Of a DNA stretch of 54,432 nt, positions 1-54,432 are shown one piece after another; within the stretch, counting starts at the first letter, position 1, and each line of letters opens with the position of its first letter. The stretch lies in the NCBI GenBank assembly GCA_017620025.1, contig JAFZRF010000001.1, positions 1 through 54,432 on the forward strand, written 5' to 3'. A program made the position numbers and the translations under genes. A model generated the notes under the pieces. The model did no database searches. It saw only the letters and a program-made list of their open reading frames with translations, and had not been told where the DNA came from. The DNA is from Ruminococcus sp. (GTDB taxonomy: Bacteria; Bacillota; Clostridia; Oscillospirales; Ruminococcaceae).

Positions 1-60
1 CACCAGAGGCTCTGCCTCTGGACTCCGCTAAAGGGGCGCAGCCCCTTTAGAATCCCAAAC
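1..60. repeat. Partial copy of dispersed multi-hairpin repeat
   Basis: Two adjacent hairpins are visible: CCAGAGGC/GCCTCTGG and AAAGGGGC/GCCCCTTT, followed by the tail AGAATCCCAAAC. The same string, with small changes, ends the longer copies at 19064-19244 and 54074-54288. The copy is cut by the window edge, so its 5' modules are not visible. It lies just past the 3' end of the PPK2 gene. Confidence 0.85.
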
Positions 61-78
61 TGATTGAAAAAAGCTGAA

Positions 79-109
79 CGGTGCGAAATTACCCGCACCG
101 CTCTTTTTT
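79..109 (-). terminator. Hairpin terminator after PPK2 gene
   Basis: A 7-bp stem (CGGTGCG/CGCACCG) with T-runs on both sides lies directly after the PPK2 stop codon. It could stop transcription from either strand. Confidence 0.6.
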
Positions 110-110
110 A

Positions 111-1070
111 TCAGTCCTTTTTCTTCTTGCCCTTTTTCTTGGAATCCTTTGTCTCCTTTGAAGCCTTTTCCTCCTGCTTCTTCTCGCCCTCATAGCCGTT
201 GAGAGATTCCTTGAGTATCTTTGCGCACTCATCAAGCTTCTCCTTCTCTTCAGCCGGAAGCTCGGGGTACTGCGGATCGCATGATCTGATAGCATCAAGC
301 AGCAGCTCTGTGATCAGGTAGCGTGTATACCATCTCTGATCGCCGGGGAGAACGTACCACGGATTGGTCTTGGTGGAGGTCTTGTTTATAACATCGTTAA
401 AGCAGTCAAGGTATGCGTCAAACTTGTCCCTTACCTTGAGATCATCCGCACGGAACTTCCAGTTCTTCTCAGGCAGTTCTATTCTCTCAAGGAGCTGTGT
501 GGTCTGCTCCTCCTTGGATACGTGAAGGAATATCTTTATGATACGGTAGCCGTTGTCGTAAAGGTACTGCTCGAAGTTGTTTACCTGCTCACAACGCTCA
601 CCGAAGAAGGTCTTGTCGTCCTTGCCGATGATGCGGTCGTTCATATGGTAATGGGGCTTGATGCCCTCAACCTGTACAGTAACAAGATCCTCGTAGTGGC
701 TGCGGTTGAAGATGGCTATCTCGCCTCTTCTCGGAACGTCACGGTGGATACGCCAGAGGTAATCGTGAGCAAGTTCCTCTGAGGTGGGGGCTTTGTATGA
801 ATGAACTACAACACTCTGCGGATTTATGCCGCTGAAAACGTTCTTGATAGCTGAATCCTTGCCGGAAGCGTCGAGAGCCTGTATAACGACGATTATACCC
901 TCTCTGCCGTCGGCGTAGAACTTGTCCTGAAGCAGAGCGAGCTCCGCCTTATTCGCTTCGTACTTTGCGATTATCTCTTCCTTGTCAACTCCGTCATCCT
1001 TACTGTTTGTGGACAGCTTCCTGATATCGATCTTCTTGCCGCCCTTTATTGCATACTTGTCTGCTTTCAT
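111..1070 (-). CDS. PPK2 family polyphosphate kinase
   Basis: Predicted nucleotide kinase that moves phosphate between polyphosphate and nucleotides in the cytoplasm. The 319-residue protein has a Walker A-like loop (DASGKDS, residues 67-73) and the family motif FNRSHYED (121-128) after PRRGE, both hallmarks of PPK2. The fold seems complete by about residue 285. The last 35 residues are a Lys/Glu-rich tail that is probably disordered and could bind polyphosphate or RNA. The start has a weak AAGGTG ribosome binding site and its own promoter upstream, so it looks monocistronic. The PPK2 subclass (AMP or ADP acceptor) cannot be told from sequence reading alone. Confidence 0.9.
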   Translation of the reverse strand: MKADKYAIKGGKKIDIRKLSTNSKDDGVDKEEIIAKYEANKAELALLQDKFYADGREGIIVVIQALDASGKDSAIKNVFSGINPQSVVVHSYKAPTSEELAHDYLWRIHRDVPRRGEIAIFNRSHYEDLVTVQVEGIKPHYHMNDRIIGKDDKTFFGERCEQVNNFEQYLYDNGYRIIKIFLHVSKEEQTTQLLERIELPEKNWKFRADDLKVRDKFDAYLDCFNDVINKTSTKTNPWYVLPGDQRWYTRYLITELLLDAIRSCDPQYPELPAEEKEKLDECAKILKESLNGYEGEKKQEEKASKETKDSKKKGKKKKD

Positions 1071-1120
1071 GGCACACCTTACCTTTCAGATGATAATTAC
1101 AGGCCTCAGGCCTTACGTCT

Positions 1121-1149
1121 ATTATAACATATATTATCACGATAGTAAA
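1121..1149 (-). promoter_or_regulatory. Promoter of PPK2 gene
   Basis: On the minus strand TTTACT (1144-1149) and TATAAT (1121-1126) are separated by 17 nt, a good SigA match, about 50 nt upstream of the PPK2 start. Confidence 0.65.
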
Positions 1150-1231
1150 GAGATTTTTGATATTTCTGACTAAGAATATGTATCATTACCCAAAAGCTAT
1201 TTATCCACAAGTAACAGTGTTCGTTATCCTC

Positions 1232-1704
1232 CCCGTGCGATAGCCGCCTTTAGCCTGCTGGTCTTAAAAAAGCAAAAGCTGACAGGAGGGGGTCAAGGGG
1301 AGAGTGAGGGGGAGTCCAGAGGGGGAGCCGTAGGGGAAGGGGGAGGATGTCAGCTTTTACTGCGGTTTTCTTTTCTTCACCCTGTCTCCCCGAAGGCTCC
1401 CCCTCTGGCCTTGTGAGTACAAGTATGTTATTTGATAAATTGAGATAAAGAACGAAGAATTATTTATCCTTGATCTCCTCTTTCCGAGATTTGCTAAATC
1501 TCACACAAAAGCCAAAGAGGAACACCTCCCGGGGCAAGGAGGGAGGAAAAAAGAAAACCGCAGCAAAAACCGGCATTTCCCTCCCTCCTTTCCCCTCACG
1601 GTTTTCCTCTCTGGACTCTCTTTTCCCTCGCCCCTTTCTTCCCACCCATTGCCGGTTTTTGCTTTCTATCGGAGACAGCAGGCCTTGTCGGGCTATCGCA
1701 CGGG
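1232..1704. repeat. Nested palindromic non-coding element
   Basis: The element is bounded by a perfect 14-bp inverted repeat (CCCGTGCGATAGCC at 1232-1245, complement at 1691-1704). Inside are three further perfect inverted pairs: AAAAGCTGACA (1274-1284 with 1348-1358), CCAGAGGGGGAGCC (1316-1329 with 1395-1408) and GCAAAAACCGGCA (1563-1575 with 1650-1662). Tracts between them are strongly G-rich then C-rich. Open frames across it are short, low in complexity and lack ribosome binding sites, so I see no gene. It may be a non-autonomous palindromic repeat. The function is unknown. Confidence 0.6.
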
Positions 1705-1921
1705 TGACATAATGTGCGTTGTTAGTTTGAAGGCGGCTTTAGTAGGGGCTGCCTTCGGCAGCCCGCCTACCTGATGTTCATCGCACCTATCCTGCGGACG
1801 CCCAACGCTACACCGACAACTTGCAACGCAAAACAAGCGGACCGCCAAAGGCGGTCCCTACAGTCGCTATGTCCGTGACGGCGAACGACTGCGCCCCTGC
1901 AAATCCATCGCATTCAGGCAA
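1705..1921. other. Non-coding spacer with small hairpins
   Basis: No gene is seen here. Two short palindromes stand out: GGCTGCCTTCGGCAGCC (1747-1763) and GGACCGCCAAAGGCGGTCC (1839-1857). Both resemble dispersed hairpins rather than terminators, since neither is followed by a T-run. Confidence 0.5.
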
Positions 1922-1951
1922 GAAAAAACCGCCCTCCCGAAGGAGAGCGGT
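1922..1951 (-). terminator. Terminator of ribosomal operon
   Basis: The stem ACCGCCCTCC/GGAGAGCGGT with a CGAA loop is followed, on the minus strand, by a T-run. It lies 25 nt after the rplQ stop and closes the long ribosomal run. Confidence 0.85.
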
Positions 1952-1975
1952 GTATTACGTTATTACGTATAAGGC

Positions 1976-2320
1976 TTAGTCAACCAGCTTGATGATTGCC
2001 ATCTCAGCAGCATCACCACGACGGGGTCCGATCTTTACGATCTGTGTGTAACCGCCGTTCTTGTCAGCGTACTTGGGTGAGATCTCATCAAACAGCTTCT
2101 TAGCAACAGCTTCCTTTGTTACGTAAGCCATTACCTGACGCTTGGAGTGCAGATCATTTGTCTTACCGATGGTAATCATCTTCTCTGCAACAGCACGAAC
2201 TTCCTTTGCTCTTGTAACGGTAGTCTCGATCTGACCGTTCTCAAGAAGGAAAGTAACCATGCCTCTGAGCATTGCCTTTCTGTGATCAGATGTTCTGCCC
2301 AGCTTTCTTGTACCCGGCAT
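1976..2320 (-). CDS. rplQ: 50S ribosomal protein L17
   Basis: Large-subunit protein bL17. The sequence opens [20 protein letters not shown], the family signature, and the 114-residue length is normal. I chose the ATG at 2318-2320 because AGGAG lies 8 nt upstream. A GTG three codons earlier would overlap that site. It is the last gene of the run, 30 nt after rpoA, and is followed by a terminator. In many Firmicutes ECF transporter genes and truA follow; here non-coding repeats do. Confidence 0.97.
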
Positions 2321-2350
2321 GTTATTCACTCCTTTTCTAATTCAGTGGAT

Positions 2351-3316
2351 TTATTCCTCTTCGGAGGAGAGGTCGAAGCCCAGTGACTGGAGCTTCTCCT
2401 TTACCTCATCGAAGGACTTCTTTCCGAGGTTTCTGACCTTCATCATTTCTTCCTCAGACTTGTTGATAAGGTCATCTACGGTATTGATTCCGGCACGCTT
2501 CAGACAGTTGAAGGAACGTACCGATAAGTCAAGATCCTCAATGGTCATCTCCAGGATCTTCTCCTTGCCCTTTTCGTCCTTTTCTACAAGGACCTCAGCC
2601 AGACCGGCCTCTTCTGAGAGGTCGATGAACAGCTTGAGATGCTCGTTGAGGAGATTGGCTGCCTGCGACAGAGCTTCCTTAGCGGAGATTGTACCGTCGG
2701 TCCAAACCTCCATTGTGAGCTTGTCGTAGTCTGTTACCTGTCCCAGACGGGTGTCCTCTACAGTGTAGTTGACCTTTAATACAGGTGTGTAGATACTGTC
2801 AACAGCGATAACATCAACAGGCATATTTATCTGCTTCTTGTTACGCTCAGCGGAGACATAGCCTCTGCCCTTGTCGATAGTGATCTCCATGTACAGCTTT
2901 GAGTCCTTGCCCAGTGTAGCAATGTGCATACCGGGATCGAGGATAGTTACCTCAGAATCAGCCTTGATGTCGCCGGCAGTGATCTCGCACTCGCCCTCTG
3001 CTTCAACATAGACTGTCTTCGGACTATCACCCGTAAGCTTTGCTGTAAGGCCCTTGATGCTGAGGATTATTTCCGTTACGTCCTCTTTTACGCCCGGAAT
3101 TGTTGATAACTCATGGTGAATGGTTCCATCCTTGCCCTGAAGCTTAACGGATGTTACCGCTACACCAGGAAGTGAGGAGAGCAGCACACGCCTGAGACTG
3201 TTTCCGAGAGTAATTCCGTATCCCCGCTCCAGCGGTGCTAAAACGAACTTGCCGTATTTGCCGTCACTCTTAAGCTCGACAACGTCGATATCCGGCTTAT
3301 TGATCTTTTCCAGCAT
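2351..3316 (-). CDS. rpoA: RNA polymerase alpha subunit
   Basis: Scaffold of RNA polymerase assembly. With the ATG at 3314-3316 the protein has 321 residues, beginning [10 protein letters not shown]. The N-terminal dimerisation domain (about 1-230) contains the conserved [19 protein letters not shown]. The C-terminal domain (about 255-315) carries [16 protein letters not shown], which contacts UP-element DNA and activators. AGGAGGG sits just upstream of this ATG, which is why the longer reading from 3337 is rejected. It lies between rpsD and rplQ, as usual in the alpha operon. Confidence 0.98.
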
Positions 3317-3406
3317 AAAAACCCTCCTGTTTCGCAATAATGATTTGTATTATTGTATTTTTGAGTTACAAATGACTCTGCAAGTAATCTGAGATAGTTC
3401 TCAGGA

Positions 3407-4006
3407 TTACTTGGAGTACAGCTCGACGATGAGGTGAGTAGCTACCTCGTAGTCAAGATCCTCAGCTGAGGGGAGGCGGTTAACTGTTGCTGAGAAATCA
3501 TCCTTGTTAGCTGTGAGCCATGAAGGAACGAGTCTGTCCTTTGTCTCTTCAACTGTAGCCTTGAACTTCTCAGAAGTTCTGTCCTTCTCCCTGAGAGCGA
3601 TTACATCGCCGACCTTAACCCTGTAGGAGGGGATATTTACCTTCTTGCCGTTTACTGTGTAGTGGCTGTGTACTACCAGCTGTCTTGCCTCACGTCTTGT
3701 AAGAGCAAGACCCATTCTGAATACTACGCTGTCAAGTCTTGTCTCGAGGCAAGTGATGAGGTTGTCACCGGTCTTGCCTTCCATCTTTGAAGCGATCTCG
3801 AAGTAGTGCTCGAACTGCTTCTCGAGTACGCCATAGATGAACTTGAGCTTCTGCTTCTCCTTGAGCTGGAGACCGTACTCAGAAATCTTCTTTCTGTTGT
3901 TTGCGTTTCTGAAACGGATGGACTCCTTCTTGGAAACGCCCATTACAGCCGGGCTGATGCCCAGATATCTGCATCTCTTAAGAATAGGTTCTCTCTGAAC
4001 TGCCAT
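3407..4006 (-). CDS. rpsD: 30S ribosomal protein S4
   Basis: uS4 binds 16S rRNA early in 30S assembly. The protein is 199 residues, with an S4 RNA-binding domain at about 88-150 (RLDSVVFRMGLALTRREARQ). The N-terminal Zn cysteines of the C+ form are absent, so this is the zinc-free type. AGGAGG precedes the ATG. A 90-nt spacer to rpoA shows no clear terminator. S4 autoregulates this operon in other bacteria; I could not confirm a site here. Confidence 0.97.
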   Translation of the reverse strand: MAVQREPILKRCRYLGISPAVMGVSKKESIRFRNANNRKKISEYGLQLKEKQKLKFIYGVLEKQFEHYFEIASKMEGKTGDNLITCLETRLDSVVFRMGLALTRREARQLVVHSHYTVNGKKVNIPSYRVKVGDVIALREKDRTSEKFKATVEETKDRLVPSWLTANKDDFSATVNRLPSAEDLDYEVATHLIVELYSK

Positions 4007-4027
4007 ATTAATGCACCTCCTGTGGGA

Positions 4028-4432
4028 TTAGACACGACGTCTCTTGGGCGGACGGCAGCCATTGTGAGGAATGGGAGTTACGTCCTTGATCATACGAACC
4101 TCGAGGCCTACGGTCTGGAGTGCTCTGATAGCAGCCTCACGACCTGCGCCGGGTCCCTTTACGTATACCTCAACATACTTGAGGCCGTGCTCCATAGCAG
4201 CCTTTGCAGCTGTCTCAGCTGCTGTCTGTGCTGCGAAGGGAGTTGACTTCTTGGAACCTCTGAAGCCGAGCTCGCCAGCGCTTGCCCATGAAATAGCATT
4301 GCCTGCTGTATCAGTGATAGTTACGATCGTGTTATTGAAAGTGGACTGAATGTGAACAGCACCGCTCTCGATATTCTTACGCTCTCTGCGTCTTCTGATT
4401 GTGGTAACCTTTTTACCCTTCTGCTGTGCCAA
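4028..4432 (-). CDS. rpsK: 30S ribosomal protein S11
   Basis: uS11 forms part of the platform of the small subunit next to the mRNA exit. The 134-residue sequence has the family core [15 protein letters not shown] and the ending [11 protein letters not shown]. It lies 14 nt after rpsM and 21 nt before rpsD. Confidence 0.97.
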
Positions 4433-4446
4433 AGTTCATGACCTCC

Positions 4447-4815
4447 TTACTTCTTCTTGTTTGCGATGGTCTTTACAGGGCCCTTGCGGGTTCTTGCGTT
4501 GGTCTTGGTTCTCTGACCTCTTACGGGGAGACCCTTTCTGTGACGAACGCCTCTGTAGCAGCCGATCTCAACAAGTCTCTTGATGTTGAGAGATACCTCA
4601 CGGCGGAGATCACCCTCAACAGTGTAGTTTGCATCAATGTAGTCACGGAGCTTAGCTACGTCTTCCTCGGCAAGGTCCTTAACTCTTATATCAGGGTCAA
4701 CACCTGTAGCCTCGAGGATCTTAGTTGCAGTCGGACGGCCGATTCCGAAGATGTATGTGAGTCCGATCTCGACTCTCTTATTTCTCGGAAGGTCTACGCC
4801 AGCTATTCTTGCCAT
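4447..4815 (-). CDS. rpsM: 30S ribosomal protein S13
   Basis: uS13 sits in the 30S head and bridges to 50S and P-site tRNA. The 122-residue protein begins [20 protein letters not shown] and has the C-terminal basic tail with [15 protein letters not shown], both family hallmarks. It follows rpmJ by 31 nt with a GGAGG site. Confidence 0.97.
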
Positions 4816-4846
4816 AATGAATTTACCTCCATTGTTACGCCGGGGA

Positions 4847-4960
4847 TCAGCCCTGACGCTGCTTATGCTTAGGATTTTCGCAGATAACCATGATTCTGCC
4901 CTTACGTTTGATAACCTTGCACTTCTCGCACATGGGTTTTACTGAAGGTCTTACTTTCAT
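4847..4960 (-). CDS. rpmJ: 50S ribosomal protein L36
   Basis: A 37-residue frame, found by direct translation, starts [20 protein letters not shown] and ends with a TGA at 4847-4849. Cys11, Cys14, Cys27 and His33 form the usual zinc site, so this is the zinc-binding C+ version of bL36. GGAGG lies upstream of the ATG. It fills the gap between infA and rpsM, its usual position. Confidence 0.95.
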
Positions 4961-5003
4961 TGAAATTACCTCCTTTTACGGATAGCGGGATCTTATCCCT
5001 TGT

Positions 5004-5222
5004 TTACTTAACTCTCCAGGTGATCCTGCCCTTGGACAGGTCATAGGGTGACATTTCAAGCTTCACCTTATCACCGGGAACGATCCTGATATAGTTCATT
5101 CTGAGCTTTCCGGACACATGAGAAAGAACCTCATGGCCGTTCTCGAGCTGTACTTTGAACATTGCGTTGGGCAGTGCGTCGGTTACGACGCCCTCTACCT
5201 CGATTACATCTTCTTTAGACAC
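5004..5222 (-). CDS. infA: Translation initiation factor IF-1
   Basis: IF-1 occupies the A site during initiation. The 72-residue single S1/OB domain begins [20 protein letters not shown] and contains [13 protein letters not shown] and the ending GRITWRVK. It is typical in length and is 13 nt from the KOW gene. Confidence 0.97.
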
Positions 5223-5235
5223 TTGATGACCCTCC

Positions 5236-5496
5236 TTACTCTGCGCTTCCGGCTTCCCGGAGCAGCGCTCTGAGCTTCTTATCAGTTATATCGCTTATAT
5301 TGATCATACTGCCTGTGGCACGGATATGCTTCATATTCTTGCGCTTTGGCCTGGCGAGCTTTCTCGTCTTGCCGTCCGCTATCATGCAGTATCCGCCGCT
5401 GACCTCTGTGACGACGAAGAAACCGCCGTAGGGGTTCTCCCTGTCTCGTCCTGCGTCAGCTCTTACCACTGAGCCTGCCTGCACCTTGTTTAACAC
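5236..5496 (-). CDS. KOW domain RNA-binding protein
   Basis: Small 86-residue protein with an N-terminal KOW motif (about residues 5-40, [20 protein letters not shown]) and a basic stretch [13 protein letters not shown]. Firmicutes commonly carry such an L14e/L6e-like protein between map and infA, so I infer a role in ribosome assembly or translation; the exact role is not known to me. It lies 13 nt after map and 13 nt before infA. Confidence 0.85.
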
Positions 5497-5509
5497 GATG
5501 TGACCTCCG

Positions 5510-6262
5510 TCAGGATTCTGTCAGAATAACGGGACCGTCAGGAGTTATTGCGATCATATGCTCGAAATGAGCGGACAGTGAACCGTTCTTTGTGACCACG
5601 GTCCAGTTGTCGTTAAGGGTTCTAACATCGTCGCCTTTTGCGTTTATCATCGGCTCGATGCAGATCGTCATGCCGGCGACCAGTCTCGGGCCCCTTCCGG
5701 GCTTGCCCCAGTTTGGTATCTCCGGCGATTCATGGACCTCTCTGCCGATGCCGTGGCCGCAGTAATTTCTTACGATTCCGTAGCCTCGTGAGGCACAGTA
5801 CTCCTCAACAGCATGAGATATGTCTCCGATACGGTTTCCGACCTGAGCCTGAGCGATACCTTCATAAAGGGATTTCTCAGTGACCTCAAGAAGTGCCTTT
5901 GCTTCATCAGATATCTTGCCTACCGGGAAGGTCCAGCAGCTGTCGGCGTTGTAGCCGTTATAGGCGGCCCCCGTGTCGATGCTCACTATATCGCCTTCCT
6001 TAAGGCGGTGACTGGCCTTCGGGATGCCGTGGATCACTTCCTCGTTTACCGAGATACAAGCGTGACCCGGGAATCCGTAGAGACCTTTGAATGCTGATTT
6101 GCAGCCGTGTCTGGCGTAGTATTCACCCACCAGTTTATCTACATCAAGTGTAGTCATACCCGGCCTCAATCTTTCACCGGCATACCATATTGCGTCGTGG
6201 GTTATCCTACCCGCTTCACGCATTATGGCAAGCTCGGTCTTGGATTTGATGGTTATACTCAT
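5510..6262 (-). CDS. map: Methionine aminopeptidase, type I
   Basis: Removes initiator Met from nascent proteins, using two metal ions. The 250-residue protein is a short type I form without the N-terminal zinc or SH3 extension. The metal-ligand regions SIDTGAAYNGYNADSCW, NYCGHGIGREVHESP and CIEPM are intact, as is GHACISVNEEVIHGIP. Its start overlaps the adk stop (TGATG), which suggests translational coupling. Confidence 0.96.
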   Translation of the reverse strand: MSITIKSKTELAIMREAGRITHDAIWYAGERLRPGMTTLDVDKLVGEYYARHGCKSAFKGLYGFPGHACISVNEEVIHGIPKASHRLKEGDIVSIDTGAAYNGYNADSCWTFPVGKISDEAKALLEVTEKSLYEGIAQAQVGNRIGDISHAVEEYCASRGYGIVRNYCGHGIGREVHESPEIPNWGKPGRGPRLVAGMTICIEPMINAKGDDVRTLNDNWTVVTKNGSLSAHFEHMIAITPDGPVILTES

Positions 6263-6897
6263 CAGTTTACTCCTACTGCTGCAAGAGTAAGTCTGGAAGT
6301 GTCTGCTACTTCCTCCTGGCCTTCAACTGTCACAAGCTTGCCCTGTGACTCGTAGTAGTCCTTGAGAGGAGCAGTCTTCTCGTGGTAGGTAGCCAGTCTG
6401 TCAAGCACTACCTCGGGCTGGTCGTCCTTGCGGATGATAGTTGCGTCGCCGCACTTATCGCAAACGCCCTCTACCTTGGTGGGCTTGTACTGGATGTGGT
6501 AGGATGCGCCGCAGCCCTGGCAGACACGTCTGCCTGAGACTCTCTGCTTGATAGTCTCGTCGGGAACGTCGATCTCTATTACCTTGTCGATCTGGATACC
6601 CATGCTGTCAAGAGCCTCTGCCTGGGGAACAGTTCTGGGGAATCCATCGAGGATGAATCCGTTCTTGCAGTCGTCCTCTGCGATCCTCTCCTTGAGGATA
6701 CCGATCACGATATCGTCTGATACGAGAGCGCCTGCATCCATAGCAGCCTTAGCCTTAAGGCCGTACTCGGTGCCGTTCTTGGCCGCCTCACGAAGAATGT
6801 TGCCTGTGGAGATCTGCGGGATACCGAGAGCGTCTGATACGACCTCTGCCTGTGTACCCTTGCCCGCACCGGGAGCGCCTAAGAAAATAAGGTTCAT
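6262..6897 (-). CDS. adk: Adenylate kinase
   Basis: Interconverts 2 ADP with ATP and AMP. The P-loop GAPGAGKGT is at residues 7-15. Cys126, Cys129, Cys146 and Cys149 make the four-cysteine zinc LID found in Gram-positive enzymes. The length of 211 residues is normal. It lies 12 nt after secY and overlaps map. Confidence 0.97.
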
Positions 6898-6909
6898 ACT
6901 GTTCCTCCT

Positions 6910-8232
6910 TTACTGTAAGAAGCCCTTATGATGTCTCATCATAAGCTGAGATTCCAGTGTACGTGTTGTTTCAAGGGCAACGCTTACTGCGATGAGTATC
7001 GTTGTACCACCCATTGAAAGTGACTGAAGGTTCTGATCTGCCATGGAGATGAAGATCGGAACTACAGCGATTATACCGAGGAAGATAGCGCCTACGAGAC
7101 TGATCTTGGAGAGAACTCTCTGGATGTAGTCTGATGTGGGCTTACCGGGTCTGATACCGGGGATACCGCCGTTTGACTGACGGAGGTTGTTTGCTATCTC
7201 GATAGGATTGTACTGGAGTGAAACATAGAAATAGTTGAAAGCAATGATGAGGATGAAGTAGATTACTGCATAGCCCCAGTTTCTTGTGCTGAAGAAATCA
7301 AGGAACTTGCTGTAGAAGCCGTCGTCCTTCGGATTGGGCTTGAAGAGCTCAATAGTTCTCGGGATGGACATAAAGGACATTGCGAAGATGATAGGCATAA
7401 CGCCGCTCATGATGACCTTTATCGGGATATGTGTCTTCTGTCCGCCGTACTGCTTTCTTCCCACAACACGCTTAGCGTACTGTATCGGGATTCTTCTCTC
7501 TGCCTCGTTCATGAATACGATGAATGCGAATTCAGCGATTATGAAGAGGAGATAGCCTATTGTTACGAACAGGTACTTCTGAGGCTGCTCTTTTGTAAGA
7601 GATATCAGACGACCTGCATCGACGGGGAATCTTGCTGCGATACCGGCAAAGAGGAGCATTGATACGCCGTTGCCGATACCCTTGTCGCTGATCCTGTTAC
7701 CCATCCATACTACGAATGAAGCTCCTGCTACGAAGCAAGCTACGATAACGAATCCGGCAAATACGCCTTCACCGCCCGTTGTATACTTCAGAGCTGTTGT
7801 GCCTGCATCGTCCTTCATGGTTCTGAGGACCAGGTAGTAGCCGTAGCCCATTACTATAGAAAGTACAAGGGATACTACTGCTGAGATCTTATCGATCTTC
7901 TTTCTTCCCTCTTCACCTTCGTCTCTCATTCTCTCAAGCGGCGGCAGAGCGTATGTCAGCAGCTGCATGATGATGGATGCGTTGATGAACGGGGTGATTG
8001 AGAGTGAGAACAGTGCTGCCTGTGAGAGCGCACCGCCGGTGATCGTGTTCAGGTACTCAAGGAAGTTACCGCCCTGAGCGTTTGTGTCCATCCAGGCTCT
8101 TACTACATCTGTATTGAGGTAAGGTACTGTAACGGCGTTTCCGAATCTGAAGATCACGATCATGAGTAATGTGTATAATAGCTTCTTTCGGATCTCGGGT
8201 GTATTCCAAGCGGTCTTCAGCGTCTTGAACAC
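6910..8232 (-). CDS. secY: Preprotein translocase subunit SecY
   Basis: Channel subunit of the Sec translocon in the cytoplasmic membrane. The 440-residue sequence has about ten hydrophobic segments, the plug-region pattern ITPFINASIIMQLL, and the cytosolic loop EAERRIPIQYAKR that contacts SecA and ribosomes. It lies one base after the rplO stop, so the two are tightly coupled. All five dockerin proteins in this window would need this export route. Confidence 0.97.
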   Translation of the reverse strand: MFKTLKTAWNTPEIRKKLLYTLLMIVIFRFGNAVTVPYLNTDVVRAWMDTNAQGGNFLEYLNTITGGALSQAALFSLSITPFINASIIMQLLTYALPPLERMRDEGEEGRKKIDKISAVVSLVLSIVMGYGYYLVLRTMKDDAGTTALKYTTGGEGVFAGFVIVACFVAGASFVVWMGNRISDKGIGNGVSMLLFAGIAARFPVDAGRLISLTKEQPQKYLFVTIGYLLFIIAEFAFIVFMNEAERRIPIQYAKRVVGRKQYGGQKTHIPIKVIMSGVMPIIFAMSFMSIPRTIELFKPNPKDDGFYSKFLDFFSTRNWGYAVIYFILIIAFNYFYVSLQYNPIEIANNLRQSNGGIPGIRPGKPTSDYIQRVLSKISLVGAIFLGIIAVVPIFISMADQNLQSLSMGGTTILIAVSVALETTRTLESQLMMRHHKGFLQ

Positions 8233-8233
8233 A

Positions 8234-8674
8234 TTACATCACCTCAGCCTTTCCTCCGGCCTTTTCAATTTTCTCTGCAGCGCTCTGAGAGAACTTAGCA
8301 GCCTTAACTGTAAGCTGAGATGTAAGTTCGCCGTTTCCGAGGATCTTGATTCCGTCGTACTCCTTCTTAACGAGACCTGAAGCCTTGAGGAGCTCAGTAT
8401 CTACTACTGTACCGTCCTTGAACTGGTTAAGGTCGGATACATTTACTACTGCATACTTTGTAGCGAAGATGTTGTTGAAGCCTCTCTTAGGGATTCTTCT
8501 TGCCAGAGGCATCTGACCGCCTTCAAAGCCGATCCTTACTCCGCCGCCGCTTCTTGCATTCTGACCCTTGTGGCCCTTACCGGCTGTCTTTCCGTTTCCG
8601 GAACCGTGACCTCTGCCGATACGCTTTACAGCCTTGTTGGAGTCAGCTGCAGGAGTTAATTCGTGAATTTTCAT
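8234..8674 (-). CDS. rplO: 50S ribosomal protein L15
   Basis: uL15, late-assembling large-subunit protein. From the ATG at 8672-8674 the protein is 146 residues, opening [20 protein letters not shown] and holding the Gly-rich [26 protein letters not shown] stands before this ATG, so the open frame reaching upstream to 8755 is not used. Confidence 0.97.
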
Positions 8675-8693
8675 GCTTGTTGCACCTCCTTGT

Positions 8694-8870
8694 TTACGCT
8701 TCTGTAACCTCGATGAGGTGTGAGATCTTGTTGATCTTGCCCTGTGTCTGTGCATTGTCGGGCTGAACGGTTACGTCGCCGATCTTTCTGAGACCGAGTG
8801 ACTCGGCAGTAGCGATCTGATCCTTCTTTCTGCCGATGAGGCTCTTCACGAGCTTGATATTCTTTGCCAT
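8694..8870 (-). CDS. rpmD: 50S ribosomal protein L30
   Basis: A 58-residue frame found by direct translation: [20 protein letters not shown] at the start, with [15 protein letters not shown] in the middle, which is diagnostic for uL30. It sits between rpsE and rplO, as in most bacteria. An overlapping frame in another phase is a shadow. Confidence 0.96.
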
Positions 8871-8884
8871 GGTGTTGTGCCTCC

Positions 8885-9385
8885 TTAACCAAATATTTCC
8901 TTAACGGACTTGCCTCTCTTCTCAGCAACATCCTTTGCGGAAGTGCAGTTAACAAGACCGTTGATAGTAGCTCTTACTACGTTGCAGGGGTTGTTGGAAC
9001 GAAGGGACTTTGTTCTGATGTCCTTGATTCCTGCTACCTCGATTACTGCACGAACAGGGCCGCCTGCGATAACGCCGGTACCGGGTGCAGCGGGCTTCAT
9101 AAGAACTCTGCCTGCGCCGAATGCGCCAACGATCTCGTGGGGGATTGTAGTTCCCTTGAGAGCAACCTTGACCAGGTTCTTCTTAGCATCCTCGATGCCC
9201 TTGCGGATAGCATCCGGAACTTCGCCGGACTTTCCGAGACCGAAGCCTACTGTTCCGTTTCCGTCACCGACTACGACCAGAGCGGAGAACTTCATGATAC
9301 GTCCGCCCTTTACTGTCTTGGAAACTCTGTTGATAGCAACGACCTTTTCCTGCAGCTCAGGTGCCTGTGTTTCAATATTAGCCAT
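8885..9385 (-). CDS. rpsE: 30S ribosomal protein S5
   Basis: uS5 shapes the mRNA entry helicase and decoding fidelity. The 166-residue sequence has the N-terminal double-stranded RNA-binding part with [20 protein letters not shown] and the C-terminal part with [16 protein letters not shown]. It lies 15 nt after rplR with a GGGAGG site. Confidence 0.97.
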
Positions 9386-9400
9386 TGTGTTACCTCCCTC

Positions 9401-9760
9401 TTAGAACTTTAATCCGTTTTCACGAGCGCCTTCAGCGAGTTCCTGAACTCTGCCGTGGTAGAGGTAACCGCCTCTGTCGAATACGACCTCGGAGATGCCC
9501 TTCTCAGCAGCGTTCTTAGCGATCATCTCGCCAACCTTGCGAGCGCCTTCAGCATTGCTGCCGTTGCCCTCGAAGCCCTTATCCATGCTGGATGCGGAAG
9601 CAAGAGTAACGCCGTTCACGTCGTCGATGAGCTGTGCGTAGATGTGCTTGTTTGAGCGGAACACATTGAGACGGGGACGCTCAGGAGTACCGGAGATCTT
9701 CGCACGTACTCTGCGGTGTCTCTTTAATCTTGCCTTATTGCTGTCAAATTTCTTAATCAT
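9401..9760 (-). CDS. rplR: 50S ribosomal protein L18
   Basis: uL18 binds 5S rRNA. The 119-residue protein carries [20 protein letters not shown] near the N terminus and ends [20 protein letters not shown], both canonical. It is 19 nt from rplF. Confidence 0.97.
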
Positions 9761-9779
9761 AGCAATTTGCTCCTTTTAA

Positions 9780-10325
9780 TTACTTCTTGCCCTTACCGGC
9801 CTTACCTTCCTTGCGGATGATACGCTCGCCGGCATATCTGATGCCCTTGCCCTTGTACGGCTCAGGCGGACGCTTCTCACGGATCTCAGCTGCAAACTGA
9901 CCTACAGCCTGCTTATCGATTCCGCTTACGATGATCTTGTTGGGCTGGGGAACTTCGAGCTTGATGCTGTCTGTCTCCTCGATCTCAACAGGATGAGAAT
10001 ATCCGAGGTTGAGTGTTACCTTATTGCCGCTCTTTGCAGCACGGTAGCCGACACCCTCGATCTCAAGTGTCTTGGAGTAACCGTTTGTTACACCCTCAAC
10101 CATGTTTGCGATAAGTGTTCTTGTAAGACCGTGAAGTGAACGGTGACGCTTGTCATCGCTGGGTCTTGTTACATTGATGTTGCCGTCAGCGACCTCGATG
10201 CCGAGCTCGGGGCTGAACTTTCTTGTGAGCTCGCCCTTGGGGCCCTTTACTGTTACGAGGTTGCCCTCGTTCTTAACCTCTACACCTGCGGGTATGCTGA
10301 CAGGCATTCTGCCGATTCTTGACAT
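9780..10325 (-). CDS. rplF: 50S ribosomal protein L6
   Basis: uL6, near the GTPase-associated centre. It has two repeated domains in 181 residues, opening [18 protein letters not shown], with the conserved C-terminal segment [16 protein letters not shown]. It is 12 nt from rpsH. Confidence 0.97.
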
Positions 10326-10337
10326 AACAGCTCCTCC

Positions 10338-10736
10338 TTACCAGATGTATGCGAGAACTTCGCCGCCGACATTGAGCTCTCTTGCCTTCTTGTCAGTTAC
10401 GATTCCCTTGGAAGTTGAAACGATTGCGATACCAAGGCCCTTACGTACCTTGGGCATATCTGCGCAGCTTGAGTAGATACGCAGACCGGGCTTAGATACT
10501 CTCTTAAGACCGGTGATTACGGGAGACTTGTTGTCGCCGTATTTAAGTGTGATCCTGATTACACCCTGCTTGCCGTCTTCAATTACCTGGAAGCTCTTTA
10601 CATAGCCCTCGTCTACGAGGATCTGTGTGATAGCCTTCTTTACGTTTGAAGCGGGAACGTCAACTGTGGCGTGCTTAGCAGTATTTGCGTTGCGGATTCT
10701 TGTAAGCAGATCCGCTATTGTATCAGTTATCTGCAT
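10338..10736 (-). CDS. rpsH: 30S ribosomal protein S8
   Basis: uS8 nucleates the 30S platform and represses the spc operon in E. coli. The 132-residue sequence begins [18 protein letters not shown] and ends [15 protein letters not shown] with the usual STSKGI motif. It is 24 nt after rpsN. Confidence 0.97.
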
Positions 10737-10760
10737 GCCGAATGACCTCCTTTTAGTATT

Positions 10761-10946
10761 TTACCAGCTTGCCTTCTTAACACCCGGGATCTGACCGTCA
10801 TGTGCAAGCTCTCTGAAGCAGATACGGCAGATGCCGAACTTTCTGAGATATGCATGAGGTCTGCCACAAATCTTGCATCTGTTGTATGCTCTTGTGGAAT
10901 ACTTGGGAGTTCTCTGCTGCTTGTTGATCATTGCCTTCTTAGCCAT
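10761..10946 (-). CDS. rpsN: 30S ribosomal protein S14, type Z
   Basis: Short zinc-binding uS14 (61 residues). The two CxxC pairs in CKICGRPH and CRICFRE are present, so this is the C+ form. The ATG at 10944-10946 ([11 protein letters not shown]) has GGAGG upstream. The frame open to 11015 overlaps rplE and is not used. It lies between rplE and rpsH as usual. Confidence 0.96.
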
Positions 10947-10962
10947 TGTTATTCCTCCCTGA

Positions 10963-11502
10963 TTACCTGATGAACGGTGCGCCGAGGAGGCTGAGAAGCT
11001 CTCTTGCCTCTTCATCGGTACCTGCGGTAGTGATGAAGTTGATATCCATGCCTCTTACCTTGTCGATCTTGTCGTACTCGATCTCAGGGAAGATGAGCTG
11101 TTCCTTGATACCGGTGGAGTAGTTACCCTTGCCGTCGAAGGAATTTGCGCTGATGCCTCTGAAGTCACGTACACGGGGGAACGCAACATTGAAGAGCTTA
11201 TCAACGAATTCGTACATTTTCTCGTTTCTGAGTGTTACCTTAACTCCGATGGGCATTCCCTCACGGAGCTTGAAGTTAGCAACAGACTTCTTAGCTCTGC
11301 ATACTACAGGCTTCTGACCTGTGATAGCAGCGAGGTCGGTCATGATAGCGTCGATAACCTTAGCGTTATCCTTAGCTTCGCCGGCGCCTACATTGATAAC
11401 AACCTTGTCGAGCTTCGGAATCTGCATAACGCTCTTGTAGCCGAACTTCTTCATAAGTGCGGGAGCAACGTCGCTAACGTAATAATCCTTTAATCTTGAC
11501 AT
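10963..11502 (-). CDS. rplE: 50S ribosomal protein L5
   Basis: uL5 contacts 5S rRNA and P-site tRNA. The 179-residue protein begins [20 protein letters not shown] and contains [15 protein letters not shown] and the ending [12 protein letters not shown]. It is 18 nt after rplX. Confidence 0.97.
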
Positions 11503-11520
11503 TGTCGCTTCTCCTTTACA

Positions 11521-11862
11521 TTATTCAAAAGACTTGCCGCACTTCTTGCAAACACGGAGCTTCTTTCCGTCTTCAATGATATGACCAACTCTTGTGGGCT
11601 TGCCGCACTTCGGGCAAACGAGCTGTACCTTTGAAGCGTATACAGGAGCCTCTGTTTTTACGATGCCGCCTGACTCACCCATTCTTGTGGGCTTTACGTG
11701 CTTTGTGATCATGTTGATACCCTCAACGATCACCTTGCCCTCCTTGGGGCTTACTTCTGCAACCTTGCCGGTCTTTCTGTCACCGTTCTTCTCGAACTTA
11801 TCCTCGTACTTACCTGTAAGCAGGATAACGGTGTCACCGGTCTTTACGTGTACCTTGCTCAT
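11521..11862 (-). CDS. rplX: 50S ribosomal protein L24
   Basis: uL24 starts 50S assembly. From the ATG at 11860-11862 it has 113 residues: a KOW motif (about 4-40, KTGDTVILLTGKYEDK) and a C-terminal zinc ribbon with CPKCG and CKKCG. The GGAGG spacing favours this ATG over a GTG three codons upstream. Confidence 0.96.
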   Translation of the reverse strand: MSKVHVKTGDTVILLTGKYEDKFEKNGDRKTGKVAEVSPKEGKVIVEGINMITKHVKPTRMGESGGIVKTEAPVYASKVQLVCPKCGKPTRVGHIIEDGKKLRVCKKCGKSFE

Positions 11863-11877
11863 GAATGACACCTCCGA

Positions 11878-12246
11878 TTAAAGAACTTCGGGAGCGAGGC
11901 TGAGGATCTTTGTGTATTCCTTCTCACGAAGCTCCTTAGCAACAGGTCCGAAAATACGGGTACCCTTGGGGTTCTTATCTTCCTTGATTATAACAGCAGC
12001 GTTCTCGTCGAAGCGGATGTATGTTCCGTCCTCTCTTCTGAGACCCTTTGCTGAGCGAACTATAACTGCCTTTACAACATCGCCCTTCTTTACAACGCCT
12101 CCGGGTGTTGCCTTCTTAACTGAAGCAACCACTACATCGCCGATATTTGCATATCTTCTGCGAGTACCGCCCAGAACTCTGATACACATAAGCTCCTTTG
12201 CGCCTGTGTTATCAGCGACCTTTAAATAAGTCTGCATCTGAATCAC
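11878..12246 (-). CDS. rplN: 50S ribosomal protein L14
   Basis: uL14 forms intersubunit bridges. The 122-residue sequence has [19 protein letters not shown] and ends in the conserved [20 protein letters not shown]. The best start is GTG at 12244-12246, because AGGAGG lies about 7 nt upstream; the ATG three codons later is too far from it. Confidence 0.96.
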
Positions 12247-12326
12247 AGCGAGTTCCTCCTTTCAAGTCCATACGGACTTATATCAACTGTATTGGATTAC
12301 CTTATTATCGTGCTTTCGGGAGCAGC

Positions 12327-12587
12327 TTACTTAGCTCTCTCGAGAATGTTTGTTACACGCCATCTCTTATCCTTGGAGAGCGGACGTGTCTCCATGATCT
12401 CTACACGATCGCCGATCCTGCACTCGTTGTTCTCGTCATGTGCCTTGAACTTTACGGTACGCTTTACGATCTTCTTGTAGAGCGGATGCTTTACGTTGTC
12501 GACGATTGCAACTACGATGGTCTTATCCATCTTGTCGCTTACTACCTTGCCGACTCTTGTCTTTCTGAGGTTTCTCTCTGTAGACAT
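12327..12587 (-). CDS. rpsQ: 30S ribosomal protein S17
   Basis: uS17 binds 16S helix 11. The protein is 86 residues from the ATG at 12585-12587, beginning [19 protein letters not shown], followed by KTIVVAI. GGGAGGG precedes it. The extended frame to 12629 overlaps rpmC. An 80-nt spacer before rplN contains a short hairpin (TCCATACGGA) but no clear terminator. Confidence 0.96.
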
Positions 12588-12603
12588 CTGAACCCTCCCT
12601 TTC

Positions 12604-12801
12604 TTACTGCTCCGCCAGCTCTGCTGCACGCAGAGATGTCTTTACACGGGCAATATCCTTCTTTACAGCCTTGAGGCGTGCTGTGTTGTCGAGCTGATTT
12701 ACGGCATGCTGGAAGCGGAGCGCAAAAAGCTCTTCCTTTAATCCTGCGAGCTTCTCGTTGAGCTCGCTAACAGACATTTCCTTGAGTTCTGATGCCTTCA
12801 T
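12604..12801 (-). CDS. rpmC: 50S ribosomal protein L29
   Basis: uL29 lines the polypeptide exit tunnel mouth. The 65-residue helical hairpin begins [20 protein letters not shown] and contains [16 protein letters not shown]. Its start overlaps the rplP stop by one base (TAATG). Confidence 0.96.
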
Positions 12802-13226
12802 TACTGCTCCTCCTCCTGCTCAGCCTTGGTTACGAACTTGCACTTGATAGGAAGCTTGTGCATAGCAAGACGCATAGCCTCCCTTGCGGTCTCCTCCGGA
12901 ACGCCCTTGATCTCGAACATTACTCTGCCGGGCTTAACTACTGCTACCCAGTACTCCGGAGAACCCTTACCTGAACCCATTCGTGTTTCAGCGGGCTTCT
13001 CTGTGATGGGCTTGTCAGGGAAGATCTTGATCCATACCTGACCGCCTCTCTTGATATAACGGGTCATTGCGATACGGGCAGACTCGATCTGGTTGGAGGT
13101 GATCCAAGCCGGCTCGAGAGCCTGGAGACCGAAATCGCCGTAAGTTACCTTATTTCCTCTGTATGCCTTACCCTTCAGACGTCCTCTGTGGACTCTGCGG
13201 TACTTTACTCTCTTCGGAAGCAGCAT
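12801..13226 (-). CDS. rplP: 50S ribosomal protein L16
   Basis: uL16 sits by the A-site tRNA elbow. The protein is 141 residues, beginning [20 protein letters not shown], with [20 protein letters not shown]. It overlaps rpsC and rpmC by one base at each end, so the three are probably translationally coupled. Confidence 0.97.
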
Positions 13227-14023
13227 TACTGATTACCTCCCTCTGATCTTCTTGAGTCACGGTTGAAGTTTCTGTTACCGTCTCTTCTGTTACCGTTTCT
13301 GTTATCACGTCTGTCGTCACGACGACGTCTGTCATTGTTTCTGTTATCGCGTCTCTCGGTCTTCTCTCTCTGAGCAGCAGCCTTAGCAGCATCGCCCTTG
13401 AGAACTTCGCCCTTGTAGATCCATACCTTGATACCGAGCTTGCCGTAGGTTGTATCAGCCTCTGCAAAGCCGTAGTCGATATCAGCACGGATTGTCTGAA
13501 GCGGGATTGTACCCTCGTGGTAGCTCTCGCTTCTTGCGATCTCAGCACCGGCAAGTCTGCCTGAAGCCTTAACCTTGATACCCTTTGCGCCGAGACGCAT
13601 TGTTCTGCCGATTGCCTGCTTCATAGCTCTTCTGAAAGATACTCTGTTCTCGAGGTCGAGAGCGATCTTCTCAGCAACGAGCTGAGCGTCCATATCGGGC
13701 TGCTTTACCTCGATGATGTTAACAAATACCTGCTTGCCCATCATCTTCTCAAGCTGTACTCTGAGCTTTTCGATCTCTGCACCCTGTCTGCCGATTACGA
13801 TACCGGGCTTAGCGCAGTGGATGTGTATTCTAACCTTATCGGCGAAACGCTCGATTTCGATTCTGGGAACACCGGCAGCATATAAGCTCTTCTTAATGAA
13901 GTTGCGGACATTGTAGTCCTCGACAAGTGTGTTGCCGAAGTCTGCCTTGTTTGCATACCAGCGTGAATCCCAGTCCTTAATAACGCCGACACGAAGTCCG
14001 TGCGGATTAACCTTCTGTCCCAT
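13226..14023 (-). CDS. rpsC: 30S ribosomal protein S3 with long basic tail
   Basis: uS3 forms the mRNA entry site. The normal part (about 1-215) has the KH domain with [19 protein letters not shown] and the C-terminal domain with [10 protein letters not shown]-like sequence. The protein is 265 residues, roughly 45 longer than usual. The extra C terminus is almost only Arg, Asn, Asp and Gly, and is surely disordered. The start [20 protein letters not shown] is canonical. Confidence 0.97.
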
Positions 14024-14026
14024 TAT

Positions 14027-14386
14027 TCAGACCTCCTTGGGATTTTCGTTTTCTGCTTTTTCCTTAAGAACAACTGTTATGTGTGATGTTCTCTTTAATA
14101 TTCTGTATGCTCTGCCCTGAGCTCTGGGCATAATCCTCTTCATGATGGGGCCGGGTGTTACGAAGCACTCTGCCACATAGAGAGAATCCTTATCCATGCT
14201 GAAGTTGTTCTCAGCATTAGCCTGAGCGGACTTCACAAGCTTTGCAACCATGGGGCTTGCAGCCTTGGGAGTAAGCTCAAGAGTTGCCAGAGCGAGGTCA
14301 ACAGGCTTGTTTCTGATAAGATCGAGAACGATCTGTACCTTTCTGGGTGAGATGCGAGCATTTCTTAAATAAGCTCTTGCTTCCAT
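14027..14386 (-). CDS. rplV: 50S ribosomal protein L22
   Basis: uL22 reaches into the exit tunnel with its beta hairpin. The 119-residue sequence begins [20 protein letters not shown] and contains [20 protein letters not shown]. It is 3 nt upstream of rpsC. Confidence 0.97.
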
Positions 14387-14404
14387 TTCAGCTCCTCCTT
14401 CCGC

Positions 14405-14689
14405 TTATTTCTTTCCGTTATTGGATGTCTTGGAGCCTGCATGGCCCTTATAGGTTCTTGTAGGGGCAAACTCACCGAGCTTGTGTCCTACCATGTCCTC
14501 AGTAACGTATACCGGAACGTGCTTGCGTCCGTCATGAACAGCAAATGTGTGTCCTACGAAATCAGGGAAGATTGTGGAAGAACGGCTCCATGTCTTGAGC
14601 ACCTTCTTCTCTCCTGCTTCATTCATAGCAACAACTCTCTTAAGGAGAACCTCCTGGACATAAGGTCCCTTCTTAATGCTTCTACTCAT
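14405..14689 (-). CDS. rpsS: 30S ribosomal protein S19
   Basis: uS19 pairs with S13 in the 30S head. The 94-residue protein begins [19 protein letters not shown] and has [20 protein letters not shown] and [15 protein letters not shown], all canonical. Confidence 0.97.
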
Positions 14690-14710
14690 TATTCAGTTCC
14701 TCCTCTCAGA

Positions 14711-15544
14711 TTACTTGCCGTTGCGGCGCTTTACGATGAACTTGTCAGTCCTGTTGTGCTTCTTACGGGTCTTGTAACCGAGAGCCGGCTTACCCCAGGG
14801 AGTAACAGGGCCGGGACGTCCGATAGGTGACTTACCTTCACCACCGCCGTGGGGGTGATCACAGGGGTTCATTACAGAACCTCTTACAGTAGGTCTCCAG
14901 CCCATATTGCGGACTCTTCCTGCCTTACCGTAGTTTACGTTCTCGTGGTCAATGTTGGAAACCTGACCGATAGCAGCCTTGCATCCGATCGGAACCTTTC
15001 TCATCTCGCCGGAAGGAAGTCTTACGAGTGCGTACTTGTCTTCCTTACCCATGAGCTGAGCCTGGTTGCCGGCGCTTCTTACGAGCTGTGCGCCCTTGCC
15101 GGGATAAAGCTCGATAGCGTGGATGAATGTACCAACGGGGATATCAGCGAGCTTGAGTGCGTTGCCGGGCTTGATATCAGCCTCAGCGCCTGACTCGATC
15201 TTGTCGCCTACCTTCAGGCCGTTGGGAGCGAGGATGTATCTCTTCTCACCGTCCTCGTACTCAACGAGTGCGATGAATGCGCTTCTGTTAGGATCGTACT
15301 CAAGAGTCTTTACAACAGCTGTTACGTTGTCCTTATCTCTCTTGAAGTCGATGATGCGGTACTTTCTTCTGTTTCCGCCGCCTCTGTGGCGTACTGTTAT
15401 TCTGCCGTAGCTATTTCTTCCGGACTTCTTCTTGAGGGGCTCGAGAAGGCTCTTCTCAGGCTCTACCTTTGAAAGTACAGAGTAATCTGTAACTGTCATC
15501 TGACGTCTGGAAGGAGTAGTAGGCTTATAAGTCTTTATAGCCAT
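14711..15544 (-). CDS. rplB: 50S ribosomal protein L2
   Basis: uL2 supports peptidyl transfer and subunit joining. The 277-residue protein starts [20 protein letters not shown]. It has the C-terminal [19 protein letters not shown] motif with the conserved His residues. A 74-nt spacer to rplW carries a small hairpin (AGCTCTTTTCAGCT). Confidence 0.98.
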
Positions 15545-15618
15545 TACTGGTTCACTCCTTAAAATGCATTATTTGCGGGAGCATTACTCCCATACAGTTA
15601 TCAGCTCTTTTCAGCTGA

Positions 15619-15912
15619 TCAGATCATACCCTCGAAGAATTCGATAGTCTTTGAATCCTCAGTCAGGGTTACGATTGCCTTCTTCCATGAAGCTGTTCTG
15701 CCTACATAGCGGCCTACACGCTTCTCCTTGCCGTTAACGTTCATAGTTGTTACCTTATCAACGTTTACTCCGAAAAGCTTCTCAACAGCCTTCTTGATCT
15801 CGGACTTGTTAGCGTCCTTGGCAACCTTGAAAGTGTACTTGCCGGCCTGGAGGTTATCCATGCTTCTCTCAGTGATAACGGGTGTGATGATGATATCCTG
15901 CGGTGCCTTCAT
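15619..15912 (-). CDS. rplW: 50S ribosomal protein L23
   Basis: uL23 is the docking site for trigger factor and SRP at the tunnel exit. The protein is 97 residues, with [20 protein letters not shown] and [19 protein letters not shown]. It overlaps the rplD stop by one base. Confidence 0.96.
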
Positions 15913-16535
15913 TATGCGTACACCTCCTCGATCTTTCCTACGGCGTTCTTTACAACGATGAACTTGTCATGGTTGAGAATGTCGTATACATTAAGAGTGT
16001 TGACTGCGGCAGTCTTTACGCCGGGAATATTTGCAGCGCTCTTGATAACCTTTGCATCATTCTCTGCTGTTACGATGAGAGCCTTGCCCTCAACGCCGAG
16101 AGCCTTGAGCATATCAACGATGGTCTTTGTCTTGTATGCATCAAGTGTGAGTGCATCAAGAACGATCATGTTGTTATCGAGAACCTTTGTAGAAAGTGCA
16201 GACTTCATTGCAAGTCTTCTTACCTTCTTATTGAGTGAATATCTGTAATCTCTGGGCTTCGGTCCGAGAGCGATACCGCCGTGAACCCACTGAGGAGCAC
16301 GTGTAGAGCCCTGTCTTGCATGACCTGTACCCTTCTGTCTCCAGGGCTTTCTTCCGCCGCCGCTTACTTCTGTTCTTGTAAGTGTGGACTGTGTGCCCTG
16401 TCTCTGGTTAGCGAGGTAATTTACAACCATTGCGTGCATAACGCCTTCGTTGGGTGTGATACCAAAGATCTCGTCGTTAAGCTCGGTCTCGGAAACCTGC
16501 TTGCCAGCCATATCAAATACTGAAATTGTTGACAT
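15912..16535 (-). CDS. rplD: 50S ribosomal protein L4
   Basis: uL4 has a tunnel loop and, in E. coli, represses the S10 operon. The 207-residue protein has the loop sequence [19 protein letters not shown] (about 66-84), the family signature. Whether L4 controls the leader upstream of rpsJ here cannot be told. Confidence 0.97.
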
Positions 16536-16552
16536 AACACATTCTCCTTTCT

Positions 16553-17185
16553 TTAAGCCTTAACGCTGTCAACGATGTAAACTATTCCGCCCTTGGGACC
16601 GGGAACAGCGCCCTTGATAGCGATGAGATTGTTTTCTGTGTCAACCTTCACGATCTCGAGGTTCTGAACAGTAACCTGCTCAGCGCCCATGTGACCAGCC
16701 ATACCCTTGCCCTTGTAGATTCTTGAAGGGCTGGAGCAAGCGCCCATTGAGCCTGCCTGTCTGTGAACAGGGCCTGTACCGTGAGTTTCCTTGAGTCTGT
16801 GCTGATTGTGGCGCTTGATAGCACCTGCGAAGCCCTTACCCTTGCTGATACCGACAACGTCTACTGCGTCGCCGATTGCAAATGTGTCAGCCTTCACGAT
16901 ATCGCCTACGTTGAGGCTATCGCAGTCTTCCAGTCTGAACTCCTTGAGCTCCTTCTTGCAGGCAACGTCTGCCTTCTCGAAGTGACCCTTCATAGGCTTG
17001 TTCATTCTCTGTACCTTGACATCGCCAAAGCCGAGCTGAAGAGCTGCATAACCGTCGTTCTCAACGGTCTTCTTCTGTACTACGACGCAGGGGCCTGCTT
17101 CAATGACTGTAACAGGGATAACCTTGCCTGCCTCGTCGAAGATCTGTGTCATACCGATCTTCTTTCCGATAATGCCTTTCTGCAT
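16553..17185 (-). CDS. rplC: 50S ribosomal protein L3
   Basis: uL3 reaches the peptidyl transferase centre. The 210-residue protein begins [20 protein letters not shown] and contains [13 protein letters not shown] and [19 protein letters not shown] precedes the ATG. The 108-nt spacer to rpsJ has two hairpins. Confidence 0.97.
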
Positions 17186-17205
17186 GATCTTTTCCTCCTA
17201 TTAGG

Positions 17206-17275
17206 TTATTGGTTGATGCTTTGTGCAGCAACTTGACCGGCGGACTACCGCCATTCCGCTTCCCGAGCGGTTGTT
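17206..17275 (-). other. Two hairpins between rpsJ and rplC
   Basis: On the minus strand CCGCT-CGGGA-AGCGG and GGCGG-TAGT-CCGCC follow each other in the unusually long spacer (108 nt) before rplC. Neither has a T-run, so they are more likely a processing, stability or repressor-binding structure than a terminator. Confidence 0.4.
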
Positions 17276-17293
17276 TCAGGTGACGTAACGGTC

Positions 17294-17608
17294 TTACTTG
17301 ACCTCCATTACTACGTCTACGCCTGCGGGGATCTCAAGCTTCTCAAGAGCAGCAGTTGTCTTGTCTGTAGGACGGATAACATCGATAAGTCTCTTGTGAG
17401 TTCTCATCTCGAACTGCTCACGGCTGTCCTTGTACTTGTGTACAGCACGGAGGATAGTAACTATCTCCTTGTCAGTGGGGAGCGGAATAGGTCCTGAAAC
17501 CCTCGCACCGCTTCTCTTAGCCGCCTCAACGATCTTAGCTGCTGCTATATCAACAGTAGCGTGATCGTAACCCTTGATCTTGAATCTGATCTTTTCGTTG
17601 ACTGCCAT
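17294..17608 (-). CDS. rpsJ: 30S ribosomal protein S10
   Basis: uS10 (NusE) serves in the 30S head and in antitermination with NusB. The 104-residue protein begins [20 protein letters not shown] and has [20 protein letters not shown] and the ending near [27 protein letters not shown] stands 7 nt before the ATG. It is the first gene of the ribosomal run. Confidence 0.98.
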
Positions 17609-17639
17609 TTTTTCGCCTCCTCGATAAATTTAATGGGGG

Positions 17640-17657
17640 CAGAGAAAATTTTCTCTG
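17640..17657. repeat. 18-bp perfect palindrome upstream of rpsJ
   Basis: CAGAGAAAATTTTCTCTG lies about 30 nt before the rpsJ start codon, close to the ribosome binding site. It could be a protein-binding operator or an mRNA hairpin near the ribosome binding site. Confidence 0.55.
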
Positions 17658-17698
17658 AGGGATCAACACGTTTCCGTGTGTATCACGCCTTACCTTAT

Positions 17699-17729
17699 AA
17701 AAAAACCGAAAAACGGGTCAGTTTTTCGG
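17699..17729 (-). terminator. Intrinsic terminator inside rpsJ leader
   Basis: On the minus strand CCGAAAAAC-TGACCC-GTTTTTCGG is followed by a seven-T run. Flanking CTTACC and GGTAAG can extend the stem. It stands about 90 nt before rpsJ and 220 nt after the promoter, so it is either an attenuator for the ribosomal operon or the end of a separate RNA. Confidence 0.8.
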
Positions 17730-17931
17730 GCGGTAAGTCGTATAGGGACACAAATAGGCATACTCCACGCATACGCAAGCTGCGTGCAAGAATACCACAA
17801 ACAGTGTTCAATATCCCAATCGCCCGGTTAAAACGGACATACTCCACGGAAATTACCTGCCACACCGGCAGCAACCTTCCGCTTCATCGCATATCTTATT
17901 GCAGTCAGCACGTCCATACGGCGTGCCAGCT
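17699..17931 (-). ncRNA. Candidate structured leader or small RNA of S10 operon
   Basis: Transcription from the promoter at 17937-17965 would begin near 17930 and could end at the terminator above, giving about 230 nt. Local hairpins are visible: GCACG/CGTGC, CTGCC/GGCAG inside GGAA/TTCC, and CACGCA/TGCGTG. The string CGTGGAGTATG occurs twice (around 17839-17850 and 17760-17770). A 29-codon frame (MDVLTAIRYAMKRKVAAGV...) lies inside but has no ribosome binding site. I do not recognise it as 6S, SRP, RNase P or tmRNA. It may instead be an r-protein leader controlling readthrough. Confidence 0.45.
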
Positions 17932-17936
17932 TTATC

Positions 17937-17965
17937 ATTATATCACGCCTTACTATATATGTCAA
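17937..17965 (-). promoter_or_regulatory. Consensus promoter of ribosomal operon leader
   Basis: TTGACA (17960-17965) and TATAAT (17937-17942) on the minus strand are spaced by exactly 17 nt, a perfect SigA match. The spacer and -10 contain GTAAGGCGTGATA, which recurs 260 bp downstream (17681-17693). Confidence 0.85.
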
Positions 17966-18103
17966 TAGCCGGTTTTGCGTTATTTGCGCAAATATTTGTA
18001 ACTTTTTTATGTACAGATTCATTGATTTATCCAAAGCGGTGTTTTTAGTCAATATTACATAATTTCAACGCTCTGTTTTAATAAATATCCCTAAATTCGT
18101 ATA

Positions 18104-18132
18104 TTTACATTTAATGATTACTGTGTTATAAT
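18104..18132 (+). promoter_or_regulatory. Promoter of lipoprotein gene
   Basis: TTTACA (18104-18109), a 17-nt spacer and TATAAT (18127-18132) on the plus strand, upstream of the lipoprotein gene and divergent from the ribosomal promoter. The sequence between the two promoters (17966-18103) is AT-rich with no gene. Confidence 0.7.
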
Positions 18133-18144
18133 AGTAATACAGTT

Positions 18145-18237
18145 TGGAGCAGTACCGCAAATGGGCTGCCGTATCTATACTGTACTGCCGACGCTCCCCT
18201 GCCGATACTATTATATAGTATGCAGGGCGGCAGATAT
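18145..18237 (+). promoter_or_regulatory. Two-hairpin 5' leader of lipoprotein gene
   Basis: The 120-nt leader can fold into GCAGTAC/GTACTGC closed by GGA/TCC, then CCTGC-CG-ATACTA/TAGTAT-GCAGG. No known riboswitch family is recognised and no T-run follows. Possible roles are mRNA stability or protein binding. Confidence 0.4.
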
Positions 18238-18262
18238 ATATTAAGAAAGAGGAAAATAAAAA

Positions 18263-18997
18263 ATGAAAAAGAATATTGCGATCGCTGTTGCAGCACTTCT
18301 TGCAGCAGTATGTTTCACAGGCTGCAGTGCACCTGACACAGTTGTATCTGACACCACTTCTGTTGCAGAGAGCACAGAGGCTGCTACAGAGGAGGCAACA
18401 GAGGAAGCTACAGAAGAGGCTGCCGAGACTGAGGACGAGACAAAGGCTGAGACTGAGGATGCAACAGACGAGGAATTCGGTCTTGATGATCTCGGCGATC
18501 TTATGGGATCAGTTGAGGCTCCCAAGTACAACCCCGGCGATGCTGCTCAGGACGATTTCGTTGGCCTCTGGGAGGGCGACTGCATAGTTGAGGGCGATAC
18601 AGCTTACAACTCTGTATTCGGTATCCCTGTATCTGCTATGATGCAGTTCGAGATCAAGGCTGACGGCACAGGTGTGTTCGGTTCCGGTCTCGTAGGCGAA
18701 GACGAAACTGACGAGGACAAGCCTTTCACATGGACATACGCTGACAACGCTATCACATTCACTTTCGAGGACGGCGAGGAAGGGGAGAATCCTGCTTCCG
18801 CTCTTATCAGCGACGGCAAGCTCGTTATCGCTGAGACAGAGGACAGCACAGAGGCTTACGTTTACTTCAACAAGGTTGACAAGTTCTCTGAGTTCGATAT
18901 GACTGAGTTCTACAACTCCATGGGTCTCGGTGACATTGCTGCTGAATTCGAGGCTTCCGAGGATTCTGAAGATTCTGCTGCTTCAGATGCTGAGTGA
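18263..18997 (+). CDS. Secreted acidic lipoprotein, unknown function
   Basis: A 244-residue protein with a type II signal peptide: basic start MKKN, hydrophobic core, and lipobox FTGC with Cys21 as the lipidated residue. Residues 24-70 are a Thr/Ala/Glu-rich linker with repeated EEAT units. The folded part (about 90-225) looks like a small beta-rich domain, with FVGLWEGDCIVEG and ADGTGVF, reminiscent of lipocalin-like or META-like sensors, but I do not recognise a family. The C terminus is Ser/Asp/Glu-rich. GAGG precedes the ATG. It has its own promoter, structured leader and terminator, so it is a single-gene unit. Confidence 0.8.
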   Translation: MKKNIAIAVAALLAAVCFTGCSAPDTVVSDTTSVAESTEAATEEATEEATEEAAETEDETKAETEDATDEEFGLDDLGDLMGSVEAPKYNPGDAAQDDFVGLWEGDCIVEGDTAYNSVFGIPVSAMMQFEIKADGTGVFGSGLVGEDETDEDKPFTWTYADNAITFTFEDGEEGENPASALISDGKLVIAETEDSTEAYVYFNKVDKFSEFDMTEFYNSMGLGDIAAEFEASEDSEDSAASDAE

Positions 18998-19017
18998 TAA
19001 GAAAAGGATAAATATGG

Positions 19018-19044
19018 ACGGCGTTCTTCGGAACGCCGTTTTTT
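19018..19044 (+). terminator. Terminator of lipoprotein gene
   Basis: ACGGCGTTC-TTCG-GAACGCCGT followed by TTTTTT, 20 nt after the lipoprotein stop. Confidence 0.9.
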
Positions 19045-19063
19045 ATGTCGAGACCTCCCGGTC

Positions 19064-19244
19064 TTATCAGGGGACGCCTTCACTTGCAAGGCGTCCCCTC
19101 TTCCAAAACAGTCCCCCGGACTGTTTTGGAATTCACCCCTTGCGAAGCGCCCTGCGGATAAATGCAGGACTCTGTCCCACACCCTGCCAGAGGCGCTGCC
19201 TCTGGACTCCGCTAAAGGGGCGCAGCCCCTTTAGAATCCCAAAC
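19064..19244. repeat. Full copy of dispersed multi-hairpin repeat
   Basis: About 180 bp made of successive palindromes: GGGGACGCC...GGCGTCCCC, TCCAAAACAGTCC...GGACTGTTTTGGA, GCCAGAGGC...GCCTCTGG, AAAGGGGC...GCCCCTTT, with the tail AGAATCCCAAAC. It matches the copy at 54074-54288 almost base for base, and its end matches 1-60. It lies between convergent genes. The sequence from 18998 to 19311 holds this repeat and terminators, and no gene. Confidence 0.9.
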
Positions 19245-19311
19245 TTTTGAAATCGCGCTTTTCCCACAAACTGTACAGCCCGGAAGCTGCTGCTCCCGGG
19301 CTGTTTTCATG

Positions 19312-21048
19312 CTATGAAGTCTTTTTCTTGTCCTTTTCGGACTTCTTGTCTTCCTCCTGCCCCATCTCTGTGGTGTTCAGGTAATCCTTCGGATCACAGT
19401 GGATTCCGTTATAGCGTATCTCGAAGTGGCAGTGCGCTCCGTATGAATCGCCGGTATTGCCGACAAGTCCGATAAGCTGTCCCTTCTCGACATAATCGCC
19501 CTCCTGCGCTATCGCAAGGCACATATGTGCATATACCGTCTGATAGCCGTCAAGGTGGTCTATCATTACTACGTTTCCGTAGCCGCCGTCGTTCCAGCCG
19601 GCAGATACTACCATTCCCTCACGGGCTGCGTATATCTCGGTGCCCTCGGCTGCTGCTATATCCATACCCTTGTGCATACGGTTGCTGATAAATGAATCAC
19701 TTACCCAGCCTCCCGCAAGCGGCCAGCCGAATGTGCCGGTACCCATAAGCGGCGAACCGAAGTATACTGTCTGCGGATCATCTGGCATTGCCGTATAGGT
19801 GCCGATGCCTATCTCCTCGACCACGGGCTGCTTTACTGTACGGCTGCTGATGACTCTTCTTGAGTTCTCGATGCCGTCAACGTAGGTCACCTCGATCTTA
19901 CTCATCTTCTCGCCCTTCTCACCCTTTACAAGCATGGAGCGAACGCCGAGGTTAAGCATACTTGTCTCGACCTCTATCGTTTCATAGTCAATGAAGGAAA
20001 GGCTCTCCATCTCACGGATATACTGTATCGGGAGATAACGCTCGGTCTCGTAGACGTTCACGATCTTTCCGGATTTCAGATTGTCTGATACCTTCGGGTT
20101 GAGCGCCGCAAAGTCCTCAAGAGTCATATTGTACTTCTGGCATATCTTCGCAGGCGAATCACCGTCCTGAGTAACATAGGCTCCCCTCTTCTTGCGTGAG
20201 GAGGTCAGGAGACTTATCGCAGAGCGCTCCGGCATAAGGCCGTCAACGAGGTATATTCCCTCGGTATACTCTATCTTGTTGACATAGGATACATCACGGA
20301 CTGTGCCGTCAACCTCATAGTTGAACAGCTCGTCGGCAAGAGCATCCTGTACCGCCTCCTTGTCACGCACCGCACCGATAAGCTCACCGTCGATGTAGAT
20401 ACCGTAGGCCGTTGTAAGCTCCTCGTCCGATGCCTCGAGCATGATGTTTGCAAGCTCTGAGGAGGAGATGTATTTGTCGCTGTCAGATATTATCTTGAGG
20501 GTGAATTTCGGATTCACGTCAAGCGAGAACTTCTCCTGGTCGCCGGCATAGGAGATACGCTGCTCCACCTCATGCTCGGCGGACTCGAATTCCGATTCCG
20601 AAGATATAATGCCGAGCTGCTTTCCGTTGAGCTCGACCGCAAGGCCGTACTCAAAACCGGAGCCGTACCTGATAACGGATATCAGGAAGAACACAGCAAG
20701 CACCGGGGCGATATAGTTGAAGGCGGTATAGAACACACCGTCCTCGCCGAAGAAGAAGGAACCGATAAACCTTGCAACAGCCTTTGCCGCTGCAGCCGGG
20801 CTCTCCTTGCGTGCATTGCGTATGTCCTTTGTGAGCTTGTTTGACAGCTTCACACGGTCACGGAAGGATTCTGATATGACTCCCGCAACGAATTTCAGCG
20901 CTCTCAGCAGTGCCTTGAATATATTTAGTATCTCGAGCAGCACGAACCTGATTACGCTGCATACAGCAAGTATCAGCGCCGCAAAGAACTTTACGGCCGT
21001 CAGTCCGGCTCTTGCGAGAAGATCAGTCAGTTTTCTGAATATGTTCAC
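19312..21048 (-). CDS. LysM, G5-like and M23 cell-wall endopeptidase
   Basis: A 578-residue membrane-anchored peptidoglycan hydrolase. Hydrophobic segments lie at about 15-60 and 113-130. Two repeats with G..LG or G.LIGAV patterns (about 140-225) precede a LysM motif (about 285-335, YVTQDGDSPAKICQKYNMT) and a G5-like region (about 340-410). The M23 domain is C-terminal, with zinc ligands His459 and Asp463 in HKGMD and His539/His541 in HCHFE. A Lys/Glu/Asp-rich tail follows. It probably cuts peptide cross-links during growth or division. It stands alone behind its own promoter. Confidence 0.92.
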   Translation of the reverse strand: MNIFRKLTDLLARAGLTAVKFFAALILAVCSVIRFVLLEILNIFKALLRALKFVAGVISESFRDRVKLSNKLTKDIRNARKESPAAAAKAVARFIGSFFFGEDGVFYTAFNYIAPVLAVFFLISVIRYGSGFEYGLAVELNGKQLGIISSESEFESAEHEVEQRISYAGDQEKFSLDVNPKFTLKIISDSDKYISSSELANIMLEASDEELTTAYGIYIDGELIGAVRDKEAVQDALADELFNYEVDGTVRDVSYVNKIEYTEGIYLVDGLMPERSAISLLTSSRKKRGAYVTQDGDSPAKICQKYNMTLEDFAALNPKVSDNLKSGKIVNVYETERYLPIQYIREMESLSFIDYETIEVETSMLNLGVRSMLVKGEKGEKMSKIEVTYVDGIENSRRVISSRTVKQPVVEEIGIGTYTAMPDDPQTVYFGSPLMGTGTFGWPLAGGWVSDSFISNRMHKGMDIAAAEGTEIYAAREGMVVSAGWNDGGYGNVVMIDHLDGYQTVYAHMCLAIAQEGDYVEKGQLIGLVGNTGDSYGAHCHFEIRYNGIHCDPKDYLNTTEMGQEEDKKSEKDKKKTS

Positions 21049-21081
21049 CGGTCTCCTCCTTTCTTATAGTCACACTATTTT

Positions 21082-21110
21082 ATTATAATATCAAACCTCA
21101 CGAAAAACAA
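21082..21110 (-). promoter_or_regulatory. Promoter of M23 peptidase gene
   Basis: TTGTTT (21105-21110), 17 nt, TATAAT (21082-21087) on the minus strand, about 35 nt before the ATG, with AAGGAGGAG as ribosome binding site. Confidence 0.65.
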
Positions 21111-21112
21111 CG

Positions 21113-21151
21113 TGCCTTCCGCATTTTTCACGTGCAGAAGGCAAAACTTTG
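21113..21151. terminator. Hairpin after luxS
   Basis: The inverted repeat CCTTCCGCAT...GTGCAGAAGG lies between the luxS stop and the M23 promoter and could end the luxS transcript. The stem is imperfect and there is no long T-run. Confidence 0.35.
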
Positions 21152-21174
21152 TATATATGCACAAAATCGGCAGC

Positions 21175-21651
21175 TTATTTTTGAGTTGTATGCCACCTGT
21201 AGTCGAGCATTTCGGGGGTATAGTCCTCAAGCACCTTCAGCAGAGGGAGAACATCCTTCCTTGCAGACTCAAGATCGTGCTCGAGGTAGTTGCCGCACTC
21301 GACCTCGGTGCAGCCGGGGATCTCGTCGTGATACTCAGATATGAAGCGGTAGGCGTCACGGACAAGTGCAATGGCCTGTTCCTGTGTCACGGTATCCCTT
21401 GTGATAAGGTAGAAGCCTGTGCGGCAGCCCATAGGACCAACGTAGATTATGCCGTCCTTTACAGCAGAGTTGCGGGCATAGGTCGCAAAAAGGTGCTCTA
21501 TCGTGTGGAGAGAGGGATTTGATACGTATACTCCTCCGTTGGGCTTCACCATGCGGACATCGTATGTCACTGCATCGCCGTCTATGCGGGATATGTACAT
21601 TCCTACCCCGAATTTTGTGTGGTCTACCTGAAAGCTTGCGATTTTTTCCAT
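21175..21651 (-). CDS. luxS: S-ribosylhomocysteine lyase LuxS (internal start)
   Basis: LuxS splits S-ribosylhomocysteine into homocysteine and DPD, the AI-2 precursor. From the ATG at 21649-21651 the product is 158 residues, the normal family length. Zinc ligands His49, His53 (HTIEH) and Cys119 (ECGNY), the base Glu52 and catalytic Cys76 (GPMGCRTGF) are all present. AGGAGGA lies 6 nt before this ATG, so LuxS can start on its own. Yet there is no stop codon between the upstream pseudouridine synthase and this ATG, and the frame is the same; see the fused frame entry. Which form dominates is unknown. Confidence 0.88.
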   Translation of the reverse strand: MEKIASFQVDHTKFGVGMYISRIDGDAVTYDVRMVKPNGGVYVSNPSLHTIEHLFATYARNSAVKDGIIYVGPMGCRTGFYLITRDTVTQEQAIALVRDAYRFISEYHDEIPGCTEVECGNYLEHDLESARKDVLPLLKVLEDYTPEMLDYRWHTTQK

Positions 21652-22515
21652 TGTGGTTCCTCCTGTTATATGGTCTTTTTCCGTCAGCCCTGCCATATCC
21701 TCCGGCAGGGGACAGACGAGTTTTATCTCTTCACCGGTCATCGGATCAGGGAAGGTCAGCTCGCCGCAGTGCAGGGCGTGGCGGGCTATGTCCTCCCGGC
21801 TGCCGCCGTAGAGGTCGTCTCCGGCAAGGGGATGTCCGATATAGGCGCAGTGTACCCTTATCTGATGCGTGCGCCCCGTTTCAAGCTCAAGACGGAGAAG
21901 AGAATACTTCCCGCAGCAGGCTGTCCTCCGGTAATGCGTCACTGAGGGCTTGCCGTCCTCACGCACGCAGCGCAGTATTATGCTCTCACGCTCACGGGCG
22001 ATCGGGGCATCTATGGTCCCGGATTCATCGGTCATGCCGTGAACAACAGCGTAGTATACCTTCCGGCAGTTCCCCTGCAGGCGGTTTGCGGCGTGAGCAT
22101 CCTTTGCAGCTATGCAGAGCCCCGAGGTATTCGCATCAAGGCGGCTGACCGGACGGAATGTAAGCCCGGGATAAAGATGTGCGAACCAGTTGCCGAGGGT
22201 GCCGCTGCGGTGCTTGTGGGAAGGATGTACCGGCACTCCCGGCGGCTTGTTGAATACCACAAGGCTCCCGTTCTCGTATACTACGGGGATGTTCAGTGAC
22301 GCATCCGGCTCGAGCGATTCATCGCCCGAATCATTCAGGATCACCACATCACCCTTTTTCACCCTGTCAACGGTGCGGACAGGCGCTCCGTTGCAGGTAA
22401 TGCCGCCATCCTGATGCTTCAGAGAGGCTACGAGCCTCCTTGACACACCGTTTTTCACCCTCAGCAGTTCTCCGACCGTCATATCTTCATCTGCCGTGAA
22501 CCTCAGCTCACCCAT
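21175..22515 (-). CDS. RluA-family pseudouridine synthase fused in frame to LuxS
   Basis: One 446-residue open frame joins two enzymes. Residues 1-75 form an S4-like RNA-binding domain. Residues 80-285 form the RluA catalytic domain with Asp127 in VSRLDANTSG and the later LETGRTHQIRVH motif. Residues 289-446 are a complete LuxS. The synthase part alone (288 residues) has normal RluD-like length, so the join looks like loss of a stop codon just before luxS. The junction codes for TEKDHITGGTTM, and the GG pair is the ribosome binding site of luxS read as codons. GGGAG precedes the start at 22515. It is 13 nt after the membrane protein gene, so both are one operon. Confidence 0.8.
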   Translation of the reverse strand: MGELRFTADEDMTVGELLRVKNGVSRRLVASLKHQDGGITCNGAPVRTVDRVKKGDVVILNDSGDESLEPDASLNIPVVYENGSLVVFNKPPGVPVHPSHKHRSGTLGNWFAHLYPGLTFRPVSRLDANTSGLCIAAKDAHAANRLQGNCRKVYYAVVHGMTDESGTIDAPIARERESIILRCVREDGKPSVTHYRRTACCGKYSLLRLELETGRTHQIRVHCAYIGHPLAGDDLYGGSREDIARHALHCGELTFPDPMTGEEIKLVCPLPEDMAGLTEKDHITGGTTMEKIASFQVDHTKFGVGMYISRIDGDAVTYDVRMVKPNGGVYVSNPSLHTIEHLFATYARNSAVKDGIIYVGPMGCRTGFYLITRDTVTQEQAIALVRDAYRFISEYHDEIPGCTEVECGNYLEHDLESARKDVLPLLKVLEDYTPEMLDYRWHTTQK

Positions 22516-22528
22516 GCCGCAACTCCCT

Positions 22529-23317
22529 TCATGCTGTTCTTCTGTATCCTGTTATCATCGATGCCCTTCGCTCCTCACGGTACTCATCCTCCCTGAGGAA
22601 TATCGAAATACTCAGAGCAGCAGCTGTGCCTGCCTCGGGCAGCGGGAAGAGAAAAACGGCAGGCAGGAGGTAACGAAAGGCAAGGAATACGAACACCCGC
22701 CTACGCCCCCTCATAAGCCTATGAGAGCGTATTATAAGCTTTATCGGCGATAAACCGCCGTCTGCGGCCATAAGGAACGGCACGGCCGCCATGCCTGTCT
22801 TCACCTTCAGCCACCACACGAAAAGTATCAGGGTAAGCACTGTACAGTGCAGCGCCCCGAAAAGCTCCCCTGTGCCGGCGCCGTCCCGCAATGCAAGATA
22901 CGCCGTCGAGCCCGATACTGCCGCAGGTATCAGTGCGAGAGCGCCTGTCAGCTTCACAAGAAAGGCTGCCACTGCGCTCCGGCGAAGAAAGCTGCCACGT
23001 GTGAGGAACTCCGTTACCGGCGTCAGCTGTTCCCTGCCCTCTGCATTCTCCCACAGTCTCTGAGCGGCAGCAAATCTCAGCGGAGCGCAGACCATGCAGC
23101 GCAGTGCGGCAAATACTGCCGCCGCAAGCATCGCCGTCTCCGAGGAGAAGAGCTCCGCCGGCTTTCCTCCGAGATAGAGCATCATGCAGTATACCGCTGT
23201 TTCAGCCGTCCGCAGAGTAACTGCCCCGCAGACAGGCAGAAGGCATATCAGCAGGAGCCTGCCGCGCTTTCCTTTGATAAGGCTGCGTGAATAGCGTATA
23301 AGTTCTCCGGTCTTCAT
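22529..23317 (-). CDS. Polytopic membrane protein, unknown function
   Basis: The protein is 262 residues from the ATG at 23315-23317, chosen for AGGAGGT upstream. Four to six hydrophobic stretches are visible (about 22-45, 65-85, 125-150, 165-190, 235-255), with basic loops between. Arg-rich patches such as RSHRLMRGRRR suggest cytoplasmic loops. I do not recognise a family; it may be related to DUF975-like integral membrane proteins. It lies between the phosphatase and the RluA-LuxS gene in the same direction. Confidence 0.7.
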   Translation of the reverse strand: MKTGELIRYSRSLIKGKRGRLLLICLLPVCGAVTLRTAETAVYCMMLYLGGKPAELFSSETAMLAAAVFAALRCMVCAPLRFAAAQRLWENAEGREQLTPVTEFLTRGSFLRRSAVAAFLVKLTGALALIPAAVSGSTAYLALRDGAGTGELFGALHCTVLTLILFVWWLKVKTGMAAVPFLMAADGGLSPIKLIIRSHRLMRGRRRVFVFLAFRYLLPAVFLFPLPEAGTAAALSISIFLREDEYREERRASMITGYRRTA

Positions 23318-23371
23318 AGCATACCTCCTAATGTACAGAGGTATTATGTGCAGAAGCGCCGGTATCATACA

Positions 23372-24016
23372 TTAATAGAGGTCGTCCTCTTCTCCGGCCA
23401 TGCGCTCATAGGGGCAGTAGCCGAGTATCTCGAAGGCCTGGGAAGTAAGCCACATCTGAGCCGATACCATTATATCAAAGCCCTCGCCTGCCCCGGCTGT
23501 CAGATATTTCGGATCGTACTTCGGCAGACCGAAGCCTGTGAGCAGATTCGATATGATTCCCGCATGGGTTATGACTGCCGCCCGGGTGATGCCCGTGTGC
23601 ATCATATCGTTGATTATGCCGTGTATCGCTGTGTAGCACCTTGCGGTCATCTCCTCAAGGCTCTCGCCTCCGGGCGGACGTGAATCCTTTCCGCCGCTGA
23701 GCCAGGCCTTGTAGTCCTCCCTCCCGAGAAGATCGTCAACGCTCTTGTTCTCGAACTGTCCGAGATCCGCCTCACGAAGCTCCGGCACTACAGCTGTCTC
23801 CGTGTACGGGTAAAGGATATCCGCAGTCTCGATGCATCTTTTCAGCGGAGAGGTATAGACCCGGTGTACCTTCGGGTAATCGAACTCATCCATCTTCGCT
23901 GCAAGCTCCGCAGCACCCTTGTCCGACAGAGGCATATCGGTAGAGCCGATATAGATACCCATTTCGTTTGCCACCGTCATGCCGTGGCGGATAAGACTTA
24001 TCCTGTATCCCTTCAT
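23372..24016 (-). CDS. Histidine phosphatase superfamily protein
   Basis: Phosphoglycerate-mutase-like phosphatase of 214 residues. LIRHGMTVANE (about 8-18) gives the catalytic RHG motif, TSPLKRC the second Arg, and VITHAGII the second catalytic His. The family includes alpha-ribazole phosphatase and other small phosphatases; the substrate cannot be read here. The ATG at 24014-24016 has AGGAG upstream, so a longer frame to 24046 is rejected. It may share control with the divergent XRE regulator. Confidence 0.88.
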   Translation of the reverse strand: MKGYRISLIRHGMTVANEMGIYIGSTDMPLSDKGAAELAAKMDEFDYPKVHRVYTSPLKRCIETADILYPYTETAVVPELREADLGQFENKSVDDLLGREDYKAWLSGGKDSRPPGGESLEEMTARCYTAIHGIINDMMHTGITRAAVITHAGIISNLLTGFGLPKYDPKYLTAGAGEGFDIMVSAQMWLTSQAFEILGYCPYERMAGEEDDLY

Positions 24017-24094
24017 ACTTGCTCCTTTCATGTACAAACTGTACAAAACGACCCTTTGTTTTTTTAACGTTTAGTATTTCCTACAAAAAACGAC

Positions 24095-24118
24095 ATGAAA
24101 TAATTTCAAAAATTTCAT
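24095..24118. promoter_or_regulatory. Candidate operator between phosphatase and XRE genes
   Basis: A 13-bp palindrome TGAAATAATTTCA (24096-24108) overlaps a wider inverted pair ATGAAAT/ATTTCAT (24095-24101 with 24112-24118). Nearby, TGTACAAACTGTACAA (24031-24046) is a short direct repeat. Both lie between divergent genes, one coding for an HTH regulator. Confidence 0.4.
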
Positions 24119-24129
24119 ATTTCGCAGTA

Positions 24130-24158
24130 TTTACTATTTATACATTTTGTATTATAAT
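24130..24158 (+). promoter_or_regulatory. Promoter of XRE regulator gene
   Basis: TTTACT (24130-24135), 17 nt, TATAAT (24153-24158) on the plus strand, about 70 nt before the start. Confidence 0.65.
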
Positions 24159-24228
24159 AGTATTATATTAGTAATGTATTTCCCGCAGAAAACGGGTTCA
24201 GCTGTTGTTATAAAGGAGGAAACGAAAA

Positions 24229-24957
24229 ATGAATTCAGATTTCGCCAGGATAATCACCCTTCAGAGGAAGGAACGTCATATCAGCCAGAAGCAGGCTGCA
24301 TCAGACCTGGGCATCTCTCAGGCACTGCTTTCTCACTATGAGAAGGGCATCAGAGAATGCGGTCTCAACTTCCTTGTAAAGATCGCCGACTATTACAATG
24401 TATCCTGTGACTACCTCCTCGGCCGTACTCCCGAGCCGGAGGGAAAGACTATCTCTATCGAAGATATTCCGGATGATGACGGAAACAACACACTGAAGAT
24501 GCCCTCACCTGAGATCATCAACTTCAACCGCCGTATCATCAACAACTCCATCAGTCTCCTGTTCAGTCTTGCACAGAAGGCAGGCAGTATCACTCTGATC
24601 AAAGAGGTATCCTCCTACCTTATGCTGACTATCTACAAGCTGTTCCGTATCATATACAATGCTAACCCGCATAACGACCAGAAGCTGTTCCGCGTTCCCA
24701 AGGTCATCGCAAACGACAGTGCAAATGCTATCATATCAATGAGCGAAGCAGACATCAAGGCCGCTTCAAGCGGAATCCCGCTCGACGGAAACGACTGCGT
24801 AGACAACTTCGATACCCTCTATCTGACGACCTCAACTCTCCAGAAGGATTATGCACAGTACTCATCATCGCTCCTCAACCTCATCAAGCGCAGCGAGGAG
24901 AGCATCGTCCGCACACGTACCAAGTACCACGGCAGCGAGAACAACAGGGGTTATTGA
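24229..24957 (+). CDS. XRE family transcriptional regulator
   Basis: A 242-residue protein. An N-terminal Cro/CI-type helix-turn-helix spans about 5-62: RIITLQRKERHISQKQAASD then LGISQALLSHYEKGIREC. A short proline-acidic linker follows (about 75-90). The rest (about 95-225) is mostly helical and unfamiliar, perhaps a dimerisation or ligand domain. AAGGAGG precedes the ATG. It is single, with its own terminator, and divergent from the phosphatase gene, the most likely partner target besides itself. Confidence 0.88.
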   Translation: MNSDFARIITLQRKERHISQKQAASDLGISQALLSHYEKGIRECGLNFLVKIADYYNVSCDYLLGRTPEPEGKTISIEDIPDDDGNNTLKMPSPEIINFNRRIINNSISLLFSLAQKAGSITLIKEVSSYLMLTIYKLFRIIYNANPHNDQKLFRVPKVIANDSANAIISMSEADIKAASSGIPLDGNDCVDNFDTLYLTTSTLQKDYAQYSSSLLNLIKRSEESIVRTRTKYHGSENNRGY

Positions 24958-25008
24958 TGTACATACCATTATAACATATATCTCATGAAAAGAAAAGACC
25001 TGATTTTT

Positions 25009-25036
25009 AAGGACTGCCGATTGGCAGTCCTTTTAG
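25009..25036 (+). terminator. Terminator of XRE gene
   Basis: AAGGACTGCC-GATT-GGCAGTCCTT followed by TT, 50 nt after the stop. Confidence 0.85.
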
Positions 25037-25063
25037 CTTGTCAAAAGAGTACTTTTTCAAAAA

Positions 25064-25110
25064 GTTCGGGATTCTAAAGGGTCTGCCAAAGCCCGTTTAG
25101 AATCCCGAAC
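25064..25110. repeat. Palindrome related to the multi-hairpin repeat
   Basis: A perfect 15-bp inverted repeat GTTCGGGATTCTAAA/TTTAGAATCCCGAAC encloses GGGTCTGCCAAAGCCC. The right arm matches the TTTAGAATCCC(A/G)AAC tail of the larger repeats, so this looks like a separate, end-only member of the family. Confidence 0.7.
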
Positions 25111-25116
25111 AAATTG

Positions 25117-25147
25117 AAAGGACTGCACGAAGCAGTCCTTTCTTTTT
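25117..25147. terminator. Bidirectional terminator
   Basis: AAAGGACTGC-ACGA-AGCAGTCCTTT with a T-run on the plus strand, directly at the 3' end of the minus-strand glycosyltransferase-like gene. Confidence 0.7.
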
Positions 25148-26426
25148 ATGCTTTTGCCGTTGCGGCTTTTTTGTTTTTAGTCTTTTCCGTCTTTTCCTTT
25201 GCTGTATCAACAACTGTCTCTATTTCAGGAGTCTCCTTCTTTTCATTCTCACTCTCCGCTGTCTCAGCAGCCGGCTCCTCCCTGAGCGAGAAGAGTCTTG
25301 CCGTAACAATGACAATAACAGCGAGATTCACGAAAGCAAGAACAGTGAAATTGATCTCCTTATGGAACATATATGCCATCCAGCTCCTGATGCTTACCGC
25401 ATTTACCGTCACAGCTATGATCAGATCATACCTCTTTCGTCCGACAGCTGCCCATATGATCGCCATAATGCACGAAAGATAAGTGTACCTCTCATGCATG
25501 GACGGAAGCAGGAATACACATACCGTGACCGTCCAGAATGCGAGCGTTATGTAAGCATAGGCAGAATGAAGTCCTCTCTTTATGAAAACGCATCCCGCCG
25601 CTGCCAGCACTCCGGCTGTAAGGAATATCGCAGCCGGCTGGAACATACTTATCGTATCTCCCTCGATAATACAGTGTATATTGGGAGTGTTGAGCGTGAG
25701 CGAATTGTAAAGTCCGGCCTGTGACACATATATGCCGAAGGTATCCTTCAGTCCTCTGCCTGCGATAAGAGCAGGTATCAGCATGACGCAGAATACCGCC
25801 GCAGCTATGAGAGAATTGAATATACTCATCTTCTTTGAAGCAAGATAGTATATCAGCAGGACCGGCAGGAAGAATATTGCCTGCAGCTTGAACGAAAAGG
25901 CAATTCCGAACCAGAACCAGCTCCAGCCGTACTTTTCCTTTACAAGGTAATACAGGCTGAGCACGACTCCGAAGGAATAGATACTGTCGCACTGGCTCCA
26001 CCATGCGGAGTCTATAAAGGATACCGGGGTCATGAGCACTGCCGCATAAGCAGCAAGACTCATACCGGTGTCTTTTGCTCCTGTATTCCTGTATACCAGC
26101 AGTGCGGCAGCTCCCGCAAGCAGGTAATCAAAGACGATGGAGAACAGCTTTACTTCATAAAGATCGTTAAACGGTGTCCTTGCAGCTATATTCAGGAAGA
26201 GCATATAGGGGACGTTGTATTCGCCTATATTCTTTCCTATACCGCTGAGCCCCGGATGTGACGCGAGCTCCTCTATCCACTTTACAAGATAGAGCTGCCA
26301 GTCAAGCGAGCGCTGCGGAAAGAAGGAATACCTTATCATGAATGCGAAGACAGAGACTGCAACAAAGCCGAATACCAGAATGTGACGGTTTATGAAACCG
26401 TCCACTTTCTTTTCTGCTTCAGTCAT
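25146..26426 (-). CDS. Polytopic glycosyltransferase-like membrane protein
   Basis: A 426-residue protein with about ten membrane segments, from residue 14 on. SLDWQLYLVKWIEELASH in the first outer loop and SAWWSQCDSIY (about 140-150) resemble GT-C mannosyltransferases of the GT87/DUF2029 type, which use polyprenol-linked sugars. FLLPSMHERYTY in a late loop fits the same fold. The last 60 residues are a Glu/Lys/Ala-rich cytoplasmic tail. It lies 11 nt after the oxidoreductase gamma gene, so it may ride on that operon without sharing its role. The sugar and acceptor are unknown. Confidence 0.7.
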   Translation of the reverse strand: MTEAEKKVDGFINRHILVFGFVAVSVFAFMIRYSFFPQRSLDWQLYLVKWIEELASHPGLSGIGKNIGEYNVPYMLFLNIAARTPFNDLYEVKLFSIVFDYLLAGAAALLVYRNTGAKDTGMSLAAYAAVLMTPVSFIDSAWWSQCDSIYSFGVVLSLYYLVKEKYGWSWFWFGIAFSFKLQAIFFLPVLLIYYLASKKMSIFNSLIAAAVFCVMLIPALIAGRGLKDTFGIYVSQAGLYNSLTLNTPNIHCIIEGDTISMFQPAAIFLTAGVLAAAGCVFIKRGLHSAYAYITLAFWTVTVCVFLLPSMHERYTYLSCIMAIIWAAVGRKRYDLIIAVTVNAVSIRSWMAYMFHKEINFTVLAFVNLAVIVIVTARLFSLREEPAAETAESENEKKETPEIETVVDTAKEKTEKTKNKKAATAKA

Positions 26427-26437
26427 ATAACCTCCGT

Positions 26438-26971
26438 TCAGGCATTCATTCCAAGTTCGATAGCCTTAAAGTTGTTGGGGATAAGAGCAGCCTTTGAAGG
26501 CGGTACAACCTTCTCGATGCCCTTCTTCATGATATCGAGTGAGAAGATGCCGGTCTCCTTGATAACCTTGCCGAGAAGGATGATGTTGGAGCCGCCCTTG
26601 AGAGCGTTGTCATCTGCCATCTGCTGTGACGGGATACCGAAGAGCTCGATATCTGTTCTGTCAGTAGTGGCCTCGATAAGACCGCTGTCAAAGAATACCT
26701 TTCCGCCGGGACGCACATCCTTTACGAACTTGTCGAAGGAAGGCTGGTTCATAGCGATAAGGATATCGGGAGTCAGTACCAGGGGAGAACCGATGGGCTG
26801 ATCTGATACACATACGGAGCAGTTGCAGGTGCCTCCGCGCATCTCAGGACCGTAGGAGGGGAGCCATGAGAGCTCCTTGCCGTCCATAAGGCCGCAGTAA
26901 GCGAGGATCTTGCCGGCGAAGAGGATACCCTGACCGCCGAAGCCTGCGAGAAGTATCTCAGTTGTTGCCAT
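26438..26971 (-). CDS. 2-oxoacid:ferredoxin oxidoreductase, gamma subunit
   Basis: A 177-residue subunit opening with LLAGFGGQGILFAGKILAYC, typical of the gamma domain of KOR/VOR enzymes, with SYGPEMRGGTCNC after it. The enzyme oxidatively decarboxylates 2-oxoacids to acyl-CoA, reducing ferredoxin; it can also run in reverse to make 2-oxoacids. It overlaps the beta gene by one base, showing tight coupling. Confidence 0.9.
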   Translation of the reverse strand: MATTEILLAGFGGQGILFAGKILAYCGLMDGKELSWLPSYGPEMRGGTCNCSVCVSDQPIGSPLVLTPDILIAMNQPSFDKFVKDVRPGGKVFFDSGLIEATTDRTDIELFGIPSQQMADDNALKGGSNIILLGKVIKETGIFSLDIMKKGIEKVVPPSKAALIPNNFKAIELGMNA

Positions 26972-27741
26972 TATTCCTCGCCTCCTTCCTTGGGGAATAC
27001 TCCCTCGTCAACGTCCTTGTATACGCCGAGAGGATAGTAGGGGATCATCTCGTCCTGGAGACGCTTGATAGCCTCGATAGGTGTAAGACCCCAGTTTGTG
27101 GGACAGGTGGAGAGAACCTCAACGAGTGAGAGGCCCTTGCCTGCCTTCTGATTCTCGAATGCCTTGCGGATAGCCTTCTTTGCATCACGGATATGGGGGA
27201 TGCTGTCAACGGCTACACGCTGAGCAAGAGCTGTACCGGAAAGAGTAGCTACCATTTCGCTTACTCTTACAGGATAGCCGGCAAGTCTGGGATCACGTCC
27301 GAAGGGAGTGGTCTGTGTTACCTGGCCGGGAAGAGTTGTAGGAGCCATCTGGCCGCCTGTCATACCGTAGATAGTGTTGTTGATGAAGATAACAACGATG
27401 TTCTCGCCTCTTGCAGCAACATGAACTGTCTCGGCAGTACCGATAGCAGCAAGGTCGCCGTCGCCCTGGTATGTAAATACGAACTTGTCAGGGTTTGTGC
27501 GCTTAACGCCTGTAGCTACAGCCGGAGCACGACCGTGAGCAGCCTCGATCATATCGCAGTTGAAATAATCGTAAGCCATAACGGAGCAGCCAACAGGACA
27601 TACACCGATTGTATCGCCCTCGATACCCATTTCATCGATTACCTCTGCAAGGATGCGGTGAACGATACCATGAGTACAGCCGGGGCAGTAATGTGTAGGA
27701 ACGTCTATAAGAGACTTGGGTCTTTCAAATACAACAGCCAT
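26971..27741 (-). CDS. 2-oxoacid:ferredoxin oxidoreductase, beta subunit (TPP-binding)
   Basis: The 256-residue thiamine pyrophosphate subunit. [12 protein letters not shown] near the N terminus, and GDGDLAAIG with [12 protein letters not shown] (about 95-130) form the TPP/Mg pocket. Lengths and order match the four-gene KOR/VOR type rather than one-piece pyruvate oxidoreductase. It sits between alpha and gamma with one-base overlaps. Confidence 0.92.
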
Positions 27742-28799
27742 TAGAGAGTACCTCCGATCTTCTTGATCTGCTCAAGTACTTCAACAGGTGTCGGGATGAT
27801 ACCGCCTGTTCTGCCGTAGAACTCTACGGGCTTTGAGCAGTTGACAGCGAGCTTGATATCGTCTACCATCTGTCCCATTGACATCTCAACGCTCAGGAGT
27901 ACCTTTGCATTCTTTGCTGCCTCGTTGATCTCCTTAACAGGGAAGGGCCAGAGTGTCTTGGGGCGGAAGAGACCGGCCTTGATGCCCTGTGCTCTTGCGT
28001 CGTTTACAGCGGACTTTACGACTCTTGCTGTAGCGCCGAATGCACAGAGAAGGATATCGCAGTCCTCTGTGAGGTAGAGCTCTGCGTCTGTCTCAGTCTC
28101 CTTGATGATATCATACTTCTTGTATCTGTCCACAACGGACTTCTCAAGCTCATCGGGCTTGAGGTAGAGGGAGTTGATGATGTGGTGCTCTCTCTTGAAG
28201 CCGTGGCCGTTTGCAGCCCAGCTGCTCTTGTCATAAGCGTCGGGATTGATCTCAGGGAAGGATACAGGCTCCATCATCTGACCGAGAAGGCCGTCAGCGA
28301 GGATCATAACAGGCATACGGTACTTGTCAGCGCTGTCGAATGCCTTTACTACGAAATCAACCATTTCCTGAACGGAAGCGGGGGCATATACGATAAGCTG
28401 GAAGTCGCCGTGGCCGAGTGCCTTTGTAGCCTGCCAGTAGTCAGCCTGTGAGGGCTGGATGCCGCCGAGACCCGGGCCGCCTCTCTGTACGTTGATGATG
28501 ACTGCGGGAAGGTCGGAACCTGCGATGTAGGATACGCCCTCACTCTTGAGTGATACTCCGGGTGAGGAGGATGAAGTCATGGCTCTTACGCCTGTGGATG
28601 CAGCACCGAGAACCATGTTGATAGCAGCGATCTCGGACTCAGCCTGGAGGAAAACGCCTCCTGCCTTGTGCATACGCTTTGCCATATAAGCGGCAAGCTC
28701 TGTCTGGGGTGTGATGGGGTATCCGAAGAAGCACTTACAGCCGGCTCTTATTGCAGCCTCTGCCAGAGCCTCGTTACCCTTCATAAGATTTCTTTCCAA
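27741..28799 (-). CDS. vorB: 2-oxoacid:ferredoxin oxidoreductase, alpha subunit (VorB-like)
   Basis: The 352-residue alpha subunit. The motif [20 protein letters not shown] near the N terminus and [14 protein letters not shown] (about 75-88) are typical for the pyrimidine-binding domain. The substrate cannot be fixed by eye: branched-chain 2-oxoacid (VorB) and 2-oxoglutarate (KorA) enzymes are close. Its ferredoxin gene is 21 nt upstream. Confidence 0.88.
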
Positions 28800-28820
28800 A
28801 GTTAACAGCTCCTTTTCTTC

Positions 28821-29027
28821 TTACTTTTCAACGACTATAGCACAGTCGGGACACATCATAGCGCACATAGCGCAGCCTATACACTGGGATTCGTCGGTAC
28901 ATACAGCGTAGAAGTAACCCTTCTTGTTACGCTTTTCCTTCTGAAGCTCGACGATCTTCTTGGGACAGGCTGTGGTACAAAGCGCACATCCCTTGCAGCG
29001 CTCGGTAATAACAGTCATCTTAGCCAT
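28821..29027 (-). CDS. 2x[4Fe-4S] ferredoxin subunit of 2-oxoacid oxidoreductase
   Basis: A 68-residue protein with two cluster motifs: CKGCALCTTACPKK and CIGCAMCAMMCPDC. It would be the delta subunit passing electrons to free ferredoxin. It comes first in the four-gene set, as in many KOR/VOR operons. AGGAG precedes the ATG. Confidence 0.92.
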   Translation of the reverse strand: MAKMTVITERCKGCALCTTACPKKIVELQKEKRNKKGYFYAVCTDESQCIGCAMCAMMCPDCAIVVEK

Positions 29028-29094
29028 AATTACACTCCTTCCATTCTGTATAACACGTCCGACCGGGGCCTCTCCCCGGAAGCAGACAGAGTTT

Positions 29095-29754
29095 TCATTT
29101 TTCCCAAAGTGGCTTTACATACACCTTTACCGGCATATAGCCCGGCTTCCCGGCAAGCTCCGTGAGCTCCTCCGGACAGGTGGTGAAGGCTACCGGGAGA
29201 CCGGTCTTTTCCGAGACCTCCTCTGCAAAGCGTGCAGAGCTCTCTATGACCGATGCATCGGTCTCGCAGCCGAGATTGGTGTTGTTCACGACAGCAGTAT
29301 GCCTCATTCTTGCGGCAGTCTCGATCTCAAAAAGCAGCTGTGCGGCCTCGTCGGAATTCTCCGTAAGGTATCTGCGCTGATTTATGACATAGTACATATC
29401 CGTATCCTCACGGAACGGTGCAAGTGCCTCCGCATAGCGTCCGAGAGCCGTTGCACCGGCATCGTCTCCGCCGACATCGATGATAAGGCAGTCCTCGGTA
29501 ACTGCGAGCTGCTCCACATCGAACTGTATGGAAGGCATATCGAGATTGCTGTTTGCAAAATCGGGGGCGATCATCCTGATACCCTTCTCCTCGAACAGCT
29601 CCTTGAAATCGGCTGTGCGGAAAAAGGGATTAACAAGATCAAGATCTGCGATAGCCACGCTTCTTCCCTCCGCAGCTGCCTTAACGGCAAGGTTGACAGA
29701 GAGATTTGTCTTTCCGGTACCGTAGTGACCGGTGATAATAGTGATCTTCTTCAT
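29095..29754 (-). CDS. ParA/MinD-like P-loop ATPase
   Basis: A 219-residue protein with Walker A GHYGTGKTN (residues 9-17) and a switch-like IADLDLVNPFFR, then CLIIDVGGDDAG as Walker B. The Lys position is standard rather than deviant. No DNA-binding or amphipathic tail is evident. It is upstream of, and co-directional with, the ferredoxin-linked oxidoreductase genes (67-nt gap), which hints at metal-cluster or cofactor handling, but this is inference. It has a good promoter. Confidence 0.75.
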   Translation of the reverse strand: MKKITIITGHYGTGKTNLSVNLAVKAAAEGRSVAIADLDLVNPFFRTADFKELFEEKGIRMIAPDFANSNLDMPSIQFDVEQLAVTEDCLIIDVGGDDAGATALGRYAEALAPFREDTDMYYVINQRRYLTENSDEAAQLLFEIETAARMRHTAVVNNTNLGCETDASVIESSARFAEEVSEKTGLPVAFTTCPEELTELAGKPGYMPVKVYVKPLWEK

Positions 29755-29817
29755 AAGGATGTCCTTTTCTGTGCGGTATTGCCTGAAGCATTTCCTCTCT
29801 GAAAAACTTCATCTTAT

Positions 29818-29846
29818 ATTATAACACCTTTTATCGCCGATTGCAA
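29818..29846 (-). promoter_or_regulatory. Promoter of ATPase and perhaps oxidoreductase genes
   Basis: TTGCAA (29841-29846), 17 nt, TATAAT (29818-29823) on the minus strand, 64 nt before the ATPase ATG. Confidence 0.7.
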
Positions 29847-29930
29847 GCAAAATTTTACCGCTTTACATTGTAAATGATTACAAAATCAACGGTGTACTTT
29901 TCCCTTTTTTGGGATATATTCATGCCAAAC

Positions 29931-29961
29931 AAAAAAAAGATCCGGCTGTGAAAGCCGGATC
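29931..29961 (-). terminator. Terminator of fatty acid operon
   Basis: On the minus strand GATCCGGCT-TTCAC-AGCCGGATC followed by a T-run, 16 nt after the acpP stop. Confidence 0.92.
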
Positions 29962-29977
29962 GTTCATTCAAATCAGA

Positions 29978-30226
29978 TTACTCAGCGTCAGCGTCTGCCT
30001 CAGCGTTCTTCTCGATGTAAGCAACGATATCGCCTACAGTCTTGATCTCCTCAACTGCCTCATCCGGGATTGAGAGATCGAACTCATCCTCAATAGTTGT
30101 GATAAGATCAACGATGTCAAGAGAGTCTGCGCCAAGATCCTCCTGGATATTAGCCTCTGCTGTTACATCATCTGCCTCAACGCCGAGCTGATCAGCGATG
30201 ATATCCTTGAGCTTGTCAATGATCAT
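29978..30226 (-). CDS. acpP: Acyl carrier protein
   Basis: Carries growing acyl chains on phosphopantetheine. The 82-residue acidic protein has [13 protein letters not shown] with Ser35 as the modified residue. The C terminus ends in repeated Ala/Asp/Glu. It is the last gene of the fatty acid operon, 58 nt after accA, not next to fabD as in many bacteria. AAGGAGG precedes the ATG. Confidence 0.96.
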
Positions 30227-30284
30227 ATTTTATCCTCCTTGGTTAGATTGGCGACCGATGGAAACCGGTCCAGACAAAATCGTT

Positions 30285-31097
30285 TCATTCTGTGAACTCA
30301 CCGATTTTTCTAAATTTAGTATAGCGTGCTTTTAGCAATTCGTCAATATCTTTTTTACATTTTTCTGCTATCTTTTCTGACAAATATTCCTTTATATTTT
30401 CCGAAATTTTGTCTAAATCGTTGTGAGCGCCGCCTACAGGCTCTTTTATGATGGCCTCAGCTACGCCGAGACGCACCATATCTTCAGCAGTTATCTTCAT
30501 TATATTGCAGGCTTCTTCCTCACGTGAAGCGTCCTTCCAGAGTATGCTCGCAAAGCCTCTCGGGGATACGACAGAGTACTGTGCATTCTCGAGCATGGCA
30601 AGCTCATCGCATACGCCGAGCGCAAGTGCGCCGCCGCTTCCGCCCTCGCCGAGGACGATGGAGATTATCGGGGTGCGGAGCGTCATGAACTCTGCTATGT
30701 TGCGGGCGATCGCCTCGCCCTGTCCCCTCTCCTCTGCCTCGATACCGGCATAGGCTCCGGGTGTGTCTATGAAGCATATAACTGGACGATGGAACTTCTC
30801 AGCCTGCTTTGCAAGTCTCAGCGCCTTGCGGTAGCCCTCCGGCAGAGGCATTGCGAAGTTGCAGGCCTTGTTCTCGTTGATGTCCCTGCCCTTTACCTGT
30901 CCGATAACAGTCACGGGAGTGCCGTCGAGCTTGGCGATGCCGCCTATGATAGCCTTGTCGTCGCCGTAGCAGCGGTCTCCGTGGAGCTCAAAGAAATCAT
31001 CGAATATCATAGGGATGTAGTCCCTTATGGTAGGACGTCCCTTGGTGTGTACCAGATTGAGGCATTCCCATGCAGTCTTCTTCTCGTCCATGCTCAT
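30285..31097 (-). CDS. accA: Acetyl-CoA carboxylase carboxyltransferase alpha
   Basis: Alpha half of the carboxyltransferase that makes malonyl-CoA. The 270-residue protein has IDTPGAYAGIEAEERGQGEA and LGEGGSGGALALG, the crotonase-fold oxyanion motifs. It is shorter than the E. coli protein (about 319), lacking part of the N-terminal extension. Its start overlaps the accD stop by four bases. Confidence 0.95.
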   Translation of the reverse strand: MSMDEKKTAWECLNLVHTKGRPTIRDYIPMIFDDFFELHGDRCYGDDKAIIGGIAKLDGTPVTVIGQVKGRDINENKACNFAMPLPEGYRKALRLAKQAEKFHRPVICFIDTPGAYAGIEAEERGQGEAIARNIAEFMTLRTPIISIVLGEGGSGGALALGVCDELAMLENAQYSVVSPRGFASILWKDASREEEACNIMKITAEDMVRLGVAEAIIKEPVGGAHNDLDKISENIKEYLSEKIAEKCKKDIDELLKARYTKFRKIGEFTE

Positions 31098-31957
31098 GCC
31101 TCCTTTGCGGTATACCCGTGCAGCTCAAGGAGGTGTGCAAGGGTGTTCTTCATTCTCTTGCGGTCAACGATCATATCCACGAAGCCGTGCTCCTGCATGA
31201 ACTCAGCAAGCTGGAAGTCCTCGGGGAGTCGCTGGCGTATGGTACTCTCTATGACACGCCTTCCGGCAAAGCCGATGAGCACCTTCGGCTCAGCGATGAT
31301 GATATCGCCGAGCGAGGCAAAGCTCGCCGTTACGCCGCCGGTGGTGGGGTCGGTCATTACCGTGATATAGAGACCGCCGGCCTCGCTGTGGAGCTTGACT
31401 GCTCCGGAGGTCTTGGCCATCTGCATGAGGGAGACTATGCCCTCCTGCATCCTTGCACCGCCCGAAGCGGTGAAGAGTATCACAGGAAGCCCCTTCTCGG
31501 TAGCATACTCAAAGGCACGGGCTATCTTCTCGCCCACTACGCTTCCCATGCTGCCCATCATATACCTTGAATCCATGATGCCGACTACTGCGGGTATGCC
31601 CTTCAGTGTGGCCGTACCTGTTACTATGGCATCGTGGAGCCCTGTCTTGTCGCGGAGCTCCTGCTGCTTCTCCGGATACTCCGGGAAGTCGATCGGGTCA
31701 CAGCTTATCATATCCGTGTCGAGCTCGCAGAAGCTGTCCTTGTCGAAAGTAATCTCGATGCGCTCGGGTGAGGAAAGTCTGCCGTGGTAGTTGCAGTTGG
31801 GGCAGATCCTGTGGAGCTCCTCATAGCGCTCGAGGAGTATCAGCGAGGTGCATCTGGGGCATTTTACAGTTTCTCTTGTGTCATCGTCGTTATTGCCGTT
31901 GAATCTTCTTCTTACTACATCAAAGAAGTTATCCAGCATCTTGTTATCGCCCATCAT
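31094..31957 (-). CDS. accD: Acetyl-CoA carboxylase carboxyltransferase beta
   Basis: Beta half of the carboxyltransferase. It is 287 residues, with an N-terminal zinc ribbon (CPRC near residue 25, CPNC near 43) and the catalytic domain with ASGGARMQEGIVSLMQM. It is followed by accA with overlap and preceded by accC by 9 nt. Confidence 0.96.
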   Translation of the reverse strand: MMGDNKMLDNFFDVVRRRFNGNNDDDTRETVKCPRCTSLILLERYEELHRICPNCNYHGRLSSPERIEITFDKDSFCELDTDMISCDPIDFPEYPEKQQELRDKTGLHDAIVTGTATLKGIPAVVGIMDSRYMMGSMGSVVGEKIARAFEYATEKGLPVILFTASGGARMQEGIVSLMQMAKTSGAVKLHSEAGGLYITVMTDPTTGGVTASFASLGDIIIAEPKVLIGFAGRRVIESTIRQRLPEDFQLAEFMQEHGFVDMIVDRKRMKNTLAHLLELHGYTAKEA

Positions 31958-31966
31958 CTCACCGCC

Positions 31967-33319
31967 TTACTTGTTTCTCTTGTCCATATACCGGTTAAGG
32001 AAACCGATATCATAGTTGCCGCTTATGAATTCCGGACGCTTGATGAGCTCAAGCTGGAACTCGATATTCGTATCAACGCCCTCGACTATAAACTCTGAAA
32101 GTGCCCAGCGCATCTTGCGGATAGCGTCGTCACGGTCGGAGCCGTGTGCGATGAGCTTGCTTATCATGGAGTCGTAGTACGGGGTTATGGTGTAGCCCTG
32201 ATATACTGCTCCGTCGATACGTATGCCGGGGCCGCCGGGTACGTAGAGGGCAGTTATGGTGCCGGGTGAGGGACGGAAATCGAGAGCCGGATTCTCGGCA
32301 TTGATACGACATTCGATAGCGTGTCCCCTGAGCTCTATCTCGTCCTGCGTGATGCGGAGCGGAGAGCCGGAGGCCACCTCTATCTGCGCCTTGACCAGAT
32401 CGAAGCCCGTTACCTCTTCGGTTATGGGGTGCTCGACCTGTATACGTGTATTCATTTCCATGAAGTAGAAATCACGGTTCTCGTCAACGAGGAACTCGAT
32501 AGTGCCTGCGTTGTAGTAGCCGCACTGCTTTGCGGCCGTAACAGCCGCCTCGCCCATGCGTCTGCGGAGCTCGCTGTCAACGATGGGGCTCGGGCACTCC
32601 TCTATTACCTTCTGATTGCGGCGCTGCATGGAGCAGTCACGCTCTCCGAGGTAGATGACGTGTCCCTGACGGTCTGCGATTATCTGTATCTCCACATGAT
32701 GCGGATTGATAAGGAATTTCTCGATGTATACACTGTCGTCGCCGAAGAAGTTCTTTGCCTCCTGCTGTGCGGCAGTCATCTGCGCCTCCAGCTCCTTTGC
32801 GGAATCGACACGGCGTATGCCTCTGCCGCCGCCGCCTGCGGATGCCTTGACGAGTATGGGATAGCCGGCCTTCTCAGCGAATGCAGCAGCTTCCTTCACG
32901 GACTTTACCGCACCCTTTGAGCCGGGTATGACAGGTACTCCGGCCGCAGCCATAGTCTCCTTGGCAGCAGCCTTGTTTCCGAGCATCTCGATAGCCTTGT
33001 AAGAGGGGCCTATGAACACTATGCCGTTCTTCTCGCAGAGCCTTGCGAACTCGGCGTTCTCCGAAAGAAAGCCGAAGCCCGGATGTATGGCGTCCGCACC
33101 CACGTTCAGCGCAGCCTGTATGACAGCGTTCATATTCAGATAGCTGTCCTTTGTGGCGGGCGGTCCTATACATACCGCCTCGTCTGCGATCTGCGCATGG
33201 AGGGAATTCTTATCAGCAGTGGAATACACCGCCGCACATCTTACGCCCAGCTCACGGCAGGCACGTATGATACGCACGGCGATCTCACCTCTGTTAGCGA
33301 TCAATACTTTTCTGAACAT
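31967..33319 (-). CDS. accC: Biotin carboxylase
   Basis: Carboxylates biotin on AccB with ATP and bicarbonate. The 450-residue protein has the N-terminal LIANRGEIAVRIIRACRELG, the ATP-grasp loop KASAGGGGRGIR and EMNTRIQVEHPITEEVTG. It is full length. It is separated from fabZ by a small DUF3592-like gene. Confidence 0.97.
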   Translation of the reverse strand: MFRKVLIANRGEIAVRIIRACRELGVRCAAVYSTADKNSLHAQIADEAVCIGPPATKDSYLNMNAVIQAALNVGADAIHPGFGFLSENAEFARLCEKNGIVFIGPSYKAIEMLGNKAAAKETMAAAGVPVIPGSKGAVKSVKEAAAFAEKAGYPILVKASAGGGGRGIRRVDSAKELEAQMTAAQQEAKNFFGDDSVYIEKFLINPHHVEIQIIADRQGHVIYLGERDCSMQRRNQKVIEECPSPIVDSELRRRMGEAAVTAAKQCGYYNAGTIEFLVDENRDFYFMEMNTRIQVEHPITEEVTGFDLVKAQIEVASGSPLRITQDEIELRGHAIECRINAENPALDFRPSPGTITALYVPGGPGIRIDGAVYQGYTITPYYDSMISKLIAHGSDRDDAIRKMRWALSEFIVEGVDTNIEFQLELIKRPEFISGNYDIGFLNRYMDKRNK

Positions 33320-33343
33320 TTACTATGGATCTCCTTAGCAGGA

Positions 33344-33724
33344 TTATTTATGGAACACGGTGAAGTCCATAATGATATAAGCGATACAGAGAAGAGAGCC
33401 GAGGATCATCCAGAGCTTCATCTTCAGGTTTCTTTCCCTGAAAACACCCTTGGTGTTGCCGGGGAGGTAGTATATCGTATCAACGGTACCGATACCGTTA
33501 TTGTTCTTGTCCGCCTCATAGCTGTCAACTCTGAGCGTCTGTCCTTCGTAGTCAAACTCGAATACAGGGAAGTAATTAGAGGACTGGATCTTGTAATCCA
33601 CGACCTTGCCGGTAAGAGCCACGCCGTTCTTTTTGTATTTCAGCATCGTTCTGAGGTAAATAATCACCCAGAGTATGAACAGTACGCATACTATGCTGAA
33701 CATATGTGTTTTGATGAAATCCAT
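33344..33724 (-). CDS. Small DUF3592-like membrane protein
   Basis: A 126-residue protein with a hydrophobic N-terminal segment (about 9-26), a beta-rich middle (about 36-95: GKVVDYKIQSSNYFPVFEFD, DTIYYLPGN) and a second membrane segment (about 103-122). The layout fits DUF3592. Its function is unknown. It is in the fatty acid operon between fabZ and accC, 24 nt before accC. Confidence 0.7.
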   Translation of the reverse strand: MDFIKTHMFSIVCVLFILWVIIYLRTMLKYKKNGVALTGKVVDYKIQSSNYFPVFEFDYEGQTLRVDSYEADKNNNGIGTVDTIYYLPGNTKGVFRERNLKMKLWMILGSLLCIAYIIMDFTVFHK

Positions 33725-33756
33725 ACCAATACTCCTTTTTCAGTATTTATGTTTTC

Positions 33757-34206
33757 TTACTTGTTCTCGCCGTCCGTGATGACAAAGGTTATCTCGCAGG
33801 ATACTGCCTTCTCGCCGCCTACGGAAGCAAGTGCGCTGCCTGTGCCTACAGGGCCTCTCTGACGGATTATCTCGACCTCAAGGTCAAGCACGTCGCCGGG
33901 TACTACCTGACGGCGGAACTTAGCCTTGTCAATGCCTCCGAAGAGACCGATCTTGCCCTTGAACTCGGGCTTGGAAAGTATACATACAGCTCCGGCCTGT
34001 GCAAGCATCTCGACCATGAGCACTCCGGGAGTTACGGGGTATCCGGGGAAGTGTCCCCTGAACCAGAAATCGTCCTCCTTGATGTACTTCCTTGCGTGTA
34101 CCTTCACGCCTACCTCCATGTCAACGATCTCGTCGATGAGGAGGAAGGGATCACGGTGGGGGATTATCTCCATTATCTGCTCTTTATTCATAAGTATATC
34201 AGCCAT
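33757..34206 (-). CDS. fabZ: 3-hydroxyacyl-ACP dehydratase FabZ
   Basis: Dehydrates 3-hydroxyacyl-ACP. From the ATG at 34204-34206, with GGAGG 8 nt upstream, it is 149 residues. Catalytic His52 is in GHFPGYPVTPGVLMVE and Glu66 in the same motif. The start overlaps the upstream unknown gene by 8 nt. A longer frame to 34227 lacks a ribosome binding site. Confidence 0.95.
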   Translation of the reverse strand: MADILMNKEQIMEIIPHRDPFLLIDEIVDMEVGVKVHARKYIKEDDFWFRGHFPGYPVTPGVLMVEMLAQAGAVCILSKPEFKGKIGLFGGIDKAKFRRQVVPGDVLDLEVEIIRQRGPVGTGSALASVGGEKAVSCEITFVITDGENK

Positions 34207-34903
34207 TGCTTGTATCCTCCGTTCCATTCATATCAAAGCTTATATCACTGTCTCTCAGAAGCCCTTCATCGTCCTCGGGCTTTATCCTGTACTTTGCATA
34301 GGGGTCAGTCTCAGCAGATTCTTCGGTATGCTCAAGGTCGTCTGACTTCTCTGCGCCCCTGCTGTCCTCCATATCTCCCGGCTCAAGCGCATCCAGATCC
34401 ACAGGACAGGATATATGGAGCTGCGGGAATGACGGATAGCCCGGTTCATCCTTTATCTCGTCGTCGGTCTTCTTCATGAAGAACATAAGTATCGTATTGA
34501 AGACGACAGCAACGATATTAAGTATGCTTGCGGGGATCAGGAAGAGCGAATACAGCAGACATTTCACCGGACTGTAGTCCTTCTTGTGGATGAAGAAGAA
34601 GCAGAACAGCACTATATAGGCAAGAGTGAACAGCAGACTGAGTACTGCTGTCGCATTCCTGTCGGTGAAATGCCTCAGAAGGCTGAGCTGACTGTCCGGC
34701 TTTGAAAGGCTTATCGGGATCAGGATGAGGTTGAGAGCTCCCATCGCTATGAGATCTTTGCGGAACTTCCACTTTCTGCGCCGCATCTCAAGCATATGCG
34801 CGTTGAAGTCCTGCGCCTCCCTGAACATATCGGCCGACCTGACATCGATATGACACTCGTCAAGCTCCTTCTGTCCGATGTATTTAAGCTCCGAAAGCCG
34901 CAT
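34199..34903 (-). CDS. Unknown membrane protein in fatty acid operon
   Basis: A 234-residue protein. A basic N-terminal region (about 1-48, with MLEMRRRKWKFRKD) leads to membrane segments at about 50-67, 84-104 and 115-140. The C-terminal 85 residues are very acidic and probably disordered, with DPYAKYRIKPEDDEG. No known family is recognised. It directly follows accB (the start shares base 34903 with the accB stop) and its 3' end overlaps fabZ, so it is firmly built into the operon. A role in lipid synthesis or its regulation is inference only. Confidence 0.7.
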   Translation of the reverse strand: MRLSELKYIGQKELDECHIDVRSADMFREAQDFNAHMLEMRRRKWKFRKDLIAMGALNLILIPISLSKPDSQLSLLRHFTDRNATAVLSLLFTLAYIVLFCFFFIHKKDYSPVKCLLYSLFLIPASILNIVAVVFNTILMFFMKKTDDEIKDEPGYPSFPQLHISCPVDLDALEPGDMEDSRGAEKSDDLEHTEESAETDPYAKYRIKPEDDEGLLRDSDISFDMNGTEDTSNG

Positions 34904-35376
34904 TACTTTATTATCATGATCGGCTGATCGTACTCTACAGCCTGACCGTCCGAGACGAGGATCCTGTCAACGATGCCGTCGTAATCCGACTGTATCTCGT
35001 TCATCAGCTTCATCGACTCGATTATCATGATGACATCGCCCTTGTTCACCTTGTCGCCTACCTTTACGAAGGGCGGCTTGTCGGGTGCGGGTGACTGATA
35101 GTAGGTGCCTACGATGGGCGCCTTTACGATATTGCCGCCGGATTCCTCCGTCCTCTCCTGAGGTGCCGGAGCACCTGCCGGCATTCCGGCCGGAGGCATC
35201 GGAGGTGCCATAGGCGGGAACTGCGGGGGAGGCGGAGCGGGTATGCACTTCCTGCCCTTGACGGAGACAGTCTTGTCACCGTTCGTTATGGTGATCTCGG
35301 AAAGCTCCTTGGAATTGACGATATCCGCCAGCTTCTCGATGATCTCCGCATCTATCATATCAAAGATCTCGCTCAT
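34903..35376 (-). CDS. accB: Biotin carboxyl carrier protein
   Basis: Carries carboxybiotin between AccC and AccAD. It is 157 residues from the ATG at 35374-35376 (AGGAG 8 nt upstream; the GTG three codons before is rejected). A Pro/Ala/Met-rich linker (about 45-72) precedes the biotinyl domain with Lys123 in ESMKLM. Confidence 0.96.
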   Translation of the reverse strand: MSEIFDMIDAEIIEKLADIVNSKELSEITITNGDKTVSVKGRKCIPAPPPPQFPPMAPPMPPAGMPAGAPAPQERTEESGGNIVKAPIVGTYYQSPAPDKPPFVKVGDKVNKGDVIMIIESMKLMNEIQSDYDGIVDRILVSDGQAVEYDQPIMIIK

Positions 35377-35388
35377 CAGTATCACTCC

Positions 35389-36645
35389 TTAATCTGTAAC
35401 TTTCCTGAAGCAGAGGGTGGCGTTGTGACCGCCGAAGCCGAGTGAGTTTGAAAGCACAGCCTTTACCTCCTGCTCGATGTTGCCGCTTACACAGTAGTCA
35501 AGATCACATTCCTCATCGGGCACCTTGTAGCCGACTGTGGCGTGGATGAATCCCTCCTGTATGCTCTTTGCACATACCACAGCCTCAACTGCGCCTGCTG
35601 CGCCGAGAAGGTGGCCTATCATGGACTTGGTGGAATTGATCTTCACCTTGCCGGCGTCCTCGCCGAATGCCAGCTTTATTGCGGCTGTCTCATACTTGTC
35701 GTTGAGACCGGTGGAGGTACCGTGTGCGTTGATGTAATCGATCTCGGAGGGCTTCAGTCCTGCCTCCTCCATCGCAAGCGACATACCCTTGCCGGCAGCC
35801 TCGCCGGAGGGCATGGGAGATGTCATGTGGTAGCCGTCGCAGGTTGCGCCGTAGCCGGCGATCTCTGCATATATCTTTGCGCCTCTTGCCTTTGCGTGCT
35901 CATACTCCTCAAGAACGAGTATGCCGCTTCCCTCGCCGAGAACGAAACCGTTTCTCTCCTTGTCGAAGGGAATGGAGCAGCGCTCGAGGTCGCCCGACTT
36001 TGTGAGTGCCTTCATGTTGGCGAATGCGCCGAAGGTGAACTCCTCACGGGTGGATTCCGTACCGCCTGCAAGGCATACATCAAGGTAGCCGTCCTTGATC
36101 TTGCGGAAGGCCTCGCCTATGGAATTAGTACCGGTTGCACAGGCTGTGGTAACATCGAAGTTTGCTCCGCGGAAGCCGGTCTTCATGGAGATAGTGCCGG
36201 CAGCCATATTTGATATCATCATGGGAACATAGAAGGCGGATACCCTTCCCGGTCCCTTCTCAAGATACTTGTTGTGCTCGCTGAGCGTGAGATCCATGCC
36301 GCCGATACCGCTGCCGACGATAACGCCTGCACGGTAGGGATCGACATCGGAGAAATCTGTTCCGGCGTCTGTGAGAGCCTCATGTGCCGCAGCGACTGCG
36401 AACTTGGTGAAGCCGTCCATACGCCTTGCTTCCTTCTTGTCAAAGCATCCGGGAACGTCGTAGTAGTCCTCCTCGTTGAAATCACGAACAGCGCCTCTGA
36501 TCTTAATGCCCGTAGCCTCGCTGTCGAAGTTGTCTATAAAGGAGAAGCCGAGCCTGTTTGCCTTTATCCCCTCCCAGAACTTCTCAACGCCTGTTCCAAG
36601 GGGAGTAACAGCGCCCATACCGGTTATTACAACTCTTCTGCTCAT
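35389..36645 (-). CDS. fabF: 3-oxoacyl-ACP synthase II
   Basis: Elongating condensing enzyme of 418 residues. The catalytic triad is Cys169 (TTACATGTNS), His308 (NAHGTST) and His345 (KSMIGHLLGAAG). It begins MSRRVVITGMGAVTPLG. It lies 12 nt before accB and 46 nt after fabG. Confidence 0.97.
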   Translation of the reverse strand: MSRRVVITGMGAVTPLGTGVEKFWEGIKANRLGFSFIDNFDSEATGIKIRGAVRDFNEEDYYDVPGCFDKKEARRMDGFTKFAVAAAHEALTDAGTDFSDVDPYRAGVIVGSGIGGMDLTLSEHNKYLEKGPGRVSAFYVPMMISNMAAGTISMKTGFRGANFDVTTACATGTNSIGEAFRKIKDGYLDVCLAGGTESTREEFTFGAFANMKALTKSGDLERCSIPFDKERNGFVLGEGSGILVLEEYEHAKARGAKIYAEIAGYGATCDGYHMTSPMPSGEAAGKGMSLAMEEAGLKPSEIDYINAHGTSTGLNDKYETAAIKLAFGEDAGKVKINSTKSMIGHLLGAAGAVEAVVCAKSIQEGFIHATVGYKVPDEECDLDYCVSGNIEQEVKAVLSNSLGFGGHNATLCFRKVTD

Positions 36646-36691
36646 ATATTAATCCTTTCTTGCTTCATTGATGGTATTGCCGCTCCTGTCC

Positions 36692-37432
36692 TTACATGGA
36701 AAGACCGCCGGAGATCTCGATGACCTGTCCGGTAACGTAGCTTGCGTCATCGGAGAGAAGGAACGATACTACTGAGGCTATCTCCTCAGGCTCGCCGTAG
36801 CGGCGGAGAGCAACTGCCTCTATCATCTTTGCCTTCAGGTCGTCTGAGAGGACGTCAGTCATGGGGGTGCGGATAAGGCCGGGGGCAACTGCGTTGCAGG
36901 TGATATTCCTTGAACCGAATTCCTTCGCAACGGTCTTGGTCATGCCTATGATAGCTGCCTTTGATGCGGAGTAGTTCACCTGGCCGGGGTTGCCGTAGAG
37001 GCCAGCAACGGAGGATACATTTACTATCCTGCCGTGACGCTGCTTCATCATAACAGATGTAACGAGCTTCATCATATTGTATACGCTCTTCTGGTTGACT
37101 GCGATGACTGCATCGTAGTCCTCCTCCTTCATGCGTGCAAGGAGGCCGTCCTTTGTGATGCCTGCGTTGTTCACAAGTCCGTCTATGCTGCCGAAATCAT
37201 CCTTTACAGCCTTTACCATAGCCTCGCAGTCAGCATACTTCGATACGTCGGCTGCATAGCACTCAACCTTCACGCCGAGAGCCCTGCACTCCTCTGCTAC
37301 TGCTATGGCCTTTTCCTTATCGGAGTCGCTGGGGTAGTGGTTGATAACAATGTCCCAGCCGTCCTTTGCAAGTCTCTTTGCGATGCAGGCGCCTATTCCC
37401 TGAGAAGCGCCGGTCACGATAACTGCTGCCAT
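36692..37432 (-). CDS. fabG: 3-oxoacyl-ACP reductase
   Basis: NADPH-dependent short-chain dehydrogenase of 246 residues. TGASQGIG (7-14) binds the cofactor. Catalytic Ser140, Tyr154 and Lys158 are in place (VSSVAG, YSASK). It follows two small unknown genes in the operon. Confidence 0.97.
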   Translation of the reverse strand: MAAVIVTGASQGIGACIAKRLAKDGWDIVINHYPSDSDKEKAIAVAEECRALGVKVECYAADVSKYADCEAMVKAVKDDFGSIDGLVNNAGITKDGLLARMKEEDYDAVIAVNQKSVYNMMKLVTSVMMKQRHGRIVNVSSVAGLYGNPGQVNYSASKAAIIGMTKTVAKEFGSRNITCNAVAPGLIRTPMTDVLSDDLKAKMIEAVALRRYGEPEEIASVVSFLLSDDASYVTGQVIEISGGLSM

Positions 37433-37452
37433 AATAATTACCTCCGTTTACT

Positions 37453-37662
37453 TTATACTTCTGTCTCGAAAACAAGGTCATACTCTGCCACCGCTCCGTG
37501 AGATCCTCTGAGCCCTACGGGAAGCATCCCCTTGTAGGAGTAGCCCTTTGCGGCATAGGAGTCGATGACCTCACGGGGGCTCATTACCCCGCGGCCGTCA
37601 GAATAGCCGTAGCGTCCTGACAGTCCGGTTATCGAAACTCTGACATATTCATATTTCTTCAT
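37453..37662 (-). CDS. Small DUF4177-like protein
   Basis: A 69-residue protein: MKKYEYVRVSITG, then SPREVIDSYAAKGYSYKGM and the ending AEYDLVFETEV. The beta-helix-beta pattern with a K-Y-E-Y start and G-Y/W mid motif resembles DUF4177. It is a paralogue of the next gene upstream, with matching order of motifs. Function unknown. Confidence 0.7.
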   Translation of the reverse strand: MKKYEYVRVSITGLSGRYGYSDGRGVMSPREVIDSYAAKGYSYKGMLPVGLRGSHGAVAEYDLVFETEV

Positions 37663-37680
37663 CAGATATCTCCGTCAGTT

Positions 37681-37914
37681 TCAGTCTTCTATCTCGTATA
37701 CAACGTTCAGGGCAGTATCCCTCTCAAATACCATATCGTATTCATAAAGGGCCTGAGCGTAGCTGCTTACCGGAACGATACATTTCAGTCCGTATCCTCT
37801 TGCAGCAAGATCCTTTATAACTTCACGGGGATACTTGCTCCTGCCGTTTATCCTTGCACGGTAAGAGAATCCGAAGACCTTTCTTCTTACTCTTATGAAC
37901 TTATACTGCTTCAT
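37681..37914 (-). CDS. Small DUF4177-like protein, paralogue
   Basis: A 77-residue protein: MKQYKFIRVRRKVFG, REVIKDLAARGYGLKCIVPV and YEYDMVFER, aligned by eye with the neighbour at 37453. Its start overlaps the fabK stop (ATGA), so it is translated with the fatty acid operon. Confidence 0.7.
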   Translation of the reverse strand: MKQYKFIRVRRKVFGFSYRARINGRSKYPREVIKDLAARGYGLKCIVPVSSYAQALYEYDMVFERDTALNVVYEIED

Positions 37915-38846
37915 TTTGCAATACCGAGCAGAACTTCAGCTCCGTCGTTGATCTCCCTTACGATATCGGCGCAGGATTTCATTTCGTTCACCATGCCTGC
38001 GATCGCGCCGCAGAGGAAGGAGCCTGACTCAACATTGCCGTCTACTACTGCTCTGCGGAGAGCACCGACTGTCAGCTCCTCAAATGCTTCGGGAGTGAGT
38101 GTTCCGTTCTTCTCGCCCTCTGCGAGCTGCTTTGCGAACCTCGTCTTTATTCCGCGGCAGGGATGACCAGTATAGCGTCCTGTAACGATGCTGTCGGTAT
38201 CCTTGGCCTTGAGAACGAGTTCCTTGAAGGTGGGATGTATCTGAGCCTCCTCCGATGCGAGGAAGCGTGTGCCTATCTGTACGCCCTCTGCGCCGAGCAT
38301 GAATGATGCCGCCATACCTCTGCCGTCAGCTATGCCTCCGGCTGCGATAACGGGTATCTCTACTGCGTCAGCGACCTGGGGAACGAGACACATGGTCGTA
38401 TTCTCTCCGATATGTCCGCCCGACTCTGTGCCCTCTGCAACTACTGCATCGGCACCTGCACGCTCCATGCGCTTTGCAAGTGCAACGGAGGGTACTACGG
38501 GGATTACTCTTACTCCGGCATTCTTCCATGCCTCCATGTACTTTCCGGGGTTGCCGGCGCCTGTGGTAACGACCTTTACGCCCTCGTCGATAACGAGCTG
38601 GGCGAGGTCATCGGCATTGGGGCTCATAAGCATGACATTGACACCGAAGGTCTTGCCGCCGACAGCGTCCCTGCACTGGCGTATCTGGTCACGGAGGTAG
38701 TCTATCGGAGCGTTGCCGCCTGCGATAAGTCCTACTCCTCCTGCATTGGTGACTGCCGCTGCAAGGGTATGTTCAGCGACCCATGCCATACCGCCCTGGA
38801 TTATAGGGTATTCGCAGTCAAGTAGTCTGGTTATACGTGTTTTCAT
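37911..38846 (-). CDS. fabK: Enoyl-ACP reductase II
   Basis: FMN-dependent enoyl reductase of the nitronate monooxygenase fold, 311 residues. It starts with LLDCEYPIIQGGMAWVAEHT and has AAGGIADGRGMAASFMLGAE for FMN phosphate binding. No fabI is in the window, so this should be the step's enzyme, which usually makes cells resistant to triclosan. Confidence 0.93.
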   Translation of the reverse strand: MKTRITRLLDCEYPIIQGGMAWVAEHTLAAAVTNAGGVGLIAGGNAPIDYLRDQIRQCRDAVGGKTFGVNVMLMSPNADDLAQLVIDEGVKVVTTGAGNPGKYMEAWKNAGVRVIPVVPSVALAKRMERAGADAVVAEGTESGGHIGENTTMCLVPQVADAVEIPVIAAGGIADGRGMAASFMLGAEGVQIGTRFLASEEAQIHPTFKELVLKAKDTDSIVTGRYTGHPCRGIKTRFAKQLAEGEKNGTLTPEAFEELTVGALRRAVVDGNVESGSFLCGAIAGMVNEMKSCADIVREINDGAEVLLGIAK

Positions 38847-38864
38847 AGATATCTCCTTTCTGCA

Positions 38865-39851
38865 TCAATACTCCACAATTACACAGCCGCTTGTGAGACC
38901 TGAGCCGAATCCGATGAACGCCAGCTTCTGTCCGCGCTGTATCATGCCCTTCTCTACAGCCTCATTGAACGCCAGCGGGATCGACGAGCTCGAGGTATTG
39001 CCGAAATGGTCGAGAGTTATCACGAACCTCTCCATAGGCAACTCGAACTTCTTTGCGGCAGTTTCGATTATACGTACATTTGCCTGATGAGGTATGAACC
39101 AGTCGATATCGTCCTTTGTTATGCCGATCTTCTCTGCAGCTGCCTCGAATGCAGCCGGGAGAGCCTTTGTAGCGAACTTGTAGACCTCCCTGCCGTCCTG
39201 ATAGAGCTTGTGAAGGCCTCTGTCGGGGAAGCCGTCCTCAAAGTCAGTCTCTATCGCTACCTCGGGAGCTACTCTCACGTTGCGGGCACAGAGGAAATGA
39301 GCGCCTGTGCCGTCGGAGGTGAGATGTGAGGAGAACAGCTTGTCGGAACGCTCCACGACTATTGCTCCTGCGCCGTCTCCGAAGAGTACGCAGGTCGAGC
39401 GGTCGGTGAAGTCGGTGAATCTCGAAAGCGCCTCTGAAGCGATAACGAGTGCATACTTCATCGAGCTGTCAGTCTCAAGGAACCTTCTTGCGGTATCGAC
39501 AGCATATACGAATCCGGAACAGCCGACGTTCATATCGAATGCGGCTGCATTCACTGCGCCTGTCTCACGCTGGATAACGCTTGATATGCTCGGCGTCAGG
39601 AATTCGGAAGTGACGGTAGTAGTGATGATAAGACCAATATCAACCGGATCTATACCGGCTCTCTCTATCGCCTGCTTTGCCGCATGAGCGCCCATATACC
39701 ATACAGGCTCCCATCCTGCCATATGTCTTTCGCATATTCCTGTGCGTGTACGGATCCATTCATCGCTGGTATCCACGAATCTTGTGAAGTCGTCATTGGT
39801 CAGCGTCTGCTCCGGAACGTAGCAGCCTGTACCAAGAATGTTTATTCCCAT
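38865..39851 (-). CDS. fabH: 3-oxoacyl-ACP synthase III
   Basis: Starts fatty acid synthesis from acyl-CoA and malonyl-ACP. The 328-residue protein has Cys111 (NVGCSGF), His255 (IPHQAN) and Asn285 (FGNTSS). It is the first gene of the operon; AGGAGAG lies before the ATG. Confidence 0.97.
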   Translation of the reverse strand: MGINILGTGCYVPEQTLTNDDFTRFVDTSDEWIRTRTGICERHMAGWEPVWYMGAHAAKQAIERAGIDPVDIGLIITTTVTSEFLTPSISSVIQRETGAVNAAAFDMNVGCSGFVYAVDTARRFLETDSSMKYALVIASEALSRFTDFTDRSTCVLFGDGAGAIVVERSDKLFSSHLTSDGTGAHFLCARNVRVAPEVAIETDFEDGFPDRGLHKLYQDGREVYKFATKALPAAFEAAAEKIGITKDDIDWFIPHQANVRIIETAAKKFELPMERFVITLDHFGNTSSSSIPLAFNEAVEKGMIQRGQKLAFIGFGSGLTSGCVIVEY

Positions 39852-39955
39852 TCTGCTCTCCTTTTATCAGAAAAATAAAAAAACAGTTGTAAATCCTGAA
39901 AATATGTGTTATATTATTATTGTACACCGGATCGGCATACAGTAATACATATTCT

Positions 39956-39984
39956 ATTATAAACCAAATTTGCTCTTTTTGCAA
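39956..39984 (-). promoter_or_regulatory. Promoter of fatty acid operon
   Basis: TTGCAA (39979-39984), 17 nt, TATAAT (39956-39961) on the minus strand. TGTACACC at 39921-39928 lies about 25 nt past the expected start; its complement GGTGTACA stands at 40082-40089 before fabD. Confidence 0.7.
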
Positions 39985-40116
39985 CGATTATTTATTCCTT
40001 TGATCCGGAGCCTCTGAAAACTCGTCATTCTGCACAGTTGTGACTGTTTAATAGCCGACGGTTTTGTAAGGCTTGTCTTATGGTGTACATAACACAGAAA
40101 GGAAGTTACAAACACT

Positions 40117-41031
40117 ATGACTATTGCACTTTTTTCCGGTCAGGGCTCTCAGTACCCCGGCATGGGCAGGGATATCGTCGAGGCCGATCCGGAGCTTGGC
40201 GCAGTTTACGACATCGGCTCAGAGGTTCTCGGAAAGGATCTCCGTGCCATATCCTTCGACAGCACTCCCGAAGAACTCGCCCTTACGATAAACGCTCAGC
40301 CGGCAGTTATGGCAGCATCTATGATATGCCTCCTTGCCGCTCACAAGAAGGGCTTCAGGTATCAGGCTGTCGCAGGCCATTCACTCGGCGAATACGCAGC
40401 TATGTATGCGGCAGGCATACTCACTCCGCAGGAGGCCTTCCGCATCATCAAGATAAGGAGCGAGGCTATGGACGAGGCTGCCCGTGAGCACAAGGGCTCA
40501 ATGGCGGCTATACTCAAGCTCGAGCCGAAGCAGGTAGAGGAGATTTGCAACAAGGCAAAGCACTATGTTGCCCCCGTCAACTACAACTCCCCGCAGCAGA
40601 CCGTCATCGCCGGCACTCCCGAGGGCATCGAGGAGGTAACTCCGGCATTCAATGAACTGAAGGCAAAGGTAGTCCCGCTGAAGGTCGCAGGTGCATTCCA
40701 CTCAAGACTGATGAAGACCGCCGCCGACAAGTTCTATGAGGGCATCAAGGACGCTGAGTTCCGCAAGCCGGTTGCAGGCATAAAGTTCTACTCAAACCTC
40801 CTCGGCAAGGAATTCAACGACTACGACCACTTCCCCTCACTGCTCGCAAGACATATCAGTTCGCCCGTCCGCTTCACCGACGAGCTGAACGCTATAAAGA
40901 ACGCCGGCTTCAATACCTTTGTTGAATTCGGCCCCGGCAAGACTCTGACAGGACTCGTGAAGAAGACACTCGATGAAGTGACAGCTTACAATATCGAAAA
41001 CGCCGAAACTCTTGAGAAAGCTGAATTCTGA
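40117..41031 (+). CDS. fabD: Malonyl-CoA:ACP transacylase
   Basis: Loads malonyl onto ACP. The 304-residue protein has FSGQGSQYPGMG near the start, Ser89 in GHSLGEYAA and His195 in GAFHSRLM. It stands apart from the other fab genes, divergent from fabH, and leads an operon with shikimate genes. AAAGGAAG precedes the ATG. Confidence 0.96.
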   Translation: MTIALFSGQGSQYPGMGRDIVEADPELGAVYDIGSEVLGKDLRAISFDSTPEELALTINAQPAVMAASMICLLAAHKKGFRYQAVAGHSLGEYAAMYAAGILTPQEAFRIIKIRSEAMDEAAREHKGSMAAILKLEPKQVEEICNKAKHYVAPVNYNSPQQTVIAGTPEGIEEVTPAFNELKAKVVPLKVAGAFHSRLMKTAADKFYEGIKDAEFRKPVAGIKFYSNLLGKEFNDYDHFPSLLARHISSPVRFTDELNAIKNAGFNTFVEFGPGKTLTGLVKKTLDEVTAYNIENAETLEKAEF

Positions 41032-41039
41032 GGTACACC

Positions 41040-41876
41040 ATGAAAAAATTTGCTCTTATAGGCCATCCCATCGGACATTCCATGTCACCGCTGATACACG
41101 AGAAGCTCTTTGCTCTCAGCGGCATGAAGGACTGTGACTACAGCCTCATCGACATCGATCCGGCTGATATCCCCGCAAGCGGCGAGCTGATACGTTCACA
41201 CTGCGGCATGAATGTCACCATACCGCACAAGCAGTCCGTCATAGCTCTCATGGACGAGCTTGATGTTACAGCAAAGCGCTACAACTCTGTCAACTGCATA
41301 AAAAACGAGAACGGAAAGCTTATCGGCTACAATACCGACTGCACCGGATTCCTGCGCTCGGCAGAGGCTCTCCCGCTCGGCGGCAATGTACTTCTCATCG
41401 GCTGCGGCGGAGTAGGAAGAATGATGGCCATAGAGACCGCTCTCCACGGCGGAAGTCTTACCATAGGCATAATCCCGCAGGACAGAGCTCTCGCTGAGAA
41501 GGCAAGAGAAGAGATACTCGCCGCCTGCCCCGAAGCTTCCGTCTGCATCGAGGAGACCTCCGCACTTGACGGAGATTTCGACCTTATGATAAACGCTACC
41601 CCTGTGGGTATGTACCCGAAGACAGAGGCCTGCGCCGTTCCCGACAGTATCATAGAGCGCTGCGGTTCCTTCTTCGATGCGGTATACAACCCGACCGACA
41701 CCCTGCTGATACGCAAGGCAAAGGCTCTCGGCAGAACAGCCGTAGGCGGCGCTGCCATGCTCGTATATCAGGCAGTAAAGGCACATGAGATATGGTACGG
41801 CGGAGAATTCAGCTCAGAGGATATCGCTCCGATCATCACTGATGTGGAGAACGCCGTTGCCGCCATGAACAAGTGA
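41040..41876 (+). CDS. aroE: Shikimate dehydrogenase
   Basis: Reduces 3-dehydroshikimate to shikimate with NADPH. The 278-residue protein has GHPIGHSMSPLIHEKLF and NVTIPHK (with the catalytic Lys), plus LIGCGGVGRMMA as nucleotide loop and NATPVGM. It is 8 nt after fabD. Confidence 0.95.
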   Translation: MKKFALIGHPIGHSMSPLIHEKLFALSGMKDCDYSLIDIDPADIPASGELIRSHCGMNVTIPHKQSVIALMDELDVTAKRYNSVNCIKNENGKLIGYNTDCTGFLRSAEALPLGGNVLLIGCGGVGRMMAIETALHGGSLTIGIIPQDRALAEKAREEILAACPEASVCIEETSALDGDFDLMINATPVGMYPKTEACAVPDSIIERCGSFFDAVYNPTDTLLIRKAKALGRTAVGGAAMLVYQAVKAHEIWYGGEFSSEDIAPIITDVENAVAAMNK

Positions 41877-41898
41877 GAGCGCTGAAAGGATGAATGAT

Positions 41899-42399
41899 AT
41901 GACAGTATTCTTATGCGGATTCATGGGCTGCGGAAAATCGACTGCCGGCAAGCTCGCTGCCCGAAAGCTCGGCTGCGGCTTCTGCGATACCGATGATCTC
42001 ATCGTTGAGGATCAGGGTATGCCGATACCTGAGATATTCGCTCAGAAGGGTGAGCCGTATTTCCGTGAAGTCGAGGCAAGGATAGTGAAGGAGGTCTGCG
42101 GGAAGCAGGCTGTGGTAGCCTGCGGAGGAGGAGCTCTCCTCAATCCCGATACCGCCGCCGCTGCCGCAAAGGCAGGCCCGGTCATCTTCCTCGACGCCGA
42201 TTTCGATACCTGCTATGAGCGCATATCCGGCGACAGCAACCGCCCCATCGCCGCCTCCTCCACCCGTGAGGAGCTGCTGGAGCGTTTCAATACCCGCCGT
42301 GAGATATATCTGAAGCATTCAACAGTTACCGTGGACTGCTCCGGCAGCCCCATGCAGACAGCCGAGCGCATCGCAGAGGCTGCAAGACTGCACAGATAA
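41899..42399 (+). CDS. aroK: Shikimate kinase
   Basis: Phosphorylates shikimate at O3. It is 166 residues from the ATG at 41899, with P-loop GFMGCGKST (7-15), DTDDLI, the FR/ARE part around YFREVEARI and GGGALL. An ATG 9 nt earlier overlaps the AAAGGA site, so the later one is preferred. The aroE-aroK pair gives two successive steps. Confidence 0.95.
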   Translation: MTVFLCGFMGCGKSTAGKLAARKLGCGFCDTDDLIVEDQGMPIPEIFAQKGEPYFREVEARIVKEVCGKQAVVACGGGALLNPDTAAAAAKAGPVIFLDADFDTCYERISGDSNRPIAASSTREELLERFNTRREIYLKHSTVTVDCSGSPMQTAERIAEAARLHR

Positions 42400-42411
42400 C
42401 AAGGAGTTACT

Positions 42412-43584
42412 ATGCTTATTTATAACGCAAAGATAATCACTATGGACGAGGCCGGCACCATTGAAAACGGCTGGCTTCTTACAGAGGACGGAAAGATAAG
42501 CGCCTTCGGTGCAGGCAGTCCCGAGGATATCCCTGAGGATGCCTTCAACGCACAGGGCGGCACTCTCCTTCCCGGCTTCATCGACGCCCATACCCACCTC
42601 GGCATCATCGAGGACGGGCTCGGCTTCGAGGGCGACGACTGCAACGAGACCAACGATCCCTTCATGCCGCAGCTCCGTGCTCTTGACGGCGTGAATCCCT
42701 TTGACCGCTGCTTTGACGAGGCAAGGAACAGGGGCATAACCGCTGCCGCCGTAAGCCCGGGAAGCGCCAATCCCTGCGGCGGAGAGATATGTGTGCTCAA
42801 GACCGCCGGCCGCTGTGCCGATCAGATGCTGATACGCTCCTGCGGTATCAAGTTCGCTCTCGGTGAGAATCCCAAGCACGAATACAACGACAGAGGCGAG
42901 CTGCCCCGCACACGTATGGGCACTGCTGCCGTTATCCGTGAGGGTCTCCACAAGGCAAGACGCTATGCTCATGATATGGACAGATACTACTCCGACAACG
43001 ACGACTGCGAGCCGCCGGAGTACGATATCAAGTGCGAGGCTCTGATGAAGCTCCTTGACAGGAAGCAGAAGGCCTTCTTCCACTGTCACCGTGCAGACGA
43101 TATCTGCACCGCTCTCCGCATAGCAAAGGAGTTCTCCGTTGAAGCCGTTATCATACACGGCACAGAGGGCTCCCGCATCGCAGACATCCTCGCTGAGGAG
43201 GAGGTACCCGTCATCTGCGGCCCCCTGCTCTGCGACCGCTGCAAGCCGGAGATGCGTGAGCTCGAGCTTGAGAACGCCTGCGGACTCATCCGTGCGGGCG
43301 TAAATACAGCTATATGCACCGACCATACAGTAACACCGATACAGTACCTTCCCATCTCCGCAAAGGCGGCAGTAAAGGGGGGGCTCAGTACAGGAGAAGC
43401 CCTCAGGGCGCTGACAGCAGCTCCGGCTGAGATACTCGGTATAATAGATACCACAGGCAGTATCGCTGCCGGAAAGGACGCCGATCTTCAGCTCTACCGC
43501 AAGGGAGATGATCCTCTCGATCTTATGACAGAGCCTGCGCTCGTTATGATAAGCGGGGAGGTCTGCCGGAAGGAGCTGATCTGA
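42412..43584 (+). CDS. Amidohydrolase family protein
   Basis: A 390-residue metal-dependent hydrolase. Metal ligands are visible: His60 and His62 in DAHTHLG, HCHRADD in the middle, HGTEG and CTDH towards the end. The C-terminal beta domain has AGKDADLQLY. The family acts on cyclic amides and related bonds, including imidazolonepropionase-like enzymes; the substrate is unknown. It is 12 nt after aroK and its stop overlaps the next start (TGATG). Confidence 0.88.
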   Translation: MLIYNAKIITMDEAGTIENGWLLTEDGKISAFGAGSPEDIPEDAFNAQGGTLLPGFIDAHTHLGIIEDGLGFEGDDCNETNDPFMPQLRALDGVNPFDRCFDEARNRGITAAAVSPGSANPCGGEICVLKTAGRCADQMLIRSCGIKFALGENPKHEYNDRGELPRTRMGTAAVIREGLHKARRYAHDMDRYYSDNDDCEPPEYDIKCEALMKLLDRKQKAFFHCHRADDICTALRIAKEFSVEAVIIHGTEGSRIADILAEEEVPVICGPLLCDRCKPEMRELELENACGLIRAGVNTAICTDHTVTPIQYLPISAKAAVKGGLSTGEALRALTAAPAEILGIIDTTGSIAAGKDADLQLYRKGDDPLDLMTEPALVMISGEVCRKELI

Positions 43585-44546
43585 TGAAGCACCGGCTCAC
43601 CGCACTGATAACTGCGGCTGCGACCGCCGCTCTCTCCGCTGCGATAACCGCAGAGGCACTATCAGTGAAGACAGGCGGCAGCACGCTCACCTATGAAGTC
43701 GTCAGCGGATACGACGATCTGCTGACGGACGGCATAACAGGCGCTGCCGAGATAACAGGCATGAGCGATCCGCCGGAAGCTCTCGTTATCCCCGCCTACG
43801 CTGAGACAGGTCAGGAGAGCCTTGTGTTCGCCGCTGTCGGCGAAAAGGCTTTCATGGGACTGACAAACGTAACTTCGGTAAGCTTTCCGGACACCATAGT
43901 CAGCATCGGAGATTCAGCCTTTGCAGGCTGTCTCGCTCTTGAAAGAGTAACGCTCCCGGCATCGGTCACAAACATAGGCGTAAAGGTCTTCGTAAGCTGT
44001 TCGCAGCTGAAATACGCAGATCTCGGCGCCGAAGGCTCAAAGCTGAAGGCCATACCCGAGAACTGCTTCTCCTCCTGCACCAACCTCACTGAGGTAAGGA
44101 TGCCGGAAGGACTTGTCGGCATCGGCAAAGAGGCCTTCTACGGCTGCACCTCGCTGAGATCGGTCACAGTACCGTCAACGGTGCAGTTCATCGGAGAAAA
44201 CGCTATAGGTCTCCGCACCAACCGTGTAAACAACATGATCGAGCCTGTCCCCGGATTCATAATATTCGGAAAGAAAGGCACTGCAGCAGAGAGCTACGCA
44301 AAGGGCAAGGGCATAGACTTCATCGATACCGAAGCAACGCCCGCCGGCGACGTGAATATGGACGGCTTTGTGGATTCCTCCGACGCTTCCCTGGTGCTCT
44401 CGGAATATGCCGACCTCGCAACGGGAGGAAAGTCATCGTTCACTGCGGCACAGCGATTCCTTGCAGACGTTGACAAAAGCGGAGAGACGGATTCCTCCGA
44501 CGCATCACAGATACTTATCATCTATGCGGAAAACGCAACGGCGTGA
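43584..44546 (+). CDS. BspA-like leucine-rich repeat protein with dockerin
   Basis: A 320-residue secreted protein. The signal peptide covers about 1-26. Residues 75-225 hold four or five BspA/LRR_5 repeats (VGEKAFMGLTNVTSVSFPDT, IGDSAFAGCLALERVTLPAS and so on). Residues 255-320 are a type I dockerin with two loops, GDVNMDGFVDSSD and DVDKSGETDSSD. It should attach to a cohesin on the cell surface or scaffoldin. It shares a TGATG overlap with a cytosolic amidohydrolase gene, which is odd for an exported protein. Confidence 0.88.
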   Translation: MKHRLTALITAAATAALSAAITAEALSVKTGGSTLTYEVVSGYDDLLTDGITGAAEITGMSDPPEALVIPAYAETGQESLVFAAVGEKAFMGLTNVTSVSFPDTIVSIGDSAFAGCLALERVTLPASVTNIGVKVFVSCSQLKYADLGAEGSKLKAIPENCFSSCTNLTEVRMPEGLVGIGKEAFYGCTSLRSVTVPSTVQFIGENAIGLRTNRVNNMIEPVPGFIIFGKKGTAAESYAKGKGIDFIDTEATPAGDVNMDGFVDSSDASLVLSEYADLATGGKSSFTAAQRFLADVDKSGETDSSDASQILIIYAENATA

Positions 44547-44594
44547 ATGGAACCGATGTCTCTGTTTCATTCACTAAAAAAAGAATAATTGACG

Positions 44595-44623
44595 CGGAGC
44601 CCGTAAAACCGGGCTCCGTTTTT
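44595..44623 (+). terminator. Terminator of fabD-aro-dockerin operon
   Basis: CGGAGCCC-GTAAAACC-GGGCTCCG followed by five T, 50 nt after the stop. Confidence 0.9.
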
Positions 44624-44741
44624 CTTCTCCTTTTCCGTACACAAATCATTTTACCATTGTTCCGGAAACTGATTGCTTTTTTTGTCAAAAACCGACGCTA
44701 ATGAACAGATTATTTTTATATCCCCTTTTACCTCTCATCTA

Positions 44742-44770
44742 TTGACAGAACAGCAAAAAATTGGTATCAT
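44742..44770 (+). promoter_or_regulatory. Promoter of guaB
   Basis: TTGACA (44742-44747), 17 nt, TATCAT (44765-44770). The short leader shows no guanine riboswitch. Confidence 0.7.
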
Positions 44771-44782
44771 TAAAGGTAATAA

Positions 44783-46282
<1,500 letters not shown>

Positions 46283-46295
46283 CATTACGCATTAC

Positions 46296-46321
46296 AGCGG
46301 GCCTTCGGGTCCGCTTTTTTT
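46296..46321 (+). terminator. Terminator of guaB
   Basis: AGCGGGCC-TTCG-GGTCCGCT then seven T. Confidence 0.92.
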
Positions 46322-46347
46322 GCAAGGTTTTATTAACACTTTCCCCC

Positions 46348-46376
46348 TTGATTGCATCAATACAGCATGATATAAT
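46348..46376 (+). promoter_or_regulatory. Promoter of first dockerin paralogue
   Basis: TTGATT (46348-46353), 17 nt, TATAAT (46371-46376). A leader of about 125 nt follows, with a tiny MKLI frame at 46425-46439. Confidence 0.65.
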
Positions 46377-46469
46377 GAAGGCAGACAAGCAACCGTTCAC
46401 TCTTATCTGACGGAAGGTGATTGAGATGAAGCTTATATAATACCTCAGATGCCACACATACTCACCACA

Positions 46470-46620
46470 GACACAACTGAATACCCGCACAACTAAGGAG
46501 GTAATCATCATGAAAAGACTTCTAAGTATCCTCACAGCCGCAGTAATGACCTTCAGCCCTGCATTCACCTCTGTTTCCGGCCCGGCAGTATCAGCTGATA
46601 CCGGAAGCGATCTGCCGGAA
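46470..46620 (+). repeat. 5' duplicated block, copy 1
   Basis: From the leader (ACTGAATACC) through the signal-peptide codons this DNA matches 47585-47730 with few changes. Confidence 0.75.
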
Positions 46621-47550
46621 GGTTTCGGGTACATGGAATGTGAGATCGGCGAGGACACTGTAAATTTCACATCAGACTCTCTGAATACGACCATGTTCAT
46701 CTCGACCAATGACGAATTTGAAATATCGCTGCAAGACGACAGATACGAGTTCAAACCGGCGAGAAACGGAAAATATGTTTTATCGGTACTGGTGACAACC
46801 TCCATACCGAATGTCACATTCGGCATGGAATGGACATTCTATTCCCGCCTGATCACAGCGGACAACGGACATATATCGACCCGGAAGGAAACCATTTACC
46901 GCCATGACGAGCACGACGGAACCGTTACATTCACTCCTGCGTTCGGCGAACCGTCCTCTTATACCTATTACGGCAATGATATTCTCGGCGGTGAGACCTG
47001 CCTCATCGGAAATCTGCTGAATGTACCCGACCATTTCTTCATTTATGCACTCTCTGAACGTGAGCGTGAATTGCGCTGCTGTGCGTTCGTCACCAGAGCA
47101 AGTAATACAGCCGGATTATGGCTGAAAAACGACGGTCTCATTTCACCGATCGAACCGCAGTTCCAGCTGCGCTATGATGAAAGGAATATCCCTGCTGCAC
47201 CGGAAACAGATCCACCGGCATCACTTGCGTTTATCGGCTTCCAGCACGACCTGCAGGAACTTGAAGTGATACCGGACATCGTAAAATGTGAAGGGAAACG
47301 CACTCTGATCTATTCGATCGATGAGGACGAGAACGAAAACCTGCTTCCCGATTCCCTTGTGATCACCGAGTGCCCTGAGAATGATATCAACGCCGACGGT
47401 GAGTTCAGCGTCGCAGATGCCGTTCTGCTTGAGAAGTGGCTGCTCGGTGCCGGCGATACAGGTTTCGTAAACTGGCGCTCCGCCGACCTCAACAGCGACG
47501 GCGTGCTTGATACCTTCGACCTTTGCTTCCTGAAGGACAAGCTTCTCTGA
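46510..47550 (+). CDS. Secreted dockerin protein, paralogue 1
   Basis: A 346-residue protein. The signal peptide spans about 1-29 (MKRLLSILTAAVMTFSPAFT, cut near VSA-DT). A unique central region (about 35-285) looks beta-rich and has no family I recognise; it includes NGKYVLSVLVTTSIPNVTFG. The dockerin at 291-346 has loops NDINADGEFSVAD and ADLNSDGVLDTFD. AAGGAGG precedes the ATG. The next gene is a paralogue whose 5' and 3' ends are almost identical in DNA. Confidence 0.82.
   Translation: MKRLLSILTAAVMTFSPAFTSVSGPAVSADTGSDLPEGFGYMECEIGEDTVNFTSDSLNTTMFISTNDEFEISLQDDRYEFKPARNGKYVLSVLVTTSIPNVTFGMEWTFYSRLITADNGHISTRKETIYRHDEHDGTVTFTPAFGEPSSYTYYGNDILGGETCLIGNLLNVPDHFFIYALSERERELRCCAFVTRASNTAGLWLKNDGLISPIEPQFQLRYDERNIPAAPETDPPASLAFIGFQHDLQELEVIPDIVKCEGKRTLIYSIDEDENENLLPDSLVITECPENDINADGEFSVADAVLLEKWLLGAGDTGFVNWRSADLNSDGVLDTFDLCFLKDKLL
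47305..47523 (+). repeat. 3' duplicated block (dockerin), copy 1
   Basis: About 220 bp from TATTCGATCGATGAGGACGA through the dockerin match 48432-48650 nearly base for base, far closer than the middle of the two genes. Confidence 0.8.
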
Positions 47551-47584
47551 TACCGCAGGAATAATACGGACTCACCTTATCAAT

Positions 47585-47730
47585 AAAACTGAATACCTGC
47601 ACTACTAAGGAGGTAATCATCATGAAAAGACTTCTGAGTATCCTCACAGCCGCAGTAATGACCTTCAGCCCTGCACTCACCTCTGTTTCCTGGCCGGCAG
47701 TATCAGCTGATACCGGAAGCTCTAAGCCGG
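47585..47730 (+). repeat. 5' duplicated block, copy 2
   Basis: Second copy of the leader and signal-peptide block; see 46470-46620. Confidence 0.75.
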
Positions 47731-48698
47731 CCGTTTTTGACGGGATAACCTGCAAGATCGATGACGGCGCTGTATGCTTCTCCACAGACTTCGGAACTGC
47801 AGACCACCTTACATCGACAGAGCTTCTTGTATCGACAGCCGGAGATTTTGAAGCGTCAAAAAACGGCAAAGAATTCGTCTTCCGGCCGGAGGATAACGGA
47901 GAATACGTTGTCACGCTCTTTGTGACCGTAGACATTCCGGAGGTCACCTTCGGATTCAGCCTGGTATTCTATTCCTATTACATAACCACTGTCAACGGAG
48001 AGATATCTGTCAGGGACGAAGACACATACTGCCTTAAACAGAATAACATCACAGTCAGCATTATTCCCGCAGCCGGAGATCCACTGAGCTTTACCAGATA
48101 CGATAATGACATTATCTGCGACGAATTCTATCTGATCGGCAGTCAGCTGTGCAATACCGATTATTTCTTATTTTATGACCTTTCTGACCGTGCTGCAGAT
48201 CCGGAATGCTATGCTCTTCTCATCAGAACAGACGAAGGTGATGAGCTTCTGTATAAGGATGCGAACAGCATCTGGCCTCTCGGAGATTTTTACCAAATCG
48301 GTACCGATACCATAGATTATCCCGTGATACCAGGCACTGTTCCGCCAAAATCCCTTGCGCTCATCGGGCTCTGGCACGATATAGTCGAAAAGGATAAAAT
48401 ACCGGGCATCATAAAATGCAAAGGCAGCAAGACTCTTATCTATTCGATCGATGAGGACGAGAACGAAAACCTGATTCCCGATTCCCTCGTGATCACCGAG
48501 TGCCCTGAGAATGATATCAACGCCGACGGTGAGTTCAGCGTCGCTGATGCCGTTCTGCTTGAGAAGTGGCTGCTCGGTGCCGGCGATACAGGTTTCGTAA
48601 ACTGGCGCTCCGCCGACCTCAACAGCGACGGCGTGCTTGATACCTTCGACCTTTGCTTTTTAAAGGACAGACTCGTCGCGGGCGAAGTCACGAAATGA
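47622..48698 (+). CDS. Secreted dockerin protein, paralogue 2
   Basis: A 358-residue protein laid out like its neighbour: signal peptide (1-29), unknown middle (about 35-290) and dockerin (297-358, with the short extra tail VAGEVTK). The middles share only scattered motifs (NGEYVVTLFVTVDIPEVTFG, FLFYDLSDR), so they have diverged while the ends have not. It lies 71 nt after paralogue 1 with no clear terminator between, so both may be on one transcript. Confidence 0.82.
   Translation: MKRLLSILTAAVMTFSPALTSVSWPAVSADTGSSKPAVFDGITCKIDDGAVCFSTDFGTADHLTSTELLVSTAGDFEASKNGKEFVFRPEDNGEYVVTLFVTVDIPEVTFGFSLVFYSYYITTVNGEISVRDEDTYCLKQNNITVSIIPAAGDPLSFTRYDNDIICDEFYLIGSQLCNTDYFLFYDLSDRAADPECYALLIRTDEGDELLYKDANSIWPLGDFYQIGTDTIDYPVIPGTVPPKSLALIGLWHDIVEKDKIPGIIKCKGSKTLIYSIDEDENENLIPDSLVITECPENDINADGEFSVADAVLLEKWLLGAGDTGFVNWRSADLNSDGVLDTFDLCFLKDRLVAGEVTK
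48432..48650 (+). repeat. 3' duplicated block (dockerin), copy 2
   Basis: Second copy of the near-identical dockerin DNA; see 47305-47523. Confidence 0.8.
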
Positions 48699-48714
48699 TC
48701 AATATATCCCCGAA

Positions 48715-48751
48715 AACAGTCCCGGAGGCTCTCTCCGGGACTGTTATTTTT
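48715..48751 (+). terminator. Terminator of dockerin pair
   Basis: AACAGTCCCGGA-GGCTCTC-TCCGGGACTGTT followed by a T-rich run. Confidence 0.9.
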
Positions 48752-48818
48752 CAACATCCGTCCGGCGCAATTTCCGCAATAATTAACCGGATTTCAGCTA
48801 TATTTGCCGGAAATGCTA

Positions 48819-48847
48819 TTGACATATAGCACTAAAAATGATAGAAT
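48819..48847 (+). promoter_or_regulatory. Promoter of CotH gene
   Basis: TTGACA (48819-48824), 17 nt, TAGAAT (48842-48847), about 50 nt before the start. Confidence 0.7.
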
Positions 48848-48896
48848 AAAGTTGTAAAATATAGGTTAGCTGATAATATTATGGGAGGAACCATGC

Positions 48897-51800
48897 ATGA
48901 AAAGGAATATTATCACTAAAGCCATGGCAGGCTCTTTGTGCCTGTCCGTCCTTTCGGGATCAGCCATAATACCCGGAATGACAGTTTCCGCTGTGAGCGG
49001 AACATCAATCATCAGTGAGGTGTGCGCATCCAACACCTCCAAAGCTGCCCCAGACGGCAACTACTATGACTGGATAGAGCTCTACAATCCCGGCTCTTCC
49101 GCTCTCGACCTCAGCGGATGCGGACTCAGCGACGACGCTGACAAGCCCTACGACTACACCTTCAAGGACGGTACTACCATCCAGCCGGGTGCAAAGCTCG
49201 TTGTCTACTGCGACTCCAAGGGCACAGGCGATATCGCTCCCTTCGGCCTTTCCACCTCAGGAGAGACCATCACACTCACAGGCAAGGACGGATCAGTGCT
49301 TGATTCACTGACCTTCGGAAACCTCGGCGAAAACGAGAGCTACGCTGAGTATCCCGAAAAGAGCGGTACCTTCTTCGTTACCACTCCTACGCCCGGCAGC
49401 ACTAACGCAGCTCCCCAGGGACAGAACGCCGTAAAGGCTCCTGAATTCTCTGTTGAGAGCGGATTCTATGAGAACGCTGTTCAGCTGACGATCTCATCAC
49501 CCCAGAACTACACCATCTACTACACTACCGACGGAAGCGATCCCGTTCCCGGCTCAGGTACTACAAAGCAGTTCTCCGGTGCGCTCCAGCTCACAGACCG
49601 TTCAAGCGAACCCAACGTGCTCAGTGCACACACCGACATCTCCTACCCTGACACTACAGCTCCGGGTCTGGTAGACAAGGCAAACGTTATCCGTGCGGTA
49701 GCAGTTGATGCTTCCGGCACAAAGAGCAGTGTCATCACAAAGACCTACTTCGTTGGCAAGACTGCTCAGACAGCCTACCTCAGAAATATGAAGGTAGTAT
49801 CACTCGTAACAGACGAAAAGAATCTCTTTGATCCCACTATCGGTATCTACGTAAGAGGCGACGTATTCGACGCTCAGGGCTACAACACCGGCGGCGGCAC
49901 ATTCCCCGGCGGCGACTGGAACATTCCCGGACAGCAGGATCCCAATCAGCAGCAGCCCGGTCAGCAGGATCCTAATCAGCAGCAGGATCCCAGCCAGCAG
50001 AACCCCGGTCAGCAGAATCCCGGCAACTGGAACATGGGTGACTGGAATACCGGCGACTGGAATATCCCCGGACAGCAGGCAGCTATAAACGCTGACGAAC
50101 CCGCTGCAGGCGAAGGCCAGCAGAATCCCGGCGGCTGGAATATCGGCGGCCAGGGCGGATGGGAAATGCCCGGCGGCGCAGGCGGATGGGATATCCCCGG
50201 CGGCGGCGATTTCCCCGGAATGAGCGGCTTCGGTATGCTCACCGACAAGGACGGCAAGATGGTACAGAGCTGGGAGATAGAGGCCAACTATACCCAGAAG
50301 GGCAAGGCCTGGGAGCGTGAGGTAAGCATGGAGGTATTTGACTCCGGCGAGCCTGTACTTGCTCAGAACGTAGGCATCCGTATCAAGGGAGCTGCTTCAA
50401 GATCACACGCACAGAAGAGCTTCAATGTTTACGCAAGATCAGAGTACGGTCTTGATTCACTTGATTTCGATTTCTTCAGCGGTACCTGCCGCAAGCAGAC
50501 AAACGGCAAGAAGATAAAGAAGTTCGATTCCATTACTCTCCGCAACGGCGGAAACGACAACAACAATACCTGGTTCAGGGATTCCATAAACCAGCGTCTC
50601 ATCGCAGACAGAGACTGTGCTTATCAGGCAACTGACGAGTGCATGGTATTCATCGACGGTGAATTCTGGGGCATCTATCAGATCACCGAGAAGCTCGGCG
50701 ACGATTATCTCCACGATCACTTCGGCATCGACAAGGCAAGTGCAGTCATGATCAAGAACGATGAGCTCGAGGAAGGCACAGATGCCGACCTCCAGGCATG
50801 GGAGGACATCAAGAACTTCTGTGCTTCAAACGATATGTCCAACGCTTCAAACTACAAGCGCTTCACGGACAGCTTCGATGTACAGAGCTATATCGATTAC
50901 TTCGCAGCTCAGATCTACTGGAACAACTGGGACTGGCCGCAGAACAACACCGCTCTGTGGAAAACATCCACAGTTGACTCCTCCAATCCCTACGCAGACG
51001 GCAAGTGGCGTATGATCATATTCGATACCGAGTACGGCCAGGGTCTCTACGGCCAGGACAATACCTCGGCTACATACGATACGTTCCGCCGTATCGCATC
51101 GAATACTGACAACACCAGCAAGATGTTCACCGCACTGCTCAAGAACCCCGATTTCGCACAGCAGTTCGGAATCACTTTCATGGATCTTGCAAACTACAAC
51201 TTCACATCCGACAAGACGAAGCCGATCATCGACTTCTTCAACTCAACATACTCCACACAGATCAGCGATACCAAGGCACGTTTCAGCTCTTCCGGCAACG
51301 GCGGCGGCTGGTCTATAGGCGGCATGGGCGGAGCTTCCGGCTTCCAGGCTATCAGCCAGTTCTATGACAACCGTGCGACCAACGTTCCGCGCATCGTGAG
51401 CAGCAACCTCGGCATCGAGAATACAACAGGTCTCGTTACCGTATACAATACCGCTGCACAGGGCACAGTAAAGTTCAACACCCTCAACCTCGACCTTGAT
51501 CAGTGGAGCGGCAACTACTTCACCGCTTACCCTGTAACTGCTACAGCCGAGCCCAAGGAAGGCGTGACCTTCACAGGCTGGGAGGTAACAGACAGCACAG
51601 GCACCGTAAAGACCTATAACGATGCAACTATCACAGTTCCCGTTACAGGCGGCGTTACCATCAAGGCAAACTACAGCGGCACAGCAGCAGGTTCAACAGA
51701 GAAGCCTACTACAACACCGACAACCACACCTACAAGCGCACCTGCTACAACTCCTACGACTCCCGCAACATCAGGTTCACAGAACCCCGGTGTTTCATAC

Positions 51801-52013
51801 GGCGACGCTAACGTTGACGGCAAGGTAAACGTATCCGATGCAGTTGCAGTGCTCCAGTTCGTCGCTAACCAGACCAAGTACCCCCTGACAGCAACCGGCC
51901 TTACAAACGCTGATATAGACGGCGCAACAGGAATCACCGGCAGCGATGCCATCGTTATTCAGAAGGTAGATGCAGGCGTTATAAAGCAGTCTGATCTTCC
52001 CCTGAAGAAATAA
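48897..52013 (+). CDS. CotH-family protein with lamin-tail domain and dockerin
   Basis: A 1038-residue secreted protein. In order: signal peptide (1-32); lamin-tail-like domain (about 37-150, SIISEVCASN, DWIELYNPGSSALDLSG); chitobiase-like beta domain (about 181-287, YTIYYTTDGSDPVPG); CotH domain (from about 293, GIYVRGDVFD, to about 800, with WGIYQITEKLGDDYL, YWNNWDWPQNNTALW and WRMIIFDTEYG); a beta-repeat region (about 855-935); Thr/Pro linker; dockerin (968-1038). CotH proteins are atypical kinases in spore coats, and cellulosomal ones are known in Ruminococcus. A Gly/Gln/Asn/Trp/Pro-rich stretch (about 331-445) interrupts the early CotH part. The second dockerin loop is degenerate (DIDGATGITGSD). 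GGAGG precedes the ATG. Confidence 0.92.
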   Translation: MKRNIITKAMAGSLCLSVLSGSAIIPGMTVSAVSGTSIISEVCASNTSKAAPDGNYYDWIELYNPGSSALDLSGCGLSDDADKPYDYTFKDGTTIQPGAKLVVYCDSKGTGDIAPFGLSTSGETITLTGKDGSVLDSLTFGNLGENESYAEYPEKSGTFFVTTPTPGSTNAAPQGQNAVKAPEFSVESGFYENAVQLTISSPQNYTIYYTTDGSDPVPGSGTTKQFSGALQLTDRSSEPNVLSAHTDISYPDTTAPGLVDKANVIRAVAVDASGTKSSVITKTYFVGKTAQTAYLRNMKVVSLVTDEKNLFDPTIGIYVRGDVFDAQGYNTGGGTFPGGDWNIPGQQDPNQQQPGQQDPNQQQDPSQQNPGQQNPGNWNMGDWNTGDWNIPGQQAAINADEPAAGEGQQNPGGWNIGGQGGWEMPGGAGGWDIPGGGDFPGMSGFGMLTDKDGKMVQSWEIEANYTQKGKAWEREVSMEVFDSGEPVLAQNVGIRIKGAASRSHAQKSFNVYARSEYGLDSLDFDFFSGTCRKQTNGKKIKKFDSITLRNGGNDNNNTWFRDSINQRLIADRDCAYQATDECMVFIDGEFWGIYQITEKLGDDYLHDHFGIDKASAVMIKNDELEEGTDADLQAWEDIKNFCASNDMSNASNYKRFTDSFDVQSYIDYFAAQIYWNNWDWPQNNTALWKTSTVDSSNPYADGKWRMIIFDTEYGQGLYGQDNTSATYDTFRRIASNTDNTSKMFTALLKNPDFAQQFGITFMDLANYNFTSDKTKPIIDFFNSTYSTQISDTKARFSSSGNGGGWSIGGMGGASGFQAISQFYDNRATNVPRIVSSNLGIENTTGLVTVYNTAAQGTVKFNTLNLDLDQWSGNYFTAYPVTATAEPKEGVTFTGWEVTDSTGTVKTYNDATITVPVTGGVTIKANYSGTAAGSTEKPTTTPTTTPTSAPATTPTTPATSGSQNPGVSYGDANVDGKVNVSDAVAVLQFVANQTKYPLTATGLTNADIDGATGITGSDAIVIQKVDAGVIKQSDLPLKK
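49886..50240 (+). repeat. Low-complexity repeat inside CotH gene
   Basis: Short imperfect tandem units code for PGQQDPNQQQ and GDWN/GGWNI/GGWEM motifs. Such DNA can change in copy number by slippage while staying in frame if units are multiples of three. Confidence 0.7.
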
Positions 52014-52027
52014 TAAAAACCAATAAC

Positions 52028-52062
52028 CGCTATCTGTGCTCCTCCGGGAGCACAGACCATTT
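52028..52062 (+). other. Hairpin between CotH and lysozyme-like genes
   Basis: CTGTGCTCC-TCC-GGGAGCACAG in the 62-nt spacer has no T-run, so it may be a partial terminator or mRNA processing site. No separate promoter is seen, and the two genes may share a transcript. Confidence 0.5.
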
Positions 52063-52075
52063 ACGGAGGTAAATC

Positions 52076-53203
52076 ATGAGACCACGCATCCTTTGTATAC
52101 TGACTGCGGCAGCTCTTGCGTTCTGTTCCGTTACCGGAATGACCGCAGGCGCTGATGATACGATCGCCCACGACCCGTCAAGGGACGTACAGACAGAGGG
52201 CGTAGGAAATCCGTTCAACTACGGTGAGAGGAATACTCCCGAGAACGCTTCCACCGAGGAGATACGCACCATAAACAGCAAGATGACCGTACAGGAGGTA
52301 AAGTACGCCCTGTACAAGGAGATCGACGAGCACTGGGACCTGCTCAGGGTAAGACTGGGCGAGCCCGAGCGTGAGAAGGTCTATGCGCTCTTTCTCGGTC
52401 TCGGTTCCCGTGAATCCACTCTCGGCGAGGGCAGACACGGCGCAGACGTCGAGACAGCCTTTGCTCAGGGCTTCGGTGTGAGCTCCGCTCATTCCTACGG
52501 CACTCTCCAGACGGCAGTCACGGCATTCGAGGGCTGCGATCCCACCTTCATGAAGGAGGACAACGTACCGGAGATGTATCAGTACACTCTTTCGGAATCC
52601 ACCTTCTATGACGCTATCATATCGGATCACATGGGTATCAGAAAGCTGCTCCATTTCGTTGAGATAGCCATAAACGAGGAGGGCATGACCGGCTACGACG
52701 TAATAAGAGGCGCTCTCAAGGGCTTCAATCAGGGCTGGTGCAACTACACACCGGATAACGAGGCCTACTACAAGGATTATCCGGACGAGATAATCGCCAT
52801 GGCGCACTGGTACTACGACAACGGCCACCTCTATGACAATGTCTTCACCTGGACTCAGAACACCGCAACCGAGCCATACCGCACAAATGCGTGGGACTGG
52901 TGGAGCGACTGCTCACCGAGCATGGCAGAGATAACAGCCTCCCCCGATCCGGTAACGGAGCCTCCGACAGCAGCCGGTACAACCGAACCGACTGCCGGGA
53001 GCATCGTTCCCGAACCGCCATACCAGATGGGCGACGTAAATCTCAGCTACAGCGTCGATGTAGCCGATCTCGTCCTTCTCAGCAGATACCTTCTCGGCGC
53101 AGAAGAACTGACTCAGAATCAGGCAACGGTCGCTGATATGGATTTCTCCGGTACTGTTGATACCTTCGATCTGGTACAGCTGAGAAAACATCTTGTACGA
53201 TAA
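52076..53203 (+). CDS. Secreted lysozyme-like domain protein with dockerin
   Basis: A 375-residue protein. The signal peptide covers about 1-26. The main domain (about 65-285) has LFLGLGSREST with Glu113, then SSAHSYGTLQTA, an E-S...GxLQ arrangement like SLT/goose-type lysozymes, followed by FNQGWCNY and AHWYYDNGHLY. The assignment is tentative; no full family match is claimed. A Pro/Thr/Glu linker (about 285-315) leads to a dockerin (319-375). Its first loop, GDVNLSYSVDVAD, lacks the usual Asp-Gly and may bind calcium weakly. GGAGG precedes the ATG. Confidence 0.8.
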   Translation: MRPRILCILTAAALAFCSVTGMTAGADDTIAHDPSRDVQTEGVGNPFNYGERNTPENASTEEIRTINSKMTVQEVKYALYKEIDEHWDLLRVRLGEPEREKVYALFLGLGSRESTLGEGRHGADVETAFAQGFGVSSAHSYGTLQTAVTAFEGCDPTFMKEDNVPEMYQYTLSESTFYDAIISDHMGIRKLLHFVEIAINEEGMTGYDVIRGALKGFNQGWCNYTPDNEAYYKDYPDEIIAMAHWYYDNGHLYDNVFTWTQNTATEPYRTNAWDWWSDCSPSMAEITASPDPVTEPPTAAGTTEPTAGSIVPEPPYQMGDVNLSYSVDVADLVLLSRYLLGAEELTQNQATVADMDFSGTVDTFDLVQLRKHLVR

Positions 53204-53248
53204 AACGAAAAGCCGGGCGCTGAAAGCCAGATACCCATACAGAAGTTT

Positions 53249-53283
53249 TGCCCCTGAGCGTTAAAACGCACTCAGGGGCATTG
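53249..53283. terminator. Bidirectional hairpin between convergent genes
   Basis: TGCCCCTGAG...CTCAGGGGCA lies between the dockerin gene and the GNAT gene. The T-run is weak on both sides. Confidence 0.5.
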
Positions 53284-53331
53284 TATTTATTATGTTGCTA
53301 AGATAAATCAGAATTTATCAAATCTTATATT

Positions 53332-53841
53332 CTATAATATTTTCTGCATTACTACAGCATCTTTAAACATCCCGTTTACATAAAAATATTTTTTATATAT
53401 TCCTATATCAATAAATCCCATTTTATGATACAACGCAATAGCACCTGCATTATCAGTAATTACTTCCAGTTCTATAATTCTGATATTCATTTTCTTGGCT
53501 TGCTCGAAAAGTCTTTTTAACATTTCTGTTCCTATTCCCTGATTCCAGTATTTCTTTCTTACTGAAATAGAGAGTTTTGCTCTATGACGAATTCTTGCTG
53601 CATAATATCCATCTAATTCTGCTCTCGCAATAATCTGTTCGTTTTCAAGAGCTATCAAAACAATACTATTTTCCGAGTCTTTACTCATGGCCAATTTCCG
53701 TTTTACGCCTTCAACAGGAACAGTAAATTCATTTTCTCCGTGTATCAAACTATCAGATTCTCCACCTACTTGATTCAGATATGAAATCATTTTCTCAGCA
53801 TCATCTGAAACGGCCTCTCTGATTATATATGTATTATTCAT
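53332..53841 (-). CDS. GNAT family N-acetyltransferase
   Basis: The protein is 169 residues from the ATG at 53839-53841 (MNNTYIIREAVSDDAEKMIS). The acetyl-CoA loop is clear: ISVRKKYWNQGIGTEMLKRL, then ELEVITDNAGAIALYHKMGF, close to RimI/RimJ-type enzymes. The substrate is unknown. The gene is far more AT-rich than its neighbours, with AT-rich codons throughout, which suggests recent gain. A perfect promoter lies upstream. An ATG seven codons earlier is possible; the ribosome binding site is weak for both. Confidence 0.85.
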   Translation of the reverse strand: MNNTYIIREAVSDDAEKMISYLNQVGGESDSLIHGENEFTVPVEGVKRKLAMSKDSENSIVLIALENEQIIARAELDGYYAARIRHRAKLSISVRKKYWNQGIGTEMLKRLFEQAKKMNIRIIELEVITDNAGAIALYHKMGFIDIGIYKKYFYVNGMFKDAVVMQKIL

Positions 53842-53934
53842 TTGATCTCTTAAACCTCTCATATAACCGAATTATTCTGTCGCAAACTAAGCAACATATA
53901 TTGACTGCCACATAGCCGATTTATATTAGAAATT

Positions 53935-53963
53935 ATTATAGCATAATGCTGCAACATTGTCAA
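53935..53963 (-). promoter_or_regulatory. Consensus promoter of GNAT gene
   Basis: TTGACA (53958-53963), 17 nt, TATAAT (53935-53940) on the minus strand, a full SigA consensus. Confidence 0.8.
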
Positions 53964-53970
53964 CAAAAAC

Positions 53971-54009
53971 GCCATAGTACTTCTGGCTGAATATCAGAAA
54001 TACTATGGC
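53971..54009. repeat. Inverted repeat upstream of GNAT gene
   Basis: GCCATAGTA/TACTATGGC with an inner TTCTG/CAGAA, directly upstream of the GNAT promoter. It may be a terminator from the right or the edge of an inserted segment. Confidence 0.5.
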
Positions 54010-54073
54010 TTAAAACTTCTAAATCTGCGTCGCACTAAAACGTCCGGCTTTGTTTATCATCAAATCATACTTT

Positions 54074-54288
54074 TTATCAGGGGACGCCTTCACTTGCAAG
54101 GCGTCCCCTCTTCCAAAACAGTCCCCCGGACTGTTTTGAAATTCCCCCCTTGCGAAGCGCCCTGCGGATAAATGCGGGACTCTGTCCCAACCTAACCGGT
54201 CCGTCCCCTCTGTCAGCTTCGCTGACATCTCCCCACACTGTGGGGAGTCACCCTGCCAGAGGCGCTGCCTCTGGACTCCGCTAAAGGG
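54074..54288. repeat. Long copy of multi-hairpin repeat, interrupted by IS
   Basis: It matches 19064-19244, with one extra block of about 60 bp (54188-54250) that adds two more hairpins, TGTCAGC/GCTGACA and CTCCCCAC/GTGGGGAG. It breaks off within AAAGGG, where the other copies go on with GCGCAGCCCCTTT; foreign sequence starts there. From 53842 to 54307 there is no gene. An apparent frame across the repeat is an artefact of the palindromes. Confidence 0.88.
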
Positions 54289-54432
54289 ACACAGGCAGAT
54301 TGTCAAGTCAAGTGCAACAAAAAACTTCATCAGGAGATTTATCCCCGAGGCAGATTCTTGGACGAGCGTTTATTAAAGCCACAATACGATCAACATCAGC
54401 CTGAGATACTGAGCTGAAATCAAATCCCTTCG
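54289..54432 (-). mobile_element. IS30-like insertion sequence, one end
   Basis: The sequence right of the broken repeat begins ACACAGGCAGATTGTCAAG and then holds the 3' end of a transposase. The rest of the element is outside the window, so its terminal repeats cannot be compared. Confidence 0.65.
54308..54432 (-). CDS. IS30-like transposase, C-terminal fragment
   Basis: Partial frame running in from the right edge and ending at TGA (54308-54310). The last 41 residues include KGFDFSSVSQADVDRIVALI and NARPRICLGDKSPDEVF. The pattern of KGTDFS, then NxRPRKxLGYKTPxEVF, is the usual end of IS30-family DDE transposases. The start lies outside the window, so whether it is intact is unknown. Confidence 0.8.
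   Translation of the reverse strand, partial: KGFDFSSVSQADVDRIVALINARPRICLGDKSPDEVFCCT

Follow-up and report, generated by a model that had tools for sequence, protein, structure and literature searches.

Single genes with an internal in-frame start, such as infB, give rise to both a full and a short form of their product. Overlapping unidirectional gene pairs that are translationally coupled through termination-reinitiation represent a second well-known arrangement, according to excerpts of two reports (PMC10666635, PMC12548453), while LuxS is described in an excerpt of a further study as a dimer in which a Phe of one subunit, labelled Phe 7 in a figure legend, lies at the active site of the other (PMC2656534). 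No title listed in searches of an open-access library names a fusion of an RluA-type pseudouridine synthase with LuxS. In the window, i.e., the whole 54,432-nt stretch of DNA that was analysed, the open reading frame listing gives a single 446-codon frame on the minus strand (21175-22515) that runs from ATG to TAA without an internal stop, and in which a complete RluA-type pseudouridine synthase is followed by a complete LuxS. The features of this locus are as follows.

21175..22515, minus strand: merged RluA-LuxS open frame (ORF list; Pfam and NCBIfam matches)
21676..22515, minus strand: RluA-type pseudouridine synthase part, approximately residues 1-280, with Asp127 in RLDANTSG (Pfam, NCBIfam; best solved matches are RluD chains)
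21652..21675, minus strand: linker codons past the RluA part, approximately residues 281-288, also containing the luxS ribosome binding site (alignment; 1-nt length difference and divergence from the sister genome G104)
21658..21664, minus strand: AGGAGGA Shine-Dalgarno motif, 6 nt upstream of the LuxS ATG (sequence; SD-like motif in merged and unmerged relatives)
21175..21651, minus strand: LuxS part, which read from the internal ATG forms a free luxS frame of 158 codons and a stop (Pfam, NCBIfam; all 16 merged frames keep Met289)
21114..21142, minus strand: stem-loop followed by a T-rich stretch just 3' of luxS, with a 10-pair stem and a 9-base loop, a likely intrinsic terminator (fold; stretch largely conserved in the sister genome)
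22529..23368, minus strand: upstream neighbour, a 279-residue membrane-like protein (hydrophobic sequence)
23372..24046, minus strand: gene of the histidine phosphatase superfamily, farther upstream in the run (ORF list, profile match)

Both domains exceed their curated cut-offs. In Pfam, PseudoU_synth_2 (PF00849) matches residues 85-224 with an E-value of 7.5e-31 (107.9 bits against a cut-off of 26.8) and LuxS (PF02664) matches residues 291-424 with an E-value of 1.1e-45 (155.6 bits against 27); in NCBIfam, the RluA family model TIGR00005 reaches 202.4 bits against a cut-off of 192.7, and the S-ribosylhomocysteine lyase model NF002604 reaches 163 bits against 158. With its family profile over cut-off and a catalytic Asp in the RLD motif, the first part belongs to the RluA-type synthases, and the second belongs to LuxS by its profile together with HxxEH and both Cys motifs (HTIEH at 49-53, Cys76, and Cys119, numbered from Met289). 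The NCBIfam equivalog models for RluD, RluC, and TruC all scored below their own cut-offs for the RluA part, whose closest solved-structure matches are RluD chains. A preliminary description of this DNA had reported the uninterrupted two-domain frame, the catalytic residues of both enzymes, and an AGGAGGA motif 6 nt ahead of the in-frame LuxS ATG; each of these was recovered here, and the predicted pairing of the motif is stronger than that at control Met codons.

The merged frame lies in a run of genes on the minus strand. The stem-loop behind luxS was missed by the terminator scan, whose scanner limits loops to 8 bases whereas the loop here has 9, and a LysM/G5/M23 gene lies beyond it. The 279-residue upstream neighbour has no Pfam match at an E-value of 0.001. 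In the window, this membrane-like gene ends 13 nt ahead of rluA (22515-22529); in 105 of 117 fetched loci, it overlaps the beginning of rluA in another frame, by at least about 30 nt in 95 loci and often by about 100 nt, although these lengths are rough as rluA starts were placed by alignment. The relative frame of the two genes is one and the same in 110 of the 117 loci. A merger of the membrane-like gene with rluA was found in none of the 117 loci, which at face value suggests that mergers are no general feature of the run; the upstream junction is nevertheless an unfair null for the luxS junction, because its frame hardly varies.

Relatives show how variable the rluA-luxS junction is. The 446-residue query matched in all 125 genomes of the genus, which is probably Ruminococcus, and LuxS was found in 111 of them; a LuxS match was missing from 14, seven of which are 92-99% complete and carry a strong match to the RluA part, so luxS seems to be absent from some lineages. 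A total of 91 rluA-luxS pairs from 90 genomes (G107 contributes two) were classified, comprising 15 merged in frame, 22 overlapping out of frame, and 54 in which the rluA stop precedes the luxS start, with gaps of 0-20 nt in 39, 21-100 nt in 11, and longer in 4. Overlaps or gaps of 0-20 nt together make up 61 of the 91 pairs, and 15 more are merged; the two genes of such pairs lie on the same strand, with the stop of one only a few bases from the start of the other and the second ribosome binding site inside or beside the first gene. It had been proposed earlier to look for the same domain pair in related genomes, with separate genes in all relatives as the outcome that would speak against the fusion; the pair was indeed found in relatives, 15 of the 91 pairs being merged, and a uniformly separate state was not seen in the genus.

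The 91 pairs were counted without the copy of the window locus (L002), L043 (G028, broken rluA), and L048 (G037), in which rluA is cut by a contig end and stops before luxS. No locus was fetched for G015, G019, G067, G106, and G113; a further 24 loci contain no LuxS match within the fetched stretch, and five contain LuxS without an rluA match (L120-L122 and L001/L125, the last two being the second LuxS of the window genome). In L043, a frame change breaks the second half of rluA while the remainder is in frame with luxS across an open junction, which was left uncounted because the gene is broken upstream. A distant LuxS (approximately 47% identical) adjoins rluA on the opposite strand in L050 and L053 (G021 and G010). 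Open-frame length had also suggested mergers in G047, G087, and G208, but these were rejected, as the DNA shows stops between the genes. Among the matches listed in a family-wide search of 396 genomes, G323, from another genus, is merged in a 479-codon frame, and rluA and luxS are adjacent yet separate in G377 and G298. At L131 (G423, a member of the family outside the genus), two different LuxS genes come after rluA and share its strand. A wider contig scan returned mostly ordinary RluA genes; among the matches listed, 80 loci were kept, with LuxS in at least one (L152).

The internal luxS start is retained in all 16 merged frames examined. The junction of the window reads CATATAACAGGAGGAACCACAATGGAAAAA on the minus strand, i.e., AGGAGGA, 6 nt, and ATG. 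In an alignment of the 16 merged frames (15 of the genus plus G323), the ATG encoding Met289 is invariant, and no frame lacks the RLD motif, HxxEH, or either LuxS Cys motif. The predicted pairing of the 16S tail ahead of this ATG has a median of -7.9 kcal/mol (-10.3 in the window), compared with -3.0 kcal/mol at 143 further in-frame Met codons within these frames, a difference whose p of 2e-8 is overstated because the merged-frame rows are related. Pairing of -4.9 kcal/mol or better is found at 16 of 16 LuxS starts and 23% of control Met codons, and pairing of -7 kcal/mol or better at 13 of 16 and 6%, respectively; by these predicted energies, the Shine-Dalgarno motif is more than chance. It is weaker in three merged genomes (L031, L032, and L034; -4.9 kcal/mol, a value that 23% of control Met codons also attain). 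Unmerged pairs (76; median -8.0) do not differ from merged ones (15; median -7.9) in motif strength (p 0.19); taken alone, the 22 overlapping pairs show a nominally stronger median than merged pairs, at -10.3. The linker between the RluA part and the LuxS Met varies from 5 to 10 residues among merged frames, mostly with unlike sequences, and the motif is read in differing codon phases (GGA-GGA, CAG-GAG-GAA, and AAG-GAG), so that bases rather than residues have been kept. Distant merged lineages agree at only 27-50% of fourfold-degenerate sites, yet retain motif and ATG; the closest merged pairs agree at 68-82% of such sites, and retention among close relatives could partly be inertia. A conserved in-frame start (ATG in 16 of 16) preceded by a Shine-Dalgarno motif, the signature expected of a frame with two products, is thus present.

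The history of the merged state was traced on a bootstrapped tree of the 91 concatenated RluA and LuxS protein pairs. Merged and separate states interleave on it, and at least nine changes are required (bootstrap range 9-9), at least six of them forced by well-supported branches. Shuffled merged labels gave 14.1 changes on average, with none of 500 shuffles as low as nine; the merged label is clustered relative to this expectation and is therefore partly inherited. Five genomes (L009, L011, L013, L016, and L017) form an all-merged clade, and selection could act on the merged state in some clades. The window groups with G104 at 100/100 support, and the two are 86% identical in DNA over 1630 columns. 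G104 is unmerged, its rluA overlapping luxS by 13 nt in another frame, and the linkers of the two differ by one base in length with several substitutions around it; the next nearest relatives are three unmerged loci of G107 and G076. Because the sister G104 is unmerged, the window's own merger is probably young. The preliminary description had envisaged a fusion frozen soon after stop-codon loss, of which the recent date agrees with the unmerged sister; the change was not a simple stop loss between spaced genes, because in G104, from which the window differs by frame, rluA and luxS share 13 nt.

Within the genus, merging does not stand out from other forms of close packing. Among tight pairs, 15 of 27 in-frame cases are merged and 22 of 49 out-of-frame cases overlap (Fisher p 0.47, kinship being ignored), and merging therefore looks no rarer than overlap. 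On these counts of related sequences, which carry the argument for a sliding stop, there is no visible bias for or against the shared frame once the rluA stop passes the luxS start, and the pattern looks like a tolerated by-product of gene packing. The long-merged five-genome clade, set beside the unmerged upstream junction, leaves room for a use of the merged form.

Both halves of the merged frame appear to be maintained. The dN/dS ratio is approximately 0.03-0.19 for both halves in seven chosen merged pairs, in some of which dS is saturated, and is 0.08 (RluA half) and 0.03 (LuxS half) between the window and unmerged G104. Of the 15 merged genomes within the genus, 14 yielded no luxS besides the merged frame, nine of these 14 being listed at 95% completeness or more; LuxS activity in these genomes would therefore have to come from the merged frame, as fusion, free enzyme, or both, provided that the drafts miss no copy. 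A decaying or redundant copy was rejected for most merged genomes, given the lack of another luxS in 14 of 15 and the low dN/dS. Two LuxS among merged genomes occur only in the genome of the window, a draft in 70 contigs that is 75.9% complete and contains five PseudoU_synth_2 genes in all; its second LuxS is separate, on another contig, and 61% identical to the merged one. From its sequence, this second gene (L125:465-974, minus strand; G000 contig C57) lies few bases behind an aminotransferase-like frame.

The explanation that we consider probable is a tight operon pair whose shared frame is sometimes left open, yielding a readthrough RluA-LuxS protein in addition to free LuxS. In the genus, rluA and luxS would form a tightly packed, probably translationally linked pair, with the luxS ribosome binding site inside the last rluA codons or within a few bases beyond them. 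Small indels and point changes would slide the rluA stop around the luxS start, producing short out-of-frame overlaps where the frames differ and two genes read as one where the frame is the same and no stop precedes the ATG. Ribosomes on rluA would then run on to make an RluA-LuxS chain of approximately 49 kDa, while others would start at the retained internal site and make normal LuxS of approximately 17 kDa. The conservation of ribosome binding site and ATG suggests that both products are probably made, which lends support to the two products, fused enzyme and free LuxS, proposed in the preliminary description. We infer that translational coupling operates and that cells tolerate the merged chain without needing it. 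The companion proposal that AI-2 and methyl-cycle chemistry are tied to RNA modification is not supported, as the merged state comes and goes between relatives, the linkers are mostly unlike, and the ribosome binding site and ATG of a separate gene are kept.

It is unlikely, by contrast, that the merged protein is itself selected as a bifunctional enzyme that couples RNA modification to the output of LuxS, the internal start then giving a minor or second regulated form. Such a role would agree with the clustering of the merged label on the tree, with both catalytic motif sets in all 16 merged frames, and with the five-genome clade, which is still merged even though fourfold agreement across its two halves has fallen to 43-50% and a single base change could turn linker codons such as AAG or GAG into a stop. 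Elsewhere on the tree, however, merged and unmerged genomes are close neighbours, as in the case of the window and G104, the linkers of 5-10 residues are mostly unlike, and the RBS-like motif and ATG are conserved at the base level. Moreover, the seventh residue of the LuxS part is a Phe; if it is taken to be equivalent to the Phe 7 shown in the excerpt of PMC2656534, the RluA part would be attached only six residues ahead of a presumed dimer-interface residue.

An assembly error, with a 1-nt indel bringing two overlapping out-of-frame genes into a single frame, is a rather improbable account of the window's merger. The incomplete draft, the one-base difference in linker length from sister G104, and a genome collection holding one genome per species, hence no second genome for comparison, would all fit it, but several other linker bases also differ from the sister, no homopolymer in that stretch exceeds five A, and the merged state recurs in separate assemblies of 14 other genomes of the genus and of G323. 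This recurrence led to the rejection of assembly artefact as a general explanation. There is also a slim chance that, where the merged frame is the sole luxS, free LuxS and RluA-LuxS form mixed dimers, such that the ratio of starts would set LuxS activity and the RluA half would bring LuxS to the ribosome or rRNA. That the merged protein is the sole product, with the internal site a silent relic of a formerly separate gene, is highly improbable, for although the merged frame has no termination at the site, so that termination-reinitiation coupling would be lost there, the ATG persists in 16 of 16 frames with a motif no different in strength from that of unmerged genes taken together.

The occurrence of one gene pair as separate, overlapping, and merged within a single genus provides a natural record of the path between operon neighbours and fusion proteins. 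It also calls for caution with the rule that domain fusion implies a functional link, which can fail, as unrelated enzymes may come to share a frame through tight packing. In merged strains with a single luxS, the function of LuxS with a large N-terminal partner is directly testable.

Compared with known systems, the preferred reading of an occasionally open operon pair combines traits of several. Like RluA/RluD synthases (TIGR00005, PF00849), the first part is a complete synthase with its catalytic Asp, but it carries LuxS at its C-terminus in merged genomes; like other members of the LuxS family (PF02664, NF002604), the second part is complete in its metal-ligand and catalytic motifs, but its predicted product may bear an N-terminal RluA domain. 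The merged frame resembles infB-type genes in being one open frame with two predicted starts and a C-terminal short form, and differs from them in that the short form is a complete separate enzyme, encoded by an independent gene in most classified relatives, and in that the merged or separate state flips within one genus. The pair resembles coupled overlapping genes in that rluA and luxS lie on the same strand with stop and start few bases apart (22 of 91 overlap and 39 have gaps of 0-20 nt), whereas, unlike the coupled pairs described in the excerpts of PMC10666635 and PMC12548453, rluA and luxS can share one stop-free frame with no termination before the second start.
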